Positions 1 through 64,000 of a DNA stretch of 64,000 nt are shown here, one piece after another. The stretch is taken from assembly GCA_900321965.1 (NCBI GenBank), contig ONYA01000007.1, positions 46,533 through 110,532 of the forward strand, given 5' to 3'. This DNA is from an uncultured Prevotellaceae bacterium (GTDB taxonomy: Bacteria > Bacteroidota > Bacteroidia > Bacteroidales > Bacteroidaceae). The number at the start of each line of letters is the position of its first letter. Position 1 is the first letter of the stretch. The notes below the pieces were generated by a model, which saw only the letters and a list, made by a program, of their open reading frames with translations, searched no databases and was not told the origin of the DNA. Both the position numbers and the translations under genes were made by a program.

Positions 1-984
1 GATGGTGGTAAACACGCCGTGCTGCGTCAGGAAGTCACGCAACCGCTCCATACGCTGTTCGTCAGCTCCTGGCAGGTCGACACCGGGAATGGCGTGAAAA
101 CGTATCAGGTTGACGCGGCACTCCAGTCCCTGAACCAGCTTGACAATCTCGCGGCCATGTGCCAACGTATCGTTCAAGCCAGCAAAACAGATGTATTCGA
201 ATGAGCAACGGCGCTGGTGGGTGAAATCATACTGCCGCAACAGATCCACCGTCTCAGCAATCGGCATGGCCCGTTCGGCAGGCATCAGTCCCAAACGTTG
301 TTCGTGGAGCGGTGAGTGCATGGAGATTGCCACATGGCACTGGCTCTCGTCAAGGAACCGCTTCAGCTTGCTTCTGACACCGACACTGCTCACCGTGATG
401 CGTTTGGGACTCCACTGATAGCCGTCGTCAGCCGTCAGTATCTGCGTAACACGCAGCACGGCATCGAGGTTATCCATCGGCTCGCCCTGTCCCATAAACA
501 CGACATTCGTCAGGCGGTCGCGTTCGGGCAGCGAATAAATCTGGTTCAGGATATCGGCCGCCGTGAGGTTGCCTTCCCATCCCTGCTTACCCGTCTGGCA
601 GAAGAGGCAGTTCATCTTACAGCCCACCTGCGACGACACGCAGAGGGTTGCCCGGTCCTCATCGGGTATGAAAACCGTCTCGACGAACCTGCCCTTCGTG
701 TCTGTTGTGTCTGAGTCGCAACAGACGGGAAAGAGGTACTTCACCGTTCCGTCCACACTACGCTGGCAGTCGATGGGGGCCATTGTCCCAACAGTGTAAA
801 GCGCCTTCAGCCGCTCCCGATTCTGTTTCGAGATATTGGTCATCTCGTCGATCGACATGACATGCTGCTGATAGAGCCAACGGGCTATCTGCCCACCCGT
901 AAAGGCAGGCATTCCCAGTGCCTTGACAGTCTCTTTCAGCTCGGCACTGGTCATTCCCATGAGCACTTTCTTTCCGACGGTCAT
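1..984 (-). CDS. rlmN: 23S rRNA (adenine-C2)-methyltransferase RlmN, 3' end outside window
   Basis: Radical-SAM enzyme that methylates C2 of A2503 in 23S rRNA and also acts on tRNA. My reading of the reverse strand gives 328 codons open to the window edge. The cluster-binding motif is visible as CKMNCLFC (CxxxCxxC), preceded by VSSQVGC. GQGEPMDN, SVGVRSKL and HSPLHEQR follow as expected for the RlmN/Cfr family. I chose the ATG at 984, giving MTVGKKVLMGMTSAELKE, because the family motif GMTxxEL follows at once. The C-terminal end, with the second catalytic cysteine, lies beyond base 1. It is transcribed divergently from the gene at 1087. Function is secure at family level. Confidence 0.95.
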   Translation of the reverse strand, partial: MTVGKKVLMGMTSAELKETVKALGMPAFTGGQIARWLYQQHVMSIDEMTNISKQNRERLKALYTVGTMAPIDCQRSVDGTVKYLFPVCCDSDTTDTKGRFVETVFIPDEDRATLCVSSQVGCKMNCLFCQTGKQGWEGNLTAADILNQIYSLPERDRLTNVVFMGQGEPMDNLDAVLRVTQILTADDGYQWSPKRITVSSVGVRSKLKRFLDESQCHVAISMHSPLHEQRLGLMPAERAMPIAETVDLLRQYDFTHQRRCSFEYICFAGLNDTLAHGREIVKLVQGLECRVNLIRFHAIPGVDLPGADEQRMERLRDFLTQHGVFTTI

Positions 985-1009
985 CGCGTCTTGACGTCTT
1001 TTACGGGTG

Positions 1010-1017
1010 CAAAGTTA
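1010..1017 (-). promoter_or_regulatory. -7 element for rlmN
   Basis: The reverse strand reads TAACTTTG, matching the Bacteroidota -7 consensus TAnnTTTG, about 25 nt before the rlmN start. No clear TTTG -33 box is seen at the expected 19-21 nt spacing, so this is a partial match. Confidence 0.5.
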
Positions 1018-1059
1018 CGAAATATTCTTAAAACATTCGACTGTTACAGATTTTATTTG

Positions 1060-1067
1060 TAATTTTG
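1060..1067 (+). promoter_or_regulatory. -7 element for the GT2/DUF4922/SpoIID gene
   Basis: TAATTTTG lies 20 nt upstream of the ATG at 1087 and matches TAnnTTTG. The -33 part is weak. The divergent -7 box of rlmN sits about 45 nt away. Confidence 0.5.
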
Positions 1068-1086
1068 CAAGAAATTTTTAGGAATC

Positions 1087-4000
1087 ATGAGAGAAAAAAT
1101 AGATTGTTTCCTGCCCGACTTCGACCGCGACATGATGGCACCCACCGTGTCGCAGCTGAACGAGAGTCAGGTTGTAAGATGCATTTCCTGGACAAATGGC
1201 ATGACCAGCAGCAATGCCGTCATGACGATAGCCGAACGAGCCAGAGCCGAATATGTACTGCTGTTCACCAAGCCTACCCCCGTCACGTTAGGCCAAGGTG
1301 CCATTGAGCGCATGGTGCGTGTTGCTGACGACTTTGGAGCAGCCCTCGTCTACGCCGACCGTACGGGGCATCCAGCCATCGATTACCAGCTGGGAGCCAT
1401 TCGCGACGATTTCGACTTCGGCTCGCTGCTGCTTATCCGCACCCGTCTGCTACATACGTTTGCCATGCAGGCAGGTGAGCACGACTACCAGTACGCCGGA
1501 CTCTATGCCCTGCGTCTGTTCCTCAGTCGCGAAGGACAGTTGTTGCACTTGAATGAGACGCTCTACACAGAGGTGGAGCTCGACACACGAGCTTCGGGTG
1601 TCAAACAGTTCGACTATGTGAATCCCCGCAACCGCGACGTACAGATAGAGATGGAGCAGGCTGCCACCGCCCATTTAGAGGCCATCGGTGCAAAGATAGA
1701 CCCATCCTACTATCGCCCCATAGACTTCGCCGAGCAGGAGTTTGAGGCAGAGGCCTCGGTAGTCATTCCCGTCTACAACCGCGCCAAGACCATTGCCGAT
1801 GCTGTCAACAGTGCCTTAGAGCAGAAAACGACCTTCAAATACAATGTCATCGTCGTTGACAACCATTCGACGGATGGTACTGGCGACATTCTGTCCCGCA
1901 TGTCGTCATGCCATGACGACAAGCTATACGTCATTACGCCCGAACGCACAGACCTCGGCATCGGCGGTTGCTGGAATGAAGCCATCAACGATCCACGCTG
2001 CGGACGCTTTGCCGTACAGTTAGACTCCGACGACCTCTATTCGTCGCCTAACACCCTGCAACAGGTGGTCGACTCTTTCTACAAGCAGAAGGCCGCCATG
2101 ATTATCGGCAGCTACCGTATGTGCGACTTCGACCTGAACACCCTGCCGCCAGGACTCATCGACCACAAGGAATGGACCGACGAGAACGGTCCGAACAACG
2201 CCCTGCGCATCAATGGTCTGGGAGCGCCACGCGCTTTTTTCACCCCGCTATTGCGCCAGCTGCAGTTCCCCAACACGTCGTATGGAGAGGACTACGCCTT
2301 AGGATTGGCTTTCTCGCGCCACTACCGTATCGGCCGCATCTTCGACGAACTATACCTCTGTCGCCGCTGGGGCGGCAACAGCGACGCAGCCCTGTCAGTA
2401 GACAAGGTGAATGCCAACAACCGCTATAAAGACCAGTTGCGTACACTGGAGATTAAAGCCCGCCAGCAGATGGTTAGCGGCAAGGCCGACGCCTCGATGC
2501 CAGAATCGTCGCTACAGCGGTTCTTCGAGCGTCAGCTGACGACGTGGGACGACGCCCGTCAACGGTATCAGCAGCTGAACAGTGTACAGACACGCGAGCT
2601 GAGTACAGGCACATCGACCGTCATGCTGCAATGGAATCCCGCGCGTATCGTGTCTACCGGCGCCAAGATTGACCAGCAGAGCATCGGCGAGCGCCCCTGT
2701 TTCCTCTGTGCCAAGAACCGCCCTGCCGAGCAGATGAAGCGCACCATTGACGGACGCTGGGAGTTGCTGGTCAACCCCTACCCCATCCTGCCGATGCATT
2801 TCACGCTGCCGACGCTGAAGCACACACCGCAGGCTATTAAAGATATGTATGGTGAGATATACCGCTTGCTCAACAAGAGTCCAGAGTTAGTGGTGTTCTA
2901 CAATGGTCCGAAATGCGGTGCCTCGGCCCCCGACCATGCCCACCTGCAAGCAGGCGTGCCAAGCATCCTGCCACTGACAGACAGTTGGCAACGGTTATCG
3001 CGCGAGACAACAACGATTGTGAAGTTGTCTGAAAACGACGAGATAGCCGTCATCAACGAATATCCTTGTCCGGCACTGGTTATCCGATGTCATTCGGCAG
3101 AGGCAGGGGAGCAATTGTTTAGGGAGTTTTATGAGGCTTATGAGAGTGATGGGACTAATGGGACCAATGAGACTAATGGGAGTGAGCCTATGATGAACAT
3201 TGTGGCTTGGCGACGTGGCGATGAATACCTGTCGGTGATATTCCCAAGAGCGAAGCACCGTCCAGCCTGCTATGGTGATATCATGGTATCGCCAGGCGCC
3301 CTTGACATGGCAGGACTCATCATCACGCCCCGCGAGGAAGACTTCAACCAACTGACAGCAGAACAGGCTGTCAGCATCCTGCAAGAGGTGGCACTCTCGG
3401 AGGTCGACTTCAACAAAGTCATCGAAAGGCTGCAGAACAAGTCTCAGAGTTCAAAGATCAAGATGCCTAACACCAAAGAGCCGACAGTCAGCGTGGGCAT
3501 CATCAGCGGACAGAAAATCGTTTTCACGCTGAACGCCCCCTATACAGCCAAAGGCGCTGCCATCACCGGCGAGCAGACCGTGGAATTCAGCGAGGGTGGC
3601 ATCCTATGGCGCGGACAGCAGTATCGTGAACTACTCTTCACACCACAGTCAGCCGATGCCTCGTTCTCTTTACGCGACGTCACCATCGGCTCAGGCTTCC
3701 ATTGGGAGCGCAAGCAGACGCAGACATTCAACGGTTCATTGAGACTGGTGGTAGACAGTGACCATATCACAGCCATCAACGAACTGTCTATCGAGCGTTA
3801 CCTGACCAGTGTCATCTCCAGCGAGATGTCAGCCACATCGTCGCCCGAGCTGCTGAAAGCCCATGCCGTCATCAGCCGCTCGTGGCTGTTGGCACAGATA
3901 GAGAAACGGCGGCAACTGAAGGACGGAGGAAGCAACTCGTTCTTCTCGTTCACGAAAAAAGACGATGAGCTTATACGCTGGTACGACCGCGAGGACCACA

Positions 4001-4695
4001 CAATCTTCGACGTCTGTGCCGACGACCACTGCCAGCGCTATCAGGGTATCACCCATGCCGACAACCCATCGGTGGTAGAGGCCATCAAAGCCACCCGCGG
4101 TCAGATTCTCACCTATGGTGATGAAATCTGCGACGCCCGCTTCTCAAAATGCTGCGGCGGACAGACTGAAGAATTCCAATACTGTTGGGAAGATACGCCC
4201 AAGCCCTATCTGACATCGGTGGAATGTCCCTATTGTAACACCCACGACAAGCATATCCTGTCGCAAGTGCTGAACGACTACGATCAGGAGACGCCCGACT
4301 TCTACCACTGGACCGTGGAATACACCCGCGACGAGCTGACGGAGCTTGTCAACCACAAACTGAAGATGGACTTAGGCGACATTGTCGACCTCGTACCCTT
4401 GGAGCGCGGCAAGAGCGGCCGCATCTGGAAACTGAAGATTGTCGGCTCTAAGCGTTCGTTCACTATCGGCAAGGAACTGGAGATACGCCGCACGTTGAGC
4501 GAAAGCCATCTCTACAGCTCGTGTTTCGAAGTAGAAAAGACAGAAGGCTGTTTCCGTCTGAACGGCCGCGGATGGGGTCATGGCGTCGGCCTATGCCAGA
4601 TTGGCGCTGCCGTCATGGGGGAACAAGGAAAACCATACAACGACATATTACTCTACTACTATCGTGGTGCACAAATCAAGAAACTCTATGAATAA
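1087..4695 (+). CDS. Three-part protein: GT2-like, DUF4922 (GalT/HIT-like) and SpoIID/LytB domains
   Basis: 1202 residues, not a single known enzyme. Residues ~1-220 look like a degenerate glycosyltransferase fold. Residues ~225-440 are a GT-A family 2 domain (SVVIPVYNRA start; LDSDD metal site at 312-316). Residues ~500-780 match DUF4922, with CFLC (Cys538/Cys541) and HAHLQ (617-621), resembling the zinc and nucleotidyl-transfer motifs of the GalT/HIT superfamily. Residues ~793-1202 are SpoIID/LytB-like (SSEMSATSSPELLKAHA; C-terminal GRGWGHGVGLCQIGA), a family that cleaves denuded glycan strands in Bacillus. A low-complexity insert of T-N-G/T-N-E units at ~689-700 is encoded by 9-nt repeats. 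An in-frame ATG at 3463 marks where a separate SpoIID gene could start. The downstream AmpG-like gene overlaps by 8 nt, so a peptidoglycan-fragment role is likely but inferred. No signal peptide is seen, which is odd for a SpoIID domain. Confidence 0.8.
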   Translation: MREKIDCFLPDFDRDMMAPTVSQLNESQVVRCISWTNGMTSSNAVMTIAERARAEYVLLFTKPTPVTLGQGAIERMVRVADDFGAALVYADRTGHPAIDYQLGAIRDDFDFGSLLLIRTRLLHTFAMQAGEHDYQYAGLYALRLFLSREGQLLHLNETLYTEVELDTRASGVKQFDYVNPRNRDVQIEMEQAATAHLEAIGAKIDPSYYRPIDFAEQEFEAEASVVIPVYNRAKTIADAVNSALEQKTTFKYNVIVVDNHSTDGTGDILSRMSSCHDDKLYVITPERTDLGIGGCWNEAINDPRCGRFAVQLDSDDLYSSPNTLQQVVDSFYKQKAAMIIGSYRMCDFDLNTLPPGLIDHKEWTDENGPNNALRINGLGAPRAFFTPLLRQLQFPNTSYGEDYALGLAFSRHYRIGRIFDELYLCRRWGGNSDAALSVDKVNANNRYKDQLRTLEIKARQQMVSGKADASMPESSLQRFFERQLTTWDDARQRYQQLNSVQTRELSTGTSTVMLQWNPARIVSTGAKIDQQSIGERPCFLCAKNRPAEQMKRTIDGRWELLVNPYPILPMHFTLPTLKHTPQAIKDMYGEIYRLLNKSPELVVFYNGPKCGASAPDHAHLQAGVPSILPLTDSWQRLSRETTTIVKLSENDEIAVINEYPCPALVIRCHSAEAGEQLFREFYEAYESDGTNGTNETNGSEPMMNIVAWRRGDEYLSVIFPRAKHRPACYGDIMVSPGALDMAGLIITPREEDFNQLTAEQAVSILQEVALSEVDFNKVIERLQNKSQSSKIKMPNTKEPTVSVGIISGQKIVFTLNAPYTAKGAAITGEQTVEFSEGGILWRGQQYRELLFTPQSADASFSLRDVTIGSGFHWERKQTQTFNGSLRLVVDSDHITAINELSIERYLTSVISSEMSATSSPELLKAHAVISRSWLLAQIEKRRQLKDGGSNSFFSFTKKDDELIRWYDREDHTIFDVCADDHCQRYQGITHADNPSVVEAIKATRGQILTYGDEICDARFSKCCGGQTEEFQYCWEDTPKPYLTSVECPYCNTHDKHILSQVLNDYDQETPDFYHWTVEYTRDELTELVNHKLKMDLGDIVDLVPLERGKSGRIWKLKIVGSKRSFTIGKELEIRRTLSESHLYSSCFEVEKTEGCFRLNGRGWGHGVGLCQIGAAVMGEQGKPYNDILLYYYRGAQIKKLYE

Positions 4696-5959
4696 AAGGA
4701 ACCCGTGGGCCTGGGTGCCCACACTCTATTTTGCCGAGGGTGTGCCCTATGTGGCAGTGATGACCATCTCGCTCATCCTCTACAAGCGTCTGGGACTGTC
4801 GAACACCGACATTACTCTCTACACCTCCTGGCTCTACCTGCCTTGGGTCATCAAACCCCTGTGGAGTCCGTTCGTCGATATGCTGAAATCCAAACGATGG
4901 TGGATTGTCACCATGCAGTTACTGATTGGAGCCGCCTTGGGCGGCGTAGCCTTTACCATCCCCGTAGCGTGGTGGCTGCAGGGGTCGCTGTTCTTCTTCT
5001 GGATGATGGCTTTTGCCAGTGCCACTCACGACATTGCCGCCGACGGTTTTTATATGATGGGACTCGACGAGCACGAGCAGGCCTACTTCGTGGGCATCCG
5101 CTCAACGTTCTACCGCATTGCCACCATATTCTCCAGCGGTCTGTTAGTAGGGTTGGCTGGCGCTCTGCAGGTCATCACACGCAGCATACGCTACTCGTGG
5201 AGCCTCGTCTTCTACCTGATGGCCGGATTGTTCATTGCCTTCTGGCTCTATCATAACTGGGTGCTCCCCCGGCCCGCAGAGGATGGTGAGAAACAGACGA
5301 AGACTGCCAGTGCCATCTGGCAGGAGTTCCGCCAGACCGTTGTCACCTTCTTCCAGAAACCCCAAGTATGGGTAGGCATCTGCTTCATGCTCTTCTACCG
5401 TATGCCCGAAGGACTGTTGGCAAAGATCTCAGCACTCTTTCTGGTTGACGCCCCACACAACGGCGGACTCGGTCTGAGCGACGGCGAATACGGACTGGTA
5501 CAAGGGACGGTGGGCGTCATCGGTCTCACTGTTGGCGGCATCCTCGGTGGCATCTGCGCCAGTCGTGACGGATTGAAACGCTGGCTCTGGCCGATGGTCA
5601 TGGCCATCACCCTGCCCGACATCGTCTACGTGCTGTTAGCCTATCTGCTGCCCACGAACCTCATCGTCATCAGCATCTGCGTCTTCATCGAGCAGTTCGG
5701 CTACGGTTTCGGTTTCTCGGCTTACATGCTATACCTTATATATTATAGTCAGGGTGAGCACAAGACGTCGCACTATGCTCTCTGCACAGCCTTTATGGCG
5801 CTGTCGATGATGATTCCAGGATTGTTTGCCGGTGCACTGCAAGAGGCCGTCGGCTATCAGGCTTTCTTCATCATTGTCATGCTGGCCTGCACGATGACCT
5901 ACATCGTGACAGCTTATCTTAAGATTGATCCGGAATTTGGAAAGAAAAAGGAGGCTTAG
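4688..5959 (+). CDS. ampG: AmpG-like MFS permease (muropeptide or sugar importer)
   Basis: 423 residues from the ATG at 4688, which overlaps the preceding stop by 8 nt; this suggests translational coupling. The start MNKRNPWAWVPTLYFAEGVP and the segment ATHDIAADGFYMMGL are hallmark AmpG features, and about 12 hydrophobic segments span the protein. AmpG carries anhydromuropeptides into the cytoplasm for wall recycling. The coupling to a SpoIID-containing gene supports that role here, although substrate cannot be read from sequence. A longer in-frame start at 4580 lies inside the upstream gene and was rejected. The stop codon overlaps the convergent serine acetyltransferase stop (shared 5956-5959). 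Confidence 0.85.
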   Translation: MNKRNPWAWVPTLYFAEGVPYVAVMTISLILYKRLGLSNTDITLYTSWLYLPWVIKPLWSPFVDMLKSKRWWIVTMQLLIGAALGGVAFTIPVAWWLQGSLFFFWMMAFASATHDIAADGFYMMGLDEHEQAYFVGIRSTFYRIATIFSSGLLVGLAGALQVITRSIRYSWSLVFYLMAGLFIAFWLYHNWVLPRPAEDGEKQTKTASAIWQEFRQTVVTFFQKPQVWVGICFMLFYRMPEGLLAKISALFLVDAPHNGGLGLSDGEYGLVQGTVGVIGLTVGGILGGICASRDGLKRWLWPMVMAITLPDIVYVLLAYLLPTNLIVISICVFIEQFGYGFGFSAYMLYLIYYSQGEHKTSHYALCTAFMALSMMIPGLFAGALQEAVGYQAFFIIVMLACTMTYIVTAYLKIDPEFGKKKEA

Positions 5960-6861
5960 ATTCCTAAGCCCCCTTGGAACGATAAGTCTACCGCCTTGCT
6001 CTGCTGGATGCGTGAGTGAGGCGGTACGTTGTTTGTCACCCAGATATTGCCGCCAATGATCGAATGATGACCGATAGTGATGCGTCCTAAGATAGAGGCA
6101 TTGGAATAGACGGTGACATAGTCTTCGATAATAGGGTGACGCGGCACGTTAAGCATATTGCCATTCGCATCGTACTTAAAGCTCTTGGCCCCGAGGGTCA
6201 CGCCCTGATACAGCGTCACGTGGGCACCGATGATACAGGTCTCACCGATGACGACGCCCGTGCCGTGGTCGATGGCAAAAAACTCTCCTATCTGCGCCCC
6301 TGGATGGATGTCGATACCCGTCTTGGAATGAGCCTGCTCAGTGATGATACGCGGCAGGATGGGTATCTCCATGCTGTGTAGGACGTGGGCTATACGGTAG
6401 TGGGTCATGGCATTCACCACGGGGTAGCTGAAGATGACCTCACCATAGGTCTGCGCGGCAGGGTCGTTGTCGAACATCGCCTCAACATCGGTATACAGCA
6501 ACCGTTTGATCTCGGGCAGTTCATCAATAAACCGCAGAGCCAGCCCCCTGGCCGACTCTTCAGCATTGCCGCGGCACTCCGTGCAGAACTGCAGGCCGCA
6601 GGCAATCTGCCGCTGTAACAGTTCGTACAACTCCTCCATATTCACACCGATGATGTAGGAACGCATACGTTCGTCGGCCTGCCGCTTGTGGAAGTAGTCG
6701 GTGAAGATGATGGTCTTCACCAACTGCACGATACGTTTCACCTCAAGCACAGAAGGCAACGGTGCCCCTGTTGCCGGCATCATTCCATCCTCTTTCTCGG
6801 TATGACTGGCCATGATGGCCACATTACGCTGTAATATCTCGTTAATATCTTTCTTGCCCAT
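5956..6861 (-). CDS. epsC: Serine O-acetyltransferase, EpsC/CysE type
   Basis: 301 residues beginning MGKKDINEILQRN. It transfers acetyl from acetyl-CoA to serine, the first step of cysteine synthesis. The N-terminal helical domain is followed by the left-handed beta-helix of hexapeptide repeats (HPGAQIGEFFAIDHGTGVVI, then IGAHVTLYQGVTLGAKSF), with the catalytic Asp/His region in that stretch. I chose the internal ATG at 6861 because the upstream extension to 6960 runs back through the preceding gene's stop and lacks family similarity. The start lies 7 nt after the lipoprotein gene stop, so the two may be co-transcribed. The stop overlaps the AmpG stop on the other strand. Confidence 0.9.
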   Translation of the reverse strand: MGKKDINEILQRNVAIMASHTEKEDGMMPATGAPLPSVLEVKRIVQLVKTIIFTDYFHKRQADERMRSYIIGVNMEELYELLQRQIACGLQFCTECRGNAEESARGLALRFIDELPEIKRLLYTDVEAMFDNDPAAQTYGEVIFSYPVVNAMTHYRIAHVLHSMEIPILPRIITEQAHSKTGIDIHPGAQIGEFFAIDHGTGVVIGETCIIGAHVTLYQGVTLGAKSFKYDANGNMLNVPRHPIIEDYVTVYSNASILGRITIGHHSIIGGNIWVTNNVPPHSRIQQSKAVDLSFQGGLGI

Positions 6862-6868
6862 TGTCAGT

Positions 6869-7789
6869 TTAGTATGTGTATTCGAAGGTCTGTCCCCACT
6901 CCGGGTTAACCATAACAACGTTCGACGATGGTTCATCGGAATCATCAGAACCTTTATCATCAGAAGGTGTCACGTTGCCATTCTTAAAAAAATCGCCAGA
7001 ATATTGAGTGATACAGTTACGTTGCATCTTCACATTTGCAAACTCCTTTGTATACAGAATATTATCGTCGGCACCAAAGGCTTTCACCGTAAATGTCACA
7101 CCGCCATCACCCTCATGTGGGAAGGTGTACATCTCAAACTGTTGCTGTCCACTCTCCGTGGCATCGACAAACACCGACTGTTTAGAGTTAACACATCCAT
7201 AGCCCGTCGTTGCATCAAAGGCTCCACTGCCGCCCTCATAGTAAAACTGGAAACGCTTCACGGCTGCCGGTTTTGCGTCGTTCGTCTTCAGGCGGAACAT
7301 AGCCGTGGCACGCTTCATGCTGATGTTCATCTGTGTACCGCTACTGCCGACGACTAACGTTCCATAATAATAAAAGGTGTCGGTGAATCCCGTGCCGCCC
7401 GACGAACTCGGATTAGTAAACTGCACCTTGGAAGGACTAGTAGTCGTCGGATTGGCAGCACCACTGTGACCTACAACCAGTAGCTGATAGGTTCCCGCGT
7501 CAAGCGATAAGCTAAATGAACCGAAATCGCTGTCACCCGTTTTCTGATTCTTATAGCTCTTCCTGCTACCATCCTGATAGACAGCAAAGCACACACGGGT
7601 ACACACTTCAGTAATCGGAACCAACGCACGGGTGGATTGACCTTCCCATCCTGCATCTACCTCCGACACACGAATGATGACATTCTTGCCTGCCACAGAG
7701 GTCTCTTCGTCTGTCATCTTCTCACAGCCAGCCAGCATACTCGTCGCCAACAGCATCAGCCAAATCAGGATTGTCATTGATCTATTCAT
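6869..7789 (-). CDS. FimB/Mfa2-like surface lipoprotein, function unknown
   Basis: 306 residues from the ATG at 7789. The start MNRSMTILIWLMLLATSMLAG is a lipoprotein signal peptide, ending in the lipobox LAGC. The rest is beta-rich with Ser/Gly/Thr runs. The region KRATAMFRLKTN resembles the FimB/Mfa2 and related fimbrillin-like fold of Bacteroidota, in which 'K RA' strands recur. The C-terminus has an acidic linker (DDKGSDDSDE). The protein is probably exported to the cell surface as a fimbrial accessory or adhesin. This assignment rests on general appearance and not on a diagnostic motif. A good promoter precedes it, and serine acetyltransferase follows 7 nt after its stop. Confidence 0.6.
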   Translation of the reverse strand: MNRSMTILIWLMLLATSMLAGCEKMTDEETSVAGKNVIIRVSEVDAGWEGQSTRALVPITEVCTRVCFAVYQDGSRKSYKNQKTGDSDFGSFSLSLDAGTYQLLVVGHSGAANPTTTSPSKVQFTNPSSSGGTGFTDTFYYYGTLVVGSSGTQMNISMKRATAMFRLKTNDAKPAAVKRFQFYYEGGSGAFDATTGYGCVNSKQSVFVDATESGQQQFEMYTFPHEGDGGVTFTVKAFGADDNILYTKEFANVKMQRNCITQYSGDFFKNGNVTPSDDKGSDDSDEPSSNVVMVNPEWGQTFEYTY

Positions 7790-7822
7790 AATAATTCTCG
7801 TATTTTGTAAACATATCAACCG

Positions 7823-7853
7823 CAAAAATACAAAAAAAAACGTAACTTAACAA
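7823..7853 (-). promoter_or_regulatory. Promoter for lipoprotein/epsC transcription unit
   Basis: On the reverse strand a -33-like TTG (7851-7853) is followed after 20 nt by the -7 box TATTTTTG (7823-7830). The start codon is 33 nt further on. Confidence 0.65.
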
Positions 7854-7892
7854 CAAAATTAAAAAAAAAATCAGTTTACGAAAAAAAAATCG

Positions 7893-7900
7893 TATCTTTG
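7893..7900 (+). promoter_or_regulatory. Orphan forward -7 element
   Basis: TATCTTTG on the + strand matches the -7 consensus, but both flanking genes are on the - strand. The only reading frame after it is an 11-codon one at 7925-7960 (ATG to TGA). There is no clear -33 box. It may drive a small RNA or be chance in an A/T-rich spacer. Confidence 0.3.
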
Positions 7901-7964
7901 TGACCACATAACCATCAGATAACAATGGACATCCGCCACGTCTATTTAGGGGATGTATGAACAG

Positions 7965-9020
7965 CTATTCGTAATGACGAATCCTCACATCAATGTCTTC
8001 GCCTTGGAGCTGAGCGGGAACACTGCTTAAGTTCGTCTGTCCGTAATGATAAGGGAACAGCACCTTGGGCTTCACTGTCCTTGCTGCCTTCACCAGTTGC
8101 TCTGTCGTCATCGTGTAAGGCTGGTTGCAGGGCAGGAATGCAATGTCGATGTCCTTGATGGCAGACATTTCTGGAATATCCTCCGTATCACCGGCGATGT
8201 ATATTCTCAAGCCGTCGATGGTCAGGATATAGCCGTTGTCGCGGCCCTTAGGGTGAAACTGCGTACGTCCCTCTGAAGTATTATAGGCAGGAACGGCTTC
8301 TATCGTACAGTCATCGGCCAGTTTCAGCACGTCGCCGTTTGCCATTACCTCACCTGCGCCGAACATCTCGGCACAACGTTTGTTGGTAATGAAGCGCGTC
8401 TTTTCGTCTGAAAGACTTTTGATAGCCTCACGGTCGAAGTGGTCGCCATGTTCGTGTGTCACAAAGAGATAATCGGCTTTGGGCATGGCAGCATAGTTAA
8501 TGAGCTTATTGCCTAACTTGCCCACAGGGTCGACTTCGATTTCCTTGCCGTCATACTCGATGCGAATGCTGGCATGTACGAGTGCATGGAACTTGACCGT
8601 CTTCCCGCTCTTGGTTTTGAACACATCCACCTCATAAGTTGTGGTCACGACGGACTTCCCAGCCTCCTTCCATGCTAAAATGCCGCCTACAAGATTCACA
8701 CACTGATAGCCTTCTGCTGCCAGCTTTCCGGCAGCATTGGCAGAGCGGCGGCCACTGCGGCAATACACCGCCACCCTCTTGTCAAGCGGTAAAGCGGCCT
8801 TCGCTTTCTCGACAAAGTCGCTTTGCCCTTGGTCGATAAGCACAGCTCCCTCGATGTGACCGTCCTTGAACTCTTCGGCGGTGCGCACGTCCAATACCAC
8901 GACATCAGGATCTTCTGTCAACCGTGAGAAAGCCTGAACGTCGGCATTCTCAAAATTCTGTTGACCACAGGCTGTCGTCATCCCCAAAATAGCCAGTAAA
9001 CATGTCAAAATCTTCTTCAT
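7965..9020 (-). CDS. Rhodanese / metallo-beta-lactamase-fold fusion lipoprotein
   Basis: 351 residues. A lipoprotein signal ends at Cys18 (GMTTAC). Residues ~25-120 are a rhodanese domain with the active-site loop CRSGRR (Cys87) and the LDVRTAEEF signature. Residues ~130-351 are a metallo-beta-lactamase-fold hydrolase of the UlaG-like type (THEHGDHFD, His188/His190/Asp192/His193; later AGDTEDIPE and HYGQTN). Rhodanese domains handle sulfane sulfur. Fusion to an MBL domain recalls persulfide dioxygenase systems, but this MBL type is closer to UlaG-like hydrolases, so substrate is uncertain. Export as a lipoprotein makes a periplasmic or surface site likely. It stands alone, with the tmRNA terminator just upstream. 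Confidence 0.85.
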   Translation of the reverse strand: MKKILTCLLAILGMTTACGQQNFENADVQAFSRLTEDPDVVVLDVRTAEEFKDGHIEGAVLIDQGQSDFVEKAKAALPLDKRVAVYCRSGRRSANAAGKLAAEGYQCVNLVGGILAWKEAGKSVVTTTYEVDVFKTKSGKTVKFHALVHASIRIEYDGKEIEVDPVGKLGNKLINYAAMPKADYLFVTHEHGDHFDREAIKSLSDEKTRFITNKRCAEMFGAGEVMANGDVLKLADDCTIEAVPAYNTSEGRTQFHPKGRDNGYILTIDGLRIYIAGDTEDIPEMSAIKDIDIAFLPCNQPYTMTTEQLVKAARTVKPKVLFPYHYGQTNLSSVPAQLQGEDIDVRIRHYE

Positions 9021-9035
9021 ACCTTACCTGTTTTA

Positions 9036-9072
9036 TAAAAAAGAATCGCTAACTCATTAAAGGTTAGCGATT
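9036..9072 (-). terminator. Rho-independent terminator of tmRNA
   Basis: AATCGCTAAC (9044-9053) and GTTAGCGATT (9063-9072) form a perfect 10-bp stem. On the - strand it is followed by a T-run (reverse of 9036-9043). It lies just after the tmRNA 3' end. Confidence 0.85.
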
Positions 9073-9084
9073 TCTAAATCATTG

Positions 9085-9481
9085 TGGAGCTGGAGGGAGT
9101 CGAACCCTCGTCCGCACAAGGAAACCATACGCTTTCTACACGCTTATCTTGGCCTTCATTTTCGTGCTGTGACAAGACCCAAGCCACCAATCACAGCCTT
9201 ATCCTCTAAAACTTCATCCTGACATCGAGGCCTGTCAAGACTATTTCCGATTTAACCTGCGCCGCTTGATCTTCGGATTCGGAACAACATCCTTGGAGCG
9301 ACGTCTCGTTCCTCTACCTGGTAGTGGAATTAAGCTCGTAATCTACTGTACTTCGATTAAGCAGCGAGAGCATACTCATTGTTGCCAATTAATTTTCTGC
9401 TGACTCAGATTTAGGAGGGAACCAACGAGCCTCCGCGTGCTTACGTACCATTTCATCTCGCCGTCAAATCCAGTCAACCCC
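9085..9481 (-). ncRNA. ssrA: tmRNA (transfer-messenger RNA)
   Basis: About 397 nt. The 5' end GGGGTTGACTGGATTTGACG and the 3' end with TTCGACTCCCTCCAGCTCC pair as the tRNA-like acceptor and T arm. The tag frame reads GNNEYALAA then TAA, close to tags in related Bacteroidota. It rescues stalled ribosomes and tags the nascent peptide for proteolysis. CCA does not appear to be encoded: CAA follows the discriminator A. It has its own promoter and terminator. Confidence 0.96.
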
Positions 9482-9510
9482 AAGAGTGAACGTGTCACGT
9501 AATTTCGGTG

Positions 9511-9540
9511 CAAAGTTACTACTTTTTTCGGATATTGCAA
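9511..9540 (-). promoter_or_regulatory. tmRNA promoter
   Basis: On the reverse strand TTGC (9537-9540) is followed after about 18-19 nt by TAACTTTG (9511-9518), close to the -33/-7 consensus, 30 nt before the tmRNA 5' end. Confidence 0.7.
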
Positions 9541-9560
9541 GTTATTTGCGAAAAAATATG

Positions 9561-9568
9561 TACCTTTG
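9561..9568 (+). promoter_or_regulatory. -7 element of the exopolysaccharide operon
   Basis: TACCTTTG matches the -7 consensus. A possible -33 TTG at 9535-9537 is about 23 nt away, slightly long. It gives a leader of roughly 75 nt before the export gene at 9651 and overlaps the divergent tmRNA promoter region. Confidence 0.6.
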
Positions 9569-9650
9569 CAACGATTTTGCCGCTTATTTCACAATAATCA
9601 TGGGGAATTGCGGTTATAAATAATGTAAAAAACCTACCTATTTAATAAAG

Positions 9651-12182
9651 ATGAAACGCTTTACTACCGTATTGCTTTGCCTATTGCTGGCCATTGGATA
9701 TGCCCAAGCCCAGTCAGGAATGACCGACAATCAGGTGATGGATTATGTCATTGAACAGAACGCCAGGGGCGTATCACGACAAAAGATCGTGACCGACCTG
9801 ATGCAGCGTGGTGTCACCATCGAACAGATTCGCCGCATCCAGAAGAAGTACCAGCGCCAGATGAAAAACGGTGCCCTTGGTGCTGACGATATTACCGCCG
9901 GTTCCAAGGACGTAAAGAACCGTATGCGTCAGGCCAACGGCGAGAAGCGTTATGAAGAAAAAGAGCGCGAGAAGCGTAACGTCTCGAAATACCGTAAGAA
10001 GGACGGACGTCCCAAGACGAAGAAGAACACGTATGATGACGAAGACGACGAGTTTGTCGAGATGGACGAGGCTATGGACTTCATGATGCCCGATTCGCTG
10101 AAGTATTTTGACGACGAGGATTTCAAGAAGAAGGAGAAAGGACGTAAAATCTTCGGCCACGACGTCTTCAATCGTAAAGACATGACTTTCGAGAGTTCCA
10201 TGAACATCGCGACACCCCAGAACTACCGCTTAGGCCCTGGCGACGAAGTGAACGTCGACATCTGGGGTGCTTCGCAGGAGAGCATTACCGAGACCATCTC
10301 CCCTGACGGCTATATCACCATCGAAGGAGTTGGCGTCGTACAGTTAGGCGGTCTGACCGTCGGTCAGGCCAAGAACCGTCTCCGTCAGGTTATTGGCCCA
10401 CGTTATCAGGACTCCCAGATAGAACTGACATTAGGTCAGACACGCACCATCACCATTAGTGTGACAGGCGAAGTCAAAACCCCCGGTACCTATACCATGT
10501 CAGCTTTTGCTACCGTCTATAACGCCCTCTATATGGCGGGTGGTCCTAACGACATCGGTACACTGCGTAGCATCAAGGTGTTCCGAGATGGCCGTCAGAT
10601 ATCGAGTGTTGACGTCTATGCCTTCCTGCTCAATGGCCATCTGACCGGTGATGTCCGTCTACAGGACAACGATATCATCACCGTCGGACCTTACGAGTCG
10701 CTGGTGTGTATTGCCGGTAAGGTGAAACGCCCTATGTTCTACGAGATGAAGAAGACGGAGAGTGCCGCCACATTGCTGCGCTATGCCGGTGGCTTTACTG
10801 GAGACGCATTTACAAAATCCATCCGCGTCAACCGTAAGGCTGGTGCAATGTACTCAGTGTTTAGCGTCGGCGAGTTTGACATGAACGACTTCCGTATGAT
10901 GGATGAGGACTCTGTATATGTAGACTCTACCTTCGTGCGCTACCAGAATACGGCTGAGGTCATCGGCGCCGTCTTCCACCCTGGTCACTATCAGGTAGGG
11001 GGACACATCACAACTGTCAAGTCGTTGGTTGAGGCCTGTGGCGGACTGACAGAAGAAGCCATCGGCCAACATGCCGTCATGCACCGCACACGCCCTGACA
11101 GGTCGCTTGAAGTACTGAGTGTCGACGTCAGCGGCATTCTCAATGGCACGTCGCCCGACGTCCCTCTGAAGAGCGAAGATGTGCTTTATATTGCCAGCAA
11201 CGAAGAGAAGGAAGCCGACAAGACTATCACCATCCATGGTGAGGTTCCTTACCCCGGTACTTATAAATACGCTGCCAACCAAACTGTGGAGGACGCCATT
11301 TTGCAGGCTGGCGGACTTACCAATGCTGCCTCATTAGCCAAGGTTGACGTGGCTCGCCGTATCATCGACCCCGAAGCCTCAGAAGCCAGCGACACTTTGG
11401 CTTTCACCTATAGTTTCAGCATCGACAAAGACTTCAACATCAACGAGACTAACGACTTTACGTTGCAGCCCTTTGACGAGATCTACGTCCGCCGCAGCCC
11501 GAAATACAACGAACAGCAGAATGTCACGATTGAGGGTGAGGTGCAGTTCAAAGGAAACTATACGCTGTCAAGTAGCAACCAGCGACTAAGTGAGATTATC
11601 AAACAGGCTGGTGGTCTGACCAAGCGCGCCTATCCTGAAGGTGCCAAGCTGGTACGCCAGATGACGCAGGAAGAACGTGAACAGATGGAGGTGATGTTGC
11701 GTACAGCGCAGCGTAACACGGGCAACGACTCTATCGACGTCAAGAAGCTGCAGACGATGACCACCACGACGGTAGCTATCGAGCTGGACAAAGCCTTGAA
11801 GAATCCCGGTGGCGAGGATGACATCGTGCTGCGCGAAGGAGACCGCATCGTCGTACCACGATTCACCAGTACTGTTACCATCAACGGCGAGGTGCTCTAC
11901 CCCAACACCGTGCAATACAAAGCCGGCGAGAAAACCAACTATTACCTCGACTTAGCAGGTGGTGTCAGTTCGACAGGTAAGCGCAGCCAAACCATCATCA
12001 TCTACATGAACGGCAACGTAGCCAAGGCCGACCGTAAGCATCGACCAGCTCCCGGCTGTCAGATCCTCGTGCCGACGAAAGCCAAGAAACGTGGTCTCGG
12101 CTTGACCGAATGGTTAGCCATCGGTACGTCTACCGCCTCTATTGCTACGATGATTGCCACCATTGCCAACCTTGTTAAATAA
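9651..12182 (+). CDS. Wza-like polysaccharide export protein with multiple SLBB domains
   Basis: 843 residues, first gene of the exopolysaccharide operon. A signal peptide (about 20 residues, ending AQAQ) is followed by a charged Lys/Asp/Glu-rich linker (~60-170) and then the Poly_export domain (NYRLGPGDEVNVDIWGASQE, ~185-260). Repeated SLBB modules follow, each recognisable by the pattern 'V.I.GEV..PGTY......V.DAI..AGG' (about five or six to residue 800). A hydrophobic C-terminal segment (WLAIGTSTASIATMIATI) may anchor it. Wza family proteins form the outer-membrane exit channel for capsule or EPS. The length is greater than E. coli Wza because of extra SLBB copies, which is usual in Bacteroidota. 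Confidence 0.9.
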   Translation: MKRFTTVLLCLLLAIGYAQAQSGMTDNQVMDYVIEQNARGVSRQKIVTDLMQRGVTIEQIRRIQKKYQRQMKNGALGADDITAGSKDVKNRMRQANGEKRYEEKEREKRNVSKYRKKDGRPKTKKNTYDDEDDEFVEMDEAMDFMMPDSLKYFDDEDFKKKEKGRKIFGHDVFNRKDMTFESSMNIATPQNYRLGPGDEVNVDIWGASQESITETISPDGYITIEGVGVVQLGGLTVGQAKNRLRQVIGPRYQDSQIELTLGQTRTITISVTGEVKTPGTYTMSAFATVYNALYMAGGPNDIGTLRSIKVFRDGRQISSVDVYAFLLNGHLTGDVRLQDNDIITVGPYESLVCIAGKVKRPMFYEMKKTESAATLLRYAGGFTGDAFTKSIRVNRKAGAMYSVFSVGEFDMNDFRMMDEDSVYVDSTFVRYQNTAEVIGAVFHPGHYQVGGHITTVKSLVEACGGLTEEAIGQHAVMHRTRPDRSLEVLSVDVSGILNGTSPDVPLKSEDVLYIASNEEKEADKTITIHGEVPYPGTYKYAANQTVEDAILQAGGLTNAASLAKVDVARRIIDPEASEASDTLAFTYSFSIDKDFNINETNDFTLQPFDEIYVRRSPKYNEQQNVTIEGEVQFKGNYTLSSSNQRLSEIIKQAGGLTKRAYPEGAKLVRQMTQEEREQMEVMLRTAQRNTGNDSIDVKKLQTMTTTTVAIELDKALKNPGGEDDIVLREGDRIVVPRFTSTVTINGEVLYPNTVQYKAGEKTNYYLDLAGGVSSTGKRSQTIIIYMNGNVAKADRKHRPAPGCQILVPTKAKKRGLGLTEWLAIGTSTASIATMIATIANLVK

Positions 12183-12191
12183 GTAAGGATT

Positions 12192-13238
12192 ATGGAAGAA
12201 GACAAGAAAGAGATAAAAGCCATTAACTTTGTCGAGATAGCCCGGAAGCTGTGGCCTTACAGGAAGAAGTATTGTTATGTCATGTCTGCTACGCTCATCA
12301 TCACCTATCTACTGATGGTGTGCGTTCCACGATACTACAAATGCACAGTCAGTTTGGCACCAGAGACTTCCGGAACGTCATTCTCGGGTTCTCTCGGGTC
12401 GTTAGCATCGTCAATAGGCTTGGGTAGTTCGTTGGCAAAAATGAACTCGCAGGATGCTATCTTTGCTGAGATATACCCTGACGTGCTGGCTTCAAAGAAG
12501 TTTATTGCGGAACTGATGCCTATCAACGTCAAGACAAAGGACGGCGAGGTGTCATGCAACTATTATACCTACATACGAGACAAGCAGAAGGAACCGTGGT
12601 GGTCTGCTGTTATGGGTACTATTATGGGGTGGATTAAGCCACCTTTACAGGACACCCAGAACGGCACGGAGAAGCTTTCTGTTTTTAATCTAACAAAACG
12701 GCAGAATGACATCTTCGATGCCGTGCAGGGTAAGATTCATTGCTATGTCGACAAAAAGACAGACGTTGTAACCATCACCATCAAAGACCAAGATCCACTG
12801 GTATGTGCAACAATAGCCGATGCTACGTGTCAGAAACTACAGGATTTTATTACCGACTACCGCACAAACAAGGCACGTATTGACTATGAATATTACCAGA
12901 AGCTATACGAAGAGAGCAAGGCAGAATACGACAAGGCTGTAGACCGCTATGCTGCTTGTGCCGATGCATATACCAACTCTGTGCTGACCACCTATAAAGC
13001 TAAGGTTGAACGGTTGGAAAACGACATGCAAGCAAAGTATAACATTCACACCGCGATGAACACTCAGCTTCAGGCGGCCAGAGCAAAGCTACAGGAGGCG
13101 ACGCCAGCCTTTACCGTCATCGAGAGTGCATCGGTTCCTGTCAAACCTGCAGGTCCCAAGCGCATGATTATTTCCATTGTCATGATGCTACTGTCGTTTG
13201 TCATACTATCGGGCTGGCTATTGGCGAAAAACAAGTAA
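12192..13238 (+). CDS. Wzz-type chain-length determinant
   Basis: 348 residues. It has a cytoplasmic N-terminus, a first membrane helix at ~27-45 (YVMSATLIITYLLMVCV), a long periplasmic coiled-coil-prone region (~190-310), the proline-rich stretch ASVPVKPAGPKR and a second helix near the C-terminus. This is the classical polysaccharide co-polymerase layout. It sets chain length together with the polymerase and export channel. No tyrosine-kinase domain is fused to it and none was seen elsewhere in the operon. It starts 9 nt after the export gene. Confidence 0.88.
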   Translation: MEEDKKEIKAINFVEIARKLWPYRKKYCYVMSATLIITYLLMVCVPRYYKCTVSLAPETSGTSFSGSLGSLASSIGLGSSLAKMNSQDAIFAEIYPDVLASKKFIAELMPINVKTKDGEVSCNYYTYIRDKQKEPWWSAVMGTIMGWIKPPLQDTQNGTEKLSVFNLTKRQNDIFDAVQGKIHCYVDKKTDVVTITIKDQDPLVCATIADATCQKLQDFITDYRTNKARIDYEYYQKLYEESKAEYDKAVDRYAACADAYTNSVLTTYKAKVERLENDMQAKYNIHTAMNTQLQAARAKLQEATPAFTVIESASVPVKPAGPKRMIISIVMMLLSFVILSGWLLAKNK

Positions 13239-13239
13239 C

Positions 13240-14304
13240 ATGGTCATTTCACTGGCTTTGCTGTTCACTGCCTGTATGGTCTCGTCCTTTTTTGAAGAGC
13301 GTTTTCTAAAAAGGGACAAGGTAATCCTTTATATCATATTCGGCATCATCATGATTCTGATAGCCGGTCTGCGCGAGGTAGGTTCCGTCCCAGACACGGT
13401 AGAATATGAAGGTATGTACTATGGCAGCAATGCTATTATGCAAGAGCTAACAGAGCCAACATTTAAGTTATTTACATCCATATTAAGACCGATGATGCTT
13501 GGCGTAAATGCCCTCTTCATGACATACGCCTTCATCTCAATAGTCATTCATCTGCCTGCATTGTGGAAGTTGTCAAAACTTCCGCTCCTGACGCTCACTA
13601 TCTATATATCCTATTATTATATGATGCACGAGATGGTGCAGATGCGTGCCGGTGTGGCAGCAGGTCTGTTCCTTTGGGCTATTTACTTCTATGTGGAGAA
13701 GAAGAAGTTGATGTCATTGGCATGCATACTCATCGGATTTCTTTTCCACTATTCTGCAGCAGCGGGTCTGGTGCTGTTCCTGCTGAAAGACAAATTGCCC
13801 GGATGGCAGAAAACGATACTGTATCTTATTATTCCTGTCGGACTGGTTGCCTATATTGCAGAATTGGACCTCTCGCTGCTTGTGCCCGATGAATTCGGAG
13901 GCGACAAGCTGACCCACTACCGTGAACTGAAGGACAAGGGACTGGAAGATGAACTCGCAGGCTGGCCACTCAGGAACAATATCCTCATCTGGATAAACTT
14001 TGTGCTATATACGGCGTCTATCTATTATAGCGAACTACTTACAAAGCATTGCAAGTATGTACCCATAGCCATCAAGGTACAGGCCATCGGCTTCTGCTTC
14101 CTTTTCTTTGCCCACGGTGTCAGCGCCGTTCTGGGTAATCGCATGAACGACTATTTCTCTATCGCCACCATTATATTATGGACGGCCTCAGTATATGCTT
14201 TCTCGCCGAGAATCGTCAGCATTGCCATTAGCAATTTTATCTCTACCTTCAGATTCGTATCCAGTGTCATTGCCTATGCACTCGCACTGTTCTTTTATAA
14301 ATAG
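13240..14304 (+). CDS. EpsG-family (Wzy-like) polysaccharide polymerase
   Basis: 354 residues, nearly all hydrophobic, with about 10 predicted membrane segments. The region GLREVGSVPDTVEYEGMY and the later MRAGVAAGLFLWAIYFYVEKK / FLFHYSAAAGLVLF are typical of EpsG family proteins, which act as repeat-unit polymerases. I start at the ATG one base after the Wzz stop; an earlier in-frame ATG (13198) lies inside wzz and gives an implausible basic extension. Its position between wzz and wzx fits a Wzy role. As for all Wzy proteins, the substrate cannot be predicted. Confidence 0.82.
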   Translation: MVISLALLFTACMVSSFFEERFLKRDKVILYIIFGIIMILIAGLREVGSVPDTVEYEGMYYGSNAIMQELTEPTFKLFTSILRPMMLGVNALFMTYAFISIVIHLPALWKLSKLPLLTLTIYISYYYMMHEMVQMRAGVAAGLFLWAIYFYVEKKKLMSLACILIGFLFHYSAAAGLVLFLLKDKLPGWQKTILYLIIPVGLVAYIAELDLSLLVPDEFGGDKLTHYRELKDKGLEDELAGWPLRNNILIWINFVLYTASIYYSELLTKHCKYVPIAIKVQAIGFCFLFFAHGVSAVLGNRMNDYFSIATIILWTASVYAFSPRIVSIAISNFISTFRFVSSVIAYALALFFYK

Positions 14305-14319
14305 TAAAGTGAAAAACGT

Positions 14320-15651
14320 ATGTTAGCTAACGTCAATCAGCGCACGCTCCTCATCCTCAAGAACATCGTGGCTTCGGCTGTGGTGAAAGGGTGGTCGGCT
14401 TTGGTGGTTTTACTCATGGTGCCACTGACGCTGAAGATGCTTGGTGCCTACAGCAACGGTGTCTGGCTGACGATTAGCGGCATACTGATCTGGATTGACT
14501 TTATGGATATTGGCCTGGGCAACGGACTGCGCAACACTGTTGCCAAGTTTGTGGCATTGGGCGACACCAAAAAGGTACGCATGGCCGTATCATCTACCTT
14601 CTTCATTCTGACACTCATCATCATCCCCCTGCTGCTGCTCTTCTGCACCTTTATCCAGCTGACCGACATCTACAGTCTTTTGGGTGTCGACCCCACAGTG
14701 GTGCCTAAGCTTGATGTCATACTGACGGTGGCATTGACACTGACCAGCATCACCTTCATACTCAAGGCCATTGGCAACCTGTATATGGGACTACAGCTAC
14801 CGGCTGTCAGTAATCTGATTATGTGTTTGGGACAGACACTGGCATTGGCGGTCACTTTTCTAGCTTATACGCTGGGCTGCCGCTCGTTGATGTATGTCGT
14901 GTTTATCAACACCCTGTCACCGCTTATCGTTTGGAGTATCTTTTATCCCTACACTTTCTTCTTCCGCTATCCGCAGTACAGACCGTCGTTTAGATTTATT
15001 GACAAGCATATGTCGCGCCAGTTGTGCAGCCAAGGCGTCAAGTTCTTTGTCCTGCAGATATTCAGCGTCGTGCTCTTTGCCTCAGTCAACGTTATCATCA
15101 GTAAGCTCTTCTCACCGTCAGAGGTGACACCTTACCAAATAGCCTACCGCTATTTCAGTCTTGTACTGGTAGCGTTCAACATCATAGCCATGCCCTTCTG
15201 GAATGCCACTACCGATGCATATAGCCGAGGGGATATGACATGGATTAGAAACGCATCGCGTAAGCTGGATATAGTGGTGATGGTTTCTTTGGCCATTCTG
15301 GTGGTTATGGTCCTGCTGTCCGGATTCGTATATGACATCTGGATTGGTGACGAAGTCAAAATACCTGTCAAACTGTCGGCAGCTATGGCGGCATATATCT
15401 TCGTGTTAGTCGTCAGCTTACGCTATTCCTATATTCTGAACGGCGTCAACGCACTACGAATACAACTGATCTTCACCATCATCGCCACGGTGGCTTTCGT
15501 TCCATTATCATGGTACGCCGGAAACACCTTTAGAGACGTGACAAGCATCGTCTGGGTGATGTGTGTCATCAACGTACCCGGTATGGTGGCGAATGCATGG
15601 AAGTATTACCAGATTTTCTACAAGAACAAGACAAGTGAAGGTATCGTGTAA
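14320..15651 (+). CDS. Wzx-type repeat-unit flippase
   Basis: 443 residues with about 12-14 membrane helices and the MOP/polysaccharide-transporter start (KNIVASAVVKGWSALVVLLMVPLTLKMLG). It moves lipid-linked repeat units across the inner membrane. It is preceded by the polymerase gene with a 15-nt gap, and its 3' end overlaps the probable start of the next glycosyltransferase. Conservation at the N-terminal end and topology make the family call firm. Confidence 0.88.
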   Translation: MLANVNQRTLLILKNIVASAVVKGWSALVVLLMVPLTLKMLGAYSNGVWLTISGILIWIDFMDIGLGNGLRNTVAKFVALGDTKKVRMAVSSTFFILTLIIIPLLLLFCTFIQLTDIYSLLGVDPTVVPKLDVILTVALTLTSITFILKAIGNLYMGLQLPAVSNLIMCLGQTLALAVTFLAYTLGCRSLMYVVFINTLSPLIVWSIFYPYTFFFRYPQYRPSFRFIDKHMSRQLCSQGVKFFVLQIFSVVLFASVNVIISKLFSPSEVTPYQIAYRYFSLVLVAFNIIAMPFWNATTDAYSRGDMTWIRNASRKLDIVVMVSLAILVVMVLLSGFVYDIWIGDEVKIPVKLSAAMAAYIFVLVVSLRYSYILNGVNALRIQLIFTIIATVAFVPLSWYAGNTFRDVTSIVWVMCVINVPGMVANAWKYYQIFYKNKTSEGIV

Positions 15652-16492
15652 CTCAAGTATTGCCATACTGATGGCTACCTATAACGGGGAGAGGTATCTG
15701 AGAGAACAGATGGACTCCTTGCTTGTCCAGACCTGCGACGACTGGCACCTCTTCGTGCATGACGACGGGTCGCAAGACGACACCATCAACATCGTCACTG
15801 AATACAAAGAGAAACATCCTGACAAGATAACAATTCTGACATATCCGTCACAGGGCGGAGCCTGCAAGAATTTCCTCAGTATGCTGGAACGGGTGGACGC
15901 CCCTTACTATATGTTCTGCGACCAAGACGACGTGTGGCTGCCGGAAAAGACGGCGCTGTCACTTCAAGAGATGAAGGTCAGAGAGCAGGAGCAGCCTGAG
16001 GCGGGCATCATCATCTGTACCGACCTGACTGTTGTTGCCGAAGACCTAAAGGTTGTCAACCGCTCTATGTGGGAGTATCTGAGCAACTATCCTGAATACA
16101 TCCGGACGTTTCGTGATGCAGGAGCCTCGGCTATCGTCACAGGCTGCGCCATGCTCTTCAATCGCAAGGCAAAGGAGGCCTGCCTGCCTTATTCTTCGGT
16201 AGTGATGATGCACGATTGCTGGGTTTGTCTTTGTTGCTTGAGTCAGCAAGGCCGACTCTACGGCATTCCCCAGCAGACTATCTACTACCGCCAGCATGGC
16301 GACAACAGCCTCGGTGTCGGAGTAGGAGCAGCACAGATAGGTATCGTCTACAGGTTACGCCACTTCATCGAGCTTTTCAACTATAACGCCGCCTACTATC
16401 GTATGTTGTCTGCCCTTGGATATGGCTCGGTTATCAAATATCTGGCAGCAAAGCTACGCTACAGACGGCGTATTAAGCGAGGCTACTATTAA
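15635..16492 (+). CDS. Family 2 glycosyltransferase (rhamnosyltransferase-like)
   Basis: About 285 residues. The GT-A start SIAILMATYNGERYLREQMD and the metal-binding region FVHDDGSQDDT and CDQDDVWLPEK identify a GT2 enzyme close to alpha-rhamnosyl/EPS transferases. The start is uncertain. No ATG precedes the first strand except one far upstream (15563) inside wzx, so I take the GTG at 15635, which overlaps wzx by 17 nt. An ATG at about 15671 would delete the first beta-strand. It probably adds one sugar to the lipid-linked repeat unit on the cytoplasmic face. Confidence 0.8.
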   Translation: MKVSCNSSIAILMATYNGERYLREQMDSLLVQTCDDWHLFVHDDGSQDDTINIVTEYKEKHPDKITILTYPSQGGACKNFLSMLERVDAPYYMFCDQDDVWLPEKTALSLQEMKVREQEQPEAGIIICTDLTVVAEDLKVVNRSMWEYLSNYPEYIRTFRDAGASAIVTGCAMLFNRKAKEACLPYSSVVMMHDCWVCLCCLSQQGRLYGIPQQTIYYRQHGDNSLGVGVGAAQIGIVYRLRHFIELFNYNAAYYRMLSALGYGSVIKYLAAKLRYRRRIKRGYY

Positions 16493-16515
16493 CCGTGAAA
16501 CAATGACTGAGTGCT

Positions 16516-18615
16516 ATGGAACTGCTTCTTACCTTCGACGACAACTATACCCAACATGCAGGGGTGACCATCTGTTCGTTTCTGGCAAACAACCCAGGGG
16601 CGCACACAATTCATATCATTTCAGACCGTATCAGCGAAAGCAATCAGGCACTCGTAAATAACATCTGTGCAGCGTCAGGAAGCACGGTAAACTTCTATTT
16701 CGTCAACGAGGCTGACACACGCGACTTCCCCGTAGGGCCAGGTACTATCAACCCTACGCTGACCATTGCCACCTACTTCAGGCTCTTCATGGCCGACCTG
16801 CTGCCCAAAACCATTCGGAAGATACTGTATATTGACTGCGATATCATTATTGACGGCCCGCTCGACGGTCTGTGGAACACGACGTTCCAAGACGGGAAGT
16901 GCATAGCGGCATTGGAAGAGTTGGAGCCGATTAGCTCTGACGGCTGTCGGCGCATGTCCATTCCGCAGTCGTCCTCCTACTTCAACGCAGGTGTGCTGCT
17001 CATTCACTTAGAGCGGTTGCGTGAGTTTTTCTCTGTGGCAAAGGCCAGTGAGTTTATACGCAAGAACCATACCCTTATCAGGTATCACGACCAAGACGTG
17101 CTGAACGCACTGTTGTATGACAAGAAGCAGTTCTTCGACCTACAATACAATGTGATGGACACCTGTCTGATACGGCGTGCCACGCTGCCAGCCCGCTACG
17201 AGCAGCAGCGTGATGCCCTGCAATCACCAAAGGTCATCCACTACACTGGCTATTTCAAACCGTGGAACAGAGAGAGCCGGAATCCGTACACCTATAAATA
17301 TTACGAATACCTCGCACAGACGCCTTGGAAGGGCTACCAGCCACAAAGCAAGTTTACAGACCAAAAGACAAAATGGGTGTTCTATATGAAACACTTGGTC
17401 AAGCTGTGTCTCGATACGATACACGTCAGGAACTACCGTTATATCTCGCTACTGATGCTATGCCTCTTTTGTATGAATCTGTCACGGTTGTCTGCAACAG
17501 AAGAGAACGAGATGCCTATCATCGCCTATATGGGGGTACCCTACGACAAGTCTACTGATGAAAACTTCAAGACCCTCAGCGAGTGCGGCTTTAATGTCAG
17601 CCTGTATGTTTACGGCAGTTTGGAACAGATGATTAACGCCTGTCACCTGGCCGACAAGTACGGAGTTAAGATCTTAGGGCACTGCACAGATACGCATGAG
17701 CATCCGGAAAAATCAGCTGCCGTTCTGAAAAATGTTCCTGGGTTCTTCGGATATGTCTTACAAGACGAACCGACGGCTGATGAGATAAACAGATTACAAG
17801 AAGAGATGTCGCGACTGAAGAAGGTTGACGATAGCCATTGTTTCTACATCAATCTGCACCCCTATTACAATGACGGCACGCTGCGTCACTTGAAGACACG
17901 CACGTATGAAGATTATCTTGACATTGCCTCTGCCACCTCATGCCGACAGCTGTCGTTCGACTATTATCCCATAACTCACGACGGTCTGCGCGACGGCTGG
18001 TATCACAATCTGGAGATGGTACGCCGTCAAAGCCTAAAGACAGGGAAGCCTTTCTGGGGTTTTGTCCTGTCGGTACCTCACTACGTCTATCCACAACCGA
18101 CGATGGCGACTTTGCTATTACAGGCCTATTCCAACTTGGCCTACGGCGCACAGGCCATACAGTATTTTACTTATTGGACGCCAGAGCCTGACGGTGTCTA
18201 TGATTACCATAACGGTCCCATCGGTCAGGACGGCAAAAAGACGAGCACATACTTTTTGGTTCAAAAGGTGAATCAGGAACTGAAAACCGTCTCAAGACTG
18301 TTCTATGGCAGCAAAGTCTTTTCCGTTTGTCATCTCGGCAAGGTGTCGACGGGCGCCACAAAGCAAACGACCATACCCCAGAATATCAGTTCGCTGAAAG
18401 TCAAGGGACGTCGCGGGGCGGTTGTATCGACCTTCGAACAGTCTGGCCACCGTTACCTCTGCCTTGTCAACAAAGACTACAATCACGACATGAAGCTGTA
18501 CATCAAAGTGAAGAACGACACCCCACGCCGTATCACAAAAGCGCTTCATGAAGAGCATGTCAAGTCCACCTATACCATAGGTGCTGGCGACATCATTATT
18601 TTCCGGCTGACATAG
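16516..18615 (+). CDS. Fusion of a GT8 glycosyltransferase to a secreted glycosidase-like domain
   Basis: 699 residues in one uninterrupted frame. Residues 1-~290 are a family 8 glycosyltransferase (LLTFDDNYTQHAGVTICS; DCD metal site 107-109; YFNAGVLLI; HYTGYFKPW), normally complete at this length. Residues ~305-326 are hydrophobic, ending LSRLSA, like a signal peptide or single membrane span. Residues ~333-699 resemble TIM-barrel glycosidase-like proteins of Bacteroidota: GYVLQDEP (Asp417/Glu418 as possible catalytic acids), FDYYP, and AQAIQYFTYW, then a beta-sandwich tail. An internal ATG at 17386 would begin a normal secreted protein (MKHLVKLCL...). The product is therefore either a bifunctional protein with cytoplasmic transferase and periplasmic hydrolase halves, or a fusion of two genes that can also start internally. 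Function of the second half is not assigned. Confidence 0.75.
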   Translation: MELLLTFDDNYTQHAGVTICSFLANNPGAHTIHIISDRISESNQALVNNICAASGSTVNFYFVNEADTRDFPVGPGTINPTLTIATYFRLFMADLLPKTIRKILYIDCDIIIDGPLDGLWNTTFQDGKCIAALEELEPISSDGCRRMSIPQSSSYFNAGVLLIHLERLREFFSVAKASEFIRKNHTLIRYHDQDVLNALLYDKKQFFDLQYNVMDTCLIRRATLPARYEQQRDALQSPKVIHYTGYFKPWNRESRNPYTYKYYEYLAQTPWKGYQPQSKFTDQKTKWVFYMKHLVKLCLDTIHVRNYRYISLLMLCLFCMNLSRLSATEENEMPIIAYMGVPYDKSTDENFKTLSECGFNVSLYVYGSLEQMINACHLADKYGVKILGHCTDTHEHPEKSAAVLKNVPGFFGYVLQDEPTADEINRLQEEMSRLKKVDDSHCFYINLHPYYNDGTLRHLKTRTYEDYLDIASATSCRQLSFDYYPITHDGLRDGWYHNLEMVRRQSLKTGKPFWGFVLSVPHYVYPQPTMATLLLQAYSNLAYGAQAIQYFTYWTPEPDGVYDYHNGPIGQDGKKTSTYFLVQKVNQELKTVSRLFYGSKVFSVCHLGKVSTGATKQTTIPQNISSLKVKGRRGAVVSTFEQSGHRYLCLVNKDYNHDMKLYIKVKNDTPRRITKALHEEHVKSTYTIGAGDIIIFRLT

Positions 18616-18622
18616 TATAACG

Positions 18623-19591
18623 ATGATGAAGAAGATATTGCAGATACGCGAGAACAAGCCTGGCGGCACCGACAACTATTGTCGGGGACTGGAACGCCTG
18701 CTCTGCCAGGACGACGATTGTAGGGTGCTGCCTGTGACGAACATCCCTCAACAACCGTCGCGCCTGTTTCATTATACTTATCGTGACAGCGACCTCGAAC
18801 CGTATGTTGCAGAGGCTGACATCGTACACGTCAACGGTTATACCGCACAAGGGACAATAGACGCCATGCAGATGGCACATCGTATGGGGAAGAAGGTGGT
18901 CTATACCGCCCACTTCCATCCATTCTGCTATCTGGGACACCCTTTGGCCGGACGGCTATTTTTCTATTTACGGATGAAACCGGCCATTCAGCGCTTTGCC
19001 GACGTCGTGACAACCATCAATAACGAAGACACGCGATTCTTCCGATCCATCCACCCACGGGTGGTGCAGATTCCACACTGGAACAACGTTGTGGAAGAGG
19101 CATCACGTCAGGAGGAGCGCATCCCGAAGATGATACTCTTCGTTGGCCGCCTCGACGACCATGTCAAAGGTTTCCATCAACTGGCAGCACTGCCTGAACA
19201 TCTTTACGACATCCACTGCGTAGGTAGTGGCGAGCAGCCTTTTAGCAGAGCCGACATCACACGCCACTCAAACATCTCAAACGAAGAGTTGCTACGACTG
19301 TATCGGCAGGCGTCACTACTTGTTGTCCCATCGAAGTACGAAGCATTCTCGTTTGTCGCCCTCGAAGCAATGGTGCAAGGCACACCTGTACTGATGTCCG
19401 ACAGGGTGCGCATTGCCGACTATATGGAGGGCATCGACGGCCATTCCATCTACCACTACGGTGACTCAAAAGAGTTTGTTGACAAGGTGGCACAGACTAT
19501 CGGCATAACGGTCGACATCGATGCTGTCAGGAGACGCTTCGACCCGCAGAGCATCATCTCCCAATATAAGCAACTCTACCTGTCGCTTTAA
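18623..19591 (+). CDS. Family 4-type (GT-B) glycosyltransferase
   Basis: 322 residues starting MMKKILQIRENKPGGTDNYC, with the glycine-rich 'GGTD' loop of GT-B enzymes. The C-terminal donor domain shows ILFVGRLDDHVKGFHQLA, then SKYEAFSFVALEAMVQGTPVL, the conserved E-x7-E region of GT4. It uses an NDP-sugar donor for repeat-unit assembly; the sugar is unknown. It starts 7 nt after the preceding stop, in the same operon. It is slightly shorter than typical (~360). Confidence 0.82.
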   Translation: MMKKILQIRENKPGGTDNYCRGLERLLCQDDDCRVLPVTNIPQQPSRLFHYTYRDSDLEPYVAEADIVHVNGYTAQGTIDAMQMAHRMGKKVVYTAHFHPFCYLGHPLAGRLFFYLRMKPAIQRFADVVTTINNEDTRFFRSIHPRVVQIPHWNNVVEEASRQEERIPKMILFVGRLDDHVKGFHQLAALPEHLYDIHCVGSGEQPFSRADITRHSNISNEELLRLYRQASLLVVPSKYEAFSFVALEAMVQGTPVLMSDRVRIADYMEGIDGHSIYHYGDSKEFVDKVAQTIGITVDIDAVRRRFDPQSIISQYKQLYLSL

Positions 19592-19653
19592 GGCTTTCTG
19601 CCGCCGAAATAGAAATATTCCGTCAAAACAGGCTGTTTATAAAAAAAAAGTTG

Positions 19654-19661
19654 TACCTTTG
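19654..19661 (+). promoter_or_regulatory. Internal -7 element in the exopolysaccharide operon
   Basis: TACCTTTG lies in a 109-nt gap between two glycosyltransferase genes, 40 nt before the next start. The -33 region has only a TTT-rich stretch. It probably gives extra transcription of the last genes. Confidence 0.5.
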
Positions 19662-19700
19662 CCGACGCAAAAAAAGGCAACAGCCTCCTGACAGCCATCT

Positions 19701-20516
19701 ATGACGAATTTTTCGGTCCTTATGTCCGTCTATAACAAGGAGAATCCTGACTTTCTCCGACAGAGTCTTGACAGCATCTTTAACCAGACGCTGCCACCTT
19801 CTGAGGTTGTACTGGTGCAGGACGGTCCGCTGACAGAGCAACAACTGGAGGTAATAGCTCGTTTTCAGGCGGCCCATAATGAACTAAAGACAGTCCCACT
19901 GGCAGAGTGTCACGGACTTGGCGATGCGCTGAACGAAGGACTGCGCCACTGCTCGTTTGACCTCGTTGCCCGTATGGATACCGATGATATTTCAAAGCCC
20001 GAACGTTTCAAGACGCAGATAGAATGGATGGAACAACACCCAGAAACGGACGTCTGTGGTTGCTGGATAGATGAGTTTACGGGCGATGTGTCGCATGTCA
20101 TTTCCTCACGCCGACCGCCACGCGACCACAAAGACATTGTCAACTTCGCCCGTCAGCGAAACCCGCTGAACCACCCTACCGTCGTCTTCCGCCGTCAGGC
20201 CGTCGAAGCAGCAGGCGGTTACCAGCACTTCTATCTGTTTGAGGATTACTACCTGTGGATACGCATGATTATGGCCGGTAGTCGTTTTCATAACATCCAG
20301 CAGTCGCTGCTCTACTTCCGTATGTCTGATGATATGTTCCTGCGGCGAGGAGGCTTCAAGTACACGCGTTCGGAGATCAAACTGCAACACCAGCTTCACC
20401 AGATAGGCTTCATCGACTGGAGCACTATGGCTCGGAATATAGCATACCGCGCTGTCGTACGCAATATGCCCAACAAGCTACGCCGTTTGGTGTACATCAG
20501 CCTCCTAAGACGATAA
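19701..20516 (+). CDS. Family 2 glycosyltransferase (amylovoran/EPS type)
   Basis: 271 residues. FSVLMSVYNKENPDFLRQSLDSI is the GT2 start. VLVQDGP and ARMDTDDISKPERFKTQ supply the donor and metal (DTDD) sites, and NHPTVVFRR and YEDYYLW-like motifs (LFEDYYLWIRM) follow as in amylovoran-type transferases. It is likely cytoplasmic and adds a sugar to the repeat unit. It has its own promoter signal and precedes the priming transferase. Confidence 0.87.
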   Translation: MTNFSVLMSVYNKENPDFLRQSLDSIFNQTLPPSEVVLVQDGPLTEQQLEVIARFQAAHNELKTVPLAECHGLGDALNEGLRHCSFDLVARMDTDDISKPERFKTQIEWMEQHPETDVCGCWIDEFTGDVSHVISSRRPPRDHKDIVNFARQRNPLNHPTVVFRRQAVEAAGGYQHFYLFEDYYLWIRMIMAGSRFHNIQQSLLYFRMSDDMFLRRGGFKYTRSEIKLQHQLHQIGFIDWSTMARNIAYRAVVRNMPNKLRRLVYISLLRR

Positions 20517-20529
20517 AGTCACACATTCG

Positions 20530-20561
20530 TTTGGTGGAATAAACATTTTTTCGTACCTTTG
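20530..20561 (+). promoter_or_regulatory. Promoter of the priming sugar transferase
   Basis: TTTG (20530-20533), 20 nt, TACCTTTG (20554-20561): a complete Bacteroidota promoter. The transcript would have a leader of about 110 nt. Confidence 0.8.
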
Positions 20562-20578
20562 CACCCGTTTTTGCTGTT

Positions 20579-20609
20579 GACTGATTTTTTTTCCAAAAAA
20601 TTGCAGTCA
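20579..20609 (+). promoter_or_regulatory. Leader hairpin before the sugar transferase
   Basis: TGACTG (20579-20584) and CAGTCA (20604-20609) pair, and the A-run opposite the T-run extends the stem. It lies in the ~110-nt leader and could be an attenuator. Capsule operons in this phylum are often controlled by antitermination, but no UpxY/NusG-like gene is present in the window. Confidence 0.35.
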
Positions 20610-20680
20610 TCCGCAATAAATAGCGATATGCTTCGTTAATATAGTAACAGATCAATAAGCAAACAGGAAAAAACACATAT

Positions 20681-21310
20681 ATGACGGTTCACAGCAGTGG
20701 ATATATCATTGACGGAATGAACGGATTTGAGCGCAACGTAAAACGTGTGTTCGATTTGTTTGTTGCGCTGTGTTGTCTCATTATCTTCTCCCCCCTGTTC
20801 CTGTTCTGTTACATAGCTATCAAGCGCGAGAAGAACGGACCCGTCATTTTCCGCCAAGAGCGCATCGGGCGTTTCGGCAGGCCTTTTTACATCTATAAAT
20901 TCCGTAGTATGAAGGTCGACGCCGAGAAGCAGGGGCCTGCTCTCTGCGACAAGGATGATGACGACCGTCTGACAAAGATTGGCCGGTTCTTGCGTGCCCA
21001 CCATCTTGACGAACTGCCGCAGTTCTGGAATGTCTTCAAGGGCGAGATGTCGTTCGTCGGCCCGCGTCCTGAGCGTCAGTTCTTCATCGACCAGATTATG
21101 GAGCACGATATGCGCTACCAATACCTCTTCCAGATCCGTCCTGGCATTACATCGATGGCCACACTTTACAACGGCTATACCGACACCATGGAGAAGATGT
21201 TGCGCCGCTTGGATATGGATCTTGAGTACTTAGAGCACCGTTCATGGGCGCTCGACTTCAAGATTCTCGGACTGACATTTGCCAAGATTGCCTTCGGTAA
21301 GGTTTTCTAA
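20681..21310 (+). CDS. Priming undecaprenyl-phosphate sugar phosphotransferase
   Basis: 209 residues, the short form of the bacterial sugar transferase family. It has one N-terminal membrane segment (RVFDLFVALCCLIIFSPLFLF), then the conserved FRQERIGRFGRPFYIYKFRSM and LDELPQFWNVFKGEMSFVGPRPE blocks that carry the catalytic Asp-Glu pair. It transfers a sugar-1-phosphate to undecaprenyl phosphate, beginning repeat-unit synthesis. The ATG at 20717 (MNGFERNVKRVFD) is an alternative start. It is the last gene of this cluster, followed by a hairpin. Confidence 0.92.
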   Translation: MTVHSSGYIIDGMNGFERNVKRVFDLFVALCCLIIFSPLFLFCYIAIKREKNGPVIFRQERIGRFGRPFYIYKFRSMKVDAEKQGPALCDKDDDDRLTKIGRFLRAHHLDELPQFWNVFKGEMSFVGPRPERQFFIDQIMEHDMRYQYLFQIRPGITSMATLYNGYTDTMEKMLRRLDMDLEYLEHRSWALDFKILGLTFAKIAFGKVF

Positions 21311-21322
21311 CTGATAGTATAG

Positions 21323-21353
21323 GGATTTTCCCCTTATGGTTTAGGGAAAATCC
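21323..21353 (+). terminator. Probable terminator after the exopolysaccharide cluster
   Basis: GGATTTTCCC (21323-21332) and GGGAAAATCC (21344-21353) are a perfect 10-bp inverted repeat. It lies 12 nt after the stop, but the following T-run is short (TTT). The -33 box of the next promoter starts right after it. Confidence 0.6.
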
Positions 21354-21385
21354 TTTGCACAGGTCGCGTTTTTGTTGTTACTTTG
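21354..21385 (+). promoter_or_regulatory. Promoter of the Gly/Arg/Ser-rich protein gene
   Basis: TTTG (21354-21357), 20 nt, TTACTTTG (21378-21385): one mismatch to the -7 consensus. Confidence 0.65.
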
Positions 21386-21434
21386 CAGCGTGAACAAGTA
21401 ACAAACATGTCAAACCGATAAAAACTCTACAGTT

Positions 21435-22379
21435 ATGAAGAAGATGATGATAGCCCTGACAATGATGCTGCTGACGGCAGCTACGGGCAAAGCAATGAGC
21501 TACGAGCAGGCCCGCAACGAGGCCCTGTTCCTGACAGACAAGATGGCGTACGAGCTGAATCTTACGGACGCACAGTACGAAGCCGCCTACGAGATTAACC
21601 TCGACTACTTGATGGGCGTGACCAGCGTCGACGACGTCTACGGCACTTACTGGGAGCGCCGCAACCTCGACCTGAGCTATATCCTCTACCAGTGGCAGTG
21701 GGATGCCTTCTTGGCAGCCTCCTACTTCTACCGCCCGCTCTACTGGGACGCCGGCTACTGGCACTTCGGCATCTACGCCCGCTACCCGCGCCGCGACTAC
21801 TTCTACTTCGGTCGTCCGCACTTCTACGCCACCTATCGCGGTGCTCACGCCTGGCATCGTCACGGTGCTAACGGCTACTACCACGGCCACAGCAGCCACT
21901 TCCGCCCCGCCCTACCACAGGGACGCAGCCACTTCGGAATGCGCAACGGCTACGATCGCGGCGACTACCGCGGCTCACGTGCCGGCAGTTCTACCCGCGC
22001 TACAGGACAGCGTGGCGGTCATTACCAGGGTGGCGGACACTATCAGGGGGGTCGTGACAATAGCGGCTACAACAATCGCGGCGGATACAGCAATCGCGGT
22101 GGAAACAGTGGCAGCTACAATCGCAGCGAGAACCGCGGTGGCTACGAGCGCTCTAACAGCGGACACTTCAGCCGCGACAACAGCGGCAGCTACAACCGTG
22201 GCGGCAGCACTGGAAGCAGCAATTACAACCGTGGCGGCAGCAGCCACAGCAGCGCCGGTAGCCACAGTGGCAGCGGAAGCTTCACCCGTGGTGGTGGCAG
22301 CGGCAGTAGCCACAGCAGCGGCGGTAACGCAGGAGGCGGCAGCCGCGGAGGCGGTCACTTCGGCAAAGGCCACCGTTAA
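21435..22379 (+). CDS. Secreted Gly/Arg/Ser/Asn-rich repeat protein, function unknown
   Basis: 314 residues. A signal peptide (MKKMMIALTMMLLTAATGKA) is followed by a short folded-looking region (~20-130, rich in Tyr/Trp: YEQARNEALFLTDKMAYELNLT, then YWERRNLDLSYILYQWQWDAF). The long C-terminal half is disordered, of RGG, GGHYQGG and NRGG motifs. Related small proteins with this N-terminal region and a low-complexity tail are common in Prevotella. The composition suggests a matrix or surface role, but no function is assigned. The reading frame shadow of 290 codons in another frame here is caused by the same repeats. Confidence 0.75.
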   Translation: MKKMMIALTMMLLTAATGKAMSYEQARNEALFLTDKMAYELNLTDAQYEAAYEINLDYLMGVTSVDDVYGTYWERRNLDLSYILYQWQWDAFLAASYFYRPLYWDAGYWHFGIYARYPRRDYFYFGRPHFYATYRGAHAWHRHGANGYYHGHSSHFRPALPQGRSHFGMRNGYDRGDYRGSRAGSSTRATGQRGGHYQGGGHYQGGRDNSGYNNRGGYSNRGGNSGSYNRSENRGGYERSNSGHFSRDNSGSYNRGGSTGSSNYNRGGSSHSSAGSHSGSGSFTRGGGSGSSHSSGGNAGGGSRGGGHFGKGHR

Positions 22380-22389
22380 ACAAAAGAAA

Positions 22390-22899
22390 CTAAAGAATCA
22401 AGGTGCGGACCTCGCAATTGGTCATACGCTCCACCTCACGCATCTGCTTGCCGTAATGGACAGCCTGTATCGCCTTGTTAACGATACCGTGTCCTACGGC
22501 AAGCACTGTTTTTCCCTCATAGTGCGTCTTGATAAAGTCCAGGAACTGTCGTGCCCGCTCCAACAGCGCGTCTAACGTCTCAATGTCGTCAGACCACGGA
22601 GCCCCCTTCAAGTCAGGAATATAACGGCCTGTGAAACTGCCCCAGTCACGCTCGCGCAGCAGCGGCGTCTGCACCACCGGCAAGCGGTGAGGCTCTGCCA
22701 ACACCTCAGCCGTCTGTACCGACCGATACAAGTCGCTTGCCACCACGACGTCAATCTCCATACGAGCCATCTTGTCACGCAGGTCGCGCGCCTGCTGCAG
22801 CCCCACCTCATTGAGCCGTCCTTGCGTCTGTCCCTGCATGATCTGAGCCGCATTATCCACCGTCTCTCCGTGACGCACCAATAACAACGTTGTTTTCAT
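22390..22899 (-). CDS. Histidine phosphatase family (phosphoglycerate-mutase-like) protein
   Basis: 169 residues. The catalytic RHG motif is at LLVRHGETVDN, and the second histidine is in AVGHGIVNKA, near the C-terminus; SDLYRSVQTAE carries the phosphate-pocket arginine. The family includes cobalamin-pathway alpha-ribazole phosphatases and broad-specificity phosphatases, and the substrate is not evident. The -7 box ends only 5 nt before the ATG, so the mRNA would have almost no leader. Confidence 0.88.
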   Translation of the reverse strand: MKTTLLLVRHGETVDNAAQIMQGQTQGRLNEVGLQQARDLRDKMARMEIDVVVASDLYRSVQTAEVLAEPHRLPVVQTPLLRERDWGSFTGRYIPDLKGAPWSDDIETLDALLERARQFLDFIKTHYEGKTVLAVGHGIVNKAIQAVHYGKQMREVERMTNCEVRTLIL

Positions 22900-22904
22900 G
22901 TCGG

Positions 22905-22935
22905 CAAAATTACGAAAAGTCGGGCTAAAAACAAA
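22905..22935 (-). promoter_or_regulatory. Promoter of the histidine phosphatase gene
   Basis: On the reverse strand TTTG (22932-22935) is followed after 19 nt by TAATTTTG (22905-22912). The start codon begins 6 nt past the -7 box, so transcription should start at or next to the ATG. Confidence 0.7.
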
Positions 22936-22996
22936 GAAACCGCCACACTTTTTCTTAATTTATGTTGCGAATTATCATATCCTCGATATTTTTGAT

Positions 22997-23004
22997 TATA
23001 TTTG
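22997..23004 (+). promoter_or_regulatory. -7 element for the TSCPD gene
   Basis: TATATTTG matches TAnnTTTG, 45 nt before the ATG at 23050. No well-placed -33 box is visible. Confidence 0.5.
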
Positions 23005-23049
23005 CACAGTGAAAAGGAAATGTAACTGATTACGCAAAAATAACGACTT

Positions 23050-23322
23050 ATGAAGACAAAGCATGTACAGTACGAGACTCGCGGCACGTGTTCAAAGATG
23101 ATTGACGTGACGGCCGACGAGAACAACATTATCCAGCAGGTGTTTTTCTTGGGTGGTTGCAATGGCAATCTACAGGGTGTGAGCCAGTTAGTGCGCGGGC
23201 AGCATATCGACGACGTGATACGCAAGCTCGACGGCATCCGCTGCGGCACCAAGGGGACATCATGTCCCGATCAGCTCTGTCGCGCTCTTGAGGAGTTGAG
23301 GAGTCAGGAGGTAAAGGAGTGA
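23050..23322 (+). CDS. TSCPD domain protein (TIGR03905 family)
   Basis: 90 residues. It has the small TSCPD domain with conserved cysteines: GTCSKMIDV, FLGGCNGNLQGVSQLVRG, and the signature GTSCPDQL. Such domains are found alone or at the C-terminus of B12-dependent ribonucleotide reductases, where they probably bind metal or nucleotide; the stand-alone role is unknown. The last residues (RSQEVKE) are encoded by AGGAGT-type repeats that continue past the stop codon into the spacer. Confidence 0.85.
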   Translation: MKTKHVQYETRGTCSKMIDVTADENNIIQQVFFLGGCNGNLQGVSQLVRGQHIDDVIRKLDGIRCGTKGTSCPDQLCRALEELRSQEVKE

Positions 23323-23363
23323 GGAGTAAGGAATAAGGAGTAAGTAGAAAGGAGATTAGACAA

Positions 23364-24008
23364 ATGAAAAAGATATTACAGAGTTCCGTTTTCCGCGCGC
23401 TGTGCGCTATTGTCATCGGCATTCTGCTGATTAAATTCCCCGATAACACGGTGACAGGCATCACGGTGGCCATCGGTGTACTCTTCCTCGCCTCGGGTGT
23501 CATCTCGTGCGTCACCTATTTCTGGTCGAAGCGCCACGTCAGCGAGTATAAAATCTACGACACCGAGGGACACCTCGTGGCCGGCGAACAGCCGACATTC
23601 CCCATTGTGGGTATCGGCAGCGCCATCCTTGGACTCATCCTCGTCTTCACGCCGACGGCTTTCGTCTCGGCTCTGATGTACATCATCGGCATTATCCTCA
23701 TACTCGGAGCCATCAACCAGTATATGAGCCTCATCAGCGGACGCCGCTACGGACGCATCAGCTTCTGGTACTTGGTCATGCCGACGCTCATCCTCCTCAC
23801 AGGCCTCTATGTCATGCTCAAGCCCATGGAGCCGCTTAACATGGCCATGCTCATCCTCGGCTGGTGTACATTGGTCTACGGTTTAGTCGAGCTGGTCCAC
23901 GCACTGAAGTTCTACCGCGACAAGCGCGCCTGGATTAAAGCCCAGGAACAGCCCCAACAGCTCGACACGTTCGAGGAGATTACTGAGGCGGAAGATGAGG
24001 AAGCTTAG
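23364..24008 (+). CDS. DUF308 (HdeD-like) integral membrane protein
   Basis: 214 residues with about six membrane helices in two similar halves (ALCAIVIGILLIKFPD ... AILGLILVFTP ... LILLTGLYVMLKP), the DUF308/HdeD pattern. The function of this family is unclear (acid-stress association in E. coli). The C-terminal tail is charged and cytoplasmic. Its stop overlaps the stop of uridine kinase on the other strand by 4 nt (24005-24008), the same arrangement as at 5956. Confidence 0.8.
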   Translation: MKKILQSSVFRALCAIVIGILLIKFPDNTVTGITVAIGVLFLASGVISCVTYFWSKRHVSEYKIYDTEGHLVAGEQPTFPIVGIGSAILGLILVFTPTAFVSALMYIIGIILILGAINQYMSLISGRRYGRISFWYLVMPTLILLTGLYVMLKPMEPLNMAMLILGWCTLVYGLVELVHALKFYRDKRAWIKAQEQPQQLDTFEEITEAEDEEA

Positions 24009-24619
24009 ACGCCGGTAACTATTCCCTGAATATAAGTCTTAAGGATATGGATTCCGGTCCTATTGTCTCCACCCCAGGGGATGATGAGGTCTGCAAACTT
24101 CTTCGTGGGTTCTATAAACTGCTCGTGCATCGGCTTGAGCACCTTCTCATAGCGGTCAAGAACCATGTCTACCGTTCGACCTCGTTCCACGACGTCGCGG
24201 CGGATGTTGCGGATGAGACGCACGTCGTCGTCGGTATCGACAAAGATTTTCAGGTCCATCATGTCGCGCAACCGCTTGTAGTGCAGTGCCATGATGCCTT
24301 CAATGATGATGACGGGCTTAGGCTCTACGTGGATGGTCTCCTTCTGGCGGTTGCTTTCAATATAAGAATAGGTGGGCTGTTCTACGGCCTTCCCCTCCTT
24401 GAGCATCTTGATATGCTCCGCGAGCAGTTTCCAGTCGAAGGCGTCAGGATGGTCGAAGTTGATGGCCTTCCGCTCCTCGGGCGTCAATCCCGTGGTGTCG
24501 TTGTAGTACGAGTCGAGGGGAATCACTGCCGCACAATGGGGCGGCAGTGCCTTAGCAATTCTCTTGACGACGGTGGTCTTACCAGAACCTGTTCCGCCAG
24601 CTATTCCGATAATGGTCAT
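24005..24619 (-). CDS. udk: Uridine kinase
   Basis: 204 residues. The P-loop GGTGSGKTT lies at residues 8-16; IPLDSYYND, NFDHPDAFDW and IEGIMAL follow as in uridine kinases. It phosphorylates uridine and cytidine with ATP or GTP for pyrimidine salvage. It stands directly downstream (28 nt) of a secreted nuclease gene on the same strand. Co-transcription with that nuclease would link extracellular nucleic acid breakdown to salvage; this is inference. Confidence 0.92.
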   Translation of the reverse strand: MTIIGIAGGTGSGKTTVVKRIAKALPPHCAAVIPLDSYYNDTTGLTPEERKAINFDHPDAFDWKLLAEHIKMLKEGKAVEQPTYSYIESNRQKETIHVEPKPVIIIEGIMALHYKRLRDMMDLKIFVDTDDDVRLIRNIRRDVVERGRTVDMVLDRYEKVLKPMHEQFIEPTKKFADLIIPWGGDNRTGIHILKTYIQGIVTGV

Positions 24620-24647
24620 TTCAATTGACGATTTGACAATTTACAAT

Positions 24648-25703
24648 TTACTTTTTTTGTTCCTTGATAAGGTACACCACGGTGGGCAGGTGGTCGCTAT
24701 AGCCATTAAGCCACGCGCCGCCGGCATGGGTGCGCAGGGTGTTGCCCTTATACTTGCCTTCCTTCTGGAACAGATAGTCGCGGCGGAAGATTTGGTAGTT
24801 CCAAAGCTTCAGCGACTCGTAATTCTTCTTACCGTCGCGGTCGAGCAAGGCGTTTGACACGATAATCTGGTCGAAAAGGTTCCACTTGCCATCATACTGC
24901 AGTGTACCCGTGCCTGAAGCGAGGATGTCCCACCAAGGGTTCCACAGTCCGCCCGGCTCGTTGGGTACGTCCTTCATCTTACGCTTGGCTCCCAGAGCTT
25001 CAGCCATCGATTTGTCCTGCGGGTCGTCGTTCATATCGCCCATGACGAGGATCTTCACATTCGGATCGTCCTGCACCAACGAGTCGACCACAAGGCGTAT
25101 CTGGCGGCCTCCCTCCTCACGATAGAAAGAAGTGGCACCACGCGACGGCAGGTGGTTGACGATAATGGTGACGTGCTCGCCAGCCAGCGTACCGCTGACG
25201 GTGAGGAAGCCACGGGTGGCACGCATCGAGTCCTCCGGCAATATATATATATAAGGTACGAGCTTGACGTCACGCACTTGGAACAGCTTCGGGTTATAGA
25301 CCAGGCCGCAGTCGACGCCACGATGGTCGGGGCCTTCAAGAAGAACGTACTTGAAGTTACGGGCTTTCAGCGGTTCCTGATTGCACAAATCCTCCAAACA
25401 CTTTGCATTCTCAACCTCAGACACGCCGATGGCGGCACAACCAATGCCCGGCAGTTTGTCGGTACCCATCTCACTCAGCACACGGGCCATATTCTTCAGC
25501 TTATTGGAATACTTCAGTCCCGTCCAACGGTTGGCACCGTCAGGCAGATACTCATAATCATTCTTGCCTGCATCGTGGCAGGTATCAAACAGGTTTTCCA
25601 GGTTATAGAATCCCACGCCATACACCGAGAATTTCTTCTGTGCCTGGCTTGCGCCCGCCGTCAACAACAACGTCAGCGCCATAAAAAACATGATTTTCTT
25701 CAT
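24648..25703 (-). CDS. Secreted endonuclease/exonuclease/phosphatase-fold nuclease
   Basis: 351 residues. The signal peptide ends ASQAQ. The EEP fold is shown by FYNLENLFDT at the start, IGVSEVEN (the metal-binding Glu), VNHLPSR, VMGDMNDDP and SDHLPTV (catalytic Asp/Asn and His). Members include DNase I-like nucleases. Here the export signal and neighbouring nucleic-acid genes point to extracellular DNA or RNA degradation. It is transcribed divergently from the TonB-dependent receptor gene. Confidence 0.87.
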   Translation of the reverse strand: MKKIMFFMALTLLLTAGASQAQKKFSVYGVGFYNLENLFDTCHDAGKNDYEYLPDGANRWTGLKYSNKLKNMARVLSEMGTDKLPGIGCAAIGVSEVENAKCLEDLCNQEPLKARNFKYVLLEGPDHRGVDCGLVYNPKLFQVRDVKLVPYIYILPEDSMRATRGFLTVSGTLAGEHVTIIVNHLPSRGATSFYREEGGRQIRLVVDSLVQDDPNVKILVMGDMNDDPQDKSMAEALGAKRKMKDVPNEPGGLWNPWWDILASGTGTLQYDGKWNLFDQIIVSNALLDRDGKKNYESLKLWNYQIFRRDYLFQKEGKYKGNTLRTHAGGAWLNGYSDHLPTVVYLIKEQKK

Positions 25704-25724
25704 AAGCGGTCAGTAATAATGATG

Positions 25725-25732
25725 CAAAGATA
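25725..25732 (-). promoter_or_regulatory. -7 element for nuclease/udk
   Basis: The reverse strand reads TATCTTTG, 21 nt before the nuclease start codon. The -33 region is A/T-rich without a clear TTTG. Confidence 0.5.
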
Positions 25733-25773
25733 CATTTTTTTTTTGAAAGAATTGCAGTTTCCTTAAAAAAAGT

Positions 25774-25804
25774 TTTGTCGATTCATTATTTTTTCTTAAC
25801 TTTG
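25774..25804 (+). promoter_or_regulatory. Promoter of the TonB-dependent receptor operon
   Basis: TTTG (25774-25777), 19 nt, TAACTTTG (25797-25804). It is divergent from the nuclease promoter, so one spacer serves both directions. Confidence 0.75.
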
Positions 25805-25843
25805 CGTGCAAACAACGATTACTAACCTCAAAATAAACATTCT

Positions 25844-28384
25844 ATGAGAAAAACGCTGAGACTAACGGTGATGGCCATCTGCTGTTCGACCGCTGCCATG
25901 GCACAGGAGCCTGTCGACTCCGCTGCCACGGATTTAAAGGATGAACAGGCCTTCACTTTCACTGAGGCGCAATTGGAGGATGACGAGACGGCGACACAGA
26001 ACATCACCATCATCTCATCCAACAGAAACGTCTATGCCAACGAAGTGGGCTACCGCTTCAGCCCGGCACGTTTCAAGTATCGCGCCTACAACGCCAAGTA
26101 CACCGACATGTACATCAACGGCAATCCTGTGAATGACATCGAGCGCGGGCAGTTCGGTTACTCCTTCGTGGGCGGTCTGAACAATCAGACCCGTGCCCGC
26201 GAATCGTCGCTGCCGTTCGAGGACAACAACTACTCGATGAGTGCGCTCGGCGGCTCGGGCAACTACAACTTCCGTCCGTCGTCGTTTGCCACAGGTCAGC
26301 GGGCTTCGCTCGCTTTCGGCAACCGCAGCTACAATCTGCGTGCCATGTACACCTACAACACTGGCGTTATGGAGAACGGCTGGGCTTTCACTGGCTCGCT
26401 GACCTACCGCTGGGGCAACGGTCTGGGATTCGTCGAGGGTACGTCGTACAACTCGCTGAGCTACTTCCTCGGTGCTGAGAAGATTCTGAACGACCAGCAC
26501 CGTGTGAGCCTCGTCACCTGGGGCAACCCCACAGAGCGCGGTGCCCAGCGTGGTGCAACGGACGAGATGTACTGGATTGCCGGCACTCACTACTACAACC
26601 CCAACTGGGGCTATCAGGACGGCAAGAAGCGTAACTCGCGCATCGTGAAGGACTTCGCACCGGCAGCGCTGCTGACATGGGACTGGAAGATTGACGACCA
26701 GACCAAGCTTACGACTTCGCTATTGGGTAAGTATGCCATGTACAGCAACAGTCGACTGGCTTACAACGGCGGTACGAACCCTGACCCTGACTACTACTCA
26801 CTGATGCCGAGCTTCAACTACAACGTCTGGAACCCGGAGGCGACACTCTTCCACGACGATGCTGCCTATGAAAACTGGAGGGCTGCCTACGACTACCTGA
26901 GTGCTTCGGAGGACAACCGCCAGGTGAACTGGGGCCGTATGTATTACGCCAACAGTCTGATGGCTGCCGAGGGGCAGGATGCCATGTACTACGTACAGCG
27001 TGCCCACGATGATCAGCTGATGTTCTCATTAGCCACGAAGTTGGATAAGCAGCTGTCTCAGAACACATCGCTGAGCGTCGGTCTGCAGTTGGCCAACAAT
27101 ACGGGTATGCACTACCAGACGATGGACGACCTCTTAGGCAATGCCAAGTTCCACAACACCAACACCTACGCCCTGAAAGACTACGGCTCGCTCTCGTCGA
27201 AGGTATTCTACGACATGAACGATGGTGCCACGCCTAAAGAGGTAAAGGTTGGCGATAAGTTTGGCTACGACTATAATCTGCTCGTCAACAAAGCTCAGGC
27301 ATGGGCCTCGCTGGCAACCGACCTCAAATTCACCCATCTCTTCGTTGCCGGTCGTGTAAGCGGCATCACCATGCAGCGTGACGGCAAGATGCGCAACGGT
27401 ATGGCTCCTGACAACTCATACGGCAAGAGCGGTACAGCCAAGTTCCTCGACGGTGGCGCCAAGGCCGGTGCGAACGTCACACTGGGCGGCGGCCACGCCA
27501 TTGCCTTAGGAGCCGGCTACGAATGGAAGGCTCCCGCCCCACGCACCGCTTTTGCTGCCGCCCAGATCAACAACGACTTCGTGAACGACCTGAAGCAGGA
27601 AAAGATTCTCTCGGCAGAGTTTGGATACCAGTGGAAGAACTCATTACTCAGCCTTAACTTGAATGGCTATTACGCCCAAATGAAAGATGTCACTGAGCAG
27701 AGTCTCTTCTATTCCGACATCGAGAGTTCGTTTGCCTACGTGTCGCTGACTGGCATCGAAAAGCAGTTCTACGGCGTCGAGCTCGGCCTGAATGTCAAGA
27801 CCACTGAGTGGTTGAACATCAAGGCTTTAGGAACAATCAGCGAGGCTAAGTACACCAGCAACGCCAATATGCGCATGCTGTTGTCGAACTCCGGCAGCTA
27901 TGTTGACGAGCTTTGTATCATCGACGGTATGCGTGAGGGCAGCACGCCGCTCACAGCAGGAAGCATCGATCTGAACATCCACTACAACTTCTGGTATATC
28001 GACCTCATCGGCAACTACTACGACAACATCTATATGTACTTTGCTCCTATCTCGCGCCGTGAGACCGAGGTTCCCAAGACCCTCGTCAACGGCGAGAAGG
28101 TGTTCAACAGTCCAGACCAGAACAAGGGTGACGGCGGCTTCATGCTCGACGCTTCTATCGGCAAGACATTCCGCCTGAAGCAGGGACGCCGTATCGGCTT
28201 CAACCTGATGCTGACCAACATCCTGAACAATATCAAGATCTGTACCGGCGGTATGGAGCAGAACCGACTCGACACCAAGCAGGAAGAGGAGCGCACGAAC
28301 AATGCCTACCGCTTCCAGCAGAGCCCGCGTAAGTTCTATGCTAACGGCATTAACGGTTTGTTGATGATTAACTACTATTTCTAA
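25844..28384 (+). CDS. TonB-dependent outer-membrane receptor
   Basis: 846 residues. A signal peptide (ending AAMAQ) is followed by a plug-like region (~50-170: RNVYANEVGYRFSPARFKYR, MYINGNPVND, SALGGSGNYNFRPSS) and a long aromatic beta-barrel ending in the classic ...MINYYF terminal strand. The N-terminal carboxypeptidase-like domain common in SusC proteins is absent. No SusD gene lies next to it; instead the downstream genes encode OB-fold-like lipoproteins, which may be the surface binding partners. The cargo is probably nucleic acid or its fragments, inferred from flanking nucleases. Confidence 0.85.
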   Translation: MRKTLRLTVMAICCSTAAMAQEPVDSAATDLKDEQAFTFTEAQLEDDETATQNITIISSNRNVYANEVGYRFSPARFKYRAYNAKYTDMYINGNPVNDIERGQFGYSFVGGLNNQTRARESSLPFEDNNYSMSALGGSGNYNFRPSSFATGQRASLAFGNRSYNLRAMYTYNTGVMENGWAFTGSLTYRWGNGLGFVEGTSYNSLSYFLGAEKILNDQHRVSLVTWGNPTERGAQRGATDEMYWIAGTHYYNPNWGYQDGKKRNSRIVKDFAPAALLTWDWKIDDQTKLTTSLLGKYAMYSNSRLAYNGGTNPDPDYYSLMPSFNYNVWNPEATLFHDDAAYENWRAAYDYLSASEDNRQVNWGRMYYANSLMAAEGQDAMYYVQRAHDDQLMFSLATKLDKQLSQNTSLSVGLQLANNTGMHYQTMDDLLGNAKFHNTNTYALKDYGSLSSKVFYDMNDGATPKEVKVGDKFGYDYNLLVNKAQAWASLATDLKFTHLFVAGRVSGITMQRDGKMRNGMAPDNSYGKSGTAKFLDGGAKAGANVTLGGGHAIALGAGYEWKAPAPRTAFAAAQINNDFVNDLKQEKILSAEFGYQWKNSLLSLNLNGYYAQMKDVTEQSLFYSDIESSFAYVSLTGIEKQFYGVELGLNVKTTEWLNIKALGTISEAKYTSNANMRMLLSNSGSYVDELCIIDGMREGSTPLTAGSIDLNIHYNFWYIDLIGNYYDNIYMYFAPISRRETEVPKTLVNGEKVFNSPDQNKGDGGFMLDASIGKTFRLKQGRRIGFNLMLTNILNNIKICTGGMEQNRLDTKQEEERTNNAYRFQQSPRKFYANGINGLLMINYYF

Positions 28385-28402
28385 AGAAAGGAGGACCATC
28401 GT

Positions 28403-29254
28403 ATGAAAGCTATCAAATATTTCGCCATAGCCACCTTCTGCCTGCTGGCAGCAGCGTGCGAAAAGACGGAATGGGACGTCATTACCCCTGCCCCATCTGA
28501 ACTTTACGGCAACAACAGCATCACAAACGACAACATCGTCACCATAGCCCAGCTGAAGCAGATGTATCCTAACGTCTTTGCCAGTACAGACGAGAACGCA
28601 CTGGTTGACAGAGACGTGAAAATCAAGGCACGCGTCACCGGCAACGACCTTCGCGGCAACATCTACAAGCAGTTTATGGTGCAGGACGAGACGGGTGCCA
28701 TCATCATTGCTGTCAACGAGAGCGGCATCAGTGGCTATATGGCCGAAGGCCAGGAGATTATCATCGACCTGAAAGGCCTGTATATTGGCGGTTACCGCAA
28801 ACAGCCCGAGATTGGCGCTCCCTACAACGGCAGCAGTATCGGACGTATGCAAAAGGACGTGTTCCAAAAGCACTTTAAGTTCACAGGTAGCGCACTTCAG
28901 CCCGTACAGCCCATCGACTTCGACATCAACATGGACAAGGACGAACATTGTGCTAAGCTGGTGACACTGAAGAACGTCACCTTTGCTGATGCCAACGGCA
29001 CTAACACCTACGCGCCTGGCGACAACAGCGCCCCCGTCGTGGGTGGCTGCGTCAACCGCGCGCTGACAGGCATCTCGTCGTCAAAGTTGGTCATCCGTAC
29101 CAGTACCTACGCCAAGTTTGCAGCCAACAAGCTGCCTTACGACGAGGTGAACAAGAAGCCTCACGTGGTGAACATCACCGGTATTGCCACCCGCTACAAC
29201 GACACTTGGCAGATTCTCATCCGCAAGGAGTCAGACATAGAAATCGTGAATTGA
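28403..29254 (+). CDS. DUF5689 surface lipoprotein
   Basis: 283 residues. The lipobox is LLAAACE. The region ~45-120 (IVTIAQLKQMYPNVF, VKIKARVTGNDLRGNIYKQFMVQDETGAIIIAV) matches DUF5689, an OB-fold-like module of Bacteroidota surface proteins that often accompanies nucleases. The rest has a second similar beta-domain ending NITGIATRYNDTWQILIRKESDIE. It sits 18 nt after the receptor stop, in its operon. The likely role is binding substrate at the outer surface, as SusD does for glycans. Confidence 0.8.
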   Translation: MKAIKYFAIATFCLLAAACEKTEWDVITPAPSELYGNNSITNDNIVTIAQLKQMYPNVFASTDENALVDRDVKIKARVTGNDLRGNIYKQFMVQDETGAIIIAVNESGISGYMAEGQEIIIDLKGLYIGGYRKQPEIGAPYNGSSIGRMQKDVFQKHFKFTGSALQPVQPIDFDINMDKDEHCAKLVTLKNVTFADANGTNTYAPGDNSAPVVGGCVNRALTGISSSKLVIRTSTYAKFAANKLPYDEVNKKPHVVNITGIATRYNDTWQILIRKESDIEIVN

Positions 29255-29287
29255 CAAATGAAGATTGATAATTAAAAACAAAAAACT

Positions 29288-31162
29288 ATGAAAAAGATAT
29301 TGTACAGCGTCATGGCCTTGGCCATCGCAGCCATGACATTCACCGCTTGTGAAGACGTACCCGCACCTTACGACACCCCTACCGGTGGTGGTGGAAGCGG
29401 GTCTGGTTCACTACCTTATGCGTCAGCCAATCTGAACACTGGCTGGTCGCTCGTCGAGATAACAGCTGGCGCCCAGCCTTGGAGCAAGGGCAGCAGCTAT
29501 GCACAGGCTACCGGCTATCAGACGTGGGACGGTGCCAGCACGAAGTCGAACAAGGCCGTCGAGGGCTGGCTCGTGTCACCGGCCATCAGCACCGTAGGCT
29601 ACGAGAACGTCAAGCTGTCGTTCAACAACACCATCAAGTACACCAACAACGTGAGCGGATGGGAGGCTAACCATAAGGTCTATGCCGCTACCGACTTCAA
29701 CGGCAGCACAGCTACCTGGAAGGAACTGAGCTTCACGCCGGTGGCTTCGCCCCACAGCGACTGGACACTCTACTCGTCAGGCGAAATACAGCTGCCTGCA
29801 GAGTTCGTCGGCAAGGAGACTGTCTATATCGGTTTCTGGTTCAAGGCTCCCGCCAACGCTTCGACGACTTGGGAACTGCAGAGCTTCAAGATGGAGGAAG
29901 GCATAGCCGAGGCTACCCCAGCTCCCGAGCCCACCCCAACTGAAGACTTAGGAACAGCAGATGCTCCGATTACTGTTGCTAAAGCCCTGGAAACCATCAA
30001 CGGCTATGCCGACGGCAAGGAATCGTCGACCGAGGCTTACGTCAAGGGCGTCATCGTGTCGGTAGAAAACTACAACTCTCAGTACAAGAGCATCACCTAC
30101 TACATCTCTGACGACGGCACGGAGAACGGCAAGCTGCAGGTGTACAGCGGCAAGGGCCTCAACGGTGCTGACTTCGCCGCGAAGACCGACCTGAACAAGG
30201 GGGCCATCGTCGTGGTTAAGGGTAAACTGAAGAAGTATGTCAAGGACAGTAACGTAACGCCTGAGATTAACCAGAGCAGCCAGATTATCTCTATCGAGAA
30301 CAATGGTGGCGGTGACACACCGGCTCCTACGGTCGTAGGCTCTATTGACGATCCCGTCAGCGTGGCCACAGCACTGAGTGCCGTCGATGCATTGTCGGAA
30401 GGCGCAACCTCCACAGAGTGGTATTACATCAAGGGTAAGGTGAAGAGCGTCAAGACGGCTGCCGACAAGATTGCCCAGTACAAGAACATCGACTACTTCA
30501 TTACTGACGACGGTAACAACGAGATTCAGATCTACCGCGGCAAGAACCTCAACAACACCGACTTCACATCGGCAGACCAGCTGAAGGTGGACGACGAGGT
30601 CATCGTCTACGGTCAGCTGATGAAATACAAGAACAGCAGCACAGGTGCCATCGTTCCGGAAGTGGCAGAAGGTAACTACCTTGTTAAGACCAGCAACACG
30701 AGCGGTGGTGGCACTGAACCTGGCGGCGGAGGCGGTGAAGTGAGCGGCAACGCTATTTCCGTTAATTTCTCAAGCTTGGGACTATCCAACCAGCAAAAGG
30801 TTTCGACATTGACACTCAGTGACGGTACCACCCTGACATTCGATGGTGGCGGCAACTCAAACTCACCGGCATACTACAACACGGGAACTGCTCTCCGTAT
30901 GTACCCCAAGAACACCATGACTATCAACGCCGGCAGCAAGAAGATTGCCGCTATCGAGATTGAGTGCAACGAGTACAGCGGAACGGTGTACAATGCCAGT
31001 GGCGACATCACCGTCAATAACACCAAGATGACCATTGACGGCCTCAATCTGAAGTTTGCTGGTCCCAATGCCTCCACGGCTAACGTAGCCAATGCGTCTA
31101 CAACGACAGGCGCTCCCAGCCAGCTGCGAATGATGACCTTAAAAATCACCTACGCCGAATAA
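29288..31162 (+). CDS. Multidomain lipoprotein: choice-of-anchor J plus two OB-fold-like domains
   Basis: 624 residues. The lipobox is at TFTACE (Cys21), followed by a Gly/Ser linker. Residues ~45-205 look like a choice-of-anchor J / lectin-like jelly roll. Residues ~220-335 and ~350-475 are two copies of an OB-fold-like module, each with the pattern 'PI/VSVA.AL......A YVKG.V.SV......Y..I.YYI.DDG.....QVY.GK.LN..DF'. Such modules occur in nucleic-acid-binding parts of secreted nucleases. Residues ~490-624 form another beta-sandwich. The operon continues the DUF5689 gene, and a strong terminator follows. Confidence 0.78.
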   Translation: MKKILYSVMALAIAAMTFTACEDVPAPYDTPTGGGGSGSGSLPYASANLNTGWSLVEITAGAQPWSKGSSYAQATGYQTWDGASTKSNKAVEGWLVSPAISTVGYENVKLSFNNTIKYTNNVSGWEANHKVYAATDFNGSTATWKELSFTPVASPHSDWTLYSSGEIQLPAEFVGKETVYIGFWFKAPANASTTWELQSFKMEEGIAEATPAPEPTPTEDLGTADAPITVAKALETINGYADGKESSTEAYVKGVIVSVENYNSQYKSITYYISDDGTENGKLQVYSGKGLNGADFAAKTDLNKGAIVVVKGKLKKYVKDSNVTPEINQSSQIISIENNGGGDTPAPTVVGSIDDPVSVATALSAVDALSEGATSTEWYYIKGKVKSVKTAADKIAQYKNIDYFITDDGNNEIQIYRGKNLNNTDFTSADQLKVDDEVIVYGQLMKYKNSSTGAIVPEVAEGNYLVKTSNTSGGGTEPGGGGGEVSGNAISVNFSSLGLSNQQKVSTLTLSDGTTLTFDGGGNSNSPAYYNTGTALRMYPKNTMTINAGSKKIAAIEIECNEYSGTVYNASGDITVNNTKMTIDGLNLKFAGPNASTANVANASTTTGAPSQLRMMTLKITYAE

Positions 31163-31187
31163 CTTTATCGGTTAATTAACTTTCCCA

Positions 31188-31225
31188 GCCCGCCGCTCTG
31201 CTACTGGCAGATGCGGCGGGCTTTT
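31188..31225 (+). terminator. Rho-independent terminator of the receptor/lipoprotein operon
   Basis: GCCCGCCGC (31188-31196) pairs with GCGGCGGGC (31213-31221), followed by TTTT. Confidence 0.9.
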
Positions 31226-31274
31226 AACTAAATATATGTACGCGCGCGTACAAAAGGTTAAAATCTGGCATTTA

Positions 31275-31306
31275 TTTGTTTATCTCATAAAAAATATGTA
31301 TTTTTG
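31275..31306 (+). promoter_or_regulatory. Promoter of the DNA/RNA non-specific endonuclease gene
   Basis: TTTG (31275-31278), 20 nt, TATTTTTG (31299-31306). Confidence 0.75.
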
Positions 31307-31333
31307 CAATTGTAAACAACGAAAACTTCCAAC

Positions 31334-32242
31334 ATGAAGACAACATTCAGAATCCTAACCCTACTGCTGACGGGATGCCTGCTCCTCACGGCCTGTAGCG
31401 ACGACGACCGCGACAGCGGCATACCCGCTGAACGAAATGTGAACCGTAACGACATCTCACAGGAACCGGCACTGCAACGCCTGGAGTTCCCAAAGGTGAA
31501 GGGGGGCGACAGCCGTGTCATCATTCACACGAATAACGATCAGTTCGGCATCAACTACAGCGTGGAATGGGACTGCACGAAGCGGTCGCAGCGCTGGTCG
31601 TGCTACCAGATGTATGCCTCCAACCGCAAGCAGAACACCAGCCGCTACTATTCTGACACGAACCAGTACCCGATGGATCCCGACCTGCCCGCCCAGTACT
31701 ATTTCGACTACGACCCCTTCCGTGGCAGCGGCTACGACCACGGCCATATCTGTCCGTCGGCCGACCGGCTCTACTCCAAGGATGCCAACATACAGACCTT
31801 CTACCTGACGAACATGCAGCCCCAGCGCCACGTCTTCAATGCCGGCATCTGGGAGAAAATGGAGGAGAAGCTGCGCTCGTGGATGAGCACCGGCTCGAAG
31901 GCCGAAGACACGCTCTACGTCTGCAAGGGCGGCACCATCGATGCTGTGCCTGGCGTCACCGACGACCCCATACTGACAACCCTCAGCAACGGTCTCGTCG
32001 TGCCTAAATACTTCTTCATGGCACTGCTGCGCAGGTCGAAGACCGGCTATAAAGCCATGGCCTTCTGGGTGGAGCACCTGAACGAGGACCACTCTAACGA
32101 TCCGCTCAGCAACTACGTCGTCAACATACGTGAGCTGGAGCGACGTACAGGCATCGACTTCTTCTGCAATCTGCCCGACGATATCGAGGACGACGTGGAG
32201 ACGACGACCGTCGAAAACATCAAGTGGCTGTGGAATTTTTAA
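31334..32242 (+). CDS. DNA/RNA non-specific endonuclease (NUC1 family) lipoprotein
   Basis: 302 residues. The lipobox is LLLTAC (Cys21). The beta-beta-alpha-metal active site is GYDHGHICPSADR at 133-145. The usual DRGH motif is here DHGH (Asp135, His136, His138), so the first residue after Asp is changed while the catalytic His is kept. The metal-site Asn is in HVFNAGIWEKME (Asn169). Such enzymes degrade single- and double-stranded DNA and RNA outside the cell. It has its own promoter and probably completes the scavenging locus. Confidence 0.87.
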   Translation: MKTTFRILTLLLTGCLLLTACSDDDRDSGIPAERNVNRNDISQEPALQRLEFPKVKGGDSRVIIHTNNDQFGINYSVEWDCTKRSQRWSCYQMYASNRKQNTSRYYSDTNQYPMDPDLPAQYYFDYDPFRGSGYDHGHICPSADRLYSKDANIQTFYLTNMQPQRHVFNAGIWEKMEEKLRSWMSTGSKAEDTLYVCKGGTIDAVPGVTDDPILTTLSNGLVVPKYFFMALLRRSKTGYKAMAFWVEHLNEDHSNDPLSNYVVNIRELERRTGIDFFCNLPDDIEDDVETTTVENIKWLWNF

Positions 32243-32279
32243 AAGTTGTCTGTGTTGTCGTCATAAAATAGAGAAAAAG

Positions 32280-32311
32280 TTTGGTGGAATGAAAAAAAAG
32301 TCGTACCTTTG
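32280..32311 (+). promoter_or_regulatory. Promoter of rpmE2
   Basis: TTTG (32280-32283), 20 nt, TACCTTTG (32304-32311). It is almost identical to the promoter at 20530 (shared TTTGGTGGAAT start). Confidence 0.85.
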
Positions 32312-32350
32312 CAGCCCGAAATTATCATCAAATAATAATAAACAGTAAAA

Positions 32351-32605
32351 ATGAAAAAAGGAATTCATCCCGAGAACTATCGCCCCGTCGTGTTTAAGGA
32401 CATGTCCAACGGCGATATGTTCCTTACGAAGTCCACTGCAAAAACCAATGACACCGTGGAATTCGAAGGCGAAACTTACCCTGTGGTAAAAGTTGAAATC
32501 TCAAGCACCTCTCACCCGTTCTATACTGGTAAGAGCAAGCTCGTCGACACCGCTGGTCGTGTTGATAAGTTCATGAGCCGCTACGGTAAGGCTGCCAGAA
32601 AATAA
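32351..32605 (+). CDS. rpmE2: 50S ribosomal protein L31, type B
   Basis: 84 residues, the usual length. [42 protein letters not shown] and the absence of the CxxC zinc pair identify the zinc-independent type B form. It is monocistronic with a strong promoter and a terminator. Confidence 0.96.
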
Positions 32606-32630
32606 GATAATTCACACAGGGACAGCCCAT

Positions 32631-32677
32631 AAGAAGTGCGTCAAGGTAGTTGCATATACCTCGGCGCACTTCTTTTC
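32631..32677 (+). terminator. Terminator of rpmE2
   Basis: AAGAAGTGCG (32631-32640) pairs with CGCACTTCTT (32665-32674); an inner AGGTA/TACCT pair lengthens the stem. A short T-run overlaps the end. Confidence 0.8.
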
Positions 32678-32709
32678 ATATAAGAAAATCATTAATTTTC
32701 TGTAAATCC

Positions 32710-32741
32710 TTTGGTCATCACAGCAAAAATTCATAAATTTG
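32710..32741 (+). promoter_or_regulatory. Promoter of the glutathione peroxidase gene
   Basis: TTTG (32710-32713), 20 nt, TAAATTTG (32734-32741). Confidence 0.75.
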
Positions 32742-32778
32742 TAGCTGAATAGATTTACTAACTATCAAAAACGAAGAA

Positions 32779-33330
32779 ATGAAGACTGTTTATGAATTCT
32801 CTGTCAAGGACAGAAAAGGAAAAGACGTATCACTCAAAGAGTATGCCAACGAGGTATTACTGATTGTCAACACAGCTACTAAATGTGGATTTACTCCGCA
32901 ATATGACGAGCTGGAGGCGCTCTACAAGAAGTACCACGCCGAGGGTTTCGAGATTCTGGACTTCCCGTGCAACCAGTTTGGCCAGCAGGCTCCCGGCACC
33001 GACGAGAGCATCCACGAGTTCTGCAAACTGAACTTCGGAACGGAGTTCCCACGCTTCAAGAAGATCAAGGTCAACGGCGAGGATGCTGACCCCCTCTATA
33101 AGTTCCTGCAGGAGCAGAAGGGCTTTGCTGGTTGGGATATGGACCATCCCATCGCCCCGATTCTGGACGATATGCTGTCGAAGGCCGACCCTGACTACAA
33201 GCAGAAGCCCGACATCAAGTGGAACTTCACCAAGTTCCTCATCAACAAGAAGGGACAGGTCGTGGCCCGCTTCGAACCGACGGAGAAGATTGAGAACATT
33301 GCTGCACAGATTGAAGAACTGCTTAAGTAG
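32779..33330 (+). CDS. Glutathione/thioredoxin peroxidase (GPx family)
   Basis: 183 residues. The peroxidatic Cys36 is in NTATKCGFTPQY. DFPCNQFGQQAPG and WNFTKFLI supply the remaining Gln, Trp and Asn of the active site. Bacterial cysteine-type members usually use thioredoxin, and thioredoxin reductase lies directly downstream, which fits. It reduces hydroperoxides. The gene has its own promoter. Confidence 0.92.
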   Translation: MKTVYEFSVKDRKGKDVSLKEYANEVLLIVNTATKCGFTPQYDELEALYKKYHAEGFEILDFPCNQFGQQAPGTDESIHEFCKLNFGTEFPRFKKIKVNGEDADPLYKFLQEQKGFAGWDMDHPIAPILDDMLSKADPDYKQKPDIKWNFTKFLINKKGQVVARFEPTEKIENIAAQIEELLK

Positions 33331-33351
33331 AACGACAATCTCAATTATATA

Positions 33352-33434
33352 AACGACAACTTGAACAACTATGACAACTGTTCGAATTGATTCCGGCGCA
33401 GCCAAAAGTTGTCTTAGTTGTTCAAGTTGTCGTT
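33352..33434. repeat. 28-bp near-perfect inverted repeat between gpx and trxB
   Basis: Arms 33352-33379 and 33407-33434 are complementary with a single mismatch, around a 27-nt loop. Each arm is itself built from ACAACT-like words. There is no T-run after either arm, so it is not a standard terminator. Confidence 0.85.
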
Positions 33435-33472
33435 AAAAAAGAAACAAACAAGTTGTATTCTTGTATAGAAAT

Positions 33473-34405
33473 ATGGAAAGAACCAAATGCTTGATTATTG
33501 GCAGCGGCCCCGCAGGGTACACCGCTGCCATTTATGCCAGTCGTGCCAACCTGCAGCCCATCGAGTACAGCGGCATGCAGCCTGGCGGACAGCTGACACA
33601 AACGACCGAGGTGGAGAATTTCCCCGGCTACCCGCATGGCGTTGACGGCAACCAGATGATGATGGACCTGTTAGAGCAGGCCCAGCGCTTCGGCACCGAC
33701 GTCCGTATGGGTGAGATTGTCAAGGTCGACTTCTCGAAAGCCCCTTACGTCTGTACGTCTGACGACGGGACGGAGATAGCTGCCGACACGGTTATCATAG
33801 CCACCGGAGCCTCAGCCAAATACTTAGGACTGGACGACGAACGGAAATACAACGGTCAGGGCGTATCGGCCTGTGCCACCTGCGACGGTTTCTTCTACCG
33901 CAAGAAGACGGTGGCCGTAGTGGGCGGTGGCGACACAGCCTGTGAGGATGCCCTCTACTTGGCTGGTCTTGCCAAGAAGGTGTATATGATTGTGCGCAAG
34001 CCCTTCCTCCGTGCCTCGAAAGTGATGCAGCAGCGCGTCATGGAAGCCGAGAACATCGAGATCCTGTTCGAGCATAACACCCTCGGTCTGTTCGGCGAGA
34101 ACGGCGTAGAAGGTGCTCACCTCGTCAAGCGCAAGGGCGAACCCGACGAAGAGCTGGTGGACATTCAGATTGATGGATTCTTCTTAGCCATCGGCCACAA
34201 GCCCAACACCGACATCTTTAAGGAGTGGCTCGATACCGACGAGACTGGCTACCTGAAGAAGATTGACGGCACCCCCCGTACGAAACTGCCCGGCATCTTT
34301 GTCGCCGGCGACTGTGCCGACCCTGTCTACCGTCAGGCCATCTCTGCCGCTGGCAGTGGCTGTCAGGCCGCCATCGAAGCCGAACGCTACCTACTGAACT
34401 CATAG
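33473..34405 (+). CDS. trxB: Thioredoxin reductase
   Basis: 310 residues from ATG 33473 (MERTKCLIIGSGPAG); an ATG four codons upstream is also possible. It has the FAD-binding GSGPAG, the redox pair Cys134-Ala-Thr-Cys137, and the NADPH-binding VGGGDTACEDAL. It reduces thioredoxin with NADPH. It is preceded by the peroxidase gene and followed by a terminator. Confidence 0.95.
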   Translation: MERTKCLIIGSGPAGYTAAIYASRANLQPIEYSGMQPGGQLTQTTEVENFPGYPHGVDGNQMMMDLLEQAQRFGTDVRMGEIVKVDFSKAPYVCTSDDGTEIAADTVIIATGASAKYLGLDDERKYNGQGVSACATCDGFFYRKKTVAVVGGGDTACEDALYLAGLAKKVYMIVRKPFLRASKVMQQRVMEAENIEILFEHNTLGLFGENGVEGAHLVKRKGEPDEELVDIQIDGFFLAIGHKPNTDIFKEWLDTDETGYLKKIDGTPRTKLPGIFVAGDCADPVYRQAISAAGSGCQAAIEAERYLLNS

Positions 34406-34455
34406 GTCCCATTAGGTCTGGAAGTTCTCTGATCCATAAGACCTATAAGACCTAT
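34402..34455. repeat. Inverted word repeat starting at the trxB stop codon
   Basis: The left arm (34402-34419, AGGTC words) and right arm (34439-34455, AGACCT words) pair imperfectly. The left arm includes the trxB stop codon (34403-34405). Confidence 0.6.
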
Positions 34456-34469
34456 AGCAATAAAAAGCA

Positions 34470-34497
34470 AAAAGCCTCGCTTCACAGCGGGGCTTTT
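34470..34497 (+). terminator. Terminator of trxB
   Basis: AAAAGCCTCGC (34470-34480) pairs with GCGGGGCTTTT (34487-34497); a T-run ends the structure. The 34498-34720 stretch after it is A/T-rich with no gene seen. Confidence 0.85.
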
Positions 34498-34723
34498 CAA
34501 TACTTTAAAAACTAAATTAATCAACCATAAACCTTAACCATTAAAAATCTTTTGTGATGCAAAGATAGTACAACTTTCAAAAAAAGAGGTCGAATATCTA
34601 TTATTTGAGGTTTAAAATGCGTGAATTCACTATTTTTCGACCTAATTTCACAAATTTTCGACCTATTTTGGGCTCTTTTTTCATTTTTCTCGCAAAAAAG
34701 AATGATTTTTGAGACAAAAAGAG

Positions 34724-34731
34724 TATCTTTG
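34724..34731 (+). promoter_or_regulatory. -7 element of the hybrid regulator gene
   Basis: TATCTTTG, 20 nt before the ATG at 34751. No well-spaced TTTG is seen. Confidence 0.5.
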
Positions 34732-34750
34732 CAACGATAAATAAACCATC

Positions 34751-36445
34751 ATGAGCCTATTAACAATCATCATCCTATTGACTGTTGCCCTCTCCATCGG
34801 TCTGTTTTTTGCCGGAAGAGAGCTTTTTCAGCGTAGTGTCCGCATGAGAAACCGGTTGCAGATGAATGCCATCTATACCAATATCACCCATGAGCTGCTA
34901 ACGCCGCTGACCGTTATCTCGGCTTCAGTAGAACGTCTGCGCTCCAAGGAACCGGCACATCAGCAGGACTACGACCTGATGCAACTGAACATCGACCGTA
35001 TGGTGAGACTGCTGCAACAGATCTTAGAAACCAACAAGTCGCAGTCGGGCGAACTGAAACTGTTAGTAGCTTATGGTGACATCATGCAGTACATTCAGCA
35101 GACCGCTTTGTGTATAGAACCGCTGATGGTGCAGAAGGGTGTGAAGTTTACCATCCAATGCCTTCCCGAAAGTATGATGGGATGGATAGACACCGACAAG
35201 TTAGACAAGATTATCTACAACCTCCTGTCGAACGCAGCCAAATACTCGCTCAGCGAACATGGAAAGGTGCTGCTTCAGGTCAAGACCAACAAGAAATACG
35301 ACCATATTATTATTAAGGTGTCCGACAATGGCATCGGCATCCCCCAAGAGAAAATCAAAAAACTGTTCCGCCGCTTCTACGACGGTGCCTACCGCCAGCA
35401 GAACACCATCGGTCACGGCTTAGGACTGGCCCTGACCCGCGAGCTTGTCTTCCTGCACGGCGGCACCATCGACTGCGAGAGCGAGGAGGGCAAGGGAACG
35501 GTATTTACCGTGACCATTCCTATCAAGAAGGAGGCATTCTCACCCTCGCAGATTGACGAGAGCCACCAGATCAGCATCAGCACAGCACGTAATGCCATCC
35601 TCGACATCGCCAAGCGTATGCACGAGCAGGAGACCACTGAAGAGCCAGTTCCCGTTACCGTCAACGAAGATGCCTACAAGTTGCTCATCGTGGAAGACAA
35701 CATCGAACTGCTCATGCTGCTCAACCAGCTGCTCAGCAGCAAATACATCGTCAAGACCGCCTCTAACGGTAAGGAGGCGATGAAGATTATCCGCAAAGAA
35801 GAGCTCGACATCATCATCTCTGACGTCATGATGCCCGTCATGGACGGTATAGAGTTGACGCGCAAGATCAAGAGCGACGCTAACTTCAAGCACCTGCCCA
35901 TCATCCTGCTGACAGCCAAGACACAGGAGGAAGACCGCAACAACGCCTTAGAGGTGGGCGCCGACAGTTACGTCACCAAGCCCTTCAAACTCAGCGATCT
36001 GGAACTGCGCATCAATAATATCATCGAGAACCGCAAACGTATTCAAGAGGAGTTCATCAGCCAGCATGGCGACATTGTGTCCATACCGCCAGATACAGAG
36101 CCTACAGCCGACGAACTGTTCCTGAAGCGTACCTACGAATGCCTCCACGCACACCTCAGCGACAGCGATTACGACCGCGAATCCCTTGCCGCCGACATGG
36201 GTGCCAGTGCCTCCACCTTATATAATAAGCTGCGCGCCCTGACAGGCATGAGCGTCAGCAACTTCATTCGCGACCAGCGTTTGAAGGAGGCCATGCGGAT
36301 GATTCAGCGGACACCCAACATCCGTATCAACGAATTAGCCTACAAGGTAGGTTTCAAGGATCCGAAGTACTTCTCCACCTGCTTCAAGAAGGAGTTTGGC
36401 GTTCAGCCGAGCGAATATGCCGAGAACTTAGCCAAAGACCTGTAA
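34751..36445 (+). CDS. Hybrid histidine kinase / response regulator / AraC protein without a periplasmic sensor
   Basis: 564 residues. One membrane helix (~4-22) is followed directly by the HisKA dimerisation helix with the phospho-accepting His47 (THELLTPLT). The ATPase domain (NLLSNAAKYS; SDNGIGIP; GHGLGLAL) comes next, then a receiver domain (LLIVEDN; ISDVMMPVMDG with the phospho-Asp; TAK; KPF) at ~307-425, and an AraC-type HTH (~460-560). This is the core of the hybrid two-component regulators that control polysaccharide utilisation in Bacteroidota, but the usual ~750-residue periplasmic propeller/Y_Y_Y sensor is missing. It is either naturally short or 5'-truncated; the ATG, promoter box and helix argue for a real start. 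The 3' end overlaps the next gene by 62 nt on the opposite strand. Confidence 0.88.
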   Translation: MSLLTIIILLTVALSIGLFFAGRELFQRSVRMRNRLQMNAIYTNITHELLTPLTVISASVERLRSKEPAHQQDYDLMQLNIDRMVRLLQQILETNKSQSGELKLLVAYGDIMQYIQQTALCIEPLMVQKGVKFTIQCLPESMMGWIDTDKLDKIIYNLLSNAAKYSLSEHGKVLLQVKTNKKYDHIIIKVSDNGIGIPQEKIKKLFRRFYDGAYRQQNTIGHGLGLALTRELVFLHGGTIDCESEEGKGTVFTVTIPIKKEAFSPSQIDESHQISISTARNAILDIAKRMHEQETTEEPVPVTVNEDAYKLLIVEDNIELLMLLNQLLSSKYIVKTASNGKEAMKIIRKEELDIIISDVMMPVMDGIELTRKIKSDANFKHLPIILLTAKTQEEDRNNALEVGADSYVTKPFKLSDLELRINNIIENRKRIQEEFISQHGDIVSIPPDTEPTADELFLKRTYECLHAHLSDSDYDRESLAADMGASASTLYNKLRALTGMSVSNFIRDQRLKEAMRMIQRTPNIRINELAYKVGFKDPKYFSTCFKKEFGVQPSEYAENLAKDL

Positions 36446-37814
36446 ACGTCAGCAAGCCGTTGAGCATCAGCAGTTCGTAGCCGAAGCGGTAGCCCCACAG
36501 TCTCTGCACCAGCAGGTCTACGCCATAACTGAGCATCGGCGACACCACACAGATATAGGGCACAAACCGGTCGGCAGGCATTTTCCGTGTAAATAGTCCA
36601 AATAGGAAGAGGCCGAGCAGCGGACCGTAGGTGTAGCCGGCAATGATATAAACGGCATCAATCAGGCTGGTGGAGTTCAATGCCTTGAATATCAGTATGA
36701 AAAGCACAAACACGCCACAGACACCGATATGAACCCTGCGCCGCAGACGCTCGTCATCCTGTCGGCCGACAATGTCTACACAGAAAATCGTGGTCAGCGA
36801 CGTCAGTGCTGAGTCAGCACTGGAGAACGAGGCTGCCACGATGCCCAAGACAAAGAGGAGCGGAATGAGCGGAGAGAGCGTCGATGCCTGAGTCACATAG
36901 GCAGGCAACAGCTCGTCGCCCGTGGCCGCCCCAGGTATCATCGTGAGCAGTACACCAAGTGCCAAGAACAGCAAGTTGGCCGGCAGGAAAGCCACGCCAT
37001 ACGTACACATATCTTTCTGAGCGCCACGCAACGTCTTACACGTCAAGTTCTTCTGCATCATGTCCTGATCCAGTCCCGTCATGACGACGACGATAAAGGT
37101 GCCACTCAGGAACTGTTTCCAGAAATACTGCTTCGACATCCAGTCGTCCCAGACAAACACCTGCGACAGGGCACTGGCCTGAATGGCTGAGACGGCCCCG
37201 CTGAAGGTCAGTCCCAGATCGTCTACCACCTTATATATAATAATTAGGAGAGCCGCAAACAGGCAAACTGTTTGCAGCGAGTCGGTCCACACCAGTGTCT
37301 TAATGCCGCCCTGCCGGGTGTAAAGCCATATCAGCAACACCAGTCCCGTCACCGTTACAGCAAACGGCACTCCTAAGGGCTGAAACACGAAACGTTGCAA
37401 GATGATGCAGACGACATAGAACCTGACGGACGCCCCCGCCATCTTCGACAGCAGGAAGAAACACGCCCCCGTCTTATGGGAGCACGCCCCAAACCGCGTC
37501 CCCAAGTAGGCATAGATGGAGGTCAGGTTAAGCCGATAATACAAGGGCAGAAACACGAAAGCCACCATGACATAGCCCAGGACAAATCCCATACACGTCT
37601 GCAGATAAGTCATCTGCGTCTGCTGCACCATGCCCGGCACGCTGACAAACGTCACACCCGAGATAGAGGCGCCCACCATGCCAAAGGCCACCATATACCA
37701 CGGCGACTGGCGGTCAGCCCTGTAGAACGTCTCGTTCGTCGAGCGCCTCGCCGTCAGTCGGCTAATGCCGAAGAGCAAGCCGAAATAGCACAATATCGTT
37801 ATCAGTATCATCAT
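36384..37814 (-). CDS. Sodium:solute symporter family protein
   Basis: 476 residues with about 13 membrane helices. ARRSTNETFYRADRQSPWY, GMVGASISGVTFVSVPGMV and the later FSSADSALTSLTTIFCVD fit the SSS family. Relatives import sugars, sialic acid or amino acids with Na+; this one cannot be resolved further. The last ~20 codons are antisense to the 3' end of the hybrid regulator gene, an unusual convergent overlap. The -7 box lies just 8 nt from the ATG, so the mRNA leader would be very short. Confidence 0.85.
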   Translation of the reverse strand: MMILITILCYFGLLFGISRLTARRSTNETFYRADRQSPWYMVAFGMVGASISGVTFVSVPGMVQQTQMTYLQTCMGFVLGYVMVAFVFLPLYYRLNLTSIYAYLGTRFGACSHKTGACFFLLSKMAGASVRFYVVCIILQRFVFQPLGVPFAVTVTGLVLLIWLYTRQGGIKTLVWTDSLQTVCLFAALLIIIYKVVDDLGLTFSGAVSAIQASALSQVFVWDDWMSKQYFWKQFLSGTFIVVVMTGLDQDMMQKNLTCKTLRGAQKDMCTYGVAFLPANLLFLALGVLLTMIPGAATGDELLPAYVTQASTLSPLIPLLFVLGIVAASFSSADSALTSLTTIFCVDIVGRQDDERLRRRVHIGVCGVFVLFILIFKALNSTSLIDAVYIIAGYTYGPLLGLFLFGLFTRKMPADRFVPYICVVSPMLSYGVDLLVQRLWGYRFGYELLMLNGLLTFTGLWLSSRHIRSAERQTPS

Positions 37815-37822
37815 ACGGCTTG

Positions 37823-37830
37823 CAAAGGTA
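37823..37830 (-). promoter_or_regulatory. -7 element of the symporter gene
   Basis: The reverse strand reads TACCTTTG, 8 nt upstream of the start codon. No clear -33 box is seen. Confidence 0.5.
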
Positions 37831-37847
37831 TGAAAAAAAATAGATTC

Positions 37848-37881
37848 TTTGCAGGATTCTCAATAAAAAGTCGTACCTTTG
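37848..37881 (+). promoter_or_regulatory. Promoter of trpB2
   Basis: TTTG (37848-37851), 22 nt, TACCTTTG (37874-37881). The leader is about 30 nt, too short for an attenuator. Confidence 0.65.
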
Positions 37882-37915
37882 CACTCGGATACACCAATCC
37901 CAAAACTAAAATATT

Positions 37916-39280
37916 ATGTCAAAACAAAAGAAATTCATCCTTCAGGAGAGTGAGATCCCAACACAGTGGTACAACATTCAGGCCGACATGCCCAACAAGC
38001 CCATGCCGCCGATTCACCCGGCAACGAAGCAGCCGTTAGGCGTCGACGACCTGGCACACATCTTCCCGCGCGAATGCTGTGTGCAGGAGTTAGACACGGA
38101 GCATCGCTGGATAGACATTCCCGAGGACGTGCTCGAGAAGTACAAGTATTACCGTTCAACGCCGCTGGTACGTGCCTATGCCCTGGAAGAGGCCCTGGGT
38201 ACACCCGCCCATATCTATTTCAAGAACGAGTCAACCAACCCCTTAGGTTCCCATAAGATTAACTCGGCCCTGCCCCAGTGCTACTATGCCAAGCAGGAAG
38301 GTACGACGAACGTGACTACTGAGACGGGTGCCGGACAGTGGGGTGCTGCCCTCTCGTATGCTGCCAAGATCTACGGTCTCGACTGCGCTGTCTATCAGGT
38401 GAAGATCACTATGCAGCAAAAGCCCTATCGCTCCAGCATCATGCGTACCTTCGGAGCTGTGGTCGAGGGTTCTCCCTCGATGTCAACCCGTGCCGGTAAG
38501 GACATCCTGACGAAGGATCCTACGCACTCTGGCTCTCTCGGTACCGCCATCTCTGAGGCTGTGGAGCTGGCCACGACCACCCCGAACTGTAAGTACACGC
38601 TGGGGTCCGTGCTCAACCACGTCGGTCTGCACCAGACCATCATCGGTCTTGAGGCTGAGAAGCAGATGGAGATGGCCGGCGAGTATCCCGACATCGTCAT
38701 CGGCTGCTTCGGCGGTGGTTCCAACTTCGGTGGTATCTCCTTCCCCTTCATGCGTCACAACCTGCTCGACGGCAAGACCACGGAGTTCATCGCTGCCGAG
38801 CCCGACAGCTGTCCGAAGCTGACACGCGGCCAGTTCCGCTACGACTTCGGCGACGAGGCTGGTTACACACCGCTGCTGCCGATGTACACGCTGGGCCACA
38901 ACTTCAAGCCGTCGAACATCCACGCCGGTGGTCTGCGCTATCACGGTGCCGGTATGATCATCTCGCAGCTTATCAAGGACGGTATGATGCATGGTGTCGA
39001 CATTCCTCAGTTGGAGACCTTCGAGGCTGGTATGCTCTTCGCCCGTACCGAGGGTATCATCCCTGCTCCTGAGAGCACTCACGCCATCGCCGCCACCATC
39101 CGCGAGGCCAAGAAGTGCATTGAGACGGGCGAGGAGAAGGTCATTCTCTTCAACCTCTCTGGCCACGGACTCATCGACATGCCTTCTTACGAGGCCTTCA
39201 TCAAGGGTGACCTGCAGAACTACACCGTCACCGACGAGATGATTGCTGAGAACCTGAAGGCACTCGACCAGCAAGGATAA
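37916..39280 (+). CDS. trpB: Tryptophan synthase beta chain, TrpB2 type
   Basis: 454 residues, about 50 more than classical TrpB, as in the TrpB2 subfamily. The PLP lysine is in NPLGSHKINSAL, followed by TETGAGQWGAAL and the phosphate-binding CFGGGSNFGG. It joins indole (or an indole source) to serine. TrpB2 proteins often act without TrpA, and no trpA or other trp genes are present here. pepT follows after 9 nt. Confidence 0.92.
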   Translation: MSKQKKFILQESEIPTQWYNIQADMPNKPMPPIHPATKQPLGVDDLAHIFPRECCVQELDTEHRWIDIPEDVLEKYKYYRSTPLVRAYALEEALGTPAHIYFKNESTNPLGSHKINSALPQCYYAKQEGTTNVTTETGAGQWGAALSYAAKIYGLDCAVYQVKITMQQKPYRSSIMRTFGAVVEGSPSMSTRAGKDILTKDPTHSGSLGTAISEAVELATTTPNCKYTLGSVLNHVGLHQTIIGLEAEKQMEMAGEYPDIVIGCFGGGSNFGGISFPFMRHNLLDGKTTEFIAAEPDSCPKLTRGQFRYDFGDEAGYTPLLPMYTLGHNFKPSNIHAGGLRYHGAGMIISQLIKDGMMHGVDIPQLETFEAGMLFARTEGIIPAPESTHAIAATIREAKKCIETGEEKVILFNLSGHGLIDMPSYEAFIKGDLQNYTVTDEMIAENLKALDQQG

Positions 39281-39289
39281 TACAACACA

Positions 39290-40576
39290 ATGGACATAGT
39301 AGAACGATTTATCAATTATACAAAGTTTGACACGCAGTCGGCAGAAGATGCCGACTGCGTGCCAAGTTCTGCGAAGCAGCTTGTCTTCGCTGAATACCTG
39401 AAGAAGGAGCTGCAAGCGGAAGGTCTCGACGACGTCGAGATGGACGAGCGTGGCTATATCTACGCCACGCTGAAGGCCAATATCCGCGACGAAGCGCCAA
39501 CCATTGGCTTCATCAGTCACTACGACACCAGTCCCGACTGCTCTGGTGCCGACGTCAAGGCACAGATTGTCAGCCACTACGACGGCGGCGACATTCTTTT
39601 AAGAGGAGAGAGGAGAGAGGAGAGAGGAGAGAACAAAGAGGAGAGAGGAGAGAACAAAGAGGAGAGAGGAGAGAAAATACTCTCACCAAAGAAATTCCCC
39701 GAGCTGTTGCAGCACGTCGGCGAGGACCTGATTGTTACCGACGGCACCACCCTACTCGGTGCCGACGACAAGGCGGGCATTGCCGAGATTGTGCAGGCGA
39801 TGGTCTACCTGCAGCAGCACCCCGAGATTAAGCATGGACGAATACGCATCGCCTTCAACCCCGACGAGGAGATAGGCATGGGAGCCCACCACTTCGACGT
39901 GGAACGCTTCGGCTGCCAGTGGGCCTACACGATGGACGGCGGCGACGTGGGCGAGCTGGAGTTCGAGAACTTCAACGCCGCCTCAGCCAAGATCACCATC
40001 AAGGGCATCAGCGTCCATCCTGGCTATGCCAAGGGTAAGATGGTGAATGCCAACGCCCTGGCCGCAGAGTTTGCCAAGATGCTGCCTGAGGACGAGACAC
40101 CAGAGACCACAGAGGGCTATCAGGGTTTCTACCACCTGACGAGCATCCAGTCGTCCGTTGAGGAGGCCCGTCTGAGTTATATCATCCGCGACCACGACCG
40201 CGAGCGCTTTGAGGACCGCAAGCGTGTCATTCAGCGCTGCGCAGACCAGATGAACGAGCGCTACGGTGAGGGTACCGTGGTATGCACGTTGAGCGACCAG
40301 TACTATAACATGAAAGAGAAGATTGACCCGCAGATGCACGTCGTCGACCTTGTGTTGCACGCCATGCAGCAGGTGGGGGTCAGTCCCCGTGTCAAGCCCA
40401 TCCGTGGGGGCACCGACGGTGCCCAGCTGTCGTTCCGTGGTCTCCCCTGCCCCAACATCTTTGCCGGCGGCGTCAACTTCCACGGTCCCTACGAGTTCGT
40501 CAGCAGACAGTCAATGGAGAAAGCGATGCAGGTGATTGTGAAAATCTGTGAGCTGACAGCCAGCTACAATGATTGA
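39290..40576 (+). CDS. pepT: Peptidase T (tripeptide aminopeptidase) with a repeat insert
   Basis: 428 residues. M20-family zinc peptidase: [41 protein letters not shown] and [19 protein letters not shown] are conserved PepT blocks. It removes the N-terminal residue of tripeptides in the cytoplasm. Between GGDILL and [11 protein letters not shown] lies an added segment of about 25 residues rich in Arg/Glu/Gly, made of EERGENK units that come from an in-frame 21-bp DNA repeat. It stands in a surface loop region between strands, so the enzyme may still work. The stop codon begins the long octamer-repeat array that follows. Confidence 0.92.
39602..39675 (+). repeat. In-frame 21-bp tandem repeat inside pepT
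   Basis: The purine-only unit GAGGAGAGAGGAGAGAACAA (plus one A) is present in about three copies, encoding EERGENK repeats. Copy-number change would keep the frame. Confidence 0.85.
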
Positions 40577-40858
40577 CAAGAGAACATTTCGACAGGAGTA
40601 CATGAGAACGTCTTTTTTGACAAGAGGACAAGAGAACATTTTAGACATGAGTACATGAGAACAAGAGGACAAGAGGACAAGAGAACATTTTAGACATGAG
40701 TACAAGAGAACAAGAGAACAAGAGAACATAAGACAAAAGAACTTTTTCAGACATGAGTACAAGAGAACATAAAGACAAAAAGCTCAACTCTAATTGTACT
40801 CATGTACTCATGTCAAAAACGTACTCATGTACTCATGTCGAAAACGTACTCATGTATA
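40575..40858. repeat. Degenerate octamer array 1, after pepT
   Basis: The 290-nt spacer after pepT is built of words of form AnGAGnAC (reverse complement GTnCTCnT), separated by GACA/TTTT links. The first part (40575-40760) is in one orientation and the last part (40795-40858) in the other, so the two can fold into a long stem. No other gene is seen here. Confidence 0.85.
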
Positions 40859-40872
40859 AATTGAAGTAAGAT

Positions 40873-43131
40873 ATGGCAGAATTAGCTCCGATGATTCAGG
40901 ATCTGGCGCTGATGCTCGTTGTCGCCGGCGTCGTCACAATAATTTTCAAGCGTCTGAAACAGCCCCTTGTCTTAGGCTATATCATGGCCGGCTTCTTAGT
41001 GTCGCCCCACATGCCCTACACCGCCTCTGTCGCTGACCGTGAGAACGTCCAGTTGTGGGCCGACATCGGCGTGATGTTCCTGCTGTTCTCGTTAGGTCTC
41101 GACTTCTCGTTCAAGAAGATCCTGAAGATGGGCGCCTCGCCTATCATCTCTACCATCACCATCATCTTCTCGATGTCGATGTTAGGCATCATCGTCGGCC
41201 ATGCCTTCAGCTGGAGCCAGATGGACTGCATCTTCCTCGGCGGTATGCTCGCCATGTCGTCGACGACCATCATCTACAAAGCCTTCGACGACCTTGGTCT
41301 GCGCCAACAGCAGTTTGCGGGTCTGGTCATGTCGGTACTTATTCTTGAAGATATTCTGGCCATCGTCATGATGGTCATGCTGAGTGCCATTGCCAGCGGC
41401 AATAATCCTGATGGCGGTCAGATGTTAGGCTCCATCATGAAAATTGGCTTCTTCCTGATACTCTGGCTCGTGGTGGGCATCTTCGCCATCCCCCTGTTTC
41501 TGCGCCGTGTTCGCAAGCTCATCAACAACGAGGTGCTGCTCATCGTCTCGTTAGGTCTGTGCTGTGCTATGGCCGTCTTCTCTACAAAGGTAGGTTTCTC
41601 GTCGGCCTTCGGTGCCTTCATCATGGGTAGCATCCTGGCTGAGACGATTGAGGCCGAGCGCATCGAGAAACTTGTCGAGCCCGTGAAGAACCTCTTCGGT
41701 GCCATCTTCTTCGTCTCCGTCGGTATGCTGGTCGACCCGCAGATCCTCGTCGAATATGCCGTTCCCATCTTGGCACTCGTCGTCACCATCCTCTTAGGAC
41801 AGGCCATCTTTGGTTCCCTGTCGTTCATGCTGGGCGGCGAGAGTCTGAAGTCAGCCATGCGCTGTGGCTTCTCGATGGCGCAGATCGGTGAGTTCTCGTT
41901 TATCATCGCCTCCTTGGGCCTGTCACTCGGCGTCATCAGTGATTTCCTCTATCCGGTCGTGGTGGCCGTATCAGTCATAACCACTTTCCTCACACCTTAC
42001 ATGATACGGCTCGCCACACCGGCTTATAGTGCCTTAGAGCATCGGCTGCCGTCGCGCATCATCCGCGCCCTGAACCACCTGTCGACAAGTCGTCCTGACA
42101 CGAAGGAACAGAGCAAGTGGAAGCGGCTGCTGACACAGATGAGTGTCTACACCATTGTATACAGCATCCTCTCGTCGGCTGTCATCGCCATGATGTTCAC
42201 CTTCGTCCTGCCGTTTACACGCCGCCTGCTGCCGGGCTGGGAGCTACACTGGTATGCCAACGCCATCACCGGTCTGCTCACCGTCATCTGCATTGCCCCC
42301 TTCCTGCGGGCTATGGTGATGAAGAAGAACCACTCCGAAGAGTGGAAAGCCCTGTGGGCCGAGAGCAACCGCAACCGTCTGCCCCTGCTGTTTACCATCT
42401 TAGTGCGCGGCTTGGTAGCCGTAAGTTTCATCTTCTATATCTGCAACTACCTGAGCCGTTTCAGCAGTGCCGTTATGATGACGTTAGGTGTCATCGCGAT
42501 TGTGCTAATCGTCTTCTCACGCACTGTCAAGCACCGCAGCATCCTGTTAGAGCGCCTGTTTATCAACAACCTGCGTAGCCGCGACATCGAAGCCCAGGTA
42601 CACGGCAAGAAGCGTCCGCTCTATGAGGGAAGGCTGCTCGACCGCGACATTCATATCGCCGACTTCGAAGTACCCTTCGACTCGCAGTGGATGGGTCAGA
42701 CGCTGAAGCAGTTGTCGTTAGGCCATAAGTACGGCGTCCATGTCAGCAGCATCATGCGTGGCGGCCACCGTCTGAATATCCCCGACGGCAACTACATCAT
42801 CTTCCCTGGCGACCGTCTGCAGGTCATTGGCAGCGACGAACAGCTGTCAAACCTCGGCCACGCTTTAGAGACGGAAATCTTAGGCGAAGACCACGACGTG
42901 GAGCGTCGCGAGATGAAGTTGCGTCAGCTGGTCATCAACACCACCAGTCCTTTTGTTGGCAAGACCTTGGAGGAGAGCGGCATCCGCAGCCTCTACAGCT
43001 GTATGGTTGTCGGTCTGGAGGAAGGTAAGGAGAATCTGTCGAACGTCAGTCCCCAGCGCCGTTTCGAAGAGGGCGACATCATCTGGGTTGTCGGCGAACA
43101 GGAATCGCTCGACGCACTGCTGACAAGTTAA
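40873..43131 (+). CDS. CPA2-family cation:proton antiporter with two TrkA-C domains
   Basis: 752 residues. The N-terminal ~390 residues carry about 12 membrane helices of the Na+/H+ exchanger fold (FLLFSLGLDFSF; MSSTTIIYKAF; FSSAFGAFIMGSILAET; MAQIGEFSFIIASLG). A second hydrophobic block (~420-570) follows, and the C-terminus has two TrkA-C-like domains (~610-675, GVHVSSIMRGGHRLNIP; ~685-750, GLEEGKENLSNVSP) that bind regulatory ligands. It is similar to KefB/YbaL-type K+/H+ antiporters. The stop lies 3 nt from the convergent LptD-like gene. Confidence 0.88.
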   Translation: MAELAPMIQDLALMLVVAGVVTIIFKRLKQPLVLGYIMAGFLVSPHMPYTASVADRENVQLWADIGVMFLLFSLGLDFSFKKILKMGASPIISTITIIFSMSMLGIIVGHAFSWSQMDCIFLGGMLAMSSTTIIYKAFDDLGLRQQQFAGLVMSVLILEDILAIVMMVMLSAIASGNNPDGGQMLGSIMKIGFFLILWLVVGIFAIPLFLRRVRKLINNEVLLIVSLGLCCAMAVFSTKVGFSSAFGAFIMGSILAETIEAERIEKLVEPVKNLFGAIFFVSVGMLVDPQILVEYAVPILALVVTILLGQAIFGSLSFMLGGESLKSAMRCGFSMAQIGEFSFIIASLGLSLGVISDFLYPVVVAVSVITTFLTPYMIRLATPAYSALEHRLPSRIIRALNHLSTSRPDTKEQSKWKRLLTQMSVYTIVYSILSSAVIAMMFTFVLPFTRRLLPGWELHWYANAITGLLTVICIAPFLRAMVMKKNHSEEWKALWAESNRNRLPLLFTILVRGLVAVSFIFYICNYLSRFSSAVMMTLGVIAIVLIVFSRTVKHRSILLERLFINNLRSRDIEAQVHGKKRPLYEGRLLDRDIHIADFEVPFDSQWMGQTLKQLSLGHKYGVHVSSIMRGGHRLNIPDGNYIIFPGDRLQVIGSDEQLSNLGHALETEILGEDHDVERREMKLRQLVINTTSPFVGKTLEESGIRSLYSCMVVGLEEGKENLSNVSPQRRFEEGDIIWVVGEQESLDALLTS

Positions 43132-43134
43132 GAA

Positions 43135-46100
43135 TCAATACCACTGCACCTGATTGGTGTTTCCTGAGCGCTTGTCGTATTTCAGGGCATCAGTCAGGGT
43201 AGAGGCGTTACAACGGAAGGAGAAGTTGTAGCTGGTGTAGGGTGCCAACACCACCTGACACGACATATTGAAACAGTGCAGGTCGCGTCCCAGCGACGCG
43301 GTGGTCATCGAGATCTTCTTGTTCTCGAAGTCATAGCCACTGGAGAAGGTGATGTTCCAACCGTCAGAAAGACGGATGTTGCCGCTGAAGTTCAGTGTCT
43401 GCGTGAACTTATAGGGATAGCGCATCTTGTCGTAGTTGAACTTCTTGACATCGGTGTCCTCGCTCATCGTGATGCCATAGCCGAAGCTGAGCGACCAGGG
43501 GATGTTGAAGAGCATATAGCCATCTTCGTCGGTCTCTGCCATGCCGGCATTCTCTTTCTTGGCACCTTTCTTGCCCTTTTCCATGTCGCGGTCGATGTTC
43601 GAGTTGATATCCGTCAGGTCGTCGTCTTCATCTGTCTTGGGCTTGTCGTCTTCCTTTTTCTTGTCTACACGCTCTCCCCTCAGCCACTTGAAGAAGTTGG
43701 CGACCTTCGTATTGTCGATAGTGTACGACAGGTTCTTCGACATACCCTGGAATCGGCCCCACTTGCCCTGTCCCCAGTAGGTAGTATGGTCACTCTCATG
43801 GGGCGTGGCACCTACGGAGTCTGCCTCGTAGACGTAGCTCTTGAAGACAGCATTCATATTCAGCGTCGTCTTCCACAGTTTGATGCGGATGTTTGTGTTC
43901 AGCGAGCTCCACGGCTGTCGCGTGGCAGCCATGTTATACGACATATTGGCACTCAGGTCGTCAATGAGGCTGAGTTTCTTGATGGAGTCGTTCTTGTCGC
44001 GGTACTTCATCTCGACGTTGTTCTTGATATCAAAGCGGATGCTTCCCGTCTTACCGGCTCCCTGCACTGAGACGCCGTTCACCTGATAGGGCGAGTAAGT
44101 CACGAGCGACACATTGCCATCCTTGTCGGTCTTCTGGTAGGTAGAGTAGAACCCATAGCGATCGGCACTGAAATCAGGAGCGTAGCTGAAGGAGACGGTC
44201 GGAGTCAATACGTGGCGGATGGTCTGCACCTTATCGCCAAAGAGTTTGCGCGACGGCGTGTAGAAACCGTAGAGTTTGGTCGTTGCCGAAAGGCTGAGCG
44301 ACCAGTTGTAGACAGTATAGAAGCCCGTGACAGTATCAGCGACCTCCTTCTGAGTGTCCACATCCCAACTCTTGTCAGCCTTCATAAACGAGTTCGTAGC
44401 ACTGATATTGAGCGTCGGTGTCAGCGTGATATACTTCAACACGCTGAAGTTAGCGTCAATAGGCAGCGTATGCTTGATGCTGTTCTGCCAGTCGCGGCGG
44501 AAGTCGGAGTGCAGGATTTTGTCCTCCTTGGTGTTGATGCTGTTGCTGAAGTCGGCATTATATCGCATCGATATTTTCTCGTACCACCTGTCTTCGCCCA
44601 CTTTCTTCTTGCGCTTGAAAGGATAGAATTTCGACACGGTCAGTGTCAGGTTAGGCAGCGTCATTGAGATTGAAGAGTCGCGCATGTTCTGTTCCAGTCG
44701 CATAGAGGACGAGAGGTTGATACCAAGGCTGGAGAATCCTGTACTGTAGTTGACGGACGAAGTACGTGTCGACTGCGTCAGTGCCTGCGGGTTGTACATC
44801 GACGTCAGGTTGTTGCTCTCAAAGTTCGTCGTGGCGAAGTTCACCGATGCTGAGAGGTTCGAATAGGGATTAGCCTTCGAGTCTTGGCGGTGGCTCCACT
44901 GCACCTTGAAGCTTGTCGTCTTTTTGTAGTCGTCCATGTTCTTCTCGCCATAGATAGAGTTCTGATAGCTCACCAGGAACGTGCCCGAATACTTATAGCG
45001 CTTACGGTAGTTCGATGTGGCAGTCAGTCCCCAGGAGCCTTTGGTATAGATCTCGCCGATGAGCTTCAGGTCCATCTTGTCGCTGATGGCAAAATAGTAG
45101 CCGCCGTCGCGCAGGTAGAAGCCCTTGTCGGTCTCGTCGCCATAGGTAGGCATGATGAAACCGCTGGAGTAGCTCTTCGTAAAGGGGAAGAACCCATAGG
45201 GGACAGCCAGTGGCAATGGCACGTCGCACACCACGAGGTAGGCCGGTCCGAAGATGACGTCCTTACCAGGACGCACCTTGGCTCTCGACAGGGCGAGATA
45301 GAAGTCGGGATGTGGCTCGTCGCAGGTCGTGTAGCGGCCATGCATGAGGAACAGCTCGCCATCACCACCGCGCTTCGACAGCTCCGACGTCAGGAAGCCG
45401 TCTTCTTGTTGGGTGTATACCTGTGTGATCAGACCTTTCTTCGTCTTGAAGTTAAAGGCCATAGTGTCGCTCTCATACTCGTCGCTGCCCATCTTGAACA
45501 CCGGTGTCTTCACCAGGCGCTGCGTGGCAGAGTCCCTGACACCCGTGGCATGTACCAGACTGCTGTCGAGCACCATGTATATCTTCTCGCTCTTCAGGTC
45601 CATATTCTGGTATTCCACGTGCGAGTCGCCATAGAGATGGGCGGTACCCGAACCTGCCAGATAGGTCAGCGAGTCGTTGGCTGAGTACTTCACAGGCGAG
45701 TCGATGCCGTTCTTCCTCTGGCGGTTCAGACTGTCAAGGCGCAGCGAGTCGTCAATCACCTTATTATATTTATAGATGGCCAGCTCCAAGGAGTCCATCG
45801 TCGTGGTGTCGCGCTTCATCTTGGCTGCGGCCACGTCTGTCACCTTCTGCAACAGCGAGTCAGGAACCGTAGGTACAGCAGTAGGCTGCAGGTCGCCGAC
45901 TGTCTTGACAGCTGCTTTCACAGCCGCCGTATCAACATGCGCTGCTATGGTCTCAGCCTGGGCTATCAGCGTATCGGCATTGGCTATCAGCGTGTCGGCT
46001 AACGGCTTCACTTGAGCAATCGCATCGGGCAACACCACCTTCACCTCATCGACAGGCACCTCGTCGGGAACGGGCAAAACATCAGCCACCTTGGTCACTC

Positions 46101-46194
46101 CCTTGGTACTTCCCTGGCGGAGCGACGAAGGCGTACATGCCCACAACAAAGTGAAGGCAACGAACATCAAGATGATGACCGTTTTCTGTTTCAC
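43135..46194 (-). CDS. LptD-like outer-membrane LPS assembly protein
   Basis: 1019 residues from a GTG at 46194; an ATG at 46167 (MFVAFTLLWA) is also possible. An earlier ATG (46242) lies upstream of the -7 box and in repeat DNA, so I rejected it. The N-terminus is a signal sequence with a possible lipobox (LLWACT), then an Ala/Asp/Thr-rich linker and an OstA-like beta-jelly-roll region (AHLYGDSHVEYQNMDLKSEKIYMVLDSS; GLITQVYTQQEDGFL). The C-terminal ~700 residues form a beta-barrel (PAYLVVCDVPLPLAVPYGFF; FSSGYDFENKK; final NQVQWY). This fits the Bacteroidota LptD family that places LPS in the outer leaflet. An acidic/Lys-rich stretch near 870-920 is unusual. Confidence 0.83.
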   Translation of the reverse strand: MKQKTVIILMFVAFTLLWACTPSSLRQGSTKGVTKVADVLPVPDEVPVDEVKVVLPDAIAQVKPLADTLIANADTLIAQAETIAAHVDTAAVKAAVKTVGDLQPTAVPTVPDSLLQKVTDVAAAKMKRDTTTMDSLELAIYKYNKVIDDSLRLDSLNRQRKNGIDSPVKYSANDSLTYLAGSGTAHLYGDSHVEYQNMDLKSEKIYMVLDSSLVHATGVRDSATQRLVKTPVFKMGSDEYESDTMAFNFKTKKGLITQVYTQQEDGFLTSELSKRGGDGELFLMHGRYTTCDEPHPDFYLALSRAKVRPGKDVIFGPAYLVVCDVPLPLAVPYGFFPFTKSYSSGFIMPTYGDETDKGFYLRDGGYYFAISDKMDLKLIGEIYTKGSWGLTATSNYRKRYKYSGTFLVSYQNSIYGEKNMDDYKKTTSFKVQWSHRQDSKANPYSNLSASVNFATTNFESNNLTSMYNPQALTQSTRTSSVNYSTGFSSLGINLSSSMRLEQNMRDSSISMTLPNLTLTVSKFYPFKRKKKVGEDRWYEKISMRYNADFSNSINTKEDKILHSDFRRDWQNSIKHTLPIDANFSVLKYITLTPTLNISATNSFMKADKSWDVDTQKEVADTVTGFYTVYNWSLSLSATTKLYGFYTPSRKLFGDKVQTIRHVLTPTVSFSYAPDFSADRYGFYSTYQKTDKDGNVSLVTYSPYQVNGVSVQGAGKTGSIRFDIKNNVEMKYRDKNDSIKKLSLIDDLSANMSYNMAATRQPWSSLNTNIRIKLWKTTLNMNAVFKSYVYEADSVGATPHESDHTTYWGQGKWGRFQGMSKNLSYTIDNTKVANFFKWLRGERVDKKKEDDKPKTDEDDDLTDINSNIDRDMEKGKKGAKKENAGMAETDEDGYMLFNIPWSLSFGYGITMSEDTDVKKFNYDKMRYPYKFTQTLNFSGNIRLSDGWNITFSSGYDFENKKISMTTASLGRDLHCFNMSCQVVLAPYTSYNFSFRCNASTLTDALKYDKRSGNTNQVQWY

Positions 46195-46199
46195 GGGTG

Positions 46200-46207
46200 C
46201 AAAGGTA
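46200..46207 (-). promoter_or_regulatory. -7 element of the LptD-like gene
   Basis: The reverse strand reads TACCTTTG, ending 6 nt before the GTG at 46194. This position decides against the more upstream start and suggests a leaderless or short-leader mRNA. Confidence 0.55.
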
Positions 46208-46253
46208 CGAAAAAAAGTGAAGAGTGAAGAGTGAAGTGTCAAGAATTTAGAGT

Positions 46254-46748
46254 TTATTCAAACATTTTTGCCCAACTCAAGAATTTTTCCACGCCTTCAT
46301 GGCCAAAGCGTTCCAGGCTTTGCGCCGTCTCTACCACTGTCAGCACACGGTCTGGCCGCGACTTCGAGTAGAACTTGTCGGCATAGCACACCACCTGCTC
46401 CTCCAGTGTCTCCGGCTCCAATCCCGGCAGTCCTGTACCGGTATGCCGCTCGGCGACACGGGCATGACGCTCCCATCCCTCTTTTCTGAGCAGTTCGCCG
46501 CCAATAGGGCCGTGCCGCAGGTAGGGCTCCGTGCCATGACAGTAGATAGAAGGGGCATCACACCACCGTATGCCGATGTCGTGCAGCATCGCTGCTTCCT
46601 CCACGAACTCACGGTCAATCTTCAGCTCGGGATGCCTGTCGCATATCTGCAGACAGCGGTCGGCGACCTGCCGCGAGTGCTTGATGAGCAAGCGCCGCAG
46701 GTCGTCGTCCGCAGGATAGTACCTATCAATAATCTGCTGATAGTCCAC
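46254..46748 (-). CDS. HD-domain phosphohydrolase
   Basis: 164 residues. LIKHSRQVADRCLQICDRH supplies the first His, AAMLHDIGIRW the HD pair, and later HGPIGGELL, AERHTGTGLPG and CYADKFYSKS the rest of the metal site. Small HD proteins of this kind hydrolyse phosphate esters of nucleotides; the substrate is unknown. It starts 20 nt after the OadA-like gene, with AAAGAATA repeats between them. Confidence 0.85.
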   Translation of the reverse strand: MDYQQIIDRYYPADDDLRRLLIKHSRQVADRCLQICDRHPELKIDREFVEEAAMLHDIGIRWCDAPSIYCHGTEPYLRHGPIGGELLRKEGWERHARVAERHTGTGLPGLEPETLEEQVVCYADKFYSKSRPDRVLTVVETAQSLERFGHEGVEKFLSWAKMFE

Positions 46749-46768
46749 TATTCTTTATTCTTTATTCT

Positions 46769-48553
46769 TTAGGCCGAAGGCCGCTCTATCCACGCAATCG
46801 TGTCGCCCTGACGGATCTGCTGACCGGGCTTCACGCTGATGTCGACGAGCTTGCCGCCCATGGCAGCAGGAATCTCGACGATCTCGCCCCACTTCGTCTG
46901 CAGGTAGCAGAAGGTCTGGCCCTCCTGGTATTTCTGTCCGATGAACGGCTCCACGCAGGGTGCCATGACACCCTCGCCACCGAAGCTCCACAACAGCTGT
47001 CCTGCCAATGGCGACTTCACGGCGTCGGCCTTGGCGTGCTTCAGGGCGTCAATCTCTTCCTGCGAGATCTTCTGTCCACCACCCAGCTTGGCATCCTTGG
47101 CCTTCTGGATGTCGGCGAGCAGCTGCTTCTTGGCCTGACCGCTCTTGAACGGACGGTACTGCTCAGGATGCATGGCCAGCTCGAACAGCTCTTCGTTGTC
47201 CTGACCGTAGTCCCAGCCGTTCTCGTCCATCTCCTTCTTGAAGCCGTCAAGGGCGTTGGGAATAAGGGTGTGGGGATCGACATCGGTAAACTCGCGCTTC
47301 TGCTGCTTAGCCAGTTCGACGAGCTCGGGAGCGATGGTGCCGGGAATCTTGCCCGACTTGCCGAGGATCATGCCCCAGATGGCGTCGTCCATCATGACGT
47401 AGCGACCCTTGCCCTGCTCCATCGTGAGGAGGTTCATCAGGGCGATGTTCTTCGTGTACTGCGAGAACGGCGTCACCAAGGGGGGATAGCCCACACGCGG
47501 CCATACGTACTCCACCTCGTTGAAGAGCTTTACTAACATATCGTCCATCGTCAGTTCAGGCTCTCCCTTCTGGGCGCGCAGCTTGTCGATCATCTTCTTG
47601 ATGCCGCCGAGGTCGGCCATCATCGAGCCCATCATGCCACCAGGCAGTCCACAGCCTAACAGCAGGCTCGACATGTGCTTGTTGGCGGGATTGATGAAGT
47701 AGCCCAGCCAGTCGTCGATGAACTCTTGTGTCAAGGTACGCGCCTGCATATAGGCGTTCATATTCAGGTCAGCCACCTCGAAGCCCTCGTTCTTCAGCAT
47801 CGACTGCACGGAGATGATGTCCGGGTGCACCTTGCCCCAGCTGAGCGGCTCGATGGCGGTGTCGATGATGTCGGCGCCGTTGTTACACACCTCGAGGATA
47901 GAGGCCATCGACAGGCCGGGGCCTGAGTGGCCGTGATACTGGATGATGATGTCGGGATGCTTCGTCTTGATAGCCTTCGTCAGCGCACCGAGCATGGCAG
48001 GCTGGCCGATACCGGCCATATCCTTCAGACAGATCTCCTCAGCACCGGCAGCTATCACCTCGTCGGCAATCTGCGAGTAGTACTCTACAGTGTGGACCGG
48101 CGATGTCGTGATAAAGAGCGTGGCCTGCGGCGTCATGCCGGCAGCCTTGGCCCACTTGATAGAAGGTATGATGTTACGCGTGTCGTTCAGTCCGCAGAAG
48201 ATGCGGGGGATGTCGACACCCTGGGCGTGCTTCACCTTATACATCAGCTCGCGCACGTCGTCGGGCACAGGGTACATACGCAGGGCGTTCAGACCGCGGT
48301 CGAGCATGTGGGTCTTGATGCCCACCTCGTTGAAGGGCTTACAGAAGGCGCGAACGGCCTCGTTGGGGTTCTCGCCGGCCATGAGGTTCACCTGCTCGAA
48401 GGCACCGCCATTGGTCTCCACACGGCTGAAACAGCCCATATCGATGATGACCGGGGCAATGCGCTCCAACTGGTCCTTACGCGGCTGGAACTTGCCGCTC
48501 GACTGCCACATGTCCCTGTAAACGAGACTAAACTGAATTTTTTTCTTTCCCAT
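46769..48553 (-). CDS. Carboxyltransferase (OadA/PycB-like) with an atypical biotinyl domain
   Basis: 594 residues. The N-terminal carboxyltransferase barrel (residues ~1-300: RDMWQSSGKFQPRKDQL, KDMAGIGQP, QYHGHSGPGLSMASILE, DTAIEPLSWGK) and the conserved C-terminal part of PYC/OadA are complete. It acts on oxaloacetate, pyruvate or a related acyl-CoA. In the last ~75 residues the biotinyl/lipoyl-like fold is present, but where EAMKM is expected the sequence reads LQTKWGE; the lysine is kept, the flanking Met residues are not. Either biotinylation is altered or a separate carrier protein is used. The final residues RPSA and the stop codon come from a GGCC palindrome repeat. The start is supported by the promoter upstream. 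Confidence 0.88.
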   Translation of the reverse strand: MGKKKIQFSLVYRDMWQSSGKFQPRKDQLERIAPVIIDMGCFSRVETNGGAFEQVNLMAGENPNEAVRAFCKPFNEVGIKTHMLDRGLNALRMYPVPDDVRELMYKVKHAQGVDIPRIFCGLNDTRNIIPSIKWAKAAGMTPQATLFITTSPVHTVEYYSQIADEVIAAGAEEICLKDMAGIGQPAMLGALTKAIKTKHPDIIIQYHGHSGPGLSMASILEVCNNGADIIDTAIEPLSWGKVHPDIISVQSMLKNEGFEVADLNMNAYMQARTLTQEFIDDWLGYFINPANKHMSSLLLGCGLPGGMMGSMMADLGGIKKMIDKLRAQKGEPELTMDDMLVKLFNEVEYVWPRVGYPPLVTPFSQYTKNIALMNLLTMEQGKGRYVMMDDAIWGMILGKSGKIPGTIAPELVELAKQQKREFTDVDPHTLIPNALDGFKKEMDENGWDYGQDNEELFELAMHPEQYRPFKSGQAKKQLLADIQKAKDAKLGGGQKISQEEIDALKHAKADAVKSPLAGQLLWSFGGEGVMAPCVEPFIGQKYQEGQTFCYLQTKWGEIVEIPAAMGGKLVDISVKPGQQIRQGDTIAWIERPSA

Positions 48554-48591
48554 AGATAATCTTGGTTACAACATATTGATGAATGATGCTG

Positions 48592-48623
48592 CAAAATTAA
48601 TAAAAAGCGGGCGAACCGCCAAA
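48592..48623 (-). promoter_or_regulatory. Promoter of the OadA-like gene
   Basis: On the reverse strand TTTG (48620-48623), 20 nt, TAATTTTG (48592-48599). The -33 box lies in the loop of the upstream gene's terminator. Confidence 0.75.
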
Positions 48624-48640
48624 CGATTCGCCCGCTTTTT
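48602..48640 (-). terminator. Terminator of the second polysaccharide cluster
   Basis: AAAAAGCGGGCGAA (48602-48615) and TTCGCCCGCTTTTT (48627-48640) form a perfect 14-bp stem with T-run; it is usable in both directions. Confidence 0.9.
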
Positions 48641-48656
48641 TTGTTTCTATCATAGT

Positions 48657-50060
48657 CTAATATGCATTCTTGTCATGCACGAAGAAAGTCTTGAAGGTGA
48701 GCCAGACAATCAGAATGTCGAGCCAGATGCTCCAGTGCTCGATATACCAGATGTCGCGTCTGACACGCTCCTCCATCTGCCACAGCTCCTTCGTCTCCCC
48801 ACGGTAACCTGTCACCTGCGCCCATCCTGTAATACCCGGCTTCACGAAATGGCGCACCATATACTCCTTGATCAGCTGCGAATACTGTTCCGTATGTGCC
48901 AGCATGTGGGGTCTCGGACCTACCACGCTCATGTCTCCCTTCAGCACGTTCCAGAACTGCGGGAACTCGTCGAGATTGGTCTTTCTCATCAGGTTGCCGA
49001 AGGGGAATTTCCTCGGATCGTCCTTCGTGGCCTGCAACTTGTCGGCATCTTTGTTGACGTGCATCGAGCGGAACTTATAGCAGACGAACCTCTCACCGTC
49101 CATACCCGTGCGGTACTGCTTGAAGAAGATGGGCCCGGGACTCTGCAGCTTGATGACGATATAGATGATAGGCATCAGGAGGCCTGTCAGCACTAATGCC
49201 ACCAGTGCGACGACGATGTCGAGCACGCGTTTCAGGGCTCTGTTAACCACGCTCTCCAACGGACTATCATGGGTGGTAAACAGCTCGACGTCGCTGATAT
49301 ACTCACGATGCAGGTTCAGACCCAACGACTCCACAGACACCGGTACATAGAAGAATCGCGTCACCTGACTGTCGCAGAGCTGCGACAGCCGCCGGATGGC
49401 GGCCTTGTCTTTTCTCGACAGACTGACGTACAGCTCATCGCCCAGTTCCGGCACCAGTCCTGTCTTTGCATTCTCCAACAGTCCCTTCAGTGTTCCCAAC
49501 CACGGGATTCTGGCATCTTCTAACTGGTTGTCGTCGTAGTATCCCAACATCCGGTAGCCTTTTGTCGGGTCGTTCAGCAGTTCGTCGTAGACCCTGCTCA
49601 GTTCTTTGTTATTACCGACAAAGGTGACTGTGCGCGTGTTCCAGCCTAACCGGCGGATATACTTGATGATGTTTCTCTCCGCCAGTCGCAGGAAGACTGT
49701 CGATGTCCAAAACACAAGACCAATCTGTATCAGCAGCCAACCAGCTCCCATCCAGAACATGACATGCCTCATCAGGATATAGGCTATCACCACCTGCGTC
49801 AGTGTCAGCGCAGAAACCCGCCGCAGAATCTCGCCAGCCGAGACGATACGTTCGTGGATGGAAGCACGGAACTTCCATTCGGCAATCAGCAATGCCACGT
49901 TGCCGATTTCGATGAACATCTGGTGCTGTTCCAGGTTCCAACCCTTCGTCACCCCTCCCGTCTGGTTTTGGATAAAGATGATGATATTCAGCAGGATAAA
50001 GTCGACGGCAATCACCGCCCACATTATCAGCCTGTTCGTTTGGTTATTTCGTCTTACCAT
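48657..50060 (-). CDS. Undecaprenyl-phosphate glucose/galactose phosphotransferase, WcaJ type
   Basis: 467 residues, the long form of the sugar transferase family. It has four N-terminal membrane helices, a CoA-binding-like middle domain (RTVTFVGNNKELSRVYDEL; YYDDNQLEDARIPWLGTLK), a fifth membrane segment and the catalytic domain (PGPIFFKQYRTGMDGERFVCYKFRSM; NLDEFPQFWNVLKGDMSVVGPRPH; KPGITGWAQVTGYRG). It starts another lipid-linked glycan. It is the last gene of the cluster transcribed from 52.3 kb and ends at a strong terminator. Confidence 0.93.
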   Translation of the reverse strand: MVRRNNQTNRLIMWAVIAVDFILLNIIIFIQNQTGGVTKGWNLEQHQMFIEIGNVALLIAEWKFRASIHERIVSAGEILRRVSALTLTQVVIAYILMRHVMFWMGAGWLLIQIGLVFWTSTVFLRLAERNIIKYIRRLGWNTRTVTFVGNNKELSRVYDELLNDPTKGYRMLGYYDDNQLEDARIPWLGTLKGLLENAKTGLVPELGDELYVSLSRKDKAAIRRLSQLCDSQVTRFFYVPVSVESLGLNLHREYISDVELFTTHDSPLESVVNRALKRVLDIVVALVALVLTGLLMPIIYIVIKLQSPGPIFFKQYRTGMDGERFVCYKFRSMHVNKDADKLQATKDDPRKFPFGNLMRKTNLDEFPQFWNVLKGDMSVVGPRPHMLAHTEQYSQLIKEYMVRHFVKPGITGWAQVTGYRGETKELWQMEERVRRDIWYIEHWSIWLDILIVWLTFKTFFVHDKNAY

Positions 50061-50065
50061 CCTAC

Positions 50066-51160
50066 TTACTCCTTACTACTTACTACTTCCTCCTTACTAC
50101 TTACTAATTCCTCCTTACTCCTTCTCCAAAAGAAGTGCCACGTCCTGTAGACAGGCTCACACAGCACCTCGGCAGGGTAGTCGCATACGAAGTGCATATT
50201 ACGCCACAGCTTCAGGAAGAACCTCTTACCCGTAAAATGCTCCGTCAGACCGTGATTCCTGCCGAAGTTGCCACCTTTCTTGATGTCCTTCAGCAGCGCC
50301 TGGCCCCTTTTCTCGTCCACCGGCACTATCAGGAATCTGTCGTCCATGGCCAGCGTGGTTTTCATCACATACATCACAGCCCCTGCAAACGCATACAGGT
50401 TGAAGTGTTTCAGCTGTTCCGTCAGGTCGTCATGCTCCTCGCGTTGCGTCAGCAGATAGTAATAGTCCACCATGTGCTTCAGCCCCACCCCTTCGTCAAA
50501 GAAGTGGTGCATCATGTGTGCCAGCTGGAACACGACATTAAACGTCCACGTAGGCACTGGGATGCTCCCCTCGCCGTCAGGCAGCTCCACCATCTGTCCT
50601 CCGCCGTCAACCATCGCCATCAGTTCCCTGTTCAGCCGGCGGCGGTAGAGGGGGTTGCTCTGCGAACAGAGCATGAAGTGAATCTCCACGACGACGCCGT
50701 CCTCCTCGTATTCTATATGCTGGTAGTGCAGCCCCGTCACGTTCTTCTTCTCCTTCACGTATGCCGTGATAGCCTGCCGGTCCTTGTTCGTCACCAGGAT
50801 GTCAATGTCGCCAGACATCCTCAGCAGCGGCCGCGGATACATCAGTGCGTTCCCCTGCCCTTTCAGCAGGACACACTCGAAACCCTCGGCCCGCAGTTCC
50901 TCGACGACCTTCACGCACTTCCTGTTCAGGGCCTTGTTCTGCGTCTCTATCTGGTTGGCATAGCCCACCCATTCCATCAGGGCTTCCATGGGAAGCTGCA
51001 GCTCCTTGCACCCTTTCTCGATGCCCGTGTATATCACGCCAGAGACGCCCTGACTGTCGGCCCTGCCCATCATCTTCATCCAGTCAATGTGCATGGCACT
51101 CTCTGGAATCGGCATGTCGTCATGCAGGCAGTATTGCAGAAAATCAGTATCTTTTCCCAT
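50066..51160 (-). CDS. Uncharacterised nucleotidyltransferase-family protein (PF14907-like)
   Basis: 364 residues. LLKGQGNALMYPRP and RMSGDIDILV give the Lys and the catalytic GDxD of the nucleotidyltransferase fold, and VVVEIHFML supplies the third acidic residue. Members of this family accompany glycan gene clusters in Bacteroidota, and their substrate is unknown. The final ~17 residues (SKEE/VSSKE units) are encoded by AGTAAGGAG-type repeats that continue into the 5-nt gap before the next gene. The true C-terminus of the fold is probably near residue 345. Confidence 0.82.
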   Translation of the reverse strand: MGKDTDFLQYCLHDDMPIPESAMHIDWMKMMGRADSQGVSGVIYTGIEKGCKELQLPMEALMEWVGYANQIETQNKALNRKCVKVVEELRAEGFECVLLKGQGNALMYPRPLLRMSGDIDILVTNKDRQAITAYVKEKKNVTGLHYQHIEYEEDGVVVEIHFMLCSQSNPLYRRRLNRELMAMVDGGGQMVELPDGEGSIPVPTWTFNVVFQLAHMMHHFFDEGVGLKHMVDYYYLLTQREEHDDLTEQLKHFNLYAFAGAVMYVMKTTLAMDDRFLIVPVDEKRGQALLKDIKKGGNFGRNHGLTEHFTGKRFFLKLWRNMHFVCDYPAEVLCEPVYRTWHFFWRRSKEELVSSKEEVVSSKE

Positions 51161-51175
51161 TATCTATTCACTCTT

Positions 51176-51222
51176 CACTAGGCCGAAGGCCGTTTCACTA
51201 TTCACTAGGCCAAAGGCCGTTT
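51176..51222 (-). repeat. Two copies of a GGCC palindrome between cluster genes
   Basis: AACGGCCTTYGGCCTA occurs twice on the - strand, separated by GTGAATAGTGA. The first copy carries the last codons (RPLA) and stop of the upstream gene at 51205. Confidence 0.85.
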
Positions 51223-52338
51223 CATTAGCGAAGCGAAAAAAGCCTCATAGTCGTCCACCACCTTGTCCCAGGAGTACTGCTTCCGCACCTTCTCCAGATT
51301 CTCCCGCGTATAGTCTTCCTTGTACAGCCCCACCGTCTCGTCCAGACCGTTCAGGATGGTCTTCACCTCCTCTTCTGTCTGGAAGTAGACGGCATGATTG
51401 CCCAGGATGACCCTGTTAAAGACATTGTCATGCGACAGTATGAAACACTCTGTCGCCATAGCCTCTAACAGCGATGGGTTCGTCCCGCCCACGCTGTGGC
51501 CGTGGAAGTAGGCAAACGCAAAGTGACGGATGGCGTTCAGCTTGTCGGTGTCGTAGATACCATTCACGAACCTCACATGCTCGTCGTCGCCGTATCTTGC
51601 TGCCAGTCGTTTGCCGAAAGTCGTCGTCAGCCGGCCCACGATGACCAGCGGACGCTTGCCATACTGCTCAGAAGCCCGATAGCCCTTAATGGCCATCTCT
51701 ATGTTATACTCCGGCTCCATCCTTGCAATGATCAGCAGATAGCCGTCCTTCGTCAGTCCGTACTCCTGCAGGCAGTCCTCGTGGTAGCTCTCGGGGATGT
51801 CAGCCCCGTAGGCCACGTACCAGCTTTCCTTGCCGTATTTCTCTAAGAAGTAGTCCCTGATGCCCATGTTGTCGGCTATCAGGTAGTGCGAGTACTTCAC
51901 GGCCATACGTTCCTCCCAGAGCAGGAAGCGCTGCACCCACCAGTTATATTTCGCCCGCTTATACTCCAGCCCGTCCATGTTCGTCATGATGACGGGCCGT
52001 GTCATTTTCCTCACGTCAAAGCGCATATAAGCCGGCACAATACTCGTATAGCCGGCATCGTAGATGATGTCGAAGTTCTCCCGTTTCAGTGCGTCTTTCA
52101 GACACTGGTAGTCGTAGAAGAAGCTCCCCACGCTGCTGCCCATCCATCCTTCCGGGCTATACACATGCTTGAGCTTCACCCCCTGATACACCTTCTCCTG
52201 AAACGGATGATAGTGTGGAGAATATACCGTCACGTCATGTCCTCTCTGAGCCAGTCTGACGGACACACTCTCCGCAAACTGTTCAAAGCCACCATAGTGA
52301 TTCGGTATCCCTCGTGTACTGATAAAAGCTATCTTCAT
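51205..52338 (-). CDS. DUF1972-type GT4 glycosyltransferase (rhamnosyltransferase-like)
   Basis: 377 residues from ATG 52338 (MKIAFISTRGIPNHYGGFEQFAE), the characteristic start of the DUF1972/GT4 group that adds rhamnose or a related sugar to the primed lipid. Also seen are TNMDGLEYKRAKYN, ARMEPEYNIEMAIKGY and GHSVGGTNPSLLEAMA (donor site). The longer frame from 52383 lies upstream of the promoter box and was rejected. The last four residues come from a GGCC repeat. It is first in the cluster, followed by the nucleotidyltransferase and priming transferase genes. Confidence 0.9.
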   Translation of the reverse strand: MKIAFISTRGIPNHYGGFEQFAESVSVRLAQRGHDVTVYSPHYHPFQEKVYQGVKLKHVYSPEGWMGSSVGSFFYDYQCLKDALKRENFDIIYDAGYTSIVPAYMRFDVRKMTRPVIMTNMDGLEYKRAKYNWWVQRFLLWEERMAVKYSHYLIADNMGIRDYFLEKYGKESWYVAYGADIPESYHEDCLQEYGLTKDGYLLIIARMEPEYNIEMAIKGYRASEQYGKRPLVIVGRLTTTFGKRLAARYGDDEHVRFVNGIYDTDKLNAIRHFAFAYFHGHSVGGTNPSLLEAMATECFILSHDNVFNRVILGNHAVYFQTEEEVKTILNGLDETVGLYKEDYTRENLEKVRKQYSWDKVVDDYEAFFASLMKRPLA

Positions 52339-52352
52339 TTGAATTTCGCTTG

Positions 52353-52384
52353 CAAAAGTACGAATTATATCTGAAACATCCAAG
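52353..52384 (-). promoter_or_regulatory. Promoter of the second polysaccharide cluster
   Basis: On the reverse strand a TTG (52381-52383), 20 nt, TACTTTTG (52353-52360). Confidence 0.65.
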
Positions 52385-52419
52385 AAATTACGGGAAATCT
52401 TCCTTTACTGCGTCAACAT

Positions 52420-52639
52420 AACACCGGACTCAACGGACTCTCACGGACTTTATTGATTTGCAGCGGATTTTACGGACGGGCACGGACTCATCCTTTTAAT
52501 CCTATATTCCTTAGACTTTTATTGTCACACGGATGACACAGATTACACGGATTGTTGACGGCAGCAGACTGTAGCGTCAGCGATTCTCAGAAACCACCCC
52601 GTACATTTATGACAAAACATAAATTATCACGAATTTCCC
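52420..52639. repeat. Gene-free stretch of GGACTC/ACGGA-type words
   Basis: Words such as CGGACTCAACGGACTCTC and CACGGATGACACAGATTACA recur without an open frame. It leads into the 98-bp tandem repeat. Confidence 0.6.
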
Positions 52640-52855
52640 ATTAATTTTTGCTGCGCTAGATGACAGGGGACGGGCATCTTGGAAAGCTTACGAGAAAGTC
52701 TTTTTTTTATTTAAACACGAATGACCACTAATTTTCCATTAATTTTTGCTGCGCTAGATGACAGGGGACGGGGGACTTGGAAAGCTTACGAGAAAGTCTT
52801 TGTTTTATTTTAAACACGAATTTCCACAAATTATCCATTAATTTTTGCTGCGCGT
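52640..52855. repeat. 98-99 bp tandem repeat, two full copies and a partial third
   Basis: Units begin TTAATTTTTGCTGCGC at 52641, 52739 and 52838. Each full unit contains GCTAGATGACAGGGGACGGG and CTTGGAAAGCTTACGAGAA. Part of the unit also occurs at 60074 and near 63405. A related piece is at 52922-52935. Confidence 0.85.
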
Positions 52856-52948
52856 ACATTTATGACAAATTCGCGGACATTCGTGTTTTATATCTAAACA
52901 TAAATTATCACGAATTTCCCATTAATTTTTCAGCGCATAAAATATTAT

Positions 52949-53036
52949 TGTACTCTTGTACTCCTGTCAAAAGTACTCTTGTACTCCTGTCAAAAAGTAC
53001 TCATGTACTCCTGTCAAAAAGTACTCCTGTACTTAA
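52949..53036. repeat. Degenerate octamer array 2, after the AAA/PD-(D/E)XK gene
   Basis: GTnCTCnT words alternate with GTCAAAAA. Read on the - strand, it starts in the stop codon of the gene ending at 53033. Confidence 0.9.
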
Positions 53037-54577
53037 ACGATCTGCCAGTCATCAATCAGTTTTTTCTCTGACGAGAAGTTGATGCCTATCTTGAACAGTT
53101 TCCGTGCATCGCCGGCAAAGGCATTGGCATAGCCCTTCTCCTCTATCTGCTTTAGGGCAATGTCGGCACTCTGGTCGATCTTCAGCTCAAGGATATAGAT
53201 ATAGTCCGGCGTCTGGATGACGATGTCCATACGTCCGTTCGTCGTATGACGCTCTACCTCCACATAGAACCCCATGAGACGGAAGAACACGTAGAGCGTG
53301 TTCTGCAGGTACAGCTCCATCTTTCCCATCACCTGATAGTCACCCGTGGCGAAGAATCCATCCAGCCGACGCATGAAACCAGCGGCGTCGCCTCGTCGCA
53401 CATCCTTGACGAAACTCGACATGGCATAGGTCTTCTTGTCCGTAGTCTTGGGCGTGTAGAACGGCAGCAGGTACTTGATGAAACCCTGTTCCACCTCGCG
53501 GTTGGGGAATCCCATTCGGTATTCGCCGAATTCGCTGTCATAGCCCTTGATTGTCAGGTAGCCACTCTGGTAGAGCAGCGGCAGCGGGTTCTCGTCCATG
53601 ATGTCGATGCTGTTGAGCGTGTCGGCAGACAGCTCCTCCTCCGTCATGTTTTCGAGCGGATAGCCCGTCTTCTTCAGCTGGTAGACCAGGAACGACGGCG
53701 TACCCGTCTCGAACCAGTAGTCGCGGAAAACCAGGCTGTCGAAGGTGTTCAGCAGGCTGAACGGATTGTAGATACCTTCCTTCGTGTACTCATTGAAATA
53801 ATAGCCGTCGAAATCCTGGCGCAGGCGCTCGTAGCACTCCTCCTTGGTCTGACCGTTGTTTGCGGCCAACGCCCCGACGCTGTCGTCGAAGTTTTCGTGC
53901 AGCTCTTTCTCCGTGATACCGCAGATATTCGAGTAGGCGGGCAGCATGGAGATGTCATTCAGGTTGTTCAGGTCGCTGAACACGCTCACCTTGCCGAATT
54001 TCGTCACTCCCGTCAGGAAGGCCAGCTTGATATAGCGGTCACAGGATTTCAGGGCACCGTAGAACGCCTTCAGCGTGTTGCGATACTCCGTCTGCAGTTC
54101 CGTATTGCCGATAGCCTGCAACAGCGGCTTGTCGTATTCGTCCACGAGGATAACCACCTGACGGCCGGTCTTCTCAAATGCCGTACGGATGAGACGCTCA
54201 AAACGTCCTGCAACCGTTTTTTCTATCACACGAGGCTCATATTGATGCTCCCATTCCTGAAGTGTTCTTTCCAGAACGATTGACAGAGTCTCTCTGCTGT
54301 CATACTTCTCGGTATTCAGGTCCAGGTGCAGGATGGGATATGCCTGCCAGTCCCACTCCACGCTGTCGACGTACAGTCCCTTGAACAGCTCGCGCTCGCC
54401 ACAGAAGAAAGCCTCCAGCGTGGAAAGGAACAGCGACTTGCCAAAGCGTCGCGGACGAGAGAGGAAGTAATAGCTTCCCTCCGACACCATCTTCCACATC
54501 AGTGACGTCTTATCGACGTAGGCGAAGCCGTCACGTCTTATCTTCTCAAAGTTCTGTATTCCTATCGGGTATTTCAT
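53033..54577 (-). CDS. AAA-ATPase-like / PD-(D/E)XK nuclease domain protein
   Basis: 514 residues from ATG 54577 (MKYPIGIQNFEKIRRDGFAYVDKT), the standard start of the AAA_ATPase_like (PF09820) plus PDDEXK_9 (PF08011) proteins that exist in many copies in Bacteroidota. It has SRPRRFGKSLFLSTL (P-loop-like), VILVDEYDKPL (Walker B-like), and a C-terminal nuclease-like core (GRMDIVIQTPDYIYILELKI, D-x-ELK). The role is unknown; mobile-element or defence functions have been suggested for the family. A relic of a second copy is at 60014-60072. Confidence 0.87.
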   Translation of the reverse strand: MKYPIGIQNFEKIRRDGFAYVDKTSLMWKMVSEGSYYFLSRPRRFGKSLFLSTLEAFFCGERELFKGLYVDSVEWDWQAYPILHLDLNTEKYDSRETLSIVLERTLQEWEHQYEPRVIEKTVAGRFERLIRTAFEKTGRQVVILVDEYDKPLLQAIGNTELQTEYRNTLKAFYGALKSCDRYIKLAFLTGVTKFGKVSVFSDLNNLNDISMLPAYSNICGITEKELHENFDDSVGALAANNGQTKEECYERLRQDFDGYYFNEYTKEGIYNPFSLLNTFDSLVFRDYWFETGTPSFLVYQLKKTGYPLENMTEEELSADTLNSIDIMDENPLPLLYQSGYLTIKGYDSEFGEYRMGFPNREVEQGFIKYLLPFYTPKTTDKKTYAMSSFVKDVRRGDAAGFMRRLDGFFATGDYQVMGKMELYLQNTLYVFFRLMGFYVEVERHTTNGRMDIVIQTPDYIYILELKIDQSADIALKQIEEKGYANAFAGDARKLFKIGINFSSEKKLIDDWQIV

Positions 54578-54619
54578 CGTCAACATTCTTTAGACAAGAG
54601 TACAAGAGGACTGGTCTTT

Positions 54620-55561
54620 TTACGCCAGTCGTTTTATGGTATTCAAGTCCTTACCTAAACTTTCGGCAATCTCCTCTACCGACTTGCCCATTTCCAACAG
54701 CATCTTCACAGTCGTTCGCAGCATCTCCTCTTGCTCCGCAAGTTGGGTCTTCTGCTCTGCAAGTTGGGTCTTCTGCTCCGCAAGTTGGGTCTTCTGCTCC
54801 GCAAGCTGCTTGTCACGCATAAGAATCTCCGTGTCACGTTTCTCGATGGCACCGAAATACTCATCCTCCACATTCATCTTATGGCGCATATCGGCATCAG
54901 CAGCTGCCATCGTCAGACGGTGAAGGATGCGTTCCATGTCTGCATCATTGGCATAAGCCCTGTCATCTATCTGCAACAGGCGGTTATCGTTCACATCCCT
55001 CCGCGTCTGGTCAAAGATGCTCAGCACCATATCCAGCCGATTGTTGATATGACCATGCAGACGGGGTATCTGAACAATGATGCTGTCGTGCGTCAGACTG
55101 TCGACAAAAGGATTCGGCAAGCCCTTTGTCACAATGTTGTTATTGTAGTCAAAAGACTGGTGGCTTACATAGAGCACAGGCTCCTCCACATCACCAACCT
55201 TGTGACCCAACAGATAGACGGCTACCATCGGCAAACTACGACCCGAGTCCAGCATATTCTTCGGATTCGAATAATGCACGCCAAGATACTGACGGAAACG
55301 CAGAGTCTCCGTGTCAAGCCAAGTCTTCTGCAGTTCAATCAGAATAAGATGCTCCTTGCCGTCGGACTCACGGATAGTTGCACCGAAGTCGATGCGGAAG
55401 ACTGACAGCGAGTCGCGGGTCTCATCACTGTACTCATGAGGACGAACCTCCACAGCCACAACGTCCTTCTTCAGCAACGCCGACAGGATGGTACGAGCGA
55501 TACGCTCATCCTCCATCAGGTACTTGAACACAATATCATATATAGGATTTGCTACTACCAT
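54620..55561 (-). CDS. Rpn/PD-(D/E)XK nuclease-family (transposase-like) protein with heptad repeats
   Basis: 313 residues. The N-terminal domain (MVVANPIYDIVFKYLMEDERIA, RIDFGATI, HLILIELQKTW; D and E-x-Q of a PD-(D/E)XK core) matches the Rpn/PDDEXK_2 group, thought to promote recombination. Residues ~255-285 are four near-identical LAEQKTQ heptads forming a short coiled coil, from an in-frame 21-bp DNA repeat. The tail (VEEIAESLGKDLNTIKRL) looks like a small HTH. It was not found as part of a complete insertion sequence here. A promoter precedes it. Confidence 0.83.
   Translation of the reverse strand: MVVANPIYDIVFKYLMEDERIARTILSALLKKDVVAVEVRPHEYSDETRDSLSVFRIDFGATIRESDGKEHLILIELQKTWLDTETLRFRQYLGVHYSNPKNMLDSGRSLPMVAVYLLGHKVGDVEEPVLYVSHQSFDYNNNIVTKGLPNPFVDSLTHDSIIVQIPRLHGHINNRLDMVLSIFDQTRRDVNDNRLLQIDDRAYANDADMERILHRLTMAAADADMRHKMNVEDEYFGAIEKRDTEILMRDKQLAEQKTQLAEQKTQLAEQKTQLAEQEEMLRTTVKMLLEMGKSVEEIAESLGKDLNTIKRLA
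54734..54812 (-). repeat. In-frame 21-bp tandem repeat in the Rpn-like gene
   Basis: About four copies of a 21-bp unit encode LAEQKTQ; the copies differ by a few bases. Confidence 0.9.
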
Positions 55562-55586
55562 AAAAACAATTGTCTTGATTCGTCAG

Positions 55587-55618
55587 CAAAGGTACGGACT
55601 TTTTCCGAGACTTCCAAA
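55587..55618 (-). promoter_or_regulatory. Promoter of the Rpn-like gene
   Basis: On the reverse strand TTTG (55615-55618), 20 nt, TACCTTTG (55587-55594). Confidence 0.75.
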
Positions 55619-55782
55619 TTTTCAGGCATGAAAAACAGGCCGTTTCCTGTTCTGTGTATGACAAAGGCCAGACACATGTCATAGTCAGAGGAAGAGTAGT
55701 TACAAAGATTGATAAGATTGGTAACATTTTTCGCCGTCAGGCGACTACTTGGGAGTCACCGAAGGCCGACCCACCAATATTT

Positions 55783-55925
55783 GTACTCCTGTACTCATGT
55801 CCTCGTGTCCTCTTGTACTCCTGTCAAAAAGTACTCCTGTACTCCTGTCAAAAAAGTACTCATGTACTCCTGTCAAAAAGTACTCCTGTACTCCTGTTTA
55901 AACAGTTCTCCTGTCCCCCTGTCCT
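55783..55925. repeat. Degenerate octamer array 3
   Basis: About 140 nt of GTnCTCnT words (GTACTCCT, GTACTCAT, GTCCTCGT, GTCCTCTT, GTTCTCCT) with GTCAAAAA links. It fills the spacer between the Rpn-like gene and the cassette that starts at 56041. Confidence 0.9.
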
Positions 55926-55932
55926 TTGCGGG

Positions 55933-55985
55933 CGTGACGACATGCCGTCACGGACGATTCTGAGGTTTTCGTACTTTTGTCGCGC
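55933..55985 (+). repeat. Dispersed ~50-bp repeat carrying a -7-like box (copy A)
   Basis: GTGACGACATGCCGTCACGG, then GACGATTCTGAG and TTTTCGTACTTTTG. A second copy lies at 63340-63386. TACTTTTG resembles a -7 box and would serve the gene at 56041. Confidence 0.65.
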
Positions 55986-56040
55986 AGTGCTGGAAGTGTG
56001 GCACTGCAGCGATTTTTTTTAACATAAAACTTTATTCAAA

Positions 56041-56301
56041 ATGTCAAGAAAAGGACTGCTGAGCCTGTGCACAGGCTTCCTCCTCGACGAGGTGCGACGC
56101 GACCATCATGTGACGATGATCACCGACGAATGCGGCATCAACCGCAAGTACATGAACAAGAAGAACTTCCCGCTATTGCGATTCCACCAGTTGGTGAGAC
56201 TGCTCTCCGCCACGTCGTCGTGGACGACGCGTGAGCGGTTCAGTGACTTAGGGGCACGACTGTTCGGGACCATCTGGGACGAGTATGAAGGCGAGGTGTA
56301 G
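56041..56301 (+). CDS. Small hypothetical protein at the head of the helicase/amidase cassette
   Basis: 86 residues, not recognised. It is basic, with MSRKGLLSLCTGFLLDEVRRDH at the start, INRKYMNKKNF in the middle and an acidic end. No signal peptide or membrane helix is seen. It is likely in one operon with the ATPase gene 25 nt downstream, and a -7-like box lies about 55 nt upstream. Confidence 0.6.
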   Translation: MSRKGLLSLCTGFLLDEVRRDHHVTMITDECGINRKYMNKKNFPLLRFHQLVRLLSATSSWTTRERFSDLGARLFGTIWDEYEGEV

Positions 56302-56326
56302 CTTTGTTTGTAAAAACTGAAAAATC

Positions 56327-57481
56327 ATGACGCAAATCGAATCACTTATCAGGGAGGAGCTCGCCCAGGCTGGCGAGACTACCTCCATCACACCCGAGCT
56401 GCTGAAGCTCGACGATTTCCGTATCACCTCGTCGACAGACGTCGCCGAGGAGGAGTTCCTCTTCAGGATGTTCGGCACGCCGTGCTTCCCACGGTGCGAG
56501 CTGACGACCATCACCGGTTTGGAGAAATGCGGCAAGACATTCTTCTCGACGATGCTCATGGCCTGCTGCGCCACACGTCAGGCCTTGGAGCTGGAACGCA
56601 TCCGCGAAGAGCCGCTGAAGGTGTTGTGGTACGACACCGAACAGAGTCGGCAGTCAACGCGAAATATCTTGAAAAAACGGGTGGCGCCGATGGTCGGCGC
56701 AGACCCTTTTCCAGAAGCGCAGTATTTTGTGTATAACGTGCGGTCGTGCTGCTACCAGGAACGGTTGGAGATGCTGGTGACGGGCATCTCCGCCTACCGT
56801 CCTGACCTGGTGATCATCGATAACATCAGCGACCTGCTGCCGAGCATCAACGACAGCGAGGCGTCGGTGCAGGTCATCGACCAGCTGCTGCAGATAGCCA
56901 GCGAATACAGCTGTAACGTCACGGTGGTCATCCATCTGAACAAGTCGGGCGAGAAGCGCAACCTCCGCGGCTGGCTTGGTACGGAACTGCTGCATAAGTC
57001 GTTCGAGGTGTTCTACTGTGAGCGTATCTACAACACAAAGGTGTTCTCCGTTGAGCAGACACTATCGCGACAGCAGGAGATAGACCCGAAGCTCTACTAC
57101 GAGGTGACGGCAGAAGGACTGCCGGTAGTTACGAAAAAACCTGACACCACGACGAGGGATGCACAGGGGAAGTTCACGAGCAGTAGAACAGAGACCTACC
57201 AGGTGTCGGCAGAGAAGGCGGCGACCTTCAACAACGAGTATATCATCCGTCATCCTGACGATGCCGCCAATCCGTGGGAGTGGGACCTGCGACGGCTCTT
57301 CACCGACGCCATGGGGTCGCGGGCGTCGATAGACCGCGACGACCTGAGACGCCTCGTGATGGAGAAAGCTGGCATCCGTGTAGAGAGATACTACAAAAAG
57401 CTGTTTGAGTTAGCTATGGACCAGCGGGTGATCAAGACGACGATGGACCGCAACGGACGGGTGGTCGTCATCATAGTCTGA
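56327..57481 (+). CDS. RepA/RecA-like AAA ATPase (AAA_25 type)
   Basis: 384 residues. The P-loop is GLEKCGKT (64-71), Walker B is DLVIIDN (Asp165), and VVIHLNKSG and LRGWLGTELLHKS follow as in RepA/RecA-like hexameric ATPases of plasmids and phages. The C-terminal ~110 residues look like a winged-helix DNA-binding segment. This type of protein unwinds DNA or supports replication initiation. It is preceded by a small hypothetical gene and followed, after a long hairpin, by a primase-like gene. Confidence 0.8.
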   Translation: MTQIESLIREELAQAGETTSITPELLKLDDFRITSSTDVAEEEFLFRMFGTPCFPRCELTTITGLEKCGKTFFSTMLMACCATRQALELERIREEPLKVLWYDTEQSRQSTRNILKKRVAPMVGADPFPEAQYFVYNVRSCCYQERLEMLVTGISAYRPDLVIIDNISDLLPSINDSEASVQVIDQLLQIASEYSCNVTVVIHLNKSGEKRNLRGWLGTELLHKSFEVFYCERIYNTKVFSVEQTLSRQQEIDPKLYYEVTAEGLPVVTKKPDTTTRDAQGKFTSSRTETYQVSAEKAATFNNEYIIRHPDDAANPWEWDLRRLFTDAMGSRASIDRDDLRRLVMEKAGIRVERYYKKLFELAMDQRVIKTTMDRNGRVVVIIV

Positions 57482-57483
57482 CA

Positions 57484-57548
57484 CCGTTCCCCTCTTTCTA
57501 TCGCCCACCCTCTATAGAGAGGGGTGGGCATAAAAGAGAGGGGGAACG
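57484..57548. repeat. Long two-part inverted repeat between ATPase and DUF6371 genes
   Basis: CCGTTCCCCTCT (57484-57495) faces AGAGGGGGAACGG (57536-57548), with inner arms GCCCACCCTCT and AGAGGGGTGGGC. It starts three bases after the ATPase stop codon. It could be a terminator-like or processing structure. Confidence 0.8.
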
Positions 57549-57617
57549 GGGTCTAGTTATAACGACCACGGACAAGTCACTTACTACCCATCTCCTTACT
57601 CCTCATCTCCTTCAGAA

Positions 57618-58409
57618 ATGCATTTAAAAGACATTCTCACACCATCGATGAAGCAGGTACGGCGGGCGTATGACCCGCGACCGCTGTGGCAGCGCCGCCT
57701 GTCGGCCGACAGTGCGTTCTGCAGGGCTGTGGTGACTGCCGGCTACCTCTCGCAGGAGCAGATGCTCAGGGCAGCCCAGCGCTACCGTTTAGGCTGCAGC
57801 CGCGACGGCGGCGTCATCTTCTGGCAGATAGACCAGATGGGGCTTATCTGGGACGGGAAGATCATGTACTACCGCCCTGACTGTCACCGCGACCACAGCC
57901 GCCATCCTAACTGGGTCAGCCATCTGCTGAAGGTGCATTACGGCTGTCAGCATCTCGACATCCCGACGGCGCACTGCCTCTTCGGACTCCATCTGCTCAG
58001 CGGGCTGAGCGACGACCAGACGGTATGTGTCGTAGAGAGCGAGAAGACGGCTGTCATCTTGTCAGAGGCCATCCCCGACTGCGTATGGCTGGCGACGGGC
58101 GGTCTGCATGAGCTGAAGGCCGTGAAGCTGCTGCCACTGCGCCACTACCGTGTGGTACTCTTTCCTGACACCGACGAGCATCATCAGGCTTATTCGCTGT
58201 GGTATGAGACGGCGCAGAAGGCGCGCCGCGACTACGGCGTTCACTGCCTCGTCAGTCCCCTCTTAGAGCAGCAGGCCTCGCCAGAGCAGAAACGGCGAAA
58301 GATCGATCTTGCAGATTGGGCCTCCCCCAACCCCTCCGAAGGAGGGGAGAAAGGGCCTCCCCCGGCCCCTCCGAAGGAGGGGAGTAAAAGCCCACACAGA
58401 CCCTCCTAA
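57618..58409 (+). CDS. DUF6371 (primase/TOPRIM-like) protein
   Basis: 263 residues. VCVVESEKTAVILSE and VVLFPDTDEHH give the Glu and DxD pattern of a TOPRIM-like fold, and the N-terminal region (GGVIFWQIDQMGLIWDGKIMYY) matches DUF6371 proteins found on Bacteroidota mobile elements next to helicases. The last ~28 residues (SPNPSEGGEKGPPPAPPKEG) are translated from CCCCTCCGAAGGAGGGG intergenic repeats, so the true end of the fold is near residue 235. It probably acts in DNA replication or priming together with the upstream ATPase. Confidence 0.78.
   Translation: MHLKDILTPSMKQVRRAYDPRPLWQRRLSADSAFCRAVVTAGYLSQEQMLRAAQRYRLGCSRDGGVIFWQIDQMGLIWDGKIMYYRPDCHRDHSRHPNWVSHLLKVHYGCQHLDIPTAHCLFGLHLLSGLSDDQTVCVVESEKTAVILSEAIPDCVWLATGGLHELKAVKLLPLRHYRVVLFPDTDEHHQAYSLWYETAQKARRDYGVHCLVSPLLEQQASPEQKRRKIDLADWASPNPSEGGEKGPPPAPPKEGSKSPHRPS
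58320..58395. repeat. CCCCTCCGAAGGAGGGG repeat, copy pair A
   Basis: Two hairpin-forming palindromes in direct repeat; the first lies inside the DUF6371 reading frame. A related pair follows the HU gene at 59339. After it, 58410-58530 holds a TTTAATGTTTAAT string and no gene. Confidence 0.9.
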
Positions 58410-58534
58410 TATGGTCGCTTCGCTCGGCATCCCGTCAGGGTGACGCTTGCCTTAGCAAGAATTTTCTTAGAATTTTGAGGCAAAAGGCCGACCCTATTTA
58501 ATGTTTAATGTTTAATATTTAATTTTTTACCATC

Positions 58535-58714
58535 GTGAAGTCAATGTCAAAATCAGAGCTGGCCGCTCGGGCCGGCGTCAGTCTTAACACCTTCAGCCGC
58601 TGGTGCCAGCCCTTCCGCGAAGAGTTAGCGGCCATGGGACTGCAACCCCATCAGAAGGTGCTTCCTCCACGTATCGTGAAATATCTCGTAGAAAAGCTCT
58701 GTATCGATACGTAA
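58535..58714 (+). CDS. DUF4248 small protein
   Basis: 59 residues from a GTG at 58535 (an ATG three codons later is possible). I prefer the GTG because the smalltalk gene below has the same setting: a TTTAATnTTTAAT string, then ATCGTGAA. The sequence SKSELAARAGVSLNTFSRWC, with RWCQPF and KVLPPRIVKYLVEKL, resembles DUF4248, a small HTH-like family whose genes sit beside HU and amidase genes in Bacteroidota. Function is unknown; the helical repeats suggest DNA binding. Confidence 0.75.
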   Translation: MKSMSKSELAARAGVSLNTFSRWCQPFREELAAMGLQPHQKVLPPRIVKYLVEKLCIDT

Positions 58715-58749
58715 CTCACGAAAGTCATCACCGCCACGCCGGAATGTTG

Positions 58750-58757
58750 TAACTTTG
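58750..58757 (+). promoter_or_regulatory. -7 element of the HU-like gene
   Basis: TAACTTTG, 112 nt before the ATG at 58869. The long leader (58758-58868) is filled with GTGAAAA/TTTTCA and GCGCGC words that can fold. Confidence 0.5.
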
Positions 58758-58868
58758 CATGGTGAAAAGGAATTTTCAGCGCGCGAAAAAAACTTTTCAA
58801 GCCGTGAAAATAAAATCTCGCGGCGCGAGAACCAACACAAAAACTAAACCCTTTAAACAACAAGAACT

Positions 58869-59339
58869 ATGCTTGAACTGAATCTTTACAGAAACAAGAT
58901 GACCACGTCGAAAGGCTATGGCATGATCTATGGCCGCGTGGAGAAGAAAGAGACGTATGACCTGGCGAAGCTGGCCGAGCACATGCACAACCACAACTCG
59001 CCCTACTCGGCAGGTGTCATCCTCGGCATCCTGAAGGACATGGTGTCGTGTATCCGTGAGCTCTGTCTGGAGGGCAACCAGGTGAAGATCGAGGACCTCG
59101 CCATCTTCTCGGTGCAGATAGCCTCGAAGGGCGCTAACAGCTTCCTGGCCTACGACATCGCGAAGCACGTGAAGGACGTACACCTGAACGCCTATTCCAC
59201 TGGCGAGTTCCGCCGTGCGGAGCTGATCAAGGACGGCATCATCGGCTACACCTCACTGGCCGAGAGCCTCCGCGACGCCGAACGTCCAACACCGGAGCCG
59301 ACACCAGAACCGGAACCCGACGATGATGATGATGATTAA
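58869..59339 (+). CDS. HU-related DNA-binding protein (TIGR01201 type)
   Basis: 156 residues, longer than classical HU (~90). LNLYRNKMTTSKGYGMIYGRV and the core (LAEHMHNHNSPYSAGVILGILKDM...VKIEDLAIFSVQI) fit the HU-related family found next to amidases in Bacteroidota. The family keeps the beta-arm DNA-binding region. The tail is proline/glutamate/aspartate-rich (PTPEPTPEPEP then six Asp). It may bend DNA or act as a regulator; its mission beside a cell-wall amidase is unknown. Confidence 0.85.
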   Translation: MLELNLYRNKMTTSKGYGMIYGRVEKKETYDLAKLAEHMHNHNSPYSAGVILGILKDMVSCIRELCLEGNQVKIEDLAIFSVQIASKGANSFLAYDIAKHVKDVHLNAYSTGEFRRAELIKDGIIGYTSLAESLRDAERPTPEPTPEPEPDDDDDD

Positions 59340-59411
59340 GGCCTCCCCCAACCCCTCCAAAGGAGGGGAGTAAAAGCCTACCCCGACCCTCCCGAAGGGA
59401 GGGAGAAGGAG
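59339..59411. repeat. CCCCTCCnAAGGAGGGG repeat, copy pair B
   Basis: It begins at the last base of the HU stop codon. Two hairpin-forming copies are followed by a TTTAATnTTTAAT string up to the smalltalk gene. Confidence 0.85.
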
Positions 59412-59473
59412 CCGCCAAATTCTTAAAATTTAATGTTTAATATTTAATGTTTAATCTTTAATTTATCACTATC

Positions 59474-59575
59474 GTGAAACGAGAAACCTGGAAACAGATC
59501 ATTCAGATCGTCATCACCGTGTTAACAGCTATCGCCACAACACTGACAACAACATCATGCGTATCATCACTCTGA
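59474..59575 (+). CDS. 'Smalltalk' protein: 33-residue single-helix peptide
   Basis: GTG start; the sequence VKRETWKQIIQIVITVLTAI, then ATTLTTTSCVSSL, matches the short Bacteroidota family called smalltalk, encoded just before an N-acetylmuramoyl-alanine amidase. It has a charged N-terminus, one hydrophobic helix and a Cys near the end in a lipobox-like context (TTTSC). It overlaps the amidase start by 19 nt in another frame, so the two are probably co-translated. A role as a membrane partner or holin-like factor for the amidase is only inference. Confidence 0.82.
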   Translation: MKRETWKQIIQIVITVLTAIATTLTTTSCVSSL

Positions 59576-59970
59576 TTATCGTACACTGCAGTGCCGTACG
59601 CCCCGACCAGCAGAGCTCAGCCGCCCAGATCGACACCTGGCACAGGAAGCGGGGCTGGAAACTTGGCATCGGCTACCACTACGTCGTCCGCCGCAGCGGA
59701 GAGGTCGAACAGGGAAGGCCTGAGTTCATGGTCGGCGCCCACTGCATGAACCACAACAGCCACTCCATCGGCGTCTGCTACGAGGGAGGGCTCGACATCC
59801 GCGGACAGCCCGCCGACACGCGCACCGAGGCACAGAAGGAAGCCCTCAGGCGTCTGCTCGCCGACCTGCACCGCCGCTACCCCAAGGCTCTCATCGTCGG
59901 TCATCACGACCTGGATCCGCAGAAGTCCTGTCCGTGCTTTGATGTCGTCAAGGAATACTCACTGTTGTAA
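59557..59970 (+). CDS. N-acetylmuramoyl-L-alanine amidase (Amidase_2, T7-lysozyme-like)
   Basis: 137 residues, a single catalytic domain like phage endolysins. Zinc ligands are likely His10 (VHCS), His116 (GHHD) and Cys127 (CPCFD); Tyr40/His41 (GYHYVV) and Lys123 complete the site. No signal peptide is seen (MRIITLIIVHC is the first beta-strand), so export would need help, e.g. from the adjacent smalltalk peptide. It cuts the amide between MurNAc and L-Ala. It is the last gene of the cassette, followed by a terminator. Confidence 0.93.
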   Translation: MRIITLIIVHCSAVRPDQQSSAAQIDTWHRKRGWKLGIGYHYVVRRSGEVEQGRPEFMVGAHCMNHNSHSIGVCYEGGLDIRGQPADTRTEAQKEALRRLLADLHRRYPKALIVGHHDLDPQKSCPCFDVVKEYSLL

Positions 59971-59979
59971 CCTCATTTC

Positions 59980-60012
59980 AAAGCCCTGCTCGCTACGGCG
60001 AGCGGGGCTTTT
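59980..60012 (+). terminator. Terminator of the amidase cassette
   Basis: AAAGCCCTGCTCGC (59980-59993) pairs with GCGAGCGGGGCTTTT (59998-60012). Confidence 0.9.
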
Positions 60013-60013
60013 C

Positions 60014-60072
60014 TTATACCACCTTCCAGTCGTCAATCAGTTTCTTCTCCGTAGAGAAGTTGATGCCGATCT
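60014..60072 (-). pseudogene. 3' relic of an AAA-ATPase/PD-(D/E)XK gene
   Basis: On the - strand it reads KIGINFSTEKKLIDDWKVV then stop, matching the last 19 residues (KIGINFSSEKKLIDDWQIV) of the intact gene at 53033. The upstream part is missing and the relic joins abruptly to the GCTAGATGACAGGGGA repeat at 60074. Confidence 0.9.
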
Positions 60073-60118
60073 TGCGCTAGATGACAGGGGATGACAGGGG
60101 ACAGATCACTGACATATC

Positions 60119-60217
60119 ACTCCTGTACTCCTGTCCTCCTGTCAAAAAATCTCCTGTCCTCATGTACTCCTGTCAAAAAGTACTTCTGTCCTCTCTTCAG
60201 AACGGACTCTTGTACTT
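60119..60217. repeat. Degenerate octamer array 4, at the end of the WecG/TagA gene
   Basis: CTCCTGTACTCCTGTCCTC words with GTCAAAAA links; the end of the array (60197-60217) is inside the coding sequence of the next gene on the - strand. Confidence 0.85.
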
Positions 60218-60943
60218 GCCCAACAACTGTTTCAGGAAATACCAGAAGAATATCGGGTCATCAACTAAGTATCGTTTCCCCATACGCTTAGGCTCCTGCA
60301 GGAGCCGGTAGAACCATTCCATACACAGTTCCTGCCAGATTTTTGGCGCCCGCTTGATATTCCCCGCCTCAAAGTCGATGGTGGCTCCCAGTGCCATCCA
60401 GATATCCACCCCCGGCATCATCGCTTTGTGTTTGTCTATCCATTTCTCCTGTTTTGGACAGCCTACGCCCACCAGCACCACATTAGCACCAGAGGCGTTG
60501 ATCATCCTGTATATCTCCTCATTCTCCTCCTGCTTCTTCTCAAAGCCGTACGATGGCGAATAAGCCCCAACCACCATTTCCCGTCCTATCTTGCCATTGA
60601 TGATGTCTTTTGCCTTATCAGCCACCCCGTCCATCGCTCCTAACAGAAATATCTTGCAGTTTTCATCATTTCGATGATACTCATAGAACGCTGGAAAGAA
60701 GCTGCTTCCAGGCACCGTCTCCTTTAGGGGATGTCCTGTCAGTTTCGAGCACAGATACAGAACCCTTGAATCGCACACGCACCACTCTGCCCTTCTGACA
60801 ATGTCATAATACTCCCTGTCAGACTGCATCTTCACCATCTGGTCCACGTTCGGCGTCACCAGCACCCCCCGTTTCAGTTGCGCCAGCAGCTCCTCTTGTG
60901 AGATGTTGTCTATCTCAACATTCAGTATCTTCGTTTTGCTCAT
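60197..60943 (-). CDS. WecG/TagA/CpsF-family glycosyltransferase
   Basis: 248 residues from ATG 60943 (MSKTKILNVEIDNISQEEL); an in-frame ATG ten codons earlier is possible. The family pattern is clear: TPNVDQMVKMQ, CDSRVLYLCSKLTGHPLKETVPGS, FLLGAMDGVADKA, NVVLVGVGCPKQEKW and the ALGATIDFEAGNIKRAPKIWQELCMEWFYRL block. It transfers ManNAc, ManNAcA or glucose-type residues to a lipid-linked acceptor. The last codons (KYKSPF) run into an octamer array. Confidence 0.92.
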   Translation of the reverse strand: MSKTKILNVEIDNISQEELLAQLKRGVLVTPNVDQMVKMQSDREYYDIVRRAEWCVCDSRVLYLCSKLTGHPLKETVPGSSFFPAFYEYHRNDENCKIFLLGAMDGVADKAKDIINGKIGREMVVGAYSPSYGFEKKQEENEEIYRMINASGANVVLVGVGCPKQEKWIDKHKAMMPGVDIWMALGATIDFEAGNIKRAPKIWQELCMEWFYRLLQEPKRMGKRYLVDDPIFFWYFLKQLLGKYKSPF

Positions 60944-61090
60944 TTTATCAGTTTCGTTTTCTGCAGGCTCCATTTGTAACCATAAGCCAACAAATATGTA
61001 AGAACCTGTTCATCATCTTGATACCAACCTTATACATCAACAATGCAACGTCCCCATCCCAAACCATCATGGCCGACAAGAAATGTGCAA

Positions 61091-62155
61091 TTATTTCTCA
61101 ATTGAAGGAAGAAGAATACTAACAATTCTTTCTTCCACCACATCAAACGGTATATTCATCTTCTCATCAATCATTGGGAGACAATCTTGATTTAACATAT
61201 TCATTGCTTCATTTTCATTATCCAACGGTAAAAACAAGGCATTTCCATTAAATGTCTCATGAAATATCTCAATATCACTCAATATGATTCTTTTGCATCC
61301 GCAGGCTACTGCTTCAAATGGTGTGCGTCCAAACCCTTCATCCTTTGACAACAAAGCAAAAGCATAAGCATAGTGATAAAGTGAAAACAACTCCTCCATC
61401 GATACATAGTCCGTGAAGATCAGGCTATCTCCCGCTCTATTTATTAGCAGCTCAAGTCTCTCGTTTTTACCCCATCCTTTCCTGCCAACTAATACCAACT
61501 TTCGTTTCTGTTCCTTCAATACTGGTATGATAATTTCCAAAAGGTATTCAAAGTTTTTACGAGGCTCAATTGTAGAAACAGAGATATAGTAACTATCTGG
61601 CTGAAGACTCCATTTTTCCAACAGGGCAACATCAGATTTTTCTTTTGCATTTTGATATTCCGAAGCAATATTTTCTCCTAAATTCAAAATAGGTAGGTTC
61701 GTGTATTGTTCCAACTGATTCTTTACAGTCTCAGAAATAGTAATAATACCATCAGCATGCTTTAGGGCAATCTTCTGCTTTGGCATATAATAATATGTAG
61801 CAGCAAAATTCAGTGTTGACTTGAATTGCAAGAAAGCTGTATCGTGGACTGTCTGAAGTAACTTACTCTTACGACCAAAATAGAGATCAATGGGAGGAGC
61901 AAATATAGGGAATAAGGCGACATCGGCCTTTATCTTCCGCACTGCCCTACTAAGTGCGACATTCTCAAGCCACAGTCTATTGCATTTGGGGATTACGAAT
62001 GCATGGGCATTATTATCCAACTCATTCTTAGCATGAAAGATAGGTATAATTGTATGCCCTGTTGAAAGCAATGCGCGATACAAATCTATGGCATACATCT
62101 CTACTCCTGTTCTCTTTCTTCCATAGAGTGGAGTTAAGTCAATAGCAATCCTCAT
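61091..62155 (-). CDS. GT4 glycosyltransferase, AT-rich
   Basis: 354 residues. The start MRIAIDLTPLYGRKRTGVEMYAIDL and the donor domain (STIEPRKNFEYLLEI, SKDEGFGRTPFEAVACGCKRI) are typical of GT4 enzymes. Its base composition is clearly more AT-rich than the rest of the window, as is that of the next gene, suggesting recent transfer of glycan genes. It overlaps the upstream gene by 4 nt (62152-62155). Confidence 0.87.
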   Translation of the reverse strand: MRIAIDLTPLYGRKRTGVEMYAIDLYRALLSTGHTIIPIFHAKNELDNNAHAFVIPKCNRLWLENVALSRAVRKIKADVALFPIFAPPIDLYFGRKSKLLQTVHDTAFLQFKSTLNFAATYYYMPKQKIALKHADGIITISETVKNQLEQYTNLPILNLGENIASEYQNAKEKSDVALLEKWSLQPDSYYISVSTIEPRKNFEYLLEIIIPVLKEQKRKLVLVGRKGWGKNERLELLINRAGDSLIFTDYVSMEELFSLYHYAYAFALLSKDEGFGRTPFEAVACGCKRIILSDIEIFHETFNGNALFLPLDNENEAMNMLNQDCLPMIDEKMNIPFDVVEERIVSILLPSIEK

Positions 62156-63111
62156 CTCATCAAGTCATTATATAGATTATAAATCCTATCACAAATGGTC
62201 TTATCGTCAAACCCCAATCGTGCTAATTTCTCTCTTCCAGTCATTCCTGGTATCTCGTTTTTCAAACACTTGTCACAAAGAAAAGCCAATTCGTCTGGAT
62301 CCATTTTCTGGGCAACCGCACAGTTTGCAACTCCTTCTAGATTAGGTGCGACATCCCCAACATTTGTACTTACAATTGGCAAGTTTGAAGCCATAGCCTC
62401 TTTAATGACTCCCGGTGACCCCTCTGATATTGATGTAAGAAGCACTAAACCCGCTTTTTGGTAATTATTCCGAACGTCCTCTCTCGATATATTATTAAAA
62501 TCGATTTCTTCAACTTTGTATCCATATTTATCCTGAAGTACTTCTATTGTTTTTAAAAACAGCGGATGATTCTTAACAGGGCGATCCAAAGATCCAGGGA
62601 AGATTATTTTTACGACATCATTTCTTTTATGAGAGCTTGGCTGAAAAAATTCTGTATCAACAGAACAGGGTATAATACTTGTGTTCTTATTGTACTCCTC
62701 TACAATAGATTTCATTCTTTCATTTAGGGATATCACATAATCACACTTCTTGATGATCCTTTTTGTCAATAAAACCTGCCATTTCTTTCCTTGTTCTATC
62801 TGAATATCTCCTCCATGAAGCGTGGCGATAACAGGCAAATTAGGCTTTATACCAAACAACATAAACAAGCCCGATATCCCATAATGAATATGGACAATAT
62901 CATATACTCCAGATCTAATCAGCCTATTCACCTCCCAAATAGACTTAACATAGTTGAATTTATTCTCAAATCCGCGGATGGTATAAAGAGTAAAATCGAC
63001 CTCCGGGTGATATCTTTTGAAGGCATCTATCTGATCCCTTACGAAACTGCTCTGTTTCTGATTGAGACCTTTAGGAAGATAGACATTTGTAACGGTAAGA
63101 ACTTTTATCAT
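62152..63111 (-). CDS. GT4 glycosyltransferase, AT-rich
   Basis: 319 residues. MIKVLTVTNVYLPKGLNQKQ at the start, VHIHYGISGLFMLF in the acceptor domain, and TSISEGSPGVIKEAMASNLPIVSTNVGD in the donor domain mark a GT4 enzyme. It is the first intact gene of the third glycan cluster and is AT-rich. No good promoter box is seen upstream within 60 nt, so it may have lost its original upstream genes. Confidence 0.85.
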   Translation of the reverse strand: MIKVLTVTNVYLPKGLNQKQSSFVRDQIDAFKRYHPEVDFTLYTIRGFENKFNYVKSIWEVNRLIRSGVYDIVHIHYGISGLFMLFGIKPNLPVIATLHGGDIQIEQGKKWQVLLTKRIIKKCDYVISLNERMKSIVEEYNKNTSIIPCSVDTEFFQPSSHKRNDVVKIIFPGSLDRPVKNHPLFLKTIEVLQDKYGYKVEEIDFNNISREDVRNNYQKAGLVLLTSISEGSPGVIKEAMASNLPIVSTNVGDVAPNLEGVANCAVAQKMDPDELAFLCDKCLKNEIPGMTGREKLARLGFDDKTICDRIYNLYNDLMR

Positions 63112-63204
63112 ATCATTATCTCTTTTATATTATTCATCATTTTTGTTTCACAAGGGGCAGTAACGTGTCATATCTGTTGGAAATGGTGACATACCCTCTC
63201 CTAA

Positions 63205-63303
63205 TTATTTCAGATGATGGAATCGTGCTACAGCCGACACGCCGCTGACGTTTTTGCTTGAATCTAACGAAGGAGCAACTATAATAATGCCATTATCTTC
63301 CAT
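63205..63303 (-). pseudogene. N-terminal fragment of a glycosyltransferase
   Basis: 32 codons on the - strand: MEDNGIIIVAPSLDSSKNVS, then GVSAVARFHHLK and a stop. The GxxxVAPSLDxxxNVSGVSAV pattern is the first strand and loop of a GT-B enzyme. The rest of the gene is absent; it lies between the AT-rich cluster and repeat DNA. Confidence 0.65.
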
Positions 63304-63339
63304 CCTTGACTTCTTTAACTCTTTATTCGCGTTTTTATG

Positions 63340-63386
63340 GCATCCGTGACGACATGCAGTCATGGACGATTCCGAGTTTTTCGTAT
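63340..63386 (+). repeat. Dispersed ~50-bp repeat (copy B)
   Basis: GTGACGACATGCAGTCATGG, GACGATTCCGAG and TTTTCGTATTTTAT match the copy at 55933-55985 with few changes. A fragment of the 98-bp repeat (ATTTTTGCTGCG) follows. Confidence 0.7.
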
Positions 63387-63436
63387 TTTATCTAAACATA
63401 TATTTCCCATTTATTTTTGCTGCGTGTGCAGTTATT

Positions 63437-63518
63437 GTCCTCATATACTCATGTACTCATGTCTAAACAGTACTCCTGTCCTCTTGTACTCCTGTCTAAA
63501 CAGTACTCCTGTACTTAT
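63437..63518. repeat. Degenerate octamer array 5
   Basis: GTCCTCAT, ATACTCAT, GTACTCAT and GTACTCCT words with GTCTAAACA links. Confidence 0.85.
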
Positions 63519-63571
63519 GACCTAGATTTTTCGCGTGCGCGCGTAGGATAGTGAAAGCAGAAATCATCCCA

Positions 63572-63653
63572 CCCATGTCGCCCATCTCGCCCCTAAGCTT
63601 CTTGCCCCCCAAACCAGCAAAGCCGGTGTTAGGAGCGACATGGGCGACATGGG
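63572..63653. repeat. Imperfect inverted repeat of ATGTCGCCC words
   Basis: The left arm (63572-63596) and right arm (63629-63653) pair with about three mismatches around a 32-nt loop. A 61-codon frame here is probably only a by-product. Confidence 0.7.
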
Positions 63654-63666
63654 CGAGGTGTTTTCC

Positions 63667-63812
63667 GGTTAAGCTATCCATATAGTGAGAGGTGAAAGGC
63701 GTGATGTTTTCACGAGAGGCCGTGACGTTTTCACGAGAGGCCGTGACGTTTTCACGAGAGGCCGTGACGTTTTACCTCTCACTTCTCACCTCTCCCTATG
63801 GATAGCTTAACC
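63667..63812. repeat. IR-flanked element with a 21-bp tandem hairpin repeat
   Basis: A perfect 16-bp inverted repeat GGTTAAGCTATCCATA (63667-63682 and 63797-63812) encloses three full and one partial copies of a 21-bp unit (63700-63773). Each unit holds CGTGA...TCACG, able to form a small hairpin. Confidence 0.9.
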
Positions 63813-63830
63813 CAAAAAGACCCTGCACTC

Positions 63831-63871
63831 GTCGCACTCGTCACACCCAGGCTGGGTGTAGGAAGTGCGAC
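63831..63871. repeat. Inverted repeat with GTCGCACT / AGTGCGAC arms
   Basis: The arms 63831-63849 and 63853-63871 pair at both ends (GTCGCACT and ACACCCA) with a mismatched centre. Confidence 0.65.
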
Positions 63872-63902
63872 AAGTGTGGGTTGTTTTCTGCTTTCACTTT
63901 CT

Positions 63903-64000
63903 GTAGTGTACTGAATAAGTTGACAAAATTTAAGTTCAACTTATGAGTAGAAATGTAAAGAAATCGAAAGAAGAGAGTTTGGAAATTCTGCGTGAGTATC
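63903..64000 (+). mobile_element. Probable left edge of an insertion sequence
   Basis: TGTAGTGTACTGAATAAGTT resembles terminal repeats of IS3-like elements in this phylum, and a reading frame with a transposase-like start follows at once. The other end is outside the window. Confidence 0.45.
63943..64000 (+). CDS. Start of a probable transposase, cut by window end
   Basis: Nineteen codons reading MSRNVKKSKEESLEILREY. The basic, helical start resembles the first helix of OrfA-type transposases. The frame is open to the window edge. The call depends on the adjacent IS-like end and is tentative. Confidence 0.45.
   Translation, partial: MSRNVKKSKEESLEILREY

Follow-up and report, generated by a model that had tools for sequence, protein, structure and literature searches.

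A modular Bacteroidaceae cassette that places interchangeable replication-type genes upstream of a T7-lysozyme-type amidase

Why would genes that resemble a replication module lie on one strand directly upstream of genes that resemble a lysis module in the DNA of an uncultured Prevotellaceae bacterium? The window, a stretch of 64,000 nucleotides, contains such a block (Table 1). An earlier note had read it as a domesticated phage-satellite or plasmid module that replicates DNA and remodels or lyses the wall. Part of that reading stands, in that a unit of replication and lysis genes recurs across loci; the proposed holin/endolysin pair and a general tie to capsule genes are not supported.

Table 1. 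Features of the block and its flanking repeats (positions in the window)
Feature	Position	Strand	Remarks
Intergenic repeat cluster, TACTCCTGTCAAAAA type, left of block	55786..55904	+	
86-aa ORF, no convincing family match	56041..56301	+	First ORF of block; possibly outside conserved cassette
AAA_25 (RepA/RecA-like) ATPase, putative hexameric helicase	56327..57481	+	71.1 bits, cut-off 27
DUF6371, predicted DnaG/T7-gp4-type primase core	57618..58409	+	135.7 bits, cut-off 27.7
DUF4248-like small helix-turn-helix protein	58535..58714	+	23.8 bits, under Pfam gathering cut-off 27
HU-HIG, HU-related	58869..59339	+	30.2 bits, cut-off 26.2
Smalltalk (NF033879 / Pfam DUF6486), 33 aa	59474..59575	+	45.4 bits NCBIfam, cut-off 24.7
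T7-lysozyme-type N-acetylmuramoyl-L-alanine amidase (Amidase_2)	59557..59970	+	74.9 bits, cut-off 26
TACTCCTGTCAAAAA-type repeat, right of block	60120..60204	+	

The six genes named earlier all lie on the + strand in the order claimed, with DUF4248 assigned below the cut-off, and the smalltalk and amidase genes overlap by 19 nt (59557-59575), as reported. The start given for the cassette, 56041, fits less well: the six genes are present, but this position opens a seventh ORF that had gone unnamed and that could not be placed convincingly in any family or paired with a relative at the loci retrieved for comparison. From the ATPase through DUF6371, DUF4248-like, and HU to smalltalk, neighboring genes stand 125-154 nt apart, and TAnnTTTG, which we take to be the Bacteroidota-type -7 box motif, precedes the first ORF, the ATPase gene, and the HU gene (three boxes on the + strand versus 0.63 expected from 200 single-base shuffles); the block is therefore not taken as one operon. 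Rfam matched nothing over 54.5-61.5 kb, and the window has no tRNA gene, only a tmRNA at 9.1-9.5 kb. The flanking TACTCCTGTCAAAAA repeats were considered as element ends and rejected because copies occur at several other places in the genome.

The ATPase and DUF6371 proteins form the head of the cassette, a putative helicase followed by a DnaG-type primase core. By reading, the Walker A motif of the AAA_25 ATPase is GLEKCGKT, and residues G69, K70, D103, E105, and D165 are invariant across 14 aligned sequences; dN/dS is 0.17-0.30 among three cassette relatives (the window's copy excluded). For DUF6371, a structural model (pLDDT 85.8) matched Twinkle best in Foldseek (E 8.5e-7; TM-score by query length 0.52), followed by DnaG (1.9e-4; 0.44) and T7 gp4 (3.9e-4; 0.40), and the modeled fold resembles the DnaG/T7-gp4 primase core, the Toprim-type RNA polymerase domain. 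The N-terminal zinc ribbon is missing from the window's DUF6371 and other cassette members and present in mobile-element members, and the last ~30 residues are encoded by repeat sequence. Without the ribbon, the pair would be expected to act as a helicase but not to prime in a template-specific way, as is the case for Twinkle. Of 80 viral loci with DUF6371, 48 also carry an AAA_25-type ATPase.

The remaining four genes make up the tail. A home-made DUF4248 profile places a DUF4248-like gene at the same position in other cassettes, and the HU-HIG protein has an acidic tail and a calculated pI of 5.0. The smalltalk peptide has one hydrophobic segment ending TTSC-VSSL; a cysteine is present in 72 of 76 distinct peptides, within a candidate SPase II lipobox by a loose definition in 64 and a strict one in 31. 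Of 100 genomes sampled in the genus, 71 have smalltalk above the cut-off, with up to 18 matches per genome, and the literature searched gave no function for it. That it might be a DNA or RNA element instead of a peptide was ruled out because synonymous changes are in excess. The amidase matches PHROG 822 "lysis" (199.7 bits) and T7 lysozyme (1lba/1aro; E 3e-33 to 4e-33), and HCSA, YH, HH, and K-x-CP, which are presumably the metal and catalytic motifs of T7-lysozyme-type amidases, align and are intact. Its sequence, read by eye, has no evident signal peptide, in agreement with the earlier reading, and it is the sole match to itself in its genome. Amidase dN/dS is 0.09-0.15, and pairs of amidase, ATPase, DUF6371, and smalltalk together span 0.09-0.35; one HU pair was dropped as too diverged for alignment.

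Comparison with other loci supports a recurring unit. The order ATPase-DUF6371-DUF4248-HU-smalltalk-amidase is kept at seven loci, the window's among them, from six genomes, and elsewhere a similar tail follows other heads, identified by Pfam or by record annotation, that substitute for the ATPase and DUF6371: VapE, BT4734 plus DUF3987, DnaB (which may be the host's own dnaB), a T7-gp4-like protein, and Lin1244. A single gp4-like primase-helicase protein forms the head at both L363 and L365. Tails can be nearly the same behind different heads, as evidenced by L124 and L131 (smalltalk-amidase 91.7% identical over 482 nt) and by L128 and L130, from different species (92-97% identity across most of 2.9 kb). 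One published study describes VirE, DUF3987, and RepA as interchanging helicases in mobile elements (PMC5862659).

Moreover, the presence of the amidase tracks a head. A head lies upstream of 23 of 30 amidase units (window counted; seven have none) versus 3 of 28 HU/smalltalk units without amidase, 12 of which come from one genome; because some head profiles were seeded from amidase loci, other head kinds beside the amidase-free units could escape this comparison. Counted per genome or record, the figures are 17 of 22 and 3 of 12. A second sample of 20 amidase loci, 17 of them from other genera, has a head at 8 of the 19 whose upstream sequence is long enough (11 are headless) and at 7 of 13 with HU on the same strand, and none of 33 viral amidase loci carries any of these heads. 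The linkage between replication genes and amidase looks real. The earlier note had counted independence of the amidase pair from the ATPase/DUF6371 genes against its reading; in the literal sense the pair is independent of them, since heads of other kinds occur more often, but the tie between the amidase and replication genes as a class remains. Its recurrence with swapped, unrelated replication enzymes suggests a reduced mobile element or a suicide-type module.

Do these units move? As stated earlier, a Pfam scan of the ORFs at 53-63 kb recognized no integrase, capsid, or relaxase gene beside the window's cassette; no packaging gene was recognized among the 19 window ORFs scanned, and our own tyrosine-recombinase profile had zero matches in the window. 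Three tyrosine recombinases adjoin the cassette at L137, where they may represent a helper or have inserted by chance. Neither the pgk region nor the search with the whole L135 locus revealed a clean empty site. The pgk search recovered only the 3' edge: three genomes have the pgk upstream region in common down to 33-55 nt past the L118 amidase stop. Querying with the whole L135 locus yielded no genome with both flanks joined among the matches listed, and no target duplication was established.

With moderate confidence, we propose a modular Bacteroidaceae cassette built from mobile-element parts, in which a replication-type head is joined to an amidase tail. The copy in the window, with no recognized integrase, relaxase, or capsid gene of its own, would be a reduced, satellite- or plasmid-like unit. 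Linkage, head swapping, and purifying selection on most of the proteins are observed. As for the mechanism, we infer that the head would open DNA in or close to the cassette and copy it, DUF4248 and HU would control or shape this DNA, smalltalk would act at the inner membrane, and the amidase would cut peptidoglycan once the unit is switched on, thereby coupling DNA copying to wall opening or lysis. The window's cassette might travel through recombination or with other elements as helpers. Points against this proposal are the headless amidase units, the headless viral amidase loci, the lack of a clean empty site or a recognized integrase, a GC content like that of the left-hand neighbors, and the fact that most smalltalk copies sampled in the genus accompany HU without an amidase.

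The alternative that survives best, though we regard it as rather unlikely, is an abortive or anti-phage module in which a variable head and HU would detect foreign replication, and the constant smalltalk and amidase would injure membrane and wall, killing the infected cell. The interchangeable heads fit such a role, as do HipA and restriction-modification genes among the flanks and the finding that, in pairs within a genome, smalltalk identity exceeds HU identity (57 of 66 pairs in G069, 6 of 6 in G102, and 12 of 15 in G103). Nevertheless, the heads are ordinary replication proteins, and no PADLOC defense model fits; there are weak partial matches for the ATPase and the DUF4248-like protein and a PrimPol match for the BT4734 domain of L119. 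It is also unlikely that the cassette is a family-specific system for suicide or release, where any one of several unrelated replication modules, together with a fast-changing HU, would control a constant killer made of smalltalk, as a minimal lipoprotein-like peptide, and the amidase, and DNA copying would trigger cell opening.

Short amidase C-terminal fragments in G069, units missing one or more genes, and the run of DUF6371 into a repeat are compatible with decaying prophage or integrative-element remnants retained by chance. We doubt this reading, given the gene order conserved at seven loci, the low dN/dS, and the intact catalytic motifs of the amidase. Also against it, smalltalk and HU were not found on 113 viral loci (33 amidase and 80 DUF6371 loci, searched with our own smalltalk profile).

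A quite improbable view holds that the true unit is HU-smalltalk, dispersing as a small pair to which head and amidase were later added as cargo. Of the 30 best smalltalk loci in the genus, 22 have HU no more than 1 kb away, and none has an amidase directly downstream. HU-smalltalk stretches about 90-97% identical occur at several G069 sites, and smalltalk is about 91-100% identical among L312-L320 in G102. This view leaves the amidase-head association unexplained, however, and of the 20 best smalltalk loci in a family-wide sample, 19 have HU nearby and 7 have an amidase nearby.

We consider it very improbable that the block pairs a regulator with a wall enzyme in the service of glycan export. 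The window's cassette has glycosyltransferase genes 0.2-3.1 kb to its right, others lie beside one Bacteroides finegoldii locus, some glycan families occur in the family-wide flanks, and Acyl_transf_3, which can be a glycan gene, appears in four of 126 flank proteins in the genus. The tie to capsule or glycan genes claimed earlier holds for the window and the B. finegoldii locus, and partially in the family-wide sample, but does not extend to the genus at large: among 126 and among 80 genus flank proteins, every glycosyltransferase family stays below two members, and the flanks also hold phosphoglycerate kinase, DNA polymerase III alpha, histidinol dehydrogenase, and restriction-modification genes. 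These counts cover 126 of 127 proteins in the first flank set (one giant protein dropped), 80 of 107 in the second (loci L107, L108, and L110 omitted), and 120 of 187 in a third (ORFs >1,200 aa omitted); ORFs under about 140-150 aa were omitted before counting, and the window's own flanks lie outside the sets. Glycan export would also leave the helicase and primase unexplained.

Finally, a phage-type holin/endolysin pair, as the earlier note had suggested, is hardly credible even with the lysis-type matches of the amidase and a 19-nt overlap identical at L124, L131, and L137, since smalltalk frequently has no neighboring amidase and was not found on the 33 viral amidase loci, the two genes do not overlap at L118, L119, L135, and L160, and their order is reversed in G102, at L361, and at L370.

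The link between an amidase and interchangeable replication heads offers a testable handle on smalltalk, with the prediction of a mutual dependence between head activity and wall cutting. If the proposed coupling is true, bacteria or the elements that hitchhike in them tie DNA copying to cell opening, which bears on gene exchange and phage defense in gut Bacteroidota.

Several known systems resemble the cassette in part. Mobilizable Bacteroides elements of the Tn4555/NBU type share with the window an adjacent AAA ATPase and DUF6371 as a replication-type pair, which occurs with integrase genes in Tn4555-type integrative elements. These elements differ from the window's cassette in having an integrase, an excisionase, and (in one record) a mobilization gene, and their DUF6371 keeps the zinc ribbon. 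PICI-type satellites combine replication genes of the VapE or helicase-primase type with a small HTH regulator, an integrase, and packaging genes; the cassette is like them in the first two components, whereas the window's cassette has no recognized integrase or packaging gene beside it and carries an amidase. In phage T7, lysozyme is gene 3.5 and the primase-helicase is gene 4 in the gene order, so that, as in the window, a T7-lysozyme-type amidase is found near a T7-gp4-type primase core. The window encodes the putative helicase and primase in separate genes, unlike T7 gene 4, and neither phage structural genes nor a T7-type RNA polymerase were recognized among its scanned ORFs. Lastly, a polysaccharide locus of B. 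finegoldii (NZ_OY725914, a record labeled plasmid) reads BT4734-DUF3987-DUF4248-HU-smalltalk-amidase; it differs from the window in its replication head and in having DUF4248 on the opposite strand, but in both, the replication-type genes are followed by HU, smalltalk, and amidase in that order.

Replication-type genes (here, the head) are linked to the amidase of the tail, which also comprises a DUF4248-like gene, HU (an HU-HIG protein), and smalltalk (a 33-residue peptide; NF033879, Pfam DUF6486). In units with at least 2.5 kb of upstream sequence, heads were counted if they lay upstream on the unit's own strand and no more than 3.5 kb away, units of one genome not being independent: 23 of 30 units with a full amidase (the window included) carried a head versus 3 of 28 HU/smalltalk units without an amidase, of which genome G069 gives 12 and genome G103 six. 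This supports the earlier note's claim that the replication-like and lysis-like genes form a unit. Per genome or record, the figures are 17/22 with and 3/12 without an amidase. Some of the head profiles (DnaB, T7-like, Lin1244, and one VapE-type) were seeded from amidase loci, and therefore unknown heads at amidase-free units could escape detection. An alternative count, with three amidase-fragment-only units added to the amidase-free group (3/31), gave a Fisher p of 9e-8. A second sample comprised 20 amidase loci chosen blind to heads, three of them from the window's genus. Eight of the 19 with sufficient upstream sequence had a head (7/13 where HU shared the strand versus 1/6 where it did not), with opposite-strand head-type genes at loci L381, L387, and L400 left out. 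No such head was found on 33 viral amidase loci.

In the window, ORF calling and profile matches bore out the genes previously described, in the same order and all on the plus strand, and likewise the 19-nt overlap of the smalltalk and amidase genes. The DUF4248 call stood as a match, but one scoring under the family cut-off. Positions 56041-59970 hold seven ORFs, the additional one, 86 residues long and without a known family, lying ahead of the ATPase. The genome (G000; 92 contigs, 78.7% complete) has two smalltalk matches above the cut-off and one match to the window amidase. Short TACTCCTGTCAAAAA-type repeats match 15 times in the window (at most two mismatches; 0.11 expected); clusters flank the cassette on the left and right, and the repeats occur on eight further contigs of the genome (at most one mismatch). 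Palindromic-looking, GC-rich repeats lie at 58319-58427 and 59340-59413, and the former is read as the final ~30 DUF6371 residues, a tail absent from other cassette members.

In alignment with T7 lysozyme (E 3e-33), the window amidase retains the His-Cys, Tyr-His, His-His, and Lys-x-Cys motifs. A DUF6371 model (pLDDT 85.8), predicted from 30 aligned sequences of the window and related loci, had Twinkle, DnaG, and T7 gp4 primase as top Foldseek matches, with modest TM-scores of 0.40-0.52. In the DUF6371 alignment (A2), cassette members begin C-terminal to the position of a zinc ribbon that is present in integrative-element DUF6371 and three HU-linked relatives (L147-L149). Together, the AAA_25 ATPase and DUF6371 are a putative helicase and a primase core without the ribbon. 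By sequence, neither HU nor the ATPase had a match in the PDB.

Profiles built from window proteins located the full order, AAA_25-DUF6371-DUF4248-HU-smalltalk-amidase, at the window and at L124, L135, L137, L383, L402, and L404, that is, in six genomes, one with two copies; the ATPase runs to the contig end at L137 and L402. At other loci, different heads or partial cassettes were found (see the table).

Head variants, partial cassettes, and window features
Feature	Locus or window position	Basis
VapE with or without BT4734_N, 5' of DUF4248-HU-smalltalk-amidase	L118, L119, L125, L133	Pfam, single proteins
BT4734 and DUF3987 genes as head	Bacteroides finegoldii record	Record's annotation
Fused BT4734-DUF3987 head	L370	
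DnaB head	L364	Pfam; several of L364/L363/L365 matches weak
Zinc-ribbon+Toprim+DnaB_C protein as head	L363, L365	Pfam; several of L364/L363/L365 matches weak
Lin1244_N head	L361	
Partial, without smalltalk	L136, L401	
Partial, without smalltalk and DUF4248	L403	
Partial, cut by contig end	L001, L150, L405	
Partial, without tail	L146	
PD-(D/E)XK-type gene, left of cassette	53033-54586	Pfam
PD-(D/E)XK-type gene, Rpn-like, left of cassette	54620-55561	Sequence reading only, no profile at cut-off
WecG-type and other glycosyltransferases	Right of cassette	Profile matches
TACTCCTGTCAAAAA-type repeat sites	40586-40844, 52959-53020, 55786-55904, 60120-60204, 63487-63501	

Kazlauskas et al. (PMC5862659) group BT4734 with archaeo-eukaryotic primases and describe VirE (PF05272), DUF3987, and RepA as helicases, known or predicted, that substitute for each other among mobile elements. 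At L119, a PADLOC PrimPol model also matched the BT4734 domain.

Smalltalk's partner is mainly HU. Among the best-scoring smalltalk copies of 30 genomes of the genus, 22 had HU on their own strand no more than 1 kb away, and none had an amidase within 400 nt downstream, which does not support smalltalk and the amidase as a holin/endolysin pair. Six of the eight copies without HU have less than 500 nt of upstream sequence, and other smalltalk copies do adjoin an amidase, such as those at L309 and L310 in genome G102. In a family sample (20 loci in 20 other genomes, 19 in genera other than the window's), HU was near 19 and an amidase near seven. Upstream of the best amidases of the genus, HU was found at 18/29 and smalltalk at 14/29; for five of these amidases too little sequence lay upstream. 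Smalltalk scored above the cut-off in 71/100 genus genomes (18 matches in G069), 44/101 family genomes (11/22 genera), and 3/148 genomes across the order, all three from the window's family. Smalltalk is possibly a near-tail-less lipoprotein signal, because 72 of 76 distinct peptides have a Cys after the hydrophobic segment (loose lipobox, 64; strict, 31). Smalltalk identity exceeded that of the partner HU in 57/66 pairs (G069), 6/6 (G102), and 12/15 (G103). At L312-L320 (G102), smalltalk and its leader alone (~145 nt) are roughly 91-100% identical, and the upstream sequence is not common at some loci. L105 and L106 (G069) carry 46-residue amidase C-terminal remnants, with HU or smalltalk copies ~1.1 kb away; between loci, these copies show ~90-97% identity.

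By sequence comparison, cassette parts are common to differing contexts. For instance, L124 and L131 share a smalltalk-amidase segment (91.7% identity) with different heads, and L128 and L130, from two species, are 92-97% identical across most of 2.9 kb. AAA ATPase-DUF6371 pairs occur in Tn4555-type elements, three genomes (L144, L145, L155) share at 99.9% identity a 9.3-kb stretch that includes such a pair and an integrase-type gene, and AAA_25-type ATPases accompany DUF6371 at 48 of 80 viral loci (kept from 390). We can only infer mobility of the cassette, because sequence searches found no clean empty site among the matches listed and a profile search found no tyrosine recombinase in the window, though three adjoin the cassette at L137. 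These lie in a row, trio-like, between two oppositely oriented amidase genes (L137:703-3990).

Glycan genes adjoin the cassette in the window, as proposed earlier, and also in B. finegoldii, but in genus flanks (126 proteins/17 loci; 80 proteins/nine loci) no glycosyltransferase family had as many as two members; Acyl_transf_3 had four. Family-wide flanks (120 proteins, 13 loci; 25 families listed) included ATPgrasp_ST (four), Glycos_transf_1 (three), Bac_transf (two), and Poly_export (two). In another genome (L129:1-9364), smalltalk-amidase directly adjoins a block homologous to window 39.7-48.5 kb (LptD, PYC_OADA-domain gene).

Nei-Gojobori dN/dS values, which are rough because several synonymous distances exceed 1, were 0.09-0.15 for the amidase, 0.17-0.30 for the ATPase (three relatives, the window not among them), 0.14-0.35 for DUF6371, 0.23 for the DUF4248-like gene, and 0.22-0.27 for smalltalk (unsaturated pairs). 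One HU pair was too diverged to use; window HU is 22-51% identical to eight others. Titles and abstracts of the open-licence literature yielded no description of the cassette, and no mention of DUF6486 was found in that literature. "Smalltalk protein" appears in one paper, as an expression-table line (PMC10434189), and DUF6371 in one (PMC13183296).

Linkage, head swapping, and selection are measured here, and we read the cassette most readily as a reduced module of satellite or plasmid type; it would, we infer, couple DNA copying with wall cutting. The neighbors of a T7-gp4-like primase-helicase gene at L363:6445-8367 and L365:6378-8339 include HU, smalltalk, and a T7-lysozyme-type amidase. 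This neighborhood recalls T7, where genes 3.5 and 4 lie near each other.
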